Below, one piece after another: positions 1-33,904 of a stretch of 33,904 bases of DNA (the stretch's first letter is position 1; the number at the start of each line of letters is the position of its first letter). This stretch comes from Candidatus Gastranaerophilales bacterium (lineage in GTDB: Bacteria > Cyanobacteriota > Vampirovibrionia > Gastranaerophilales > Gastranaerophilaceae). The notes beneath the pieces are model-generated. The model saw nothing but the letters and a program-made list of their open reading frames with translations. It was not told the origin of the DNA and did no database searches. Location of the stretch: positions 1-33,904 of the forward strand of contig CALVBY010000009.1 in assembly GCA_944325905.1 (NCBI GenBank), given 5' to 3'. The translations under genes and the position numbers were made by a program.

Positions 1-306
1 ATCAAACAGCACTCCGCCCGTAATTTTTTCAATTCCGAGATTTTTTAAAACATCCTTTATATTTGTATATGAAGATTTAACAATAGTCAGATTTTTATAA
101 TCTTTCAACCTTTCAGAAGCCGCACGAATTGCGTCATCGTCTATATCAAAGGCGATTAAACGACCATTGGGGGAAATTCTTTGTAAAATAAGTTCACTGT
201 GGCCGCCGCCACCGAGTGTGCAGTCGACATAAACAAGCCCGTCTTTGCATTCCAACGCATCAACAGCCTCATTTTTCATTACAGTATAATGCTTAAATTC
301 TTCCAT
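1..306 (-). CDS. rsmH: 16S rRNA (cytosine-1402 N4)-methyltransferase RsmH, N-terminal part
   Basis: RsmH (MraW) methylates N4 of C1402 in the 16S rRNA P-site region using S-adenosylmethionine. The 102 residues present start MEEFKHYTVMKNEAVDAL and carry the hallmark VDCTLGGGGHSE glycine-rich SAM loop near residues 28-39, then the acidic FDIDDDA strand near 53-59, both typical of this family. The gene runs off the left edge of the window, so about two thirds of the protein is missing. The start at 306 gives the expected distance to the SAM motif, but there is no clear Shine-Dalgarno; it lies 15 bases after the stop of the small gene at 322-564, so translational coupling is possible. No mraZ gene precedes it here, unlike the usual division and cell-wall cluster. 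Confidence 0.95.
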   Translation of the reverse strand, partial: MEEFKHYTVMKNEAVDALECKDGLVYVDCTLGGGGHSELILQRISPNGRLIAFDIDDDAIRAASERLKDYKNLTIVKSSYTNIKDVLKNLGIEKITGGVLFD

Positions 307-321
307 ATGAAGATTCTATCA

Positions 322-564
322 TCAAAAAAGGAAACCGCCAAGACCATAATTATCGTAAATTTCTATAAATTTATCGTAAGAATAACTTACCGAATTATTA
401 TTGTTTGGATCAATAATTTGTACAATTTCTTTTATTTCAGCCATTCTTTTATTTTGAAGCCTTACCAAAATATCTGACATATCCTCGTCAGTATTTATCT
501 CCTCTTTCGAAGGCCTATCAACGCAGCTCATAAGCATTAAAAGTATGTTCTTCCTAAATTCCAT
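322..564 (-). CDS. Small hypothetical protein, paralogue of the 670-879 gene
   Basis: An 80-residue acidic protein of unknown function. Its C-terminus (SYSYDKFIEIYDNYGLGGFL) closely matches the C-terminus of the next small gene upstream (SYDYDTFLKIFDDVGLEGL), so the two are probably diverged duplicates of one small domain. The start at 564 directly follows an AGGAGAA Shine-Dalgarno with unusually short spacing; a start a few codons in (the Met residues near 9 and 12) cannot be excluded. The stop lies 15 bases before rsmH, so the two may be cotranscribed. No signal peptide or membrane segment is visible, apart from a slightly hydrophobic N-terminus. Confidence 0.7.
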   Translation of the reverse strand: MEFRKNILLMLMSCVDRPSKEEINTDEDMSDILVRLQNKRMAEIKEIVQIIDPNNNNSVSYSYDKFIEIYDNYGLGGFLF

Positions 565-614
565 TTCTCCTAATATCCCGTATTTGATGCAGACTTACAG
601 ATTTATATACGGAA

Positions 615-648
615 AAAAGGTTCAAAAACTTTAATTCCTGAACCTTTT
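615..648 (-). terminator. Rho-independent terminator after the 670-879 gene
   Basis: Inverted repeat AAAAGGTTCA / TGAACCTTTT (615-624 and 639-648) with a 14-base loop. The U-run lies on the minus-strand side, so it ends transcription of the 69-residue gene. Confidence 0.75.
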
Positions 649-669
649 CTTAATATTTTTTTACATTTG

Positions 670-879
670 TTATAAACCTTCCAAGCCTACATCATCGAAT
701 ATTTTTAAGAAGGTATCATAATCATACGATGCTTCTTCATTACCGCTAATGACCTTTATTGAAGGCTTAGAATCTTCCAAAAAATCTAAAAGCATACCAT
801 CAACATCTTCAAATGAATTTAAAAAATCCATAACTTCATCATATGTAGTTTTGTTCGATATTCGGTTTTGAATAGACAT
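670..879 (-). CDS. Small hypothetical protein, paralogue of the 322-564 gene
   Basis: A 69-residue strongly acidic protein (many Asp and Glu) of unknown function. It has a good Shine-Dalgarno (GGAGG, 7 bases before ATG). The last 20 residues match those of the 80-residue protein at 322-564, with the pattern SY(S/D)YDxF(I/L)xI(Y/F)DxxGLxG. It sits between two terminators (615-648 and 917-957), so it is probably its own transcription unit. No known domain is recognised. Confidence 0.7.
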   Translation of the reverse strand: MSIQNRISNKTTYDEVMDFLNSFEDVDGMLLDFLEDSKPSIKVISGNEEASYDYDTFLKIFDDVGLEGL

Positions 880-916
880 ATAAACCTCCGATTCTTTATC
901 TCATCGAGTTTATACG

Positions 917-957
917 GAAAAATCCCGAATAATCTTTGAAAATTATCGGGATTTTTA
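917..957 (-). terminator. Rho-independent terminator after gltX
   Basis: Near-perfect stem AATCCCGAATAAT / ATTATCGGGATT (921-933 and 942-953) flanked by A and T runs, just past the gltX stop on the minus strand. Confidence 0.85.
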
Positions 958-978
958 ACATTTATTTACAAATCAAAA

Positions 979-2442
979 TTACTTAATTGCCTTTTTAACC
1001 CTGTGGAATACCTTTTCTTTACCAAGTATAGCCAAAATAGCTGTCATATCCGCACCGCAAGTTCTACCGGTAACGGCAGCTCTTATAGCCCACATAGTAA
1101 CCTTTGGCTTAATACCTTTTTCTTTGTATTGAGCTCTGAAGGCTTCCAATTTTTCATGCAAGCATTCTTCAGTGAACTCCCAATCTTCAGCCTGTCTCAA
1201 GAATTCTTTTAATACATCTTGAGAAACTTCTGTATCAAGAACATCAGTCTGAGTTTTCGGCTCAATCTCTACATCTTCGCCAAAGAAATAAGGAACCGCA
1301 TCAGTAATATCAGATAATAAAGTCAAAGGTTCTCTGGTAACTTCAACCATTCTTGTATATTGAGCATCTGTCAATTCAGACAAGTCATATTTAGCTAAAT
1401 ATGGCTTCAATCTTTCTTTCAAATCCTCAATATCAAGCATTTTAATGTAATGGCTGTTCATCCAGTTCAACTTGTCATATTCAAAAATTGAATTAGAAGA
1501 AGATATTTCACCGATTCTGAAATCTTGTGCAATTTCATCAACAGTCTTGATTTCCTGACCGTCAGAAGGTGACCAGCCCAACAATGCAACGAAGTTAATC
1601 AAAGCATCTGTCAAGTAACCCTTTTCAACAAATTCAGAAACAGCAGTTGCGCCATGTCTTTTTGAAAGCTTACTTCTATCAGGTGCCAAAATCATACCCA
1701 AATGACCAAATCTCGGAACTTCAGCTCCTAATGCTTCAAAAATCAAAATTTGTTTGAATGTATTTGAAATATGGTCTTCGCCTCTTATTACGTGAGAAAT
1801 TTTCATCAACATATCATCAATTACAACAGCAAAATTATATGTTGGAGAGCCATTTGATTTCATAATAACGAAATCACCCAAAAGGCTTGTATCCATATGT
1901 AATTCGCCCTTTACAAGGTCATCAAACTTCAACATAGTGCCTTCATGGAAAGCTTTTTGTGCTTTTGCAATGTTGAATCTTATTGCAGGCTTTCTGCCTT
2001 CAGCCCTTAACTTATTCTTTTCTTCTTCAGTCAAATTTTCACATTTTTTTGAATAAACATATGGCTTTTTATTTTTTGTAGCTTCTTCTTTTTCTGCTTC
2101 CAGTTCTTCCGGAGTACAGAAGCATTCATAAGCAAACCCTTTATCCAAAAGCTCTTGAACATATTTAGGATAAATATCGAATCTTTCAGATTGCGTATAA
2201 GGACCATAAGGACCGCCTACATCCGGACCTTCATCCCAATTCAAACCCAAGGCTTTTAAGCTGTCAAAAATATTATCAATATAAGCCTGACTGGTACGCT
2301 CTGCGTCAGTATCTTCTATTCTTAAAATAAACTTACCTTGATTTTTTTTTGCAAATAAATAATTAAAAAGCGCAGTTCTTGCGGTACCAATATGCAAATT
2401 GCCGCTTGGAGAAGGCGCAATTCTAACTCTAACTTCTGTCAT
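979..2442 (-). CDS. gltX: Glutamyl-tRNA synthetase GluRS
   Basis: A class I aminoacyl-tRNA synthetase that charges tRNA-Glu. The protein is 487 residues from the ATG at 2442. It starts MTEVRVRIAPSPSG, with the HIGH-type signature HIGT at residues 17-20 and the KMSKS-type signature KLSKR at 258-262. A zinc-knuckle-like CxC at 107/109 with Tyr-x-x-x-Cys ending at 134 matches the zinc site of E. coli-type GluRS. The reading frame extends 16 codons further upstream, but that stretch is not GluRS-like, and the ATG at 2442 has an AAGGAA Shine-Dalgarno. Whether it is discriminating or also charges tRNA-Gln cannot be told from this window. It has a terminator downstream and is monocistronic as far as seen. 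Confidence 0.97.
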   Translation of the reverse strand: MTEVRVRIAPSPSGNLHIGTARTALFNYLFAKKNQGKFILRIEDTDAERTSQAYIDNIFDSLKALGLNWDEGPDVGGPYGPYTQSERFDIYPKYVQELLDKGFAYECFCTPEELEAEKEEATKNKKPYVYSKKCENLTEEEKNKLRAEGRKPAIRFNIAKAQKAFHEGTMLKFDDLVKGELHMDTSLLGDFVIMKSNGSPTYNFAVVIDDMLMKISHVIRGEDHISNTFKQILIFEALGAEVPRFGHLGMILAPDRSKLSKRHGATAVSEFVEKGYLTDALINFVALLGWSPSDGQEIKTVDEIAQDFRIGEISSSNSIFEYDKLNWMNSHYIKMLDIEDLKERLKPYLAKYDLSELTDAQYTRMVEVTREPLTLLSDITDAVPYFFGEDVEIEPKTQTDVLDTEVSQDVLKEFLRQAEDWEFTEECLHEKLEAFRAQYKEKGIKPKVTMWAIRAAVTGRTCGADMTAILAILGKEKVFHRVKKAIK

Positions 2443-2573
2443 ATCATTCCTTCTTTCTGTAATTAAGCACATAAAGAATATCACAGACAAATTAGTAATT
2501 CAAGAATAGTAAATCTTTAATCGTTAAGTTATGTTAATCTTAATTAAAGCTCTTAAACTCAATAATATCTTAA

Positions 2574-2592
2574 TTTTTTACATTTAGTATAT
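2574..2592 (+). promoter_or_regulatory. Operator-like motif in the gltX / RHH-gene intergenic region
   Basis: Between gltX and the RHH gene (2443-2677) lies TTTTTTACATTTAGTATAT, which agrees at 16 of 19 positions with the palindrome-containing sequence at 2981-2999 before the winged-helix regulator gene. This suggests that one regulator, either of the two next door, binds both. A TTTACA (2621-2626) with an A/T-rich -10 near 2643-2648 is a plausible promoter for the RHH gene. Nothing else recognisable is seen in the gap. Confidence 0.35.
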
Positions 2593-2677
2593 ATTTTCTA
2601 TATAAAAAATAGCACTTTTTTTTACAAAAATGTTTTTAATAATATATCAGAGCATTATCAAGTAAAAAGGAGAATAT

Positions 2678-2866
2678 ATGGCACGAGTATTAATTTCTAT
2701 GCCCGAAGAATTTTTGAACAAAATTGATCAAGTTGCTGACGGTGAAAATCGTTCACGCAGTGAACTTATTAGAGAGGCTCTGCGCACTTACATTTACAAA
2801 CAAAAAGTGCGGGAATCAACTACTGCCGGTAAAAATGCCGAACTTTTGGAAGCATTGTTGCAATAG
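2678..2866 (+). CDS. Ribbon-helix-helix (CopG/Arc-type) DNA-binding protein
   Basis: A 62-residue protein almost entirely made of one ribbon-helix-helix fold: a beta strand (ARVLISMPEEF), helix 1 (LNKIDQVAD), the tight turn GENRSRSELIREAL that is diagnostic of the CopG/MetJ/Arc family, and a lysine/arginine-containing tail. Such proteins dimerise and insert the strand into the major groove of operators, often autoregulating or acting as antitoxins. No toxin gene lies next to it: a terminator follows 36 bases after the stop. The Shine-Dalgarno AAAAAGGAGAATAT is identical to that of the unrelated gene at 19623. The next gene encodes another regulator but has its own promoter. Confidence 0.88.
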   Translation: MARVLISMPEEFLNKIDQVADGENRSRSELIREALRTYIYKQKVRESTTAGKNAELLEALLQ

Positions 2867-2902
2867 GGTCGTTGGAAGAAAAGGATTTATGGGAAACGTA
2901 AT

Positions 2903-2939
2903 AGAAGCCCTTGGGTTTAACTCAGGGGCTTCTATTTTT
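2903..2939 (+). terminator. Rho-independent terminator after the RHH gene
   Basis: Stem AGAAGCCC / GGGCTTCT (2903-2910, 2926-2933) followed by ATTTTT. Confidence 0.9.
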
Positions 2940-2973
2940 GTAAATAATACTTAATAATATAACAAAAAAAATC

Positions 2974-3002
2974 TTGATGTTTTTTTACACATAGTGTATC
3001 AT
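2974..3002 (+). promoter_or_regulatory. Promoter with embedded palindrome for the winged-helix regulator
   Basis: TTGATG (2974-2979), a 17-base spacer and TATCAT (2997-3002) form a sigma70-like promoter. The perfect inverted repeat TACAC-ATA-GTGTA (2986-2998) overlaps the spacer and -10, a placement typical of a repressor operator. Autoregulation by the downstream gene is an inference. Confidence 0.55.
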
Positions 3003-3025
3003 TAAAAAACGGAAGGCGTGTGTGT

Positions 3026-4165
3026 ATGCAAGTTTATATCAAAAAAAGTGATCTGCAAAAAATTGACATCAACAATATTACCGTTGAATTACCTGACTTG
3101 AAGGAGATAAAAGAATCAAAATCCATAGTCATAGGCAAGTGGCTTGCTGATTGGATAAAAACAGATCTTTCAAACGGCAATATAAAAGTCAACAATTTGT
3201 TGCCATCAAAGGCTGAATTTGCATACCTTTTAGGTGTAAGTATCGGCACAATGCAAAACGCATTGAGATATCTTGAGGATTTGGGATACGTCGAATCAAA
3301 ACAATGTATCGGAACCCTTGTAAAAGGTGAAAAAGAGAGCAAGTCAACCATGCGAAAACTTACTTCAAAAAGAGAATTTGCAATTGAAGAAATCAAAAAA
3401 TATATACTCAAAACAAACATCACTCCTGGAGAAAGCCTGCCTTCATCCAGAATAATTGCAGAAAATATAAACTGCTCTGCAAACACAACAAGGATTGCGC
3501 TTGAAACAATGTGTTCTATAGGAATTCTTACACATAAGTTCAAAAATTCAAAAGAAACAGGCTGGATTTTAAACAACATAGATTTTGAAGTAAACAATAC
3601 AAACACAAATGAAACGCTTGTATCAAAAGTTAAAAATGATATTAAAGAATATATAACCAAAAATTTACGAGTAGGGGACAAAATTCCTGCTCACGCCATA
3701 CTTTCAAAAGAGTTAAAAGCCAGCATAAAGACAATCCACGACGCACTGCATGTGCTTGCTGAAGAAGGTATTTTGCTTGCCCGCAGAGGACGTTACGGAA
3801 CATCAGTAATAAAAATGCCAAACGAAATGGCAGTTGAACAAAGACGCGAAACTTCAATTTTTGCAGCGGCGCAAGACACCGCATTTTATTATTATGAAAA
3901 AACTCAAAACAATATCAAAAAAATGATTGCCGAAAATTATGCAATAGGACAAAAGCTTCCTTCAATAATGGAACTTTCAAAACAAATGGATTTGAGCCCT
4001 AATACAATTAGGAAAGCCTTTCATAACCTTGCAAAAGAGGGCTATTTAGCATTTTCAAGAGGACGCTATGGCGGAACATTTGTAATTGACGTTCCTGAAA
4101 TGGAAGAACAAGTGTTTAAGTGGCTCGCCGTAAACCCTCAATATGCGGAAAGTTATAAAAATTAG
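3026..4165 (+). CDS. Regulator with four tandem GntR-type winged-helix domains
   Basis: A 379-residue protein that appears to consist of four consecutive GntR-like winged-helix domains, near residues 33-100, 115-183, 197-264 and 288-356. Each has the family pattern: a helix, (L/I)P(S/A)-x5-7-(A/S), a recognition-helix segment such as VSIGTMQNALRYLEDLGY, SANTTRIALETMCSIGI, SIKTIHDALHVLAEEGI or SPNTIRKAFHNLAKEGY, and a wing, with RGRYGT/RGRYGG in domains 3 and 4. No ligand-binding (FCD, UTRA) or aminotransferase domain follows, unlike ordinary GntR proteins with one winged helix plus an effector domain. The ATG at 3026 is preferred because GGAAGG lies 9 bases before it; a GTG two codons earlier is too close. 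Its stop overlaps that of the convergent pilin gene. The target is unknown; autoregulation is suggested by the palindrome in its promoter. Confidence 0.85.
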   Translation: MQVYIKKSDLQKIDINNITVELPDLKEIKESKSIVIGKWLADWIKTDLSNGNIKVNNLLPSKAEFAYLLGVSIGTMQNALRYLEDLGYVESKQCIGTLVKGEKESKSTMRKLTSKREFAIEEIKKYILKTNITPGESLPSSRIIAENINCSANTTRIALETMCSIGILTHKFKNSKETGWILNNIDFEVNNTNTNETLVSKVKNDIKEYITKNLRVGDKIPAHAILSKELKASIKTIHDALHVLAEEGILLARRGRYGTSVIKMPNEMAVEQRRETSIFAAAQDTAFYYYEKTQNNIKKMIAENYAIGQKLPSIMELSKQMDLSPNTIRKAFHNLAKEGYLAFSRGRYGGTFVIDVPEMEEQVFKWLAVNPQYAESYKN

Positions 4166-4938
4166 GGAAGGCATTCCCAGTAACTTTTTGTTTCGTCATC
4201 AGGACAAACATCATTCAATGCATACCAAGAACAGCCTATTCCATTACCTTTTTGATTTGATTTTTTTGAACAAGGATAACCCTTTTGTTCAGCAGTAGCT
4301 AAACAAACTGACGAAGCTGTATTTTCAGGATTTTGCGCATTGCATAATGTTTTTTGCTCCTCTATATAATCATCATCATAAGTGCCAGTCTGCTTTATAG
4401 GCTCTAAATAATTTTTATTTTTTGCAACATGAAAGACAAAAATATCGTGTCCCAAGGCGTTTGGACCACTTGATGCCCCATTTATATCAATAGTCACCCC
4501 TAATTTGCTGGAATTTACACGAAATTTGTAACACACTCCATTTGAAAGTAACCTATCAGGATAAACATGTCCTCCTATGTCTACATAAGCTTCCTTTGAT
4601 AAACTGTAATTTCTATTTTTACCCTTATACTCACATTTACCAACCATTTTCAGATAATTATCAAATATATTGTAACATTCTTCTTTGTTCACATATGCAT
4701 TCAGATTAACGTCTAACTTGGAACAATATGTACCTAAATTAATACCATAATCATTTTGTGCAAACTCTAATTGCTGAGAAAAAAGAGAATATGCTTTTAC
4801 AAATTGTGTTTTTAAGACTTTTGCCTGATATTTATGGACAAGTGTAGGAATTGTCATTGCGGCGACTATCCCAACTATCGCCAAGGTTATCAAAACTTCT
4901 GCTAAAGTAAAACCTTTTTTTAAACTATAATTCTTCAC
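4162..4938 (-). CDS. Type IV pilin-like (pseudopilin) protein, copy 1
   Basis: A 258-residue protein with a class III (prepilin) signal: MKNYSLKKG followed by FTLAEVLITLAIVGIVAA. Prepilin peptidase would cut after Gly9, and Glu at +5 of the mature protein is present. The hydrophobic helix is followed by a Cys-containing globular domain and the C-terminus GCSWYALNDVCPDDE...CLP. Its start and end are very close to copy 3 at 20001-20774, so they are paralogues. As written the start codon is GTG (4938), with no Shine-Dalgarno but a promoter -10 ending 6 bases before it. The frame also stays open upstream to a G9 tract, so a form with about 33 extra residues is possible by frameshift or tract-length change. 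It is located after the HicB-like gene, and its last 4 bases overlap the convergent regulator gene. Role probably surface pilus or pseudopilus; the partner system is not in the window. Confidence 0.9.
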   Translation of the reverse strand: MKNYSLKKGFTLAEVLITLAIVGIVAAMTIPTLVHKYQAKVLKTQFVKAYSLFSQQLEFAQNDYGINLGTYCSKLDVNLNAYVNKEECYNIFDNYLKMVGKCEYKGKNRNYSLSKEAYVDIGGHVYPDRLLSNGVCYKFRVNSSKLGVTIDINGASSGPNALGHDIFVFHVAKNKNYLEPIKQTGTYDDDYIEEQKTLCNAQNPENTASSVCLATAEQKGYPCSKKSNQKGNGIGCSWYALNDVCPDDETKSYWECLP

Positions 4939-4944
4939 GGCTAA

Positions 4945-4973
4945 ATTATAGTTTAACTTAATAATACTGCCAA
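4945..4973 (-). promoter_or_regulatory. Promoter for pilin copy 1, leaderless arrangement
   Basis: Minus-strand TTGGCA (4973-4968), 17-base spacer, TATAAT (4950-4945), then exactly 6 bases to the GTG start at 4938. The predicted transcription start coincides with the start codon. The same geometry occurs at pilin copies 2 and 3. Confidence 0.6.
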
Positions 4974-4991
4974 AATCCTCATTATTATTAG

Positions 4992-5036
4992 CTAGGAGAG
5001 TTGCCCCCCCCCGTTATGTTTATTGAAATATTTCAT
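4992..5036 (-). CDS. Leader mini-ORF with G9 tract upstream of pilin copy 1
   Basis: AAGGAGG (5050-5044), 7 bases, then ATG and the 14-codon ORF MKYFNKHNGGGQLS, ended by TAG. The three Gly codons are one run of nine G. A promoter (5057-5085) precedes it. A shift of -1 (or one added G) inside the run moves ribosomes into a frame with no stop that joins the pilin after 22 more codons. It could be a regulatory leader peptide, the true 5' end of a phase-variable pilin, or a frameshift site. The related leader at 20828-20872 encodes nearly the same peptide. Confidence 0.6.
   Translation of the reverse strand: MKYFNKHNGGGQLS
5004..5012. repeat. Homopolymer (C)9 / (G)9 tract, locus 1
   Basis: Nine consecutive C on the plus strand, inside the leader ORF of pilin copy 1. 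In this AT-rich sequence the only three such tracts are at the three complete pilin loci, all with nine residues. Such tracts are classic slipped-strand mispairing sites. Confidence 0.95.
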
Positions 5037-5056
5037 TCACTTCCCTCCTTAAAAAG

Positions 5057-5085
5057 ATTGTAGCACGCTTTTCATTTGCGTGCAA
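5057..5085 (-). promoter_or_regulatory. Promoter driving the leader ORF of pilin copy 1
   Basis: Minus-strand TTGCAC (5085-5080), 17-base spacer, TACAAT (5062-5057), followed by the AAGGAGG Shine-Dalgarno. The inverted repeat GCACGC/GCGTGC (5063-5068 and 5078-5083) overlaps the -35 and spacer. With the run of T after it, the repeat could also act as a terminator of the HicB-like gene or as an operator. Confidence 0.5.
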
Positions 5086-5089
5086 TATG

Positions 5090-5359
5090 TTATGGACACA
5101 GACTTTCCCAGTCGGGTTCTTCCTCTTCCTCACCCGGCTCAACTATATAGTCACCATTTTCAAGCATAACCATTAAAGTCAATTTCAACTGACGCTTGTA
5201 ATTTTCGCGTGCTTTTTCTATTGTTTTTGCGCAAAATACAAAACTAGGGATTTCTTTTATTTCAATATAATGATATGGATTTCCGTCAAAATCCAAATCT
5301 TCTCCCTCAATTAGCGTCCAATTCAAATTTAAGTAATAATCCAAATCCTTATTAGCCAT
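5090..5359 (-). CDS. HicB-like (UPF0150-type) small protein
   Basis: An 89-residue protein. The central stretch (YHYIEIKEIPSFVFCAKTIE, then KARENYKRQLKLTL and MLENGDYIVEPGE) resembles the HicB/UPF0150 partial RNase H-like fold, where a strand pair is followed by a helix and a short 'ledGexIPEP' tail. No HicA partner and no DNA-binding tail are present, so an antitoxin role is not supported. The ATG at 5359 overlaps the stop of the GerMN gene by 8 bases, which suggests translational coupling; an upstream ATG at 5374 in the same frame is the alternative. The C-terminus is very acidic. It is the last gene of the truB-side operon before the pilin unit. Confidence 0.6.
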   Translation of the reverse strand: MANKDLDYYLNLNWTLIEGEDLDFDGNPYHYIEIKEIPSFVFCAKTIEKARENYKRQLKLTLMVMLENGDYIVEPGEEEEEPDWESLCP

Positions 5360-5951
5360 CCAAAGACCTATCATTTAATGGTTGATTTAACATAATGCCC
5401 TCGCCACCTATAACATCAGCCTTTTGGCCTTCAATATACAAGTAAACAGGAACATTGGAATTCCTTCTGGCTGTTTTTATAAGTTGATATAATCTTTTAT
5501 AAAGACTATCGGTGCCACCACCGGTTTGAAAATCATAAGATAAATTTATAATAGCCTTATCAGGCAATTCTTTTATTGAAATAACGTTTGTCCCGGCAGG
5601 AATTTCTGTATAAACACCTTTTGCACGTTCATTAGGTTTTGGTCCGGCAATTAATGAATTTATTGCAAAATTAAGTTTAGTTCCGTCTATATCGGGATCA
5701 TATTCGCGTTTAACAGCTTTATATACTTCTTCCTTATTCTCATTTTGTCCTATAAAGAAAACATTTACATATTCCTTTTGAACACTAACTTCGGGCTTTT
5801 CCACCTCTTCTTCTTGAGTAGTTCTTTCCGAAACAGTTACTTCTTCCGGTAATATTTCGCCCGGATTCATTACACTCAAACCATATCTTACGGCTATAAC
5901 CACCAAGATCATGCCCAGAATAACTAAAAATAATTTTTGTTTACCATCCAT
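5352..5951 (-). CDS. Membrane-anchored GerMN-domain protein
   Basis: A 199-residue protein with an N-terminal transmembrane anchor (residues about 6-25, LFLVILGMILVVIAVRYGL), a Glu-rich linker and a GerMN domain (about residues 60-190), recognised by LNFAINSLIAGPKPNERAKG, 'YTEIPAGTNVISIKEL', and 'AIINLSYDFQTGGG'. GerMN domains occur in the spore germination protein GerM and in many non-sporulating bacteria in envelope proteins; the biochemical role is poorly defined. The orientation suggests an extracytoplasmic domain. It lies 10 bases downstream of the DUF2993 gene and overlaps the HicB-like gene, so it is operonic. I do not infer sporulation from it. Confidence 0.85.
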   Translation of the reverse strand: MDGKQKLFLVILGMILVVIAVRYGLSVMNPGEILPEEVTVSERTTQEEEVEKPEVSVQKEYVNVFFIGQNENKEEVYKAVKREYDPDIDGTKLNFAINSLIAGPKPNERAKGVYTEIPAGTNVISIKELPDKAIINLSYDFQTGGGTDSLYKRLYQLIKTARRNSNVPVYLYIEGQKADVIGGEGIMLNQPLNDRSLDG

Positions 5952-5961
5952 ACTAAAACCC

Positions 5962-6816
5962 TTATTCCTTTGGTACCACTATCAAACCATTTGCATAAAT
6001 TTTATTATCTTGAATCTTTATGTTTTGTACAGTTAGATCTGCATGTTTATTTTCCAGTATATTTAAAGAAAAATCAAGTGGGTTAATATAATTTATCACT
6101 TTATCCAACTGTTTTAAATCAATTAACATATTATTATTTACCAATTTTGTATTGGTCAAATCAATTTGTCCTCTTGAAACTTTTAAGTCAGAGGTAATAA
6201 CTATGTTTTGAATATTTCTAACAAACGGAATAGCAACTTTTAAAATATAATAAAATTTATTGTCCTTAATCTTTATTTGGCTGCTGGTAATCTTAAACAC
6301 ACCTAAGCTGCTGCCTAACATGTTTAAGTCATCAAGAACTTTTTTGTAGCCAGCACCCAGCATTGTTTTGTTTATATCATCCTCACTCATCACAACAGAA
6401 AATGCCAGAGGCATGTCTTCTTTTATAACAGGATTTTTCGTATCTATTTGAGCTATGTAATTAAAATCGCATAATGTTTGAATATTCAAAGAAGTGAAAT
6501 AAACATCCTCTACTACTATATTTTTACCCTTGATAGATAAAGACTTAAAAATCCCTTTTTTCAAATCCATAAGACTATATGAAGATATACCGACACTTAA
6601 TTTACCGTCTACCGTTTTGGAAATTTCCTTTTTCAATATGGATTCTGCAACACGTGAAGCAAGAAAATTTGAACCTGATGCAACACTCACAAATCTGGAT
6701 ACACCGTTACTTAAATCATACGGTTCAGGACACTGCATCCACTTGCATTCCGCCGCAAAAACATTACCAATACTAAAAATTAAAATTCCTAAAACCAACA
6801 ATATTTTATTTTTCAT
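5962..6816 (-). CDS. Secreted DUF2993 (LmeA-like) protein
   Basis: A 284-residue protein with a clear Sec signal peptide (MKNKILLVLGILIFSIGNVFA, cut before AECKW). The rest alternates short strands and hydrophobic residues, with a long repetition of 'ixikdnkiy' motifs typical of DUF2993/LmeA-family proteins, which are thought to be lipid-binding envelope proteins (LmeA in mycobacteria acts in mannan elongation). The family is common in cyanobacteria and relatives. Its start overlaps the truB stop by 4 bases (ATGA), a sign of translational coupling. The family call is by pattern and less certain than the signal peptide. Confidence 0.72.
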   Translation of the reverse strand: MKNKILLVLGILIFSIGNVFAAECKWMQCPEPYDLSNGVSRFVSVASGSNFLASRVAESILKKEISKTVDGKLSVGISSYSLMDLKKGIFKSLSIKGKNIVVEDVYFTSLNIQTLCDFNYIAQIDTKNPVIKEDMPLAFSVVMSEDDINKTMLGAGYKKVLDDLNMLGSSLGVFKITSSQIKIKDNKFYYILKVAIPFVRNIQNIVITSDLKVSRGQIDLTNTKLVNNNMLIDLKQLDKVINYINPLDFSLNILENKHADLTVQNIKIQDNKIYANGLIVVPKE

Positions 6817-7670
6817 ACAAAAACCTTCTTAACTTTTATTTTATCCTTTTCGACAAATGCGACAGCATCCACGCTCCCATTATAAATCAAAAGAACAAAA
6901 ACGTTACAAAATTCTGTATTATTTTTCAAAAACTGCCCCTGCAGAACTTTTTCGTGCTCAAAATCAGATATATATAATTTTGGCAGATCAAGAATATCTA
7001 TAGGATTAATCAAATTCTCCAAAACTTTTTCAGTCGAATCAAACTCACTCAAAGCAACAACCGCTTTAATTCCAAATTTACCGGCTTTTGTTCTTATAAG
7101 CTTTACAAGATAACCACCGCTATTTAATTTTTTGCCTAAATCGTATGCAATTGATCGGATATAAGTCCCCTTAGAACACGCGACAAGAATCTCTGCCTGT
7201 TGATTTTCTTCATCAAAACTCAAAAGTTCAATTTTAGAAATAAAAACAACTCTGGGTTCAATTTCTACTGTTTGCCCTGCTCTTGCATAATCATACAATT
7301 TTTTGCCATTCAACTTAATTGCCGAATAAATCGGCGGAATTTGCTGAATTTCACCTTCAAATTCCTTTAACTTTTCCAAAACTTCGCTTTTTGAAACCTT
7401 TTTATTAAATTCTTCGGTTACAGACCCTTCCAAATCATAAGTATCAGTCGTTTTGCCGAACTGAACAGTCGCAACGTATTCCTTATCATCCTGCAAATAT
7501 TCAATCAACCGAGTAGCTTTTCCGATACAAATAGGTAGAACTCCTTCCGCAAAAGGATCAAGAGTTCCGGTATGCCCAATTTGCTTGATTTTGGTAATTT
7601 TGCGCAACTTAGCAACAACATCATGAGATGTCATCCCTTTTGGTTTATAAACATTCAAAAAGCCGAACAA
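6813..7670 (-). CDS. truB: tRNA pseudouridine-55 synthase TruB
   Basis: Converts U55 of the tRNA T-loop to pseudouridine. The 285-residue protein begins MFGFLNVYKPKGMTSHDVV and has the family signature GHTGTLDPFAEG, with the catalytic aspartate at residue 38. The Y-x-A-IKLNGKKLYDYAR-type and KGTYIRSIAYDLG motifs of TruB follow, and the length is normal. The ATG directly abuts the rbfA stop codon, and the gene overlaps the DUF2993 gene by 4 bases, so rbfA-truB-DUF2993-GerMN form one unit. The rbfA-truB order is the common one after infB. Confidence 0.97.
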   Translation of the reverse strand: MFGFLNVYKPKGMTSHDVVAKLRKITKIKQIGHTGTLDPFAEGVLPICIGKATRLIEYLQDDKEYVATVQFGKTTDTYDLEGSVTEEFNKKVSKSEVLEKLKEFEGEIQQIPPIYSAIKLNGKKLYDYARAGQTVEIEPRVVFISKIELLSFDEENQQAEILVACSKGTYIRSIAYDLGKKLNSGGYLVKLIRTKAGKFGIKAVVALSEFDSTEKVLENLINPIDILDLPKLYISDFEHEKVLQGQFLKNNTEFCNVFVLLIYNGSVDAVAFVEKDKIKVKKVFV

Positions 7671-8015
7671 TTAAATTTCACCTCTTGAAATCTTGTCAAT
7701 CAATTCAGTGACTCTTGAACCTTTTTCGAAGGAATCACTGTAGACAAATTTCAATTCAGGAGTCAAGCGTAATCTAATACGCTTTCCTACTTCATATCTT
7801 ACTTTTGGGGTATTTTTTTCAATAACTTCTTTAGATTTTTCAATCTGTTCAGGAGAACCTAAAACACTATATATAACTTTTGCAAAAGAATTATCATGAG
7901 AAACTTCTACGTCTACAACAGACACAACACCTTCCAGGCCGCGTATTTCTTTACGAAGAATTTCTGCAATATCTCTCATTAACTCTTTTCTGACACGTTC
8001 GTTTCTTAATGTCAT
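7671..8015 (-). CDS. rbfA: 30S ribosome-binding factor RbfA
   Basis: A 114-residue cold-shock and 30S maturation factor that binds the 16S 5' region. The sequence shows the KH-like RbfA pattern: RVRKELMRDIAEILRKEIRG, SVVDVEVSHDNSFAKVIYSV, and a C-terminal R-x-G-x-R-I-R-LR-x-TPELKFVYSDS motif. The start has a GGAG Shine-Dalgarno. It is preceded by its own extended -10 promoter and separated from infB by 176 bases, so it may be expressed separately from infB as well as by read-through. Confidence 0.96.
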   Translation of the reverse strand: MTLRNERVRKELMRDIAEILRKEIRGLEGVVSVVDVEVSHDNSFAKVIYSVLGSPEQIEKSKEVIEKNTPKVRYEVGKRIRLRLTPELKFVYSDSFEKGSRVTELIDKISRGEI

Positions 8016-8040
8016 AATCGTCTCCTTTCACCTAAACGTA

Positions 8041-8049
8041 ATTATAACA
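8041..8049 (-). promoter_or_regulatory. Extended -10 promoter before rbfA
   Basis: Minus-strand TGTTATAAT (extended -10 plus perfect TATAAT) lies 25 bases before the rbfA start codon. The remaining infB-rbfA gap (8050-8191) shows no gene and no clear terminator. Confidence 0.5.
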
Positions 8050-8191
8050 CAAAATGATTTTTTTTAATTATCCAAAGTAACTTTTTAAATACTAACTGTT
8101 ACGGCTGATATATGAAACACTCGGGACAATACTCGATGTAAAAGTCTACAATAAAGCAACTTACAAGTATATAAAAAAACTACAACAGCTT

Positions 8192-10681
8192 TTATAAAGA
8201 AGCTCTTTCAACTTCTTCAGTAGTTGAAACTTCTATTACGTCACCAACTTGTATGTCATTCCATTTTGCGAAAGATATACCGCATTCAAAGCCTTGCGCA
8301 ACCTCTTTGACATCATCTTTAAATCTCTTCAATTGATCAATTGCACCTTTGAATATTTCTTGTCCATCGCGAATCAATACGGCATCTTTACTTCTTACAA
8401 TCTTGCCTTCTGTTACATAACAGCCAGCGATTTTTGTAGTTTTACCAATGGTGAATATCTGACGAACCTCAGCTTTACCAAGTTCAACTTGCTTAATCTC
8501 AGGTTCTAGCAATGAAAGCATCGTTTTTTCAATATCTTCAAGAATTTGATAAATAATATCATATTTCTTAATTGTTACGCCTTCTCTTTCAGCCGCAGCA
8601 AGCGCATTACCGTCTTCTTTTACAGTAAATCCAAGAATTAAAGCCCCTGATGCAGAAGCCAACATAACATCAGCTTCTGAAATATCACCTACGCCTACGT
8701 GAATAATTTTCGTTTTAATTTCTTTTGATTCAAGCTGCGCAATAGCTTGAGAAACAGCTTCTGCAGAGCCGTGAGTATTCGCCTTGATAATCAAGTTCAA
8801 TTGAGGAATATCATCTTCACCAGCTACAGCCTCACGTCTTATATGAGCAGGTAACATAGCTTCCAGACGCTTGTCGCGAGCTTTTTCTTTACGCTTGTCA
8901 ACAATTGCCTTCATTTCTTTTTCATTTTTAACAACTTCGAAATAGTCACCTGCTTGAGGAACCTCTGTCAAACCTAAAATTTCAACAGGAGTTGAAGGTT
9001 CTGCCTTTTGAATTTTTTCACCACTATCTGATAATAATGCTCTGACACGTCCGCAAGCTGTGCCTACTACGATACAGTTTCCAACGCGTAATGTACCGTT
9101 TTGAACCAACAGTGTTGCAACCGGACCTTTACCTTTATCAAGGTTAGCCTCAATGACAACACCGGACGCCTCAGCCTTTGGATTAGCCTTCAAATCTTGA
9201 ACTTCTGCAACCAGCAATATATATTCCAAAAGCTCATCAATACCTGTCCCTTGTAATGCGGAAACTTTTACAGTAATTGTATCTCCGCCCCATTCTTCAG
9301 GGACCAAGCCGTGTTCGGTAAGTTGTTGCAAAATCTTATCAGGATTTGCACCGGGTTTATCAATCTTGTTAACTGCAACAATAATAGGAACCTCTGCAGC
9401 TTTAGCGTGACTTATTGCTTCTATTGTTTGAGGCATGATACCATCGTCTGCTGCAACAACCAAAATCGCTATATCTGTTGCTTTTGCGCCTCTAGCACGC
9501 ATTTCGGTAAAAGCTTCGTGACCAGGGGTGTCTACAAATACAATTTTCTTTTCTTTGTTGTTATCTAAATAAACCGTATAGGCACCTATAGATTGCGTAA
9601 TTCCACCAACTTCAGTTGCAACAATTTTGTGTTTTGAAGCTCTTATGCTATCCAACAAAGTTGTCTTACCGTGGTCAACGTGACCCATGATACTTACAAC
9701 TGGTGCACGTTTTTTCAGCAACTTTTTATCCACTTCAGTCAAAGCTTTTTGCTTTTGTTCTTTTTCCATTTCTTCTTCAATATAAGCCTCCAAGTCTTCA
9801 TCTAAAACTTCAAGCTCATATTCGGCGCAAACTTTTTTAATAACATCAACATCAATAAGTTGGTTAACTGTTGCCATAATGCCGTTTAGCATCAAAAACT
9901 TTACTATTTCAGCAGGGGTTTTTTGGATTTTTTCTGAAAGCTCAGAAATAGTCATTGCCTGATTTACAACAATTTGTTTTACTTCTTCAACAACTTCATC
10001 CTTATGTACTTTCTTTTTATGTTTCTGAGCTGCTGCCTTTTCTAAAGAAATTCTTTCTTGCTCTTCTTTCTTAGAATTAAAATCTTTATCACGCTTTTTA
10101 TTATCCGGTCTTTTTCTTGCGCCACCTTTATTTTCATAAATATCCTGAGGAATTATATGACGTTGAATCGGGCGTTTTTCACCATTTTCAGGTTTACCGT
10201 CTTTTGGCGGGAATTTTTTAGCAGGCCTTTCAGGTCTTTGGCCTGACTTATCCGGACGAGCGGATCTTCTCTCTGCATCAGCCGGAAGCGTTTTTTTATC
10301 AGTATTCGCAGGGCGTTCAACCCTTTGCGGTGCACGTCTTACAATTTCCAAGCGACTTTGTGGCTTAACAACTTCCACTCTTTGAATTTTTGGTTTTGAT
10401 TCTTGTTCCTGAACCGGCTCCTTAGGGGCTTCATTAGTTTCTTTAGTTTCCTCTGCTTCAGGCGCTTTAACTTTTTTTACAACAAATGCTTTAGGTTTTT
10501 TAACTTCCTTGATGCCACCTGATGCAATAAACTCCTTTAAGCGTTTTACTTGATCCATAGTAACAGTACTGGAATGAGTTTTGCCTGTAATACCCATCTG
10601 TGTAAGCTTATCAATGATCTCCTTACTCTGTAGGTTCAACTCTTTTGCTAATTCATTTATCCTTACTGTTTCATAACTCAT
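8192..10681 (-). CDS. infB: Translation initiation factor IF-2
   Basis: The GTPase that brings initiator tRNA to the 30S subunit. The 829-residue protein has an N-terminal IF2_N domain (MSYETVRINELAKELNL, with LTQMGI), a long Lys/Pro/Arg/Glu-rich low-complexity linker (about residues 65-240), and a second IF2_N-like segment near 243-295. The G domain has GHVDHGKTT (about residue 331), DTPGHEAF and NKIDK motifs. The C-terminal C1 and C2 beta barrels end near the stop. The start overlaps the ylxR gene by 11 bases, which implies translational coupling. It belongs to the prfA-ylxR-infB unit; the usual nusA is not next to ylxR here. Confidence 0.98.
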   Translation of the reverse strand: MSYETVRINELAKELNLQSKEIIDKLTQMGITGKTHSSTVTMDQVKRLKEFIASGGIKEVKKPKAFVVKKVKAPEAEETKETNEAPKEPVQEQESKPKIQRVEVVKPQSRLEIVRRAPQRVERPANTDKKTLPADAERRSARPDKSGQRPERPAKKFPPKDGKPENGEKRPIQRHIIPQDIYENKGGARKRPDNKKRDKDFNSKKEEQERISLEKAAAQKHKKKVHKDEVVEEVKQIVVNQAMTISELSEKIQKTPAEIVKFLMLNGIMATVNQLIDVDVIKKVCAEYELEVLDEDLEAYIEEEMEKEQKQKALTEVDKKLLKKRAPVVSIMGHVDHGKTTLLDSIRASKHKIVATEVGGITQSIGAYTVYLDNNKEKKIVFVDTPGHEAFTEMRARGAKATDIAILVVAADDGIMPQTIEAISHAKAAEVPIIVAVNKIDKPGANPDKILQQLTEHGLVPEEWGGDTITVKVSALQGTGIDELLEYILLVAEVQDLKANPKAEASGVVIEANLDKGKGPVATLLVQNGTLRVGNCIVVGTACGRVRALLSDSGEKIQKAEPSTPVEILGLTEVPQAGDYFEVVKNEKEMKAIVDKRKEKARDKRLEAMLPAHIRREAVAGEDDIPQLNLIIKANTHGSAEAVSQAIAQLESKEIKTKIIHVGVGDISEADVMLASASGALILGFTVKEDGNALAAAEREGVTIKKYDIIYQILEDIEKTMLSLLEPEIKQVELGKAEVRQIFTIGKTTKIAGCYVTEGKIVRSKDAVLIRDGQEIFKGAIDQLKRFKDDVKEVAQGFECGISFAKWNDIQVGDVIEVSTTEEVERASL

Positions 10682-10916
10682 TTAGTAATTTCCCTTTCAA
10701 TTCTTGCGGTACAGGGGCTTTCAAAACCTTTTTTAATCTGTCTTTTTTAAAAGCATTCTCTATACAAGTATTATTATAACAAAGATATGCCGATCTGCCA
10801 AATATTTTAGAATCGCCGTTTACAACTATGTTATTTTGCGGATTTTGTGCCGTGATTTTTATCATATTTTTTCTGTCTTGAACTATTCCACACCCGACAC
10901 ATTTTCTATCCGTCAC
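10671..10916 (-). CDS. ylxR: YlxR/RnpM-family RNA-binding protein (DUF448)
   Basis: An 81-residue protein with the DUF448 signature RKCVGCG near the start and the R-SAYLCYNNTCIENAFKK segment with paired cysteines. YlxR/RnpM is a small nucleic-acid-binding protein, reported to modulate RNase P in Firmicutes, and usually lies between nusA and infB. Here it follows prfA with 12 bases between and overlaps infB by 11 bases. The placement next to prfA instead of nusA is a local rearrangement. Confidence 0.93.
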   Translation of the reverse strand: MTDRKCVGCGIVQDRKNMIKITAQNPQNNIVVNGDSKIFGRSAYLCYNNTCIENAFKKDRLKKVLKAPVPQELKGKLLNEL

Positions 10917-10928
10917 ACATACCGCCTT

Positions 10929-12011
10929 TTAATTAATTTGCGCAAGCTTCTCGAGTTTCAACTTTTGATCGTGTTCCATAAGTAAATTTATCAACTCGTC
11001 AAGCTCACCATCAATTACAGTCCAAACATTCAAGTTTTGGTTGATTCTGTGATCTGTTAAACGACCTTGAGGGAAATTATAGGTTCTTATGCGTTCACTT
11101 CTGTCACCTGATCCAACTTGAGAACGACGTAAGTCAGTAATTTCCTTCATTTGTTTTTGGACTTCCATATCGTACAATTTTGCTTTCAAAATCTGCAAAG
11201 CACGTTCTTTGTTTTGTAATTGTGAACGTTCTTCGGTACAGAAAATCATAATTCCTGTTGGCTTGTGGAATACTCTAGCCGCAGTTTCAACTTTGTTAAC
11301 GTTTTGACCGCCGGCGCCGCCTGAACGTGCTGTTGTTATTTCAACATCGTTCATATTCAACTCAACTTCAACATCATCAACTTCCGGCATAACAGCAACA
11401 GTAGCTGTGGATGTATGGACACGGCCTTGGGATTCTGTTGCAGGAACTCTTTGTACCCTGTGAACGCCTGATTCGTACTTTAGTTTCGAATAGATACTGT
11501 CGCCTTTCATAGATATAATGATTTCTGACACTCCGCCGGCTTCACATTCTGTTTTGCTCAAAACCTGAGTTTGCCAGCCTTGCTTATCAGCATATCTCAT
11601 ATACATTCTCGCCAAATCACCGGCAAAAATGTTAGCCTCATCACCACCTGCACCACCACGAATTTCCAACATAATGTCTTTGTCATCCATAGGATCGCGA
11701 GGTAAAAGAAGAATTTTCATTCTTTCTTCATATTCAGGTAACTTTGCCTCATTTTCTTCCATCTCAGCCTTTAAAAACGCCTTCATATCCGGATCTGATT
11801 CTGCATGAATCATCTCTTTTGCTTCTTCAATGGCATCAACGGCTTTTTTCCAAGCGTAATAGAGTTCAACGGTTTCTTCCATTGATTTTCTCTGTTTTGA
11901 TAGATCTCTAAATCTGTTATAATCCTGTATAACAGCAGGATCTGACAGTGTTTCGCCTAATTCCTTATATTTCTTCTCAATCTGAAGAATTTTGTCTAAC
12001 ATATCTTTCAT
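10929..12011 (-). CDS. prfA: Peptide chain release factor 1
   Basis: RF1 ends translation at UAA and UAG. The 360-residue protein has the PxT codon-recognition motif as PAT (near 188-190, in [10 protein letters not shown]), which separates it from RF2 (SPF), and the GGQ hydrolysis motif ([12 protein letters not shown], near 232-236). The start MKDMLDKI allows an alternative Met three codons in. The length is standard. It is the first gene of the prfA-ylxR-infB series. No gene for the GGQ methyltransferase (prmC) follows. Confidence 0.98.
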
Positions 12012-12138
12012 AATTTGATTATATCAAGAAAAGAAATTTTTCCAATAGCATAAAATAAAAAGAAAGTTCTTAATTATTTTAACTATGAAGTCGCAAAATA
12101 CCTGAGCCTAAATGTTAAAAAACTAAAACTGGTGATAA

Positions 12139-12527
12139 TTAATTAAAACACTCATCGTACATCTGCTGGAAGGTTTGACCCCCTTTTTCAGTAGCATAAA
12201 CAACAGAACGTAATTTTTGAATCCCATTACTCGAATTGCCAGCTAACTCAAAAGAAAATATATCATAACCCCATTTGTTAGGACCTTTAAAACCGTTTAT
12301 ATCTACCGTAAATATTGGTGAACCCGATAACACGTCATGATATTTTATAATATAAGGTCCCGTCGTATAAGACAAACACAGGATAATTATTTTTTGGGCA
12401 TCTGAAAAATTACTATTAGGATCATATTCTTCTTCAGGATTCTGCTCTAACTTAACCAAATTAGAACCACGGAAATTTTTCGGAAGAAAACCTTGTTCAT
12501 ATGCATTATTTTCACATATTTTTATTT
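12139..12527 (-). pseudogene. Remnant of a pilin-like gene (C-terminal part only)
   Basis: An open frame without a good start codon encodes the C-terminal region of a pilin-like protein. The stretch FTVDINGFKGPNKWGYDIFS matches the conserved ITIDINGASSGPNALGHDIF segment of pilin copy 1 and its counterpart in copy 3. The frame can be read back to the end of yidD (around KICENNAYEQGFL), but no FTLAEV N-terminus, hydrophobic helix or Shine-Dalgarno precedes it. I read it as a decayed copy that lost its 5' half. Translation from TTG at 12459 would give about 106 residues without any export signal, so function is unlikely. Confidence 0.65.
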
Positions 12528-12743
12528 TTACGGCACCGGATCATACCCGCCAGGATTGCCGGGATGACAGCGACAAATACGTTTAATCCCGAGCCAACCG
12601 CCTTTGATTATTCCGTATTTTTGTATCGCTTGCTTCGTATACTCAGAACATGTAGGATAGAACCGGCATACGGGCGGAGTTAGTGACGAAATTCTTTGAT
12701 AAACTGATATTAAAAATAACACAAGCTTCTTTAAAATATTCAT
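12528..12743 (-). CDS. yidD: Membrane protein insertion efficiency factor YidD
   Basis: A 71-residue protein with the full YidD signature: an N-terminal amphipathic/hydrophobic helix ([20 protein letters not shown]), then [15 protein letters not shown], '[19 protein letters not shown]' and the GGYDPVP end. YidD assists YidC-dependent insertion of membrane proteins at the inner face of the membrane and usually sits between rnpA and yidC. Here it is misplaced between a pilin gene (27 bases upstream) and a pilin remnant, with no rnpA, rpmH or yidC nearby. No strong Shine-Dalgarno is visible. Confidence 0.95.
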
Positions 12744-12769
12744 AGAAAAATTATATTCTTAAAAATACT

Positions 12770-13483
12770 TTAATCAACCTTGCGAGGATAATTATCAGGA
12801 ATTTTCCAGCCATTCATCGCTATCAAAGCTGTGCAGTATTTACCGTTATTACCTGGCTTACAATTATCTTGCATTTTTGAAATACTACCCATCCATGCAT
12901 ACTTATATGGTACTATACCCTTGCCCCTTAAATCAGCCCAATAATCATCTTCCGGGTCAGATTGTTCAATAGTCCCTGGCAAATAGTTAAAATAAAAAAC
13001 ACAACAACCCGCAGCATCATCTATTGAAACATGTTTCTTTAGGCATTTTGCAGGATCTTCTGTATATAAAATCCAATCTCGCGTTGTATGAGAGGCAAAA
13101 CTTAATGCAGTACCATCCATAAAATAAAATATAGGGGTACCTGTTTCATCAACCTCTACTTTTTGAATTTTTAAATATTTAGCAAAATATTTTTCAAACC
13201 ATATACGTTGCTTTGATGAACCTTCTATAGGATTTCCGTTATTATCAAGAATAGGTCCCGATGTATCAGAGAACCATAGGTTATCATTTCCAAATTCTGC
13301 TTCTGCAAATTTGTGTGCCTCATTTATCGTTGTATAAAACTTTTTCAATTTTGTTTCGACATCACGATTACTAACATTTTGAATTAAAGTTGGAATTGTT
13401 AATGCAGCAACTACACCTATGATACCTAAGGTTATTAATACTTCCGATAATGTAAAACCTTTTATTGATTTATAATTCATCAT
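12770..13483 (-). CDS. Type IV pilin-like (pseudopilin) protein, copy 2
   Basis: A 237-residue protein with the prepilin signal MMNYKSIKG then FTLSEVLITLGIIGVVAALTIPTL. Prepilin peptidase would cut after the Gly, with Glu at +5. The globular part differs from copies 1 and 3: Cys-Cys in DDAAGCCVFYFNYLPG, and a C-terminal CTALIAMNGWKIPDNYP segment seen in many pilin-like proteins of gut Melainabacteria. The ATG at 13483 lies 6 bases after a perfect TATAAT with no Shine-Dalgarno. As at the other two loci, the frame extends upstream without a stop to a G9 tract and could be fused to a leader ORF. It follows flhA and precedes yidD. Confidence 0.9.
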   Translation of the reverse strand: MMNYKSIKGFTLSEVLITLGIIGVVAALTIPTLIQNVSNRDVETKLKKFYTTINEAHKFAEAEFGNDNLWFSDTSGPILDNNGNPIEGSSKQRIWFEKYFAKYLKIQKVEVDETGTPIFYFMDGTALSFASHTTRDWILYTEDPAKCLKKHVSIDDAAGCCVFYFNYLPGTIEQSDPEDDYWADLRGKGIVPYKYAWMGSISKMQDNCKPGNNGKYCTALIAMNGWKIPDNYPRKVD

Positions 13484-13489
13484 ATTTGA

Positions 13490-13518
13490 ATTATAAATTT
13501 TGTTAGCTATACTGCCTA
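13490..13518 (-). promoter_or_regulatory. Promoter for pilin copy 2, leaderless arrangement
   Basis: Minus-strand TAGGCA (13518-13513), 17-base spacer, TATAAT (13495-13490), then exactly 6 bases to ATG. The distance from the G9 tract to the -35 is 30 bases, the same as at the other two loci. Confidence 0.55.
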
Positions 13519-13536
13519 ATTCCTTACTATATCTAC

Positions 13537-13578
13537 TTAGATGGGATGCCCCCCCCCGTTCCTCGTCATGACAAACAT
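13537..13578 (-). CDS. Leader mini-ORF with G9 tract upstream of pilin copy 2
   Basis: The flhA stop codon is followed by 13 bases containing a strong GAGGAGGT Shine-Dalgarno and then ATG. The 13-codon ORF encodes MFVMTRNGGGHPI and stops with TAA. The nine G encode the three Gly, as at loci 1 and 3, although the rest of the peptide differs. One added G or a -1 slip leads into a stop-free frame fused to the pilin. It has one codon fewer before the tract than loci 1 and 3, which fits selection on a reading frame. Confidence 0.55.
   Translation of the reverse strand: MFVMTRNGGGHPI
13549..13557. repeat. Homopolymer (C)9 / (G)9 tract, locus 2
   Basis: Nine C on the plus strand inside the leader ORF after flhA; same length as the tracts at 5004-5012 and 20840-20848. 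Confidence 0.95.
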
Positions 13579-13591
13579 ATTACCTCCTCTT

Positions 13592-15685
13592 TTATTCCAT
13601 AGCATAAGATTCTCCAATAGTATCTATTGCTTCAACTTTAATATCTGTTATCAATTCAGAATAGGATATTACAACAATTGTCGGTATATGACGTTCGAGC
13701 AACTGATACAAAGGCAACCTAATTCTTGGAGAACATAATATCACGGGTTGTTTCCCGCAGGTTTGATGTGCTCTCATCAGTGTTGTTGCAGCAGTTTCAA
13801 TTAACTCTTGCACCTGCATAGGATTTAAAAGAAACATTGTGCCAAGCTCAGTTCTTTGACAACTATCATCAAGAATCTTTTCCCACTCAGGAGATAACGT
13901 CAGAGCATATAAAACTCTGTCATCTTGTACATTGGATAAACAAATTTGACGTCCCAAAGCTGCTCTCAAACGTTCTGACAAAATATCAGGTTCCTTTGAA
14001 AATCTTGCATAGTCACACAGTCTTTCAAAGACGAATATTATATCTTTTATAGAAACTTTTTCACGAATTAAGTTAACAAAAATCTTTCTCAAGTCACTTG
14101 TTGAAATAATTGTAGGGACAAGGTCATTTACAAGGGTTGGGTCTTGAGATCTTACAAGCTCCATAAGCTTTAATACATCTGTTTTTGTCATAACATCATC
14201 AACGTGTTTTCTTACACACTCTTGCAAGTGCGTAACAATTACATCAGTTGAATCAACAGCCGTAACTGATCTTGCTGATTTTGCATCTTCAGCGGTAATC
14301 CAGTACGCCTGAGTCTGATATGTCGGATCAATACCTATAATTGCATCTTCCGGAACTTCTTTTCGCATAGAATCCCATTGATCTGCAATTACCATCAATC
14401 TTCCCGGATAAACATATCCAGTTGCAACAGTGTTACCACGAATAGATATCATGTACTCATTTGCATCTAAAGCAGATGAATCCATGATTCTTATGTTCGG
14501 AATAATATAACCTAACTCATCCGTGACTCTTTGACGCAAAGCCGCAATCTTGGCAAGTAACTGACCTTCTTGATCAGGGTCTGCGATTACAAGAAGATTT
14601 GAGCCAACCTGCAAACTCAATACGTCTACACCAAGACGCTCATACATCCTATTTGGGTTAACCAAATCTTGCATATTTTGACGAACATTTTCCAACTGAC
14701 CTAATTGTGATTGAACATCCGCATTAATCAAAACTGAAAATCCTGCTATACCTATACCTATTGAAAACATCAAAAACGGAAACCAGGGTAAACCGGTAAT
14801 AGGACCTGTTACAGCTAAAAGCATCAAAAATCCAGATGCAAAAAATAATGAATAAGGCTTGCTTAAAATTTGCCCCGCAACATCAGCACCTAGTGAAGAA
14901 CTTGCCGCAGAAGATCTTGTCATGAAAACACCGGCTGCAATTGACATCAACAAAGATGGAACTTGTGATGCCAATCCATCACCAATTGTTAAAATGGTAT
15001 ATTTAGCAATAGCATCTTCAATAGACATCTGATTCATCAAACATCCGACACACAAACCGCCCACGATGTTTATAATTACAATGATAATACCAGCAATGGT
15101 ATCACCTTTTACAAACTTCATAGCACCATCCATAGAACCGAAAAGATTTGATTCTCTTTGCAAATCCTCACGTTTTTTGGTTGCTTCCTCAGGCGATATT
15201 AAACCGGCATTAAAGTCCGCGTCAATTGTCATTTGTTTACCCGGCATAGCATCTAACGCAAACCTTGCAGCAACTTCGGCGATACGTTCAGCACCTTTTG
15301 TGATAACCATAAACTGTACAACCGTGATAATTAAGAAGATTACACCGCCGACAACCATGTTACCACCGGTTACGAATGTTCCAAACGCTTCAATAACTTC
15401 TCCGGCCTCACCTTTTGCAAGAATTAACCTCGTTGATGCAATTGAAAGAACAAGCCTAAACATTGTACCTAACAATATAATTGACGGAAATGCTGCCAAT
15501 TCAAGAGTCTTTTGCACATACAAGGCAATCATCAAAAGTACTATACCAAGAGTTATATTTAAGCTTATGGAAAAATTTATTACCCAAGTCGGCATTTCAA
15601 CAAGCAAAATTAACAGTAACGTTAATACGAAAACTGCTAAGAAAATTTCACTTATAGGATTGCTACCTGAATTACCCTGTGCCAT
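13592..15685 (-). CDS. flhA: Flagellar-type export gate protein FlhA (FHIPEP family)
   Basis: The 697-residue FlhA/SctV homologue forms the nonameric export gate of flagellar and type III secretion systems. The N-terminal half holds about eight membrane segments starting near residue 13, with the family signature RLVLSIASTRLIL and the FHIPEP-region cytoplasmic loop 'ERIAEVAARFALDAMPGKQM'. The C-terminal cytosolic domain (about 345-697) binds substrates and chaperones. It overlaps fliH by one base (TAATG). The neighbours FliE, FliF and FliH support a flagellar-lineage apparatus; whether it builds a flagellum or only a secretion device is not known from this window. A pilin leader ORF begins 13 bases after its stop. 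Confidence 0.95.
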   Translation of the reverse strand: MAQGNSGSNPISEIFLAVFVLTLLLILLVEMPTWVINFSISLNITLGIVLLMIALYVQKTLELAAFPSIILLGTMFRLVLSIASTRLILAKGEAGEVIEAFGTFVTGGNMVVGGVIFLIITVVQFMVITKGAERIAEVAARFALDAMPGKQMTIDADFNAGLISPEEATKKREDLQRESNLFGSMDGAMKFVKGDTIAGIIIVIINIVGGLCVGCLMNQMSIEDAIAKYTILTIGDGLASQVPSLLMSIAAGVFMTRSSAASSSLGADVAGQILSKPYSLFFASGFLMLLAVTGPITGLPWFPFLMFSIGIGIAGFSVLINADVQSQLGQLENVRQNMQDLVNPNRMYERLGVDVLSLQVGSNLLVIADPDQEGQLLAKIAALRQRVTDELGYIIPNIRIMDSSALDANEYMISIRGNTVATGYVYPGRLMVIADQWDSMRKEVPEDAIIGIDPTYQTQAYWITAEDAKSARSVTAVDSTDVIVTHLQECVRKHVDDVMTKTDVLKLMELVRSQDPTLVNDLVPTIISTSDLRKIFVNLIREKVSIKDIIFVFERLCDYARFSKEPDILSERLRAALGRQICLSNVQDDRVLYALTLSPEWEKILDDSCQRTELGTMFLLNPMQVQELIETAATTLMRAHQTCGKQPVILCSPRIRLPLYQLLERHIPTIVVISYSELITDIKVEAIDTIGESYAME

Positions 15686-16383
15686 TAAATTTCTTTCAAA
15701 GCCTCACTAATTATTGCCAACTGTGTATCAATTGTTGCATCTACCACACCATTTGTTGTTGTTACAATACAACCACCCTCCATAACGGTTTCATCAGGAA
15801 TAACCATTATTTTAGCTTCCAAGCCGAGTTGTTCAGCCATTTTAGGAGTTTCACCCTTCAACATACTTACCTGTGTCGGATTAGTTCTTATGGTAATTTT
15901 GGTTTCCTCTTTTGATAAACCTTTTAAAATTTCCATAACGCTCTCCGCAAGCAGTTCAGGCGCTTGATTTAACTCTTTTTTAATAATTTTTTTAGCAATA
16001 TCAATACTAATTGAAAGAATTTCGGGAGCAATTTTATCAAAAACCTCCTGCTTTGCACTCAAAAATTCTTTTAAAGAAGTCCTGAACTCTTCCAAATCCT
16101 CCTTTGAGCGAGTTAATCCTTCCTGATATCCCTCTTTTGCCGCAGCTTCTCTAATTGCATCTGCTTCTTCACGAGCTCTTGAGATAAGATTTCTGTCATC
16201 AATACGCCTGAAACCTCTCCTTCTATCACCACGTCTGCGTTCGTTACGTTGTTTAAAATCAATATTATCAAGGTTAAACAGATCGACAATTTCCTCATCG
16301 ACCGCATTTTGTGCAGAAGCATCCTGAACAACTTCTTGCGTTTTGAGCTCCTCCGGTTGTATTTTTTTCTTTTTAATAATCAT
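15685..16383 (-). CDS. fliH: FliH/SctL-like stator protein of the export ATPase
   Basis: A 232-residue protein. A charged N-terminus with an Arg/Asp-rich stretch (NERRRGDRRRGFRRIDD) is followed by a long helical part (REEADAIREAAAKEGYQEG) with the Ala/Glu spacing of FliH. The C-terminal domain is typical of FliH/SctL and related to V-ATPase subunit E: 'LSISIDIAKKIIKKEL' and 'MEGGCIVTTTNGVVDATID'. FliH normally tethers the ATPase FliI; no fliI is in the window. It sits between the FliG-position gene and flhA in one tight operon. Confidence 0.85.
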   Translation of the reverse strand: MIIKKKKIQPEELKTQEVVQDASAQNAVDEEIVDLFNLDNIDFKQRNERRRGDRRRGFRRIDDRNLISRAREEADAIREAAAKEGYQEGLTRSKEDLEEFRTSLKEFLSAKQEVFDKIAPEILSISIDIAKKIIKKELNQAPELLAESVMEILKGLSKEETKITIRTNPTQVSMLKGETPKMAEQLGLEAKIMVIPDETVMEGGCIVTTTNGVVDATIDTQLAIISEALKEI

Positions 16384-16395
16384 GATTCAATATTA

Positions 16396-17409
16396 TTATA
16401 CACTATCTTGTATATGGGTGGCAATAATGTTAGCAACTTTTGGGGCAACTTCATAATATTCACCTTCCAAAGCATTGAAAACAAGGCGTTTTACCTTCAT
16501 CCGCTCTGGTTTAAGAATCATTTCCAGTTGTTGTCTGTCAATACCTTCTGTAACTTTTTGTAATTTTAATACTATCTTATTAGGACTTAACTCCAAAGGT
16601 TTTGGCAACTGTGTTTTTATTTCACTTAAACACTTGAGAGCGGTGTTCACACTAACACGACTCTCCAAATCAGGCATTCCCATATACTTAATAACTGTTT
16701 GCGCATCATCCGGACTAAATTTATCAAGAAATGTTTGAACTTTTTCTTGTTTCATTTTTTGGAAAAGTAACGCTACCGTAGCAAGCTTTAGTATTTTAGA
16801 ACTGGTTGCACCTTGCGGATTTTGCATAGCTGCAGATTGTCCTGAAGCTTGACCTTGCGGAGCCTGCTGTGCTTGTTGCGCTTGAGCTGCTTCTGCGGCA
16901 GCTTGTTCTTCACTCATTTGCTGCATCATAGCATCAATATTAGATTGCTTGGAGGCTTGCTCCATCAAGCCCTGATCTATAAAACCCTTATCCTTTAACT
17001 CTGCAATTGCATCAAGATAAGTCTTTTTAACGTGATGCTCTATCAACTGTAATATCTGGTCTTGAGGTAATCCTTGTTTGAATGTTTGTTTTGCAATTTC
17101 AAAAATTGTAAACGCAATTTTTTGCATTATAGGATCCCAAAACTCCTGAGGGATTTTAGATCTTATAAGATCAACTGATTTGTGGAACGCCCACTCCGCA
17201 ATGATTTGCGTAATCATCATTGCCTGATCGGCAGTGAAATTTGACTCAGTATCGTTATAAAGGGCCTCACCGGCAAGAGCTGAAAAATTCATAAGAGTAT
17301 TAACAACATACTGCTTCTCAATATCTTGAAAATCCTGTGGCACAAGCTCTTTTGCTTGTGCCGTCAAATTTTGTGCAAACTCTTGATAATTAAAACCTTT
17401 TATAGCCAT
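16396..17409 (-). CDS. Protein at the FliG position of the export operon, divergent
   Basis: A 337-residue, mostly helical soluble protein between fliF and fliH, exactly where fliG lies in flagellar operons. It has an N-terminal helical domain (to about residue 150), a Gln/Ala-rich linker (QAQQAQQAPQGQASGQ, near residues 170-200), and a C-terminal helical domain starting KILKLATVALLFQKMKQEKV and FLDKFSPDDAQTVIKYMGMP. The latter pattern resembles FliG-type helical repeats ('x-hxhxPxExAxxlhxxh'), but I do not see the canonical FliG motor signature. It may be a divergent FliG that only serves as a C-ring or scaffold, or an unrelated protein. It lies 15 bases after fliF and 12 before fliH. Confidence 0.6.
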   Translation of the reverse strand: MAIKGFNYQEFAQNLTAQAKELVPQDFQDIEKQYVVNTLMNFSALAGEALYNDTESNFTADQAMMITQIIAEWAFHKSVDLIRSKIPQEFWDPIMQKIAFTIFEIAKQTFKQGLPQDQILQLIEHHVKKTYLDAIAELKDKGFIDQGLMEQASKQSNIDAMMQQMSEEQAAAEAAQAQQAQQAPQGQASGQSAAMQNPQGATSSKILKLATVALLFQKMKQEKVQTFLDKFSPDDAQTVIKYMGMPDLESRVSVNTALKCLSEIKTQLPKPLELSPNKIVLKLQKVTEGIDRQQLEMILKPERMKVKRLVFNALEGEYYEVAPKVANIIATHIQDSV

Positions 17410-17424
17410 TAACTTTTACCAATA

Positions 17425-19068
17425 TTAACCTTGTTCTATCCAACTCTTTATCTTTTCAGCCGCTTCTTCCGGATCTATATCTGACATTTCTGCGGACATA
17501 TTAGCCAAAGAATCAATCAACTTTCCTTCATCTTGTTGTGGAATATATTCTCTCTGTTGCTGCTCTAATAAATTTTGTGCCAATTCAGTTTGACGTTCGG
17601 TTAATTGAGCAGCTCTCGAATTGATATCACTAAGTTGTCTTTCTTGTTCAACAGTTTTTTGCCTTAATTGTTCCACTTCTCTTCTGTTAGCTTCTTGGAC
17701 TTGTTGAACTTTATCAGAAACGACCTTGAATAATATCAACAAACCGGCACCGCTAAGAGCAATTGCAAGCCACCATGGATTACCTGTCTCATCAGGTTTT
17801 GGAAGATTGACAGGTCTGTCAGATGCAAGATACGGGTCTGTAGAATCAGAAAATGCAATTGATACATTTTCAGGATCAACTTTCGGACTTGCAGCATGGG
17901 CTATTAACTCTTTTAGTTCTTCTAGGGTAGTATTAGCAGGAATAGCTGATTTTTCCAAAGTAACAGCAACTGATATTTCCTCTACAACACCAGGTCTTAT
18001 ATATTCATTTGTTTGAGTTTTTGTAACACCATATTGTGTCTCTGTTGCAGAACGAGAGTAACTTCTGTTTTGTGATGAATCAGAGCCACCTTGCTGCAAG
18101 CCATTTGGCAAATATACACTTACTGCACTCACATTTTTATTTGAATCTTGAGTTTGATCCCCTAAGCCTTCTGAAAAATTCTGTTCGGATACAGCCGTTT
18201 TTTTGGTAGGATCATATTCGATTGTATATTTTTCAACAGGAGCTTGTCTTAAGAAAGTACTTACAGTAACAACATAATTACCCTTACCGATAAGTCTATC
18301 CAGTTGCGTCGCAACCTTTTGTTGCATGTATTTATCATTTTCTTGAAGTTTTTCAAGCATTTCATCTTGTGCATCAATAATACTTGTGTATACATTACCG
18401 TTAGTATCAGTTATTGCGATATTTTCCGCAGTTAAACCTGTAACACTGCCTAATAAAAGATTTGTTATTGCCTTAACTTTTAACTGATCAAGCTTATCAC
18501 CTGCAGGAATAGTTATCTGAACAGTTGCCGTAACAGGTTTTTGCATTGATGTAAACATTGTCTGTTCCGGAATTGATATGAATACTGAAGCATTTTCTAT
18601 TGGAGGAATTTTACGGATTAATCTTGCAAGTTCACCATTAATTGCTCTTGCAAGACGTATTCTTTTATCTTCTTTTGTAGATGTAAAATCACCTTTGTCA
18701 AAGATTTCAAGACCTACATTTTGGTCCATCAAACCGCTTTTTACAATTGCAAGAAGTGCAGCGTCTTTTTGGCTTTGGGTGTATTGTTTTAAAAATATAG
18801 TAGACTTTGTACCGTCAAGCTTGCGGCTTGCGTCAATACCTTCTCTTGCAAGTAATGCCTGAATCTCTATTGCCTTACCTAAATTATCAGTTGTAAGTAG
18901 ATCCAAAGGCTCTTTAATCACCTTTTCACTAACGACTTTGGCTGCACCATTACCTGATTTTGAAGAACTAACAATTCCAATTGTAACAAACAATGCCAAA
19001 ATCAGTACAACGCCACCGATTATCCCGTATAATAAAGGTTTATTTTCAAGAAGTTTTTGAAAGTCCAT
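17425..19068 (-). CDS. fliF: Flagellar-type MS-ring protein FliF
   Basis: A 547-residue protein, close to the usual FliF length. It has a first membrane segment at about 13-34 (LLYGIIGGVVLILALFVTIG), ring-building motif domains including the YscJ/FliF segment 'RIRLARAINGELARLIRKIP' and 'ASVFISIPEQTMFTS', and the beta-collar region 'YIRPGVVEEISVAV'. A second membrane segment lies at about 431-451 (NPWWLAIALSGAGLLILFKV). The cytosolic C-terminus is a long Gln/Glu-rich coiled coil (QVQEANRREVEQLRQKTVEQ onward), longer and more coiled than the typical short FliG-binding tail, matching the divergent FliG-position protein downstream. It follows fliE by 33 bases. Confidence 0.92.
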   Translation of the reverse strand: MDFQKLLENKPLLYGIIGGVVLILALFVTIGIVSSSKSGNGAAKVVSEKVIKEPLDLLTTDNLGKAIEIQALLAREGIDASRKLDGTKSTIFLKQYTQSQKDAALLAIVKSGLMDQNVGLEIFDKGDFTSTKEDKRIRLARAINGELARLIRKIPPIENASVFISIPEQTMFTSMQKPVTATVQITIPAGDKLDQLKVKAITNLLLGSVTGLTAENIAITDTNGNVYTSIIDAQDEMLEKLQENDKYMQQKVATQLDRLIGKGNYVVTVSTFLRQAPVEKYTIEYDPTKKTAVSEQNFSEGLGDQTQDSNKNVSAVSVYLPNGLQQGGSDSSQNRSYSRSATETQYGVTKTQTNEYIRPGVVEEISVAVTLEKSAIPANTTLEELKELIAHAASPKVDPENVSIAFSDSTDPYLASDRPVNLPKPDETGNPWWLAIALSGAGLLILFKVVSDKVQQVQEANRREVEQLRQKTVEQERQLSDINSRAAQLTERQTELAQNLLEQQQREYIPQQDEGKLIDSLANMSAEMSDIDPEEAAEKIKSWIEQG

Positions 19069-19101
19069 TTCCGTCCCACTACCTGTTAACTAACACTATT
19101 T

Positions 19102-19440
19102 TTAAACTTGAATTTGCATAACTTTATCATATGCCTGAATAACTTTACCTACCAACTGAGTTGCAACGTTAACACTGATTTCGGATTTTGCCATAGCAGT
19201 CATTACATCGTGAATATCAACATTACCGTTGCCGGACATCGCATCTTTTAGTAAATTATCCGGTGCATTCAATTCTGCATTAAAGTTCTCCATAAGACCT
19301 GACATTACCTGTTTAAAATCAGGTGAACCATTAGATTCAACCCTGTTAAGGCGAGCAGATGGCATACCGTTAAGCCCGGTATCAAGTTTTGTATGCTGTA
19401 TTCTCCCTGCCAAGTCATAATGCGGATAAAAGTTATTCAT
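19102..19440 (-). CDS. fliE: Flagellar hook-basal body protein FliE
   Basis: A 112-residue protein whose C-terminus (DVMTAMAKSEISVNVATQLV, then GKVIQAYDKVMQIQV) has the FliE signature of the junction protein between the MS ring and rod. FliE is the first gene of the fliE-fliF-x-fliH-flhA operon. The N-terminus is Asn/Tyr/His rich and unlike textbook FliE. The intergenic region with the divergent gene at 19623 carries a perfect palindrome (19483-19498) that could be its operator. The presence of FliE, rather than only SctI-like inner rod proteins, points to a flagellar ancestry. Confidence 0.85.
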   Translation of the reverse strand: MNNFYPHYDLAGRIQHTKLDTGLNGMPSARLNRVESNGSPDFKQVMSGLMENFNAELNAPDNLLKDAMSGNGNVDIHDVMTAMAKSEISVNVATQLVGKVIQAYDKVMQIQV

Positions 19441-19482
19441 TTGCCCTGCCTTTCTTTCTATATTCTAACGTAAATTTGTTCA

Positions 19483-19498
19483 ATATGTTCAAACATAT
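19483..19498. promoter_or_regulatory. Palindrome in the fliE upstream region
   Basis: ATATGTT-CA-AACATAT is a perfect 7-2-7 inverted repeat, 43 bases before the fliE start, where a repressor or activator of the export operon could bind. On the minus strand it is followed by a TAGAAT-like -10 (near 19465) and a second TTGAACA direct repeat. The rest of the 19441-19622 gap holds only the Shine-Dalgarno of the plus-strand gene. Confidence 0.45.
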
Positions 19499-19622
19499 AC
19501 AAATAAATCATACGTTTTATGTAGAAAAAATAACTGATTTCATACAAATTATTTAATGATTTTGCACAAAAAGTCATGGCAAAAAAGATTTTTACACGTT
19601 TTAAAAGCAAAAAGGAGAATAT

Positions 19623-19964
19623 ATGAACATAAATTTTACATCTACATACAGAATACCCATAACACAAGCCGGAACAAACAATGCTAAAAAAGATAAACTA
19701 AGAAACCTCGTTTCACTTTATCCGAACAGTATTGTAAGTAAGCAAAAAACAGGATTTGCAAGATTATCAATTCCAAATACTGAAGATGCAAAATTTGAAG
19801 GAAAACTAAAAGGAATAGGTTACAAAGTTTTTCAAAAATTTGACGGGGAAAATGTACCAAAAGATTTGTTGGATGAATATATAAAAGAAGCACTTAAATA
19901 CGGTGACTTCCAACAAAAAGGCAAGCAAAAAGCACCTAAAAAAACTTTTCAAGAACGAATATAA
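19623..19964 (+). CDS. Small hypothetical protein with FTSTYRIP N-terminus
   Basis: A 113-residue basic protein (many Lys) of unknown function, starting MNINFTSTYRIPITQAGTNN. The start is supported by AAAAAGGAGAATAT before ATG, identical to that of the RHH gene at 2678. It has no signal peptide, no membrane segment and a Lys-rich C-terminus. It diverges from the export operon, so it may be a secreted substrate or accessory of that system, but nothing in the sequence proves this. I recall similar short N-termini in gut Melainabacteria proteins but cannot name a family. Confidence 0.7.
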   Translation: MNINFTSTYRIPITQAGTNNAKKDKLRNLVSLYPNSIVSKQKTGFARLSIPNTEDAKFEGKLKGIGYKVFQKFDGENVPKDLLDEYIKEALKYGDFQQKGKQKAPKKTFQERI

Positions 19965-20000
19965 AAGACTAGCCTGTTAAAAGGTCATCCGTAATTTTAA

Positions 20001-20774
20001 TTACTTAGGCAAACAATCCCAATAACCTTTTGTCTCGTCATCAGGACAAACATCATTTAATGCATACCAAGAACATCCAAGTCCATTCCCTTTTTGTGAT
20101 GAGTTTTTAGTACATGGACGACCATTTTGTTCATTTCCTGCTATACAACTGTTTGAACTTGGGATTGAAGTATTACCTTCACAATTTTCCATCGCACTGG
20201 CAAGTTCTTCCTCAGTATAGTATCCCGTCATTTTTATGGGCTCTAAATAATCTTTATCATTAACCCAAAACGAAAATATATCATGCCCTAAAGCATTTGG
20301 GCCTTTATCCGGACCGTTCATATCAAATGAAAATCCTAATCTACCGGAATTTATAGTTGTGTGGTAACAAGTACCGTCTGAAAGTAAATATTTTGGTTTC
20401 GCAGTACCACCTACATCAATGTAAGCTTCTTTTTTCAAATCATAGGTCCGCGGCTTGTTTTTATATTCACATTCTCCTACAACTTTAAAATATTTGTTAA
20501 AAATCGCCAAGCATTCATCTTTATGCTTAAATTTGGCATTGTCGTAATCCCATTCAACACAATACTTTCTAAAATTTACATCATATTCATTTCGTGCATA
20601 CAATAGTTGTTGTTGAAGCAATGCATATTTATTGATAAGCTGATTTTTTAGCACTTTTTTTTGATAATTCAATACCAAAGTCGGAATTGTCATTGCGGCA
20701 ACTATCCCAACTATCGCCAAGGTTATCAATACTTCTGCTAATGTAAAACCGTTTTTATAACTATAATTCTTCAT
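20001..20774 (-). CDS. Type IV pilin-like (pseudopilin) protein, copy 3
   Basis: A 257-residue paralogue of copy 1 with prepilin signal MKNYSYKNG then FTLAEVLITLAIVGIVAA, the same 'GPNALGHDIFxF' centre and the same GCSWYALNDVCPDDE...CLP end. The ATG at 20774 lies 6 bases after a consensus TTGACA-N17-TATAAT promoter and lacks a Shine-Dalgarno. The frame is open upstream to a G9 tract, as at the other two loci, and could add 33 residues. It follows the dCMP deaminase gene with no gap except the leader unit. Copies 1 and 3 differ mainly in the middle, which suggests gene conversion or recent duplication with divergence of the exposed part. Confidence 0.9.
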   Translation of the reverse strand: MKNYSYKNGFTLAEVLITLAIVGIVAAMTIPTLVLNYQKKVLKNQLINKYALLQQQLLYARNEYDVNFRKYCVEWDYDNAKFKHKDECLAIFNKYFKVVGECEYKNKPRTYDLKKEAYIDVGGTAKPKYLLSDGTCYHTTINSGRLGFSFDMNGPDKGPNALGHDIFSFWVNDKDYLEPIKMTGYYTEEELASAMENCEGNTSIPSSNSCIAGNEQNGRPCTKNSSQKGNGLGCSWYALNDVCPDDETKGYWDCLPK

Positions 20775-20780
20775 ACTTGA

Positions 20781-20809
20781 ATTATAGTTTAATATTTCTA
20801 TACTGTCAA
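20781..20809 (-). promoter_or_regulatory. Consensus promoter for pilin copy 3, leaderless arrangement
   Basis: Minus-strand TTGACA (20809-20804), 17-base spacer, TATAAT (20786-20781): a perfect sigma70 consensus, then exactly 6 bases to ATG. Confidence 0.7.
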
Positions 20810-20827
20810 ACCCCTTGTCATTATTAG

Positions 20828-20872
20828 CTAGGAGAGTTGCCCCCCCCCGTTATGTTCATCGAAATATTTCAT
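20828..20872 (-). CDS. Leader mini-ORF with G9 tract upstream of pilin copy 3
   Basis: The dCMP deaminase stop codon overlaps the AAGGAGG Shine-Dalgarno, and ATG follows 12 bases after the stop. The 14-codon ORF encodes MKYFDEHNGGGQLS, nearly identical to the locus 1 leader, with the Gly codons formed by nine G. The alternative frame after the tract is open into the pilin. The tight coupling to the upstream stop suggests the leader is translated as part of the deaminase operon. Confidence 0.6.
   Translation of the reverse strand: MKYFDEHNGGGQLS
20840..20848. repeat. Homopolymer (C)9 / (G)9 tract, locus 3
   Basis: Nine C on the plus strand in the leader ORF; part of a longer near-identical DNA segment shared by locus 1 (about 4985-5050) and locus 3 (about 20822-20887). 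Confidence 0.95.
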
Positions 20873-20884
20873 TCACTTCCCTCC

Positions 20885-21331
20885 TTACTGAGCGTCCAGT
20901 TCTCTTCTTATGTCTTCTACGGAGACTCTTACTATAGGTGAATTTTCATCCTTTTTCAAAACGCAATTTTTTATGCCTGACTGCACAATAAATCTTTTGC
21001 ATAATATGCAAATAAAATTATGCCCCCAAATATACATAGTTGCATCTTTGCATCTGTCTTGACCTGCCTGAATAATTGCATTTTGCTCTGCATGAATCGA
21101 CCTGCAAGTCTCGTATCTTGTACCTGAAGGTATATTATTCTTAATCCTGTAGCACTCACCGCGTTCATAACAAGACTCAACTTTTGACGGTGTACCATTA
21201 TAACCGGTCGCTTTAATTTTCTTGTCTTCACCAACAATAACTGCACCAACTTGCGCTCTTATACAATTAGAACGACTTGCACAAGTCTTTGCTAAATCTA
21301 AAAAATAATCATCCCAAGCTTTTATTTCCAT
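20885..21331 (-). CDS. dCMP deaminase (cytidine/deoxycytidylate deaminase family)
   Basis: A 148-residue zinc deaminase: HAE at residues 80-82 supplies a zinc ligand and the catalytic Glu, and C108-x-x-C111 (FICILC) the other two ligands. The early part (LAKTCASRSNCIRAQVGAVI) and GYNGTPSKVESC are typical of ComEB/dCMP deaminases, which turn dCMP into dUMP for dTMP synthesis. A second Cys/His set (C54, C60, C76) matches the extra zinc-binding region of this subgroup. It lies 7 bases after the AICAR transformylase gene, so it is in a nucleotide-metabolism operon. An AGAGGAACT Shine-Dalgarno is present. Confidence 0.92.
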   Translation of the reverse strand: MEIKAWDDYFLDLAKTCASRSNCIRAQVGAVIVGEDKKIKATGYNGTPSKVESCYERGECYRIKNNIPSGTRYETCRSIHAEQNAIIQAGQDRCKDATMYIWGHNFICILCKRFIVQSGIKNCVLKKDENSPIVRVSVEDIRRELDAQ

Positions 21332-21338
21332 AGTTCCT

Positions 21339-22271
21339 CTAATATTTATGATTTCTTATTCCGGTCATAATCATTGCAATACCATAACGATCAGCAAGGT
21401 CAATTATTTCCTTGTCCTTATATGAACCCCCTGGCTGAATTATCAAACCTATTCTTCCTTGCACAGCTGCATATATTGCATCTTGGGAATAAATAATTCC
21501 ATCCGTAGCAATTACAGCATCTTTTGAGCCATCGCAAGCAATCTTTAATGCCTGATCAATTGCAGATGCAGAATTAGTTTCATTTTTTGCAATCCCCAAA
21601 GTAGCAAAATCTTTTGCAACCAGAGCCGAATCTGTACTTGTATGTTTTATAACTTTCCAAGCAAAGATTGCATCTTCAATTTGCTCTTTAGTAGGCTTTG
21701 TCTTCGTAACTACTTTAAATAAATCCTTGTCTAAATCACTATTATTTTTCTCTTGAATCAAAACACCAAAAGGAGTTACTTTTATTTCTTCCATACACAA
21801 ATTACGCATATTTTGCAATGGAGTATTTAACTTCACTAACTTAAGACCATGATTTTCCTTCATTAAATTGATAGCCTTAGGGTGAAAATCAGGTGCAATA
21901 ATAACTTTAACCCCCATGGAATTAATATGTTTTGCAGTTTCATAATCTACAGGCTTAGAAAAACCTATAGTTCCATAAAAAGCACTAACCGGATCGCAAT
22001 CGAAAGCTTTGTTATATGCTTCTTCAATAGTCCTGCCTAATGCTACACCACAACAAGATGCGTGTTTCATTATAGCAACTGCATTAACATCAAAAAATTC
22101 ACCCAAAATCCTTGTTATTTCATACAAGTTTAGAACGTTATCGTAACTTAATTCTTTATTAAAAAGAACTTCATAATCTGCCATTTCCTCGCAAGTATAC
22201 AGTGAAGCATGTTGATGTGGATTTTCACCATACTTAAGCTCTTTTATTTTATCAAATTTATACTCTTTCAT
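21339..22271 (-). CDS. Stand-alone AICAR transformylase (PurH C-terminal domain)
   Basis: A 310-residue protein matching only the AICAR formyltransferase half of bifunctional PurH. It begins directly with the KYGENPHQ motif that in PurH follows the N-terminal IMP cyclohydrolase (about 200 residues), retains the catalytic Lys-His pair (MKHASCCGVALG, normally KHxNPCG), 'ATDGIIYSQDAI' in place of the usual SDAFFPFRD, and QPGGS-x-KD near the end. It would transfer a formyl group from 10-formyl-THF to AICAR, the penultimate purine step. The upstream region is non-coding with a divergent gene, so the missing cyclohydrolase is not simply broken off here and should be encoded elsewhere. Altered motifs make substrate use less certain. 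The start has GAGGG 7 bases upstream. Confidence 0.85.
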   Translation of the reverse strand: MKEYKFDKIKELKYGENPHQHASLYTCEEMADYEVLFNKELSYDNVLNLYEITRILGEFFDVNAVAIMKHASCCGVALGRTIEEAYNKAFDCDPVSAFYGTIGFSKPVDYETAKHINSMGVKVIIAPDFHPKAINLMKENHGLKLVKLNTPLQNMRNLCMEEIKVTPFGVLIQEKNNSDLDKDLFKVVTKTKPTKEQIEDAIFAWKVIKHTSTDSALVAKDFATLGIAKNETNSASAIDQALKIACDGSKDAVIATDGIIYSQDAIYAAVQGRIGLIIQPGGSYKDKEIIDLADRYGIAMIMTGIRNHKY

Positions 22272-22421
22272 ACTAAGCCCTCAAATTGCTTATATAATAG
22301 CATAAAAACTCAATCTTATCAATTACATTTCATATTATTAAGCCATATAAGTATTTTCCTTGAATTATTTTTGTGTTTTAATTACAATTATCGGTGTTCA
22401 GATATAACAAATGAGGGAAAT

Positions 22422-23051
22422 ATGGCTAATAGCAGAATGACTGAAGGTGTGGGCAAAAAAATAGTTGAAGCTCTTAAAATGCAGTCAGACATAGAGATTA
22501 ATCCTGTGCAACAAACCGTTGCAGACGATTTTGAAATCAAACAAGATCTACATACAGATGAACCTCTAGAGGAAAATTCTTTTGTAGAAAAAGAACCTGC
22601 ACAAGATGAATTTAATTTTGATGAAAGCATTTTGAACGATGATTTTTCTGCAGTTAATGAGCCTGAGCCTGAACCTGCCGTAGTTATGCCAAAACTGGAT
22701 ATTACACCTCAACAACCTTCATTACACTCTGAACTTGATGATTTTGAAATTCCGTCTAATGTAGCAGTTTTGAAACAACTTATTACAAAATTACCAACAG
22801 GCGTCACAAAACAAACAGGTGCTTTGATTATAAAACAAACTATGGAAGCACTAGGAATTTCTATGAAAAGTGTTTTACAAGAAGCACAACAGGTGCAAGA
22901 AGGCTTAAACAACTCTTCTCGTGAATGTCAAGCTTCTATTATGGAATACAAAAAACAAATCGGCATATTGGAAAAACAAGCTCAAAAATATCAAAGACAA
23001 TACGCAGCACTAAATGATATCATAAGCCTGTTCGTTCAAACTAGTATTTAA
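22422..23051 (+). CDS. Hypothetical acidic/coiled-coil protein
   Basis: A 209-residue protein of unknown function. The start at 22422 (MANSRMTEGVGKKIVEAL) has GAGGGAAAT before it; the frame is open further upstream, but that stretch is hydrophobic AT-rich noise. The N-terminal half is acidic and disordered (Glu/Asp/Pro rich). The C-terminal half (about 115-205) is helical, with NVAVLKQLITKLPTGVTKQT and a coiled coil (QASIMEYKKQIGILEKQAQK). There is no signal peptide. It is convergent with and overlaps the 108-residue coiled-coil gene by 11 bases. It may be a cytosolic partner of the neighbouring proteins, but this is a guess from proximity. Confidence 0.75.
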   Translation: MANSRMTEGVGKKIVEALKMQSDIEINPVQQTVADDFEIKQDLHTDEPLEENSFVEKEPAQDEFNFDESILNDDFSAVNEPEPEPAVVMPKLDITPQQPSLHSELDDFEIPSNVAVLKQLITKLPTGVTKQTGALIIKQTMEALGISMKSVLQEAQQVQEGLNNSSRECQASIMEYKKQIGILEKQAQKYQRQYAALNDIISLFVQTSI

Positions 23052-23367
23052 AAGCTATTTGAATATTCTTATCTCTCATTGCCGTACAGGATTCAATTTC
23101 TGTATTAACCATATCAAGTCGTGACTTGTACTGATTCATTTGCTGAACAAGCCTTTGCTCCAGCACCTTTAATTTAGCCTGTCGTTGCTGCAACATTTTA
23201 GCCATCGGCGAATCAGGATCGTTATAATCCGTACCAACTTGCATTAAATCACTTACAGATTGAGCCAAAGTCATTTGGGATTGAGTAATCAATTGGATTT
23301 TATATTCCAAATCCAATCGCTGTGCAATCAACATGTTTAACCTGATTGTTGAATTAATTAATCCCAT
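23041..23367 (-). CDS. Hypothetical coiled-coil protein sharing an N-terminal motif with the 419-residue protein
   Basis: A 108-residue helical protein of unknown function. Its first 35 residues (MGLINSTIRLNMLIAQRLDL, then EYKIQLITQSQMTLA) line up without gaps with those of the 419-residue protein at 24658-25917: M1, G2, S6, R9, L13, A15, E21, Y22, Q25, Q29, L34 and A35 are identical. The rest is a second helix with Gln-rich heptads (LQQRQAKLKVLEQRLVQQMN). An AAGGAA Shine-Dalgarno supports the start. It follows the 90-residue gene by 12 bases. Such short two-helix proteins resemble components of secretion needles or rods, but no family can be named. Confidence 0.75.
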   Translation of the reverse strand: MGLINSTIRLNMLIAQRLDLEYKIQLITQSQMTLAQSVSDLMQVGTDYNDPDSPMAKMLQQRQAKLKVLEQRLVQQMNQYKSRLDMVNTEIESCTAMRDKNIQIAFKY

Positions 23368-23379
23368 TTTTAATTCCTT

Positions 23380-23652
23380 CTACCTGGTTTCATTTAGTTT
23401 CTTACCTTTTAAGAAATTATGCTCGTTATTTTCTGCAATCAGCTGTTCCATTTTTTGAAGTTGATGACGGTGATAATTAAGCCTGTATTGCGCCATTTTC
23501 AACTTTTTTTTCATTGTCAGAAAATCTTTTAAACCTTCTACTATTGAATTAGATAGAGATTTCAGAGGATTTTTTCTTATCAGGAAGTTTTTTGAATATA
23601 TCAAGAAATCTATTAATCTTTTTATATTCATCTCTAAAGTTTCTCGAAGCAT
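23380..23652 (-). CDS. Small hypothetical basic helical protein
   Basis: A 90-residue Lys/Leu/Asn-rich protein predicted to be helical, with a coiled-coil-like part near residues 48-80 (KKKLKMAQYRLNYHRHQLQK). The start at 23652 has GGAGTAAT just before ATG; a second Met at residue 8 is the alternative. It is cotranscribed with the 108-residue gene (12-base gap). Function unknown; possibly a chaperone-like partner of the coiled-coil proteins, by position only. Confidence 0.6.
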   Translation of the reverse strand: MLRETLEMNIKRLIDFLIYSKNFLIRKNPLKSLSNSIVEGLKDFLTMKKKLKMAQYRLNYHRHQLQKMEQLIAENNEHNFLKGKKLNETR

Positions 23653-23826
23653 ATTACTCCTTTACACTTTAGACCTACAAATATATAAAAACTTGTTACA
23701 GTAAATAATTGCCATGTTTTGTAAATCTTTGTAACATGTCTTAAACTTTGTAAGTCTAAAAAGTACCAGCCAGAAGGAAATGTTTCCTCTTAATACATTA
23801 TACGTCAAAAATCCGAAAAACTTTAA
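23653..23826. other. Intergenic region between two unknown operons
   Basis: A/T-rich 174 bases without a gene. It contains a separated inverted pair TTGTTACA...TTGTAACA (about 23692-23735), repeated TTTGTAA motifs and a small AGGAAA/TTTCCT hairpin near 23777-23790. Promoter for the 90-residue gene likely but not clearly delimited. Confidence 0.3.
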
Positions 23827-24639
23827 TTATAAGTTTTGAATAGCTTTACTATCACCATCGATGGATTCTTTTAGCATCTTTTTAACAACATCACCTTGGG
23901 TATCCAGCATTTTACAAACAGTTTCAATATTTCTAACTTTGTTAGAAAGTATTGTATCAGCATTTGCAGTGATATTGCCCGTAACATTTTGATAAGCAGC
24001 CAAGGCAGCAGAGGTTGTACCTTGCATTAAATTACCCATAACAAGTGCGGGAAGACCATATTCTCCCAAATACGGCGCAGCAGCCTGCATAATTCCGCCC
24101 CAACCAGATATACAGCTTGCAAGAGGCAGAACAATACTTCTTCCAATTCCAAATCCACTTGCTCCGCCAACTCCATAAGCAGCGGCACTTGCAACATCTG
24201 CCAACCCACCTAAACTTGAGGCATAGCCCGTAGCAGTTCCATAATCCGAACCCCATCCGGTAAGACCGGCGGCTCCACCGGTAGAATAACCACTTAGTCC
24301 CCAAGATACCGGAGCAGCACCACTCGGGAAGCCTGAATAATTATAAAGAGAATTTAATCCATAAGAAGAACCACTTACCATATTGGAATAATAAGAAGTT
24401 CCCGGAATACTCATAGATTCGGATGCACCAAAAACAGTAGCAAATGATGATGGCGCAAATAAACTTGCAATATTATACAAAAGTCCGCCAGTTGCTTCAA
24501 ATCCGGTACCCATACCGCTACCTGAAACCGTCAAATCTCTCAATTTGTCATAGGTCTCAAAAAGTTGAGCTTTTGCATTACTGCCGGCAGAACTGAATTT
24601 GTTTGCTATTACCAAATAACTATCGTTTTTGTATGACAT
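23827..24639 (-). CDS. Hypothetical Gly/Ser/Ala/Tyr-rich protein
   Basis: A 270-residue protein of unknown function. The N-terminus (MSYKNDSYLVIANKFSSAGS) and the C-terminus (NADTILSNKVRNIETVCKML onward) are helical, and the middle (about residues 45-215) is a low-complexity Gly/Ser/Ala/Tyr/Trp-rich region with short repeats such as YGLNSLYNYSG and SGWGGIMQAAAPY. There is no signal peptide. A GAGGTTG Shine-Dalgarno precedes ATG, and it lies 18 bases downstream of the 419-residue gene, hence the same transcript. The composition suggests an extended, possibly extracellular or fibre-like structure delivered by a non-Sec route; this is inference. Confidence 0.75.
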   Translation of the reverse strand: MSYKNDSYLVIANKFSSAGSNAKAQLFETYDKLRDLTVSGSGMGTGFEATGGLLYNIASLFAPSSFATVFGASESMSIPGTSYYSNMVSGSSYGLNSLYNYSGFPSGAAPVSWGLSGYSTGGAAGLTGWGSDYGTATGYASSLGGLADVASAAAYGVGGASGFGIGRSIVLPLASCISGWGGIMQAAAPYLGEYGLPALVMGNLMQGTTSAALAAYQNVTGNITANADTILSNKVRNIETVCKMLDTQGDVVKKMLKESIDGDSKAIQNL

Positions 24640-24657
24640 CTTTCAACCTCTTAATTA

Positions 24658-25917
24658 TTATTCAAATGTTTTAAATGTAGATTCAATATTCTTGTCAATT
24701 ACTTTTTTAACCGCTTCCATTTCTGTTTGTAAAGCTTCTTGTTCAGTATCTAGCTGACGTAATCTCAACTCAAGCGTTCTATCTTGTTGTTGAATTTGTT
24801 CAGTTTGAGCATTAATATTTTGAATTTCTTGCTCATAAAGCGCCATATCATAATTGTATTGATTCATGGCATCATTATAAGCGTCTTCATCAGTAATTGT
24901 TTCAGTATTTAAGGCATAAGTTGCCGTAGAATCTTCATATCTTATGCTATAAGGACGACCATTTTCATCCATATCAACAAATGCACGTTCTTGACGCTCT
25001 ACTTTAGTTTTAATATCTTGAGCGTTATATTGTACTAAATCGCTTTGATTTTCGGTAGGACGTGTCGGATCAAGCGCACTTATTGCGGAATTAGTCAAAT
25101 CTGATTTACATGCAAAATAAGTTTTACCTTGATATTGCCATGTATATATATCATCAGCTGACGAATTAGCAAAATCCGAATCAGGAAATTCTTTGCAAAT
25201 TTGTTCATATGCAGCCTTTTGAGTAGAATCATTTGGATTATATTTTGAAAGCTCACAATTACCAACGTATGTAGGAATTCCTGACTCTACATGATACTCG
25301 TTTGCATCTGCTGTGCCTGCAATAGCATTATCTAAATCGGTTTTTGTAGCAAAATGCATTAAACCATCTGTATCCGTATATGTATAAATATCATTTATAT
25401 CTTCATTTGCCAAATCAGGATAGTTTTGCAAAATTTTATCAAAGTTGGCTTTTTGTTCAGTGTTCAAAGGATCGTACTGACTTAATTGATTTCCGTCAAT
25501 TGAATATGAACCATCTCCAGGATCCTGGGTTACACTTGCCTGAGGAACAGTACCTTGCACTCCGGCTGTGTCCATTACAACTTGAGGATTTTTCTTATTT
25601 GACTGAACACCTGTATAAATATCTGAATAATGATAATGTGTAACCAAGTAATTATAACCATCCGGATCATCTACTAATTGAGTCATATTCGTTATAGTTT
25701 CAGCATTTGTACCATCTTCATATGAATACTGTAATGTAGTATAGTCAGATGTGCTTGGAGGTGTAGGAACTTGCAAAGTTAATAACTGGTTAAACAAATT
25801 AGCACTTTGATTTGCCAGTGCCGTACGTGCTTGGTTTACCTGTTGACCTTCATATTCCACATTAGTTTTTCTTGCTGTCAAGCCTAAATATCTTGCTTGT
25901 GATGCTGCCATGCCCAT
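24658..25917 (-). CDS. Hypothetical protein with duplicated central domain and coiled-coil ends
   Basis: A 419-residue protein of unknown function. Layout: N-terminal helix 1-50 (MGMAASQARYLGLTARKTNV, EYEGQQVNQARTALANQSAN), a variable Tyr/Asp-rich middle, two tandem copies of a roughly 58-residue domain (about 142-199 and 220-280) with pattern LSxYxPx3-4QKA...(P)D...DIYT(Y/W)...G...FA(T/C)K(T/S)DLxNA, and a C-terminal coiled coil (345-412, Gln/Glu rich). Helical ends with a variable middle recall flagellar axial proteins and needle-type substrates; no known family is recognised. The N-terminus is shared with the 108-residue protein at 23041. AGGAGG is 8 bases before ATG, and a promoter lies at 25956-25983. 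First gene of its operon. Confidence 0.8.
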   Translation of the reverse strand: MGMAASQARYLGLTARKTNVEYEGQQVNQARTALANQSANLFNQLLTLQVPTPPSTSDYTTLQYSYEDGTNAETITNMTQLVDDPDGYNYLVTHYHYSDIYTGVQSNKKNPQVVMDTAGVQGTVPQASVTQDPGDGSYSIDGNQLSQYDPLNTEQKANFDKILQNYPDLANEDINDIYTYTDTDGLMHFATKTDLDNAIAGTADANEYHVESGIPTYVGNCELSKYNPNDSTQKAAYEQICKEFPDSDFANSSADDIYTWQYQGKTYFACKSDLTNSAISALDPTRPTENQSDLVQYNAQDIKTKVERQERAFVDMDENGRPYSIRYEDSTATYALNTETITDEDAYNDAMNQYNYDMALYEQEIQNINAQTEQIQQQDRTLELRLRQLDTEQEALQTEMEAVKKVIDKNIESTFKTFE

Positions 25918-25955
25918 AAGTTTGGCCTCCTATTATATATCTACTACCTTTTTTT

Positions 25956-25983
25956 GTATTAATGATTATTTTGAAAAAGTCAA
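25956..25983 (-). promoter_or_regulatory. Promoter of the 419-residue protein operon
   Basis: Minus-strand TTGACT (25983-25978), 16-base spacer, TAATAC (25961-25956), followed by AGGAGG. The remainder of the gap to the rpsA terminator (25984-26102) shows only A/T-rich sequence. Confidence 0.6.
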
Positions 25984-26102
25984 TATAATTCTAAAAAAAT
26001 TATACGGCATATATTAAGATATATATAGCTAAAATAACCAAAAATCGGTCATATGGATGAAAAAATATTAAAAAATACTACAAAAGTACCAGAATTCAAA
26101 AC

Positions 26103-26136
26103 AAAAAAGACTACCATGAACCGGTAGCCTTTTTTA
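26103..26136 (-). terminator. Rho-independent terminator after rpsA
   Basis: Stem CTACC / GGTAG with 7-base loop (26111-26115, 26123-26127) extended by flanking bases, A-run on one side and T-run on the other, so it can work in both directions. It lies just after the rpsA stop on the minus strand. Confidence 0.85.
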
Positions 26137-26151
26137 TTATATCAACATGAT

Positions 26152-27231
26152 TTATTCATCAGCTTTAGCTTCTTCTGTTGGTTCCTTAACAGTGAGCGCA
26201 ATACGCTTATCAGTTGGATTGAATTTCAAAATATAAGTTTGAATTTTATCACCAACATTCAATATATTTTTAGTTTCATTTTGAAGTTCAGCCAACTCTG
26301 AATGAGGTAACAATGCTTCAACGCCAGGGAATACTTCAACAAACGCACCAAAGTGTTTGATACGAGTTATTGTACCTTCAACCTTATCGCCTTCTTTTAT
26401 TTGCTTTTCAGCTTCAAGCCATGGATCAGGTTCAAGATTTTTCAAACTTAACGAAACACGCTGCTTATCATGATCTACAGCTATGACTTCAACATCAATC
26501 TTGTCTCCAACCTTCAAAATATCTGTCGGATGGTCAATCCAACGCCAAGACAATTGAGAAAGAGGTAGCAAGCCATCAATGCCTCCCAAATCAATAAACG
26601 CACCAAAATCAGTGATTCTTACGACATCACCCTTTACTATTTGTCCAGGCTCAATCTGTGCAAACACATTCTTTCTGGCTTCTACTGCACTATCATCATA
26701 AACTTTTTTATTAGATAAAATAAAATTATTTTGTTGACTATCCAATGTAAGAATTTTCAACTCGATTTGAGAACCAACTTCCAAATCAGTTTCTTTACTT
26801 CTTAATTGAGATGATGGCACAAAACCTCTAACCCCGGATATTTCAACCAATATACCGCCTTTTACAACACTGACAATTGTTCCCAGAATGGTTTCATCAG
26901 CAGCTTTAGCCTTTTCTAATTCTTTCCAAGCATAAGCAAAATCGACTTTTTTCTTAGAAAGTAAGAACTTGCCATCTTCGTCTTCTTCTCTTATAATAAG
27001 GAATTCGTATTCCTTACCCTTTTCAAACTTTTCTTCGATATTCTCATCTTTGTCAACAGCTTCTCGAGTTGGAGCCACAGCGATAGTTTTTGCACCGATA
27101 TCAACCATTACCCCTTGACTGTCATAACCGCATACTATACCTTTTACCAGATCACCCTTTTGAAAGTTATAGTCGTATTGTTTTAATAATTCTTCAAAAT
27201 CTAAATCACTACTTTTACCTTTTGACACCAT
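26152..27231 (-). CDS. rpsA: 30S ribosomal protein S1
   Basis: A 359-residue S1 protein with four S1 (OB-fold) repeats at about 25-95, 113-177, 197-265 and 281-349. Repeats 3 and 4 carry the classic VVRITDFGAFIDLGG-DGLLPLSQLS and ITRIKHFGAFVEVFPGVEAL motifs. Four repeats, rather than the six of E. coli, is the form found in cyanobacteria and many Gram-positives. S1 helps the 30S subunit bind and unfold mRNA. The conserved segment DFGAFIDLGGIDG-LLPLSQLSW supports ribosomal S1 over unrelated S1-domain proteins. A GGGG-type weak Shine-Dalgarno precedes the ATG, and a promoter-like TTGTTA-N17-TAGGAT lies upstream. Confidence 0.93.
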   Translation of the reverse strand: MVSKGKSSDLDFEELLKQYDYNFQKGDLVKGIVCGYDSQGVMVDIGAKTIAVAPTREAVDKDENIEEKFEKGKEYEFLIIREEDEDGKFLLSKKKVDFAYAWKELEKAKAADETILGTIVSVVKGGILVEISGVRGFVPSSQLRSKETDLEVGSQIELKILTLDSQQNNFILSNKKVYDDSAVEARKNVFAQIEPGQIVKGDVVRITDFGAFIDLGGIDGLLPLSQLSWRWIDHPTDILKVGDKIDVEVIAVDHDKQRVSLSLKNLEPDPWLEAEKQIKEGDKVEGTITRIKHFGAFVEVFPGVEALLPHSELAELQNETKNILNVGDKIQTYILKFNPTDKRIALTVKEPTEEAKADE

Positions 27232-27310
27232 TTTTACCCCATATGACTTACATTATCCTACTTAACATTAATAATTGTAACAAATTTTTTCAAATCTGTA
27301 AAGTTTTTGT

Positions 27311-27332
27311 AAAATTGCTTAACATTTGCAAT
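27311..27332 (-). terminator. Weak hairpin after the 84-residue gene
   Basis: Inverted repeat ATTGC / GCAAT (27314-27318, 27328-27332) followed on the minus strand by TTTTAC; a weak terminator at best. Confidence 0.3.
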
Positions 27333-27335
27333 CCC

Positions 27336-27590
27336 TTATTTTAAGACACCTAAGAGGTGCTTTATACTTTGTTCGTATCTGTTACCAATTCTTCGCAAAT
27401 AAGAAACCGTCAAAAAATCGTCACCAAGTGTATATTTTTCTATAGTACCATCGGGTTTTCTAATATTATAGCGCTTCATAGGCAAAGGGATATTAATATT
27501 CGATTCATCAACCAAGTGCATACACTTAGCCTCAGATTTGTTCAAACGAGCCATATTTCTTTGTGCTAAATTTAATCTCTGAATTTTCAC
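27336..27590 (-). CDS. Small hypothetical basic protein
   Basis: An 84-residue protein of unknown function. The GTG start at 27590 (MKIQRLNLAQRNMARLNKSE) is preferred because AAAGGAGA lies 9 bases before it and because the longer frame would run into the valS terminator. It contains NIRKPDGTIEKYTLGDDFLT, suggestive of a small beta hairpin, and a basic C-terminus (YLRRIGNRYEQSIKHLL). No export signal is seen. It lies between valS and rpsA but has independent signals. Function not recognised. Confidence 0.6.
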   Translation of the reverse strand: MKIQRLNLAQRNMARLNKSEAKCMHLVDESNINIPLPMKRYNIRKPDGTIEKYTLGDDFLTVSYLRRIGNRYEQSIKHLLGVLK

Positions 27591-27646
27591 TACTATTTTC
27601 TCCTTTGTGAGTATAAAAGCCATAAAAATATTTTTTGCCAACAAAA

Positions 27647-27680
27647 AACAATCCCCTTAATAAAACTTAAGAGGATTGTT
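27647..27680 (-). terminator. Rho-independent terminator after valS
   Basis: Long stem AACAATCC-CTTAA / TTAAG-GGATTGTT (27647-27660, 27667-27680) with a 6-base loop, followed on the minus strand by TTTTTT. Confidence 0.92.
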
Positions 27681-27697
27681 ATAATGTTTACTTAATT

Positions 27698-30352
27698 CTA
27701 AGCCTTTAAAGAAGCTATCAAATCATTGATCGTATTTTCTTGAACTTGAATTTCTTCAATTCTTGATTTTGTTTGCTCGATCAACTCTTTTGGTGCATTA
27801 GCAACAAATTTTTCATTTGCCATGCGACCAGACAAGGAATTCTTTTCAGCAACCAGCTTGTCAAGTTTTTTCTGCTGACGCTTAATTTCTTCATTGAAAT
27901 CAATAAGATTTTCAAGCGGGATAATAATTTTTGAAGCAGAAACAACCGCTGTAGCTGATTTTTTAGGAACCGGCAAACTATCATCCGCATAAGAAATATT
28001 CTCAACCTTAGCAAGACGCTTAATGTAAGATTCTATAGCTTCAAAAGTTGCTTTTTCTGATTTGTCGGCTCTAATTTCAATATTAAATTTCAATGAAGTC
28101 GGAATATTGAAACTTTGTCTGACATTTCTTAACGATTTTATAGTTTCAAAAACGAGCTCCATTTCCTCAGCCTCTTTAGGGAATGCAAGTTTTTCTTCGA
28201 ATGCAGGGAAATCAGCAAGCATAATAGCCTTGAATTTCTTATCCTGCGGAATAAGCTGCCATACTTTTTCGGTAATATGAGGCATTATAGGATGTAAAAG
28301 TCTCAATGCCATATCCAAAACATACCTCAACACTCTTTGAGTATTAAGTTTCAAGTCAGGATCTTGTAATTGAATTTTTGCAATTTCTACATACCAGTCA
28401 CAATATTTATTCCAGAAGAAATCGTACATAATATGTGCAGTTTCACCAATTCTATAGTTTTTAATATTTTCGTTAAATTCTTTTGCTGTATTATTCAACT
28501 CATCCAAAATCCACTTATCAACAATTGTTAATTTTGAAAAATCTATATCATTATTATCGACACCATCAAGGTTCATCAATACGAATCGAGAAGCGTTCCA
28601 GATTTTGTTGGCAAAATTTCTTCCATATTCAAACCTTTCATCGCTAATTTTTATGTCTTGACCACCATATGTGCAAAGCGAAGTCATTGTAAATCTCAAG
28701 GCGTCAGAACCATATTTATCAATAATGATTACGGGATCAATAGTATTTCCCTTAGATTTTGACATTTTTTGACCTTTTTCATCACGAATAAGTCCGTGAA
28801 TATAAACAGTTGAGAATGGTGCTTTTTTAGTAAATTCAAGCCCCATGGTAATCATTCTGGCAACCCAGAAGAAAATAATATCAAACCCGGTAACAAGAAC
28901 GCTTGTCGGGTAAAATTTCTTAAAGTCTTCCGATTCGGTATTAGGCCAACCCATAGTTGAGAAAGGCCACAAACCTGAAGAAAACCAAGTATCCAAAACG
29001 TCACTGTCTTGAGTATAATTTTTAGGATCAGGATTTTCTTTTGCAACTACCATCTCACCTGTCTCATTATGGTAATATGCCGGAATTTGATGTCCCCACC
29101 AAAGTTGACGAGAAATACACCAATCACGAATATTTTCCATCCAGCCGAGATAATTCTTTTCCCAACGTTCAGGAATAAATTTTATACGTCCGTCTTTAAC
29201 AGCAGCAATCGCTTCTTTTGCCAACGGCTCCATTTTTACAAACCATTGCTCAGACAAAAGTGGCTCAATAGTCGTATTACAACGTTGACATTTGCCAACA
29301 TTGTGCTCGTGATCACGGGTTCTTAATAGGAAATTATTATAAGAAAGCATTCCAATAATTTTTTCACGTGCTTCATATCTGTCAAGTCCGTGAAGTTCTT
29401 GAGGAACCTCACCACAAGCTTTCATCTTACCTTCGCCGTCAATAACCCAAATAGGTTTGAAGCCATGGCGTTTTCCAACTTCAAAGTCATTTGGATCGTG
29501 TGCCGGAGTAATCTTAACAGCACCGGTGCCAAAGTTTTTATCAACATATTCATCTGCAATAATAGGAATTTCACGACCCGTTAAAGGTATTACAACGGTC
29601 TTTCCAACCAATTCAGAATACTTATGATCATCCGGATGAACTGCAATTGCAACATCACCGAATATTGTTTCCGGTCTTGTCGTTGCAACAATAATCGCTC
29701 CAGATTCTCCTTTTAAAGGATAAGAAATTTCCCACAAATGTCCTTGTTCAGTTTCGTATTCGGTTTCAACATCGGAAATCGCAGACTGACAACGAGGACA
29801 CCAGTTAACTATATATGCGCCTTTATATATCAATCCCCTTTCATATAATTTAACAAAAACCTCTTTTACGGCATCAGAACAACCCTTATCAAAGGTAAAT
29901 CTTTCTCTTGATCTATCAAAAGAAGCACCTAATCTTTTGCATTGATCGAGAATAGCAGATTTGTGTTTGTTTGCCCAATCCCAAGTTTGTTCCAAGAATT
30001 TTTCTCTACCCAAATCGTGCCTTGTTAATCCTTTTTCTCTAAGCTGCTTTTCAACAACGTTTTGAGTCGCAATACCAGCATGGTCCGTTCCTGGAAGCCA
30101 CAAAGTTTCGTAGCCGCTCATTCTGTGATATCGTGTCAAAATATCTTGCAATGTTTCGTCAAGAGCGTGCCCCATGTGCAAAACACCGGTAACATTCGGA
30201 GGAGGAATAACTATTGAATAAGGCGGTTTTTTGCTTTTAGCATCGGCCTTAAACATCTCATTATCTTCCCAGAATTTGTATATTTCTTCTTCTGTGGATT
30301 TCGCATCATAAACTGTAGGTAAATCTTCTATTTTGGCTTTTGTTTCTAACAT
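27698..30352 (-). CDS. valS: Valyl-tRNA synthetase ValRS
   Basis: An 884-residue class I synthetase that charges tRNA-Val. HIGH-type HMGH at residues 59-62 (PPPNVTGVLHMGHALDE), the editing (CP1) domain with TTRPETIFGDVAIAVHPDD, a WCISRQLWWGHQIP segment typical of ValRS, and KMSKS at about 529-533 (GQKMSKSKGNTIDP). A C-terminal anticodon-binding domain and a final coiled coil (KRQQKKLDKLVAEKNSL...) complete the usual architecture. No T-box is seen upstream. Monocistronic, between the terminators of fabI and its own. Confidence 0.98.
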   Translation of the reverse strand: MLETKAKIEDLPTVYDAKSTEEEIYKFWEDNEMFKADAKSKKPPYSIVIPPPNVTGVLHMGHALDETLQDILTRYHRMSGYETLWLPGTDHAGIATQNVVEKQLREKGLTRHDLGREKFLEQTWDWANKHKSAILDQCKRLGASFDRSRERFTFDKGCSDAVKEVFVKLYERGLIYKGAYIVNWCPRCQSAISDVETEYETEQGHLWEISYPLKGESGAIIVATTRPETIFGDVAIAVHPDDHKYSELVGKTVVIPLTGREIPIIADEYVDKNFGTGAVKITPAHDPNDFEVGKRHGFKPIWVIDGEGKMKACGEVPQELHGLDRYEAREKIIGMLSYNNFLLRTRDHEHNVGKCQRCNTTIEPLLSEQWFVKMEPLAKEAIAAVKDGRIKFIPERWEKNYLGWMENIRDWCISRQLWWGHQIPAYYHNETGEMVVAKENPDPKNYTQDSDVLDTWFSSGLWPFSTMGWPNTESEDFKKFYPTSVLVTGFDIIFFWVARMITMGLEFTKKAPFSTVYIHGLIRDEKGQKMSKSKGNTIDPVIIIDKYGSDALRFTMTSLCTYGGQDIKISDERFEYGRNFANKIWNASRFVLMNLDGVDNNDIDFSKLTIVDKWILDELNNTAKEFNENIKNYRIGETAHIMYDFFWNKYCDWYVEIAKIQLQDPDLKLNTQRVLRYVLDMALRLLHPIMPHITEKVWQLIPQDKKFKAIMLADFPAFEEKLAFPKEAEEMELVFETIKSLRNVRQSFNIPTSLKFNIEIRADKSEKATFEAIESYIKRLAKVENISYADDSLPVPKKSATAVVSASKIIIPLENLIDFNEEIKRQQKKLDKLVAEKNSLSGRMANEKFVANAPKELIEQTKSRIEEIQVQENTINDLIASLKA

Positions 30353-30404
30353 ATCAAATCCTTCTTATTTATATTCCGTAATAAAAGAATAACACAAAAA
30401 CATA

Positions 30405-30436
30405 AAAAAAGAGACCACCTGAGCGGTCTCTTTTTT
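30405..30436 (-). terminator. Rho-independent terminator after fabI
   Basis: Stem AAAAAAGAGACC / GGTCTCTTTTTT with 8-base loop, in the fabI-valS gap (30353-30449). Confidence 0.95.
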
Positions 30437-30449
30437 ATATCTCTTTATC

Positions 30450-31262
30450 TTATGCACTAGCTAAAGAATTAGCTATAATCTCCATTTCTTCTAATGAAGC
30501 ATATACTGCATGGCAACCACAGTCAACATAAAGAATTTGACCTGTTGTTCCTGTTGACAAATCAGAAGCTAGATACAAACCTGCTCTACCAACATCTTCC
30601 AATGCAACATTTCTGTTAAGTGGAGATTTTGCAACTGCAGCCTTAAGCATCTTGTCGAAACCTGAAATACCTTTTGCAGCAAGAGTCTTAACAGCGCCTG
30701 CAGAAATACAGTTAACTCTAACGCCTTTTTTACCTAAGTCAGCAGCAAGATATCTCATAGATGATTCAAGTGCAGCTTTTGCAACACCCATTACATTGTA
30801 GTTTGCAACAACATATTCAGAACCCAAATATGTCAATGCAAATATTGAACCACCTTCGTTCATAATGTTTTCAACATTTCTACAAATTGAAACTAATGAA
30901 TAAGCACTTACACCCATTGCAAGATTCCAACCATCATGTGACGTATCAATAAATCTACCTTGCAAATCTTCTTTTGCGGCAAACGCAACTGCGTGAACAA
31001 CGAAATCTAATTTACCGTAAACTCTTTCACATTCAGCTACAACAGCTTTAATTTCATCTTCTTTAGTAACATCGCAGCTCATTATAACCTTAGCATTCAT
31101 TTCTTCTGCTAAAGGTCTTACACGTTTTTCCATAACTTCACCGGCATAAGTAAATGCTATGTCTGCACCAGCTTCAAATAACTGACGTGCAATTGCATAA
31201 GCAATACCATGTGTGTTTGAAACTCCAAAAATAAGCCCCTTTTTGCCTTCCATTAATTTCAT
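30450..31262 (-). CDS. fabI: Enoyl-[acyl-carrier-protein] reductase (NADH) FabI
   Basis: A 270-residue short-chain dehydrogenase-type enoyl reductase that completes each round of type II fatty acid synthesis. It has the FabI-type N-terminal cofactor motif GKKGLIFGVSNTHGIAYAIA (Gly-x5-Ser rather than TGxxxGxG), the Ser-to-Asn pattern of the active site, and the catalytic Tyr155-x6-Lys162 (ANYNVMGVAKAALE). FabI-type Tyr in LTYLGSEYVV matches E. coli Tyr146. C-terminal motif 'GQILYVDCGCHAVY' is typical. It has an AAGGAGAATTATTT Shine-Dalgarno and its own terminator. The target class of triclosan; no resistance mutation judged. Confidence 0.96.
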   Translation of the reverse strand: MKLMEGKKGLIFGVSNTHGIAYAIARQLFEAGADIAFTYAGEVMEKRVRPLAEEMNAKVIMSCDVTKEDEIKAVVAECERVYGKLDFVVHAVAFAAKEDLQGRFIDTSHDGWNLAMGVSAYSLVSICRNVENIMNEGGSIFALTYLGSEYVVANYNVMGVAKAALESSMRYLAADLGKKGVRVNCISAGAVKTLAAKGISGFDKMLKAAVAKSPLNRNVALEDVGRAGLYLASDLSTGTTGQILYVDCGCHAVYASLEEMEIIANSLASA

Positions 31263-31439
31263 AAATAATTCTCCTTCTTAGATACAAATAAAAATCATAT
31301 AATACCAATTCTAACAAAAATATAAATATAAAGCAAATTTATAACAATGTTAATAAATGTAACAACATTCAAATGTACTGAAATCGAGCTTTTTCGGAAG
31401 TTTTTATATATTTAAGAGAGCAAGTAACAAGAGAGAACT

Positions 31440-33299
31440 ATGGGCATAAACGGCTTAGGACAACTGAATAAGACCGATTTGCAAAAAATTCTGGCACAAC
31501 GCAATGGCAGTTCCAGAGTAGCACAATCTTCACAAAATATTAATATGACCAGAAACGGTTCCATATTTAATATGGCACGCCCAGATCAAACTACAACACA
31601 AAACAACACAAATAGAACAAACTTTTTCACAACGAACAACAAAACAGAAGATAGTGACAAATCAACACAACAAAATACAAGTCAAGAAATAAGTGTTTCC
31701 GGAGGAAAATCAGCAGCTGCAAGTGCCGAATCAACCGCAACCGAAGCCAAATCAGGCACTACACAAACCGAAAGAAATACAAAAGAAGTAAATTCCATAG
31801 CAAGTGATAGTAAAAAACTTTCTAAATCAACCAAAGCAAGCGAAAAAGAAATGAAAGCAACCCTAAAACAAAATCAACGCTTGGTTGAAAAAAATAATAA
31901 AGAAATTCAAAAAATGGCAGAAGAAGTTGAAACCGAAAGCGCAGCAATGGATTTAATTTCTTCTGAAATTGAAACTTTGACAGCTGAACAAGAAGCGCAA
32001 AAATATAGTTCATTCTCTTTGAAACTTGCAGGAGAAGAATCTTCATCCCCACAAACAAGATCTATGAGCGCACCTCAAAACGCTCCGCAGTCTTCAGGAT
32101 CTTCTGACGCAGAGCAAAAAATCAACAGTTTAGCTTCTCAAATGGATTCGAAATCCGCTAAAATAACTAAATACACAGGCAAAATTTCAAAATTACAGAC
32201 ATCTAATGACAAAGCAATAAAAACAATGAATCGGGTAAGTAAAACTTACCAAAAAACAGTCGCAAAAACACAAAAAACACTTGAAACAAACCAATCAACT
32301 ACTGATAAAGTAATGAATGTAGCAAACAAAGTTGGTGAAATTTCACAATACACTTCACTAACAGGTCAAGGAGTTCAACTTGTGGGTAAAGGCATGCGAG
32401 CTCTTGGACAAGCATTGTTAAGTAATCCATATACCGCAGCTGCGGGAGGAGCTCTTGTAAGTGCTAGTGTTCCGGTTGAATCAACAGGTGTAACTGTCGA
32501 AACAGTAGGCAACTATGGATCCACTGCAGCATCAGTTACAAAAGCTGCATGTTCAGCAGCAAACGGTGATTTAGCAGGTGCATTAACTAATGCAGCATCA
32601 GCTATAATGACAGGAGCTTCAGCAGCTCAAGGAACAAAAGAAATGGCTTCAGGATTCACTAGTATTAAAAATAAAGCAACTGAAGCAATGCAAAAAGGTC
32701 TTGAAAAACAGGCTTCTAATCAACTTGCAAAAGCAAATATGGATAAAATGAAAGATGCAGGCTTCAGTAAAGGTCAAATCAAGGATATAGCTACTAATGA
32801 AACAGCAGGCTCAATGACGGGACAAACTATGGACCAAATGAAAGCAAGCATAAAAGGGGACAACAGCCTTGTAAATAATGCCATTCAAAACGGTCAAAGC
32901 GGAATGAGTGCGGCCCAAGAATCAGTACAAAATGCACAATCAGCATTTAGTAGTACAACTGAAGGCATGACACAAAAAGCCATTGATAAAGGTCTTAAAC
33001 AAACAACCAAAGCCGCTACAAAATCTGCAGTAGGCCAATCAAGTATAAACGCATCACAGAGATTAGCGGAAAATGCAGGTAAAACAGCTGCAAATGCGAC
33101 TCAAATGGCTAAAGATGGTAAGATGATGGCATATGCGCAAAAAGCCGCAAGCAGCTTACAAATGGCAGGTTCTATGGTTGCACAATTCCAACAAACACAA
33201 GCTTTAGAAGAACCTTCCGGTGGCAATGCTTATAGAGATTGGGCAAGACTTGACAGAATTCATTCCAACAGGAAAATTATGGGTAGATATGCAGCATAA
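31440..33299 (+). CDS. Large Ala/Ser/Gln/Thr-rich coiled-coil protein, possible secreted substrate
   Basis: A 619-residue protein of unknown function. N-terminus (residues 1-110) Asn/Gln/Thr/Ser rich and disordered, starting MGINGLGQLNKTDLQKILAQ; a coiled coil at about 110-170 and another at 225-300; a central region (about 305-420) of small weakly hydrophobic residues (LGQALLSNPYTAAAGGALVS, AALTNAASAIM-like) that could insert into membranes; and a C-terminal Ala/Gln/Met-rich helical part. No Sec signal peptide. The overall build resembles type III translocators or large secreted helical proteins, a guess supported only by composition. GAGAGAACT precedes ATG. Own promoter region 31300-31439; bidirectional terminator after it. 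Confidence 0.75.
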   Translation: MGINGLGQLNKTDLQKILAQRNGSSRVAQSSQNINMTRNGSIFNMARPDQTTTQNNTNRTNFFTTNNKTEDSDKSTQQNTSQEISVSGGKSAAASAESTATEAKSGTTQTERNTKEVNSIASDSKKLSKSTKASEKEMKATLKQNQRLVEKNNKEIQKMAEEVETESAAMDLISSEIETLTAEQEAQKYSSFSLKLAGEESSSPQTRSMSAPQNAPQSSGSSDAEQKINSLASQMDSKSAKITKYTGKISKLQTSNDKAIKTMNRVSKTYQKTVAKTQKTLETNQSTTDKVMNVANKVGEISQYTSLTGQGVQLVGKGMRALGQALLSNPYTAAAGGALVSASVPVESTGVTVETVGNYGSTAASVTKAACSAANGDLAGALTNAASAIMTGASAAQGTKEMASGFTSIKNKATEAMQKGLEKQASNQLAKANMDKMKDAGFSKGQIKDIATNETAGSMTGQTMDQMKASIKGDNSLVNNAIQNGQSGMSAAQESVQNAQSAFSSTTEGMTQKAIDKGLKQTTKAATKSAVGQSSINASQRLAENAGKTAANATQMAKDGKMMAYAQKAASSLQMAGSMVAQFQQTQALEEPSGGNAYRDWARLDRIHSNRKIMGRYAA

Positions 33300-33342
33300 T
33301 TGATATATTTTTTTACTCATTACCGTAAATTTTAACAATTAA

Positions 33343-33373
33343 AAAAGACCAACCATTAAATGGTTGGTCTTTT
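33343..33373. terminator. Bidirectional Rho-independent terminator
   Basis: Perfect 15-base palindrome arm AAAAGACCAACCATT, one-base centre, then its complement (33343-33373). It serves the plus-strand 619-residue gene and the convergent minus-strand PilZ gene. Confidence 0.95.
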
Positions 33374-33391
33374 AGATTACATTCAACTTAT

Positions 33392-33904
33392 TTATCTCAT
33401 TGTAATGTTATTACTATTTGCTTCTTCAAGAAGTATATTCATATAGAGCAATTTGTTTGCTGTCGCTCTGTCAAGGTTTACAAACTCTGCACCTGCTCTT
33501 ACATCGGTTGCAGTAACGATTTTTACATCTGCACTGATATCCAAATCACCGTATGAAATCTGTACAGGAACCACATCTCCGACTTTCAACTGATTATGGT
33601 GCTTAACAGCTATACCACCTCTTGAAATATCAAGTAATGATTCGATTTGTGCATTTTGCTGTAACTCAACCGGATTACGGTTACCTGCAACTTGGAATCT
33701 CATATATTGACGTTTATCAATTGATGGGATATTTTCATCTAACACATTACGTTGGATATATGTCTGTTTACCGGTATCTCTGTCGTATGACGGATCATCA
33801 TCAGTGTCAGTATCTGTATCTGAATCCATATCATTATCAGTATCGGTATCGGTGTCAGTATCTGTATCTGAATCAGAATCCATATCGGTATCAGTATCAG
33901 TATC
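33392..33904 (-). CDS. PilZ-domain protein with acidic Asp-Thr/Asp-Ser repeat tail, N-terminus beyond window
   Basis: A PilZ protein, presumably a c-di-GMP receptor: RQYMR supplies the RxxxR and LLDISRGG the (D/N)xSxxG motif, followed by the beta-barrel (VGDVVPVQISYGDLDISADV) and a C-terminal helix. The part before the PilZ domain is almost only alternating Asp with Thr or Ser (about 30 residues, then DDDPSYDRDTGKQ). The frame remains open to the right window edge with the same repeat, so the protein is cut at its N-terminus and the true start lies outside. PilZ proteins often control pili or flagellar export, which fits the window content. Convergent with the 619-residue gene. Confidence 0.85.
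   Translation of the reverse strand, partial: DTDTDTDMDSDSDTDTDTDTDTDNDMDSDTDTDTDDDPSYDRDTGKQTYIQRNVLDENIPSIDKRQYMRFQVAGNRNPVELQQNAQIESLLDISRGGIAVKHHNQLKVGDVVPVQISYGDLDISADVKIVTATDVRAGAEFVNLDRATANKLLYMNILLEEANSNNITMR
33794..33904. repeat. Hexanucleotide tandem repeat encoding Asp-Thr/Asp-Ser
   Basis: At least 15 imperfect copies of a 6-base unit (GATACT, GATTCA and similar on the minus strand) run to the window edge. Six-base units keep frame, so copy-number changes would lengthen or shorten the acidic tail. Confidence 0.8.

Follow-up and report, generated by a model that had tools for sequence, protein, structure and literature searches.

The opa-type genes of Neisseria form a dispersed family encoding surface proteins whose expression varies independently from gene to gene. 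About 11 dispersed opa genes have been described as being under phase variation (PMC3745409). In the poly-G/C loci of Campylobacter (PMC6321876) and Neisseria (PMC5320596) a homopolymer is located in the 5' part of a gene for a surface structure and its frame sets the gene ON or OFF; among the phase-variable tracts of Campylobacter 53% are G9 and 26% are G10 (PMC6321876). In pil1 of Streptococcus gallolyticus (PMC3894217), which appears to be the closest leader-peptide precedent for pili, a repeat within a short leader ORF precedes pilus genes and its frame alters translation of the leader. The kind of mechanism considered here is already known. The locus described below shares with the Campylobacter and Neisseria loci the 5' homopolymer, the surface-structure gene and a frame that would set ON or OFF, and its peak of tract lengths at G9/G10 is like that of the Campylobacter tracts. 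It differs from both in that the genes are paralogs, present in dozens of copies, that encode type IV pilins in a non-photosynthetic relative of the cyanobacteria, that mismatch repair is present and the rest state is fixed one insertion from ON, and that a promoter-like element lies within the extension predicted to be switched. With the opa-type families it would share dispersed, independently varying surface proteins, whereas the repeat unit and the protein class differ. The pil1 system has GCAGA repeats and relies on a transcription terminator; a search of the present locus from tract to pilin gave no terminator, and in the ON frame leader and pilin form one continuous ORF. In the literature searched, with most subscription journals outside its scope, we came upon no account of phase variation for gut Gastranaerophilales.

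The locus is located in a stretch of 33,904 nucleotides (the window, meaning the whole stretch that was analysed) from a Candidatus Gastranaerophilales genome of 1.60 Mb in 92 contigs. Reading of the sequence placed the flhA stop codon at 13594-13592 on the minus strand, followed by 13 bases and the ATG of a leader ORF at 13578-13576. The codons ATG TTT GTC ATG ACG AGG AAC, nine Gs and CAT CCC ATC TAA form a mini-ORF encoding MFVMTRNGGGHPI. The parts of the locus, and the two other copies in the window, are as follows.

13582..13589, minus strand: Shine-Dalgarno-like GAGGAGGT of the leader ORF, within the 13 bases 3' of the flhA stop (sequence)
13558..13578, minus strand: leader MFVMTRN, 7 codons 5' of the tract (sequence)
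13549..13557, minus strand: G9 tract, predicted OFF at 9 and ON at 10 or 7 (sequence and frame reading)
13533..13539, minus strand: TAAGTAG, closing the leader frame by TAA and the third frame by TAG (sequence)
13484..13548, minus strand: in-frame extension between tract and internal ATG, open in the pilin frame and in no other
13490..13518, minus strand: promoter-like TAGGCA-17-TATAAT, six bases 5' of the internal ATG
13468..13498, minus strand: inverted repeat that covers the -10 and the internal ATG, with 11-nt arms around a 9-nt spacer
12770..13483, minus strand: pilin ORF (N_methyl motif, DUF6613), read from the internal ATG; in the ON form it would start at 13578
5004..5036, minus strand: second window copy, leader MKYFNKHN and G9, with its pilin at 4162-4938
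20840..20872, minus strand: third window copy, leader MKYFDEHN and G9, with its pilin at 20001-20774

Each detail that an earlier sequence-only reading had given for the region after flhA (Shine-Dalgarno sequence, ATG, mini-ORF across nine Gs, stop) was confirmed, as was its observation that the pilin can be entered only from the frame one base away. From the upstream ATG the pilin frame needs one G more (G10) or G7. The pilin carries the prepilin N-terminal methylation motif and its body is DUF6613; a structure model was weak (pLDDT 53.8) and contained only a long N-terminal helix (12-64). A prepilin peptidase is encoded in the genome (PF01478 above cut-off). Just downstream of the focal pilin, at 12142-12525 on the minus strand, there is a fragment that matches a different pilin over its C-terminal half, at 66% identity to the pilin of L042; it is a remnant of a replaced or broken pilin paralog. 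Most relatives have a yidD-like ORF 3' of flhA (L243-L258); in G000 and G007 the pilin element follows flhA directly and that ORF is missing. The G007 ortholog of the focal locus also has G9, but its leader is MIKTHN.

We consider it likely that the focal locus is a translational phase-variation (contingency) locus. The upstream ATG would be the regulated start of the pilin, with ribosomes passing through the G tract. At G9 they would meet the TAA and release a peptide of 13 residues (OFF). A tract of G10 or G7 would let them continue across the extension into the prepilin (ON), from which prepilin peptidase would remove leader and extension at G^F. Slippage of the tract at replication would flip each locus independently within a strain, which would give a population of cells with differing pilin sets and, as its presumed benefit, surface variation. 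With the usual tract one insertion short of ON, most loci would rest OFF. With MutS and MutL present in 16/16 genomes of the genus, the tracts may slip at only modest rates, a point against phase variation; the idea that they exist because mismatch repair was lost was rejected on the same grounds.

The focal element had been taken as a second copy, and the genome proved to hold about two dozen. Six G8 windows were observed in the whole stretch where 0.12 were expected, which excludes a chance origin of its G-runs. Genome-wide there were 24 runs of at least eight Gs, all of them G9 or G10 and none of exactly eight, and nearly all were located in leaders upstream of an ORF for an FTLAEV pilin. 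This confinement of G9/G10 tracts to pilin leaders counts for phase variation. Variants of the architecture included C9 in place of G9 with another leader (L033, L038, L041, L047) and a G10 within a different ORF adjoining a pilin (L049). Four conventional pilins that lack a tract (L114, L116, L120, L121), used as a contrast set, have in-frame upstream stops and a normal Shine-Dalgarno sequence, and in a single case (L113) the inner promoter is kept with an in-frame stop and no tract. An HPELVSGS-type dispersed repeat was seen inserted in frame in the extension or leader part of two pilin genes (L048 and L123; G000:C44 and C26).

Within the genus we read 92 elements from 11 genomes, and the leader start could be set in 82. 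Loci outside the source genome were picked by an extension profile, which favours intact ones; the source genome's own set, picked by the G-run alone, behaved like the profile-picked loci. The 82 tracts comprised 67 G9, 4 C9, 8 G10, 2 G8 and 1 G11 (L048, whose true tract is G10, was scored shorter in this tally, its ON state being unaffected), and nine-long tracts made up 71 of them. Leader length was a multiple of three in 71/82. The frame was one base short of ON in 67 loci, ON in 11 and in the third frame in 4; the loci are related, so P values for this frame bias overstate independence, and the closed off-frames likewise come from related sequences. All elements kept the pilin frame open, over extensions of 26 to 251 nt; the off-frame table was filtered for open frames, and the unfiltered element listing gave the same open-frame result. 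Changes of distance that were not a multiple of three were usually offset by the tract or the leader (L104, L107 and the C9 class). Of 90 extensions, 84% had stops in both off-frames by the seventh codon, compared with 28% after synonymous recoding with pilin codon usage. In every element the off-frames were stopped. The stop motif varied between TAAGTAG and TAGCTAA, with both of its stops retained. Similar results were obtained in another genus (G037), where the usual tract is G10: extensions of ten lengths from 25 to 247 nt kept one phase, all were open, and 15/18 loci were one base short of ON. The relation was not the same in all members, since three states occurred, even among near-identical paralogs; the ON loci L035, L039 and L108 have AACA-G9 where others have AAC-G9.

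With one genome per species, tract lengths were compared between species and between paralogs. Orthologs sharing both the upstream flank and the pilin carried G9, G11, G10 (ON) and G9 in one set (L031, L067, L092, L078), G10 (ON) and G9 in another (L036; L058 and L079), and G9 and G8 in a third (L034, L057). In a genome of another genus (G072), near-identical leaders were joined to G12, G9 and G11, or to G12 and G10, so that ON and both OFF frames were represented. Tract length is therefore not unchanged at nine, as had been proposed, since orthologs carry G8, G10 and G11. The near-uniform G9 of the genus nevertheless counts against phase variation.

The tract was followed by a -35-like hexamer at 30 bases in all three window loci, as noted before; in relatives this spacing turned out not to be fixed, being 30 in 62/87 promoter-bearing elements and 27-164 in the others. 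In 87/92 elements the extension contains -35 and -10 hexamers exactly 17 bp apart, with a perfect TATAAT in 82 and an ATG six bases 3' of the -10 in 75; the -35 hexamer is TTGACA in most paralogs, compared with TAGGCA at the focal locus. The pattern was present in 16/16 genus genomes and almost never in reverse orientation. The inverted repeat, which reaches across the -10 and the start codon, has 11-bp arms; at its 9-nt spacer the mean is 9.5 pairs, against 2.7-5.0 at other spacers, and an outer pair was altered on both sides, being C-G in 59 and T-A in 15. In one genome (G012) TTGACA-17-TATAAT-GTACGT-ATG was seen dozens of times, often near contig ends, and these repeats appear to represent a large family with a leaderless-type promoter.

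Coding constraint in the extension, which the sequence-only reading had proposed to look for in substitution patterns, was not supported: among 60 distinct 89-nt extensions the pilin frame gave a pN/pS of 0.73, and one other frame gave 0.74. As judged from these patterns, the extension seems to keep an open frame and nucleotide motifs, with no constraint on the peptide, and such amino-acid freedom would be expected for a leader removed by prepilin peptidase. The view of a frame relation under selection, and not a relic of recent duplication, was upheld, as leaders differ while leader lengths and the frame relation are kept; recent duplication as the sole cause was ruled out because leaders differ both between loci and between orthologs. 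Taken together, the earlier interpretation was partly supported. Leaders of G000 and G007 orthologs had a mean similarity of about 0.49, against 0.48 for shuffled sequence, while flhA fourfold sites were 65% identical and upstream flanks 76-94%; leader and flank measures were computed differently (gapped and ungapped), so this near-random similarity despite conserved flanks (for example 13558-13578 in the window, and L053) makes leader hypervariability a lead and no proof.

We weighed several other explanations of these data. The inner promoter with its leaderless ATG may be the real start, leaving the leader and the tract as a minor regulatory layer or a relic. The predicted promoter, if active, would make pilin at any tract length, and that it could do so counts against phase variation. 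The regular promoter and ATG positions described above favour this explanation, as do the inverted repeat and the choice of GAC in 78/80 Asp codons at the -35, compared with 17% GAC in pilin bodies. However, the five elements that have no promoter, and eleven promoter-bearing ones with neither ATG nor GTG at the expected position, are still open from the tract, and the shortest of the G037 extensions, down to 25 nt, cannot accommodate a promoter. Given how strictly the frame is kept, the upstream start should matter regardless of the inner promoter, and we regard an exclusive inner start as unlikely. A joint arrangement is somewhat more plausible, though still tentative: a switch with two inputs, in which the same DNA gives a phase-gated upstream product and a phase-independent, perhaps repressible, leaderless product, the ON frame sharing its bases with a near-consensus promoter and with the inverted repeat at the start codon. 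Slightly less probable than an inner start alone, and thus also unlikely, is programmed slippage, in which G9 would be a fixed recoding site where the ribosome (-1) or RNA polymerase slips and pilin is made at a constant low level. Intact mismatch repair, the predominance of nine-long tracts and of the one-base relation, and the preservation of the latter by compensation would all agree with it; the variation of tract length among orthologs and near-identical paralogs over three frames, the existence of plain in-frame ON loci and the closure of both off-frames, beyond the zero frame alone, would not.

Two further mechanisms have, in our judgement, very little probability. In attenuation as in pil1, tract length would set how far the ribosome reaches and a hairpin would block transcription. 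The repeat in a leader ORF upstream of the pilin and the hairpin between leader and pilin resemble such a system, but our search for intrinsic terminators in the interval from tract to pilin found none, on which ground the attenuator reading was rejected; the hairpin is AT-rich with no T run, and the ON frame continues into the pilin, a feature that attenuation does not need. The tract could also serve as a joint for recombination, with leaders staying in place while pilin cassettes are swapped, and we hold this to be similarly improbable. L035 and L044 are alike downstream of the tract and unlike upstream, L044 and L062 are alike upstream and have different pilins, and the focal gene has a piece of a different pilin on its downstream side. 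Between two species, the pilins of L042 (G000) and L074 (G015) are 99.6% identical from the inner TATAAT onward and about 90% identical upstream, which points to a recent exchange of the pilin body or to an assembly artefact. That shift in identity is at the -10, away from the tract, short-read assembly chimeras are possible, and exchange leaves the multiple-of-three leaders, the closed off-frames and the differences in tract length unexplained. Translational phase variation remains our preferred explanation.

The Shine-Dalgarno-ATG-leader-G9 pattern was found in 45/117 genomes of the family and in 19/41 sampled genera, and the reversed pattern was nearly absent. Other families of the class had at most one forward match per genome and almost none overall; by these pattern counts, the architecture appears to be confined essentially to one family. 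Most relatives in public records are 'Candidatus Gastranaerophilales' MAGs, and some sample names suggest chickens. A viral origin was rejected, the pattern having no match in viral contigs. The longest G run elsewhere in the family was G18 (L313), and in other genera of the family runs of G9-G13 were seen in or before genes for repeat-rich, secreted-looking proteins (L273, L276, L286), and genes other than those for pilins may therefore be switchable as well.

In this gut bacterium and its relatives, dozens of pilin genes have this arrangement, every one with a separate G-run. Two genera that differ in their usual tract (G9 and G10) share the rest state one insertion from ON, which suggests that the resting state of a contingency locus is under selection. 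If phase variation is true of these loci, independently switchable pilins throughout the family would make it a strongly phase-variable group. Pilin states are then predicted to be readable from existing metagenome reads by counting Gs, and selection on pili would thereby be testable without culture.
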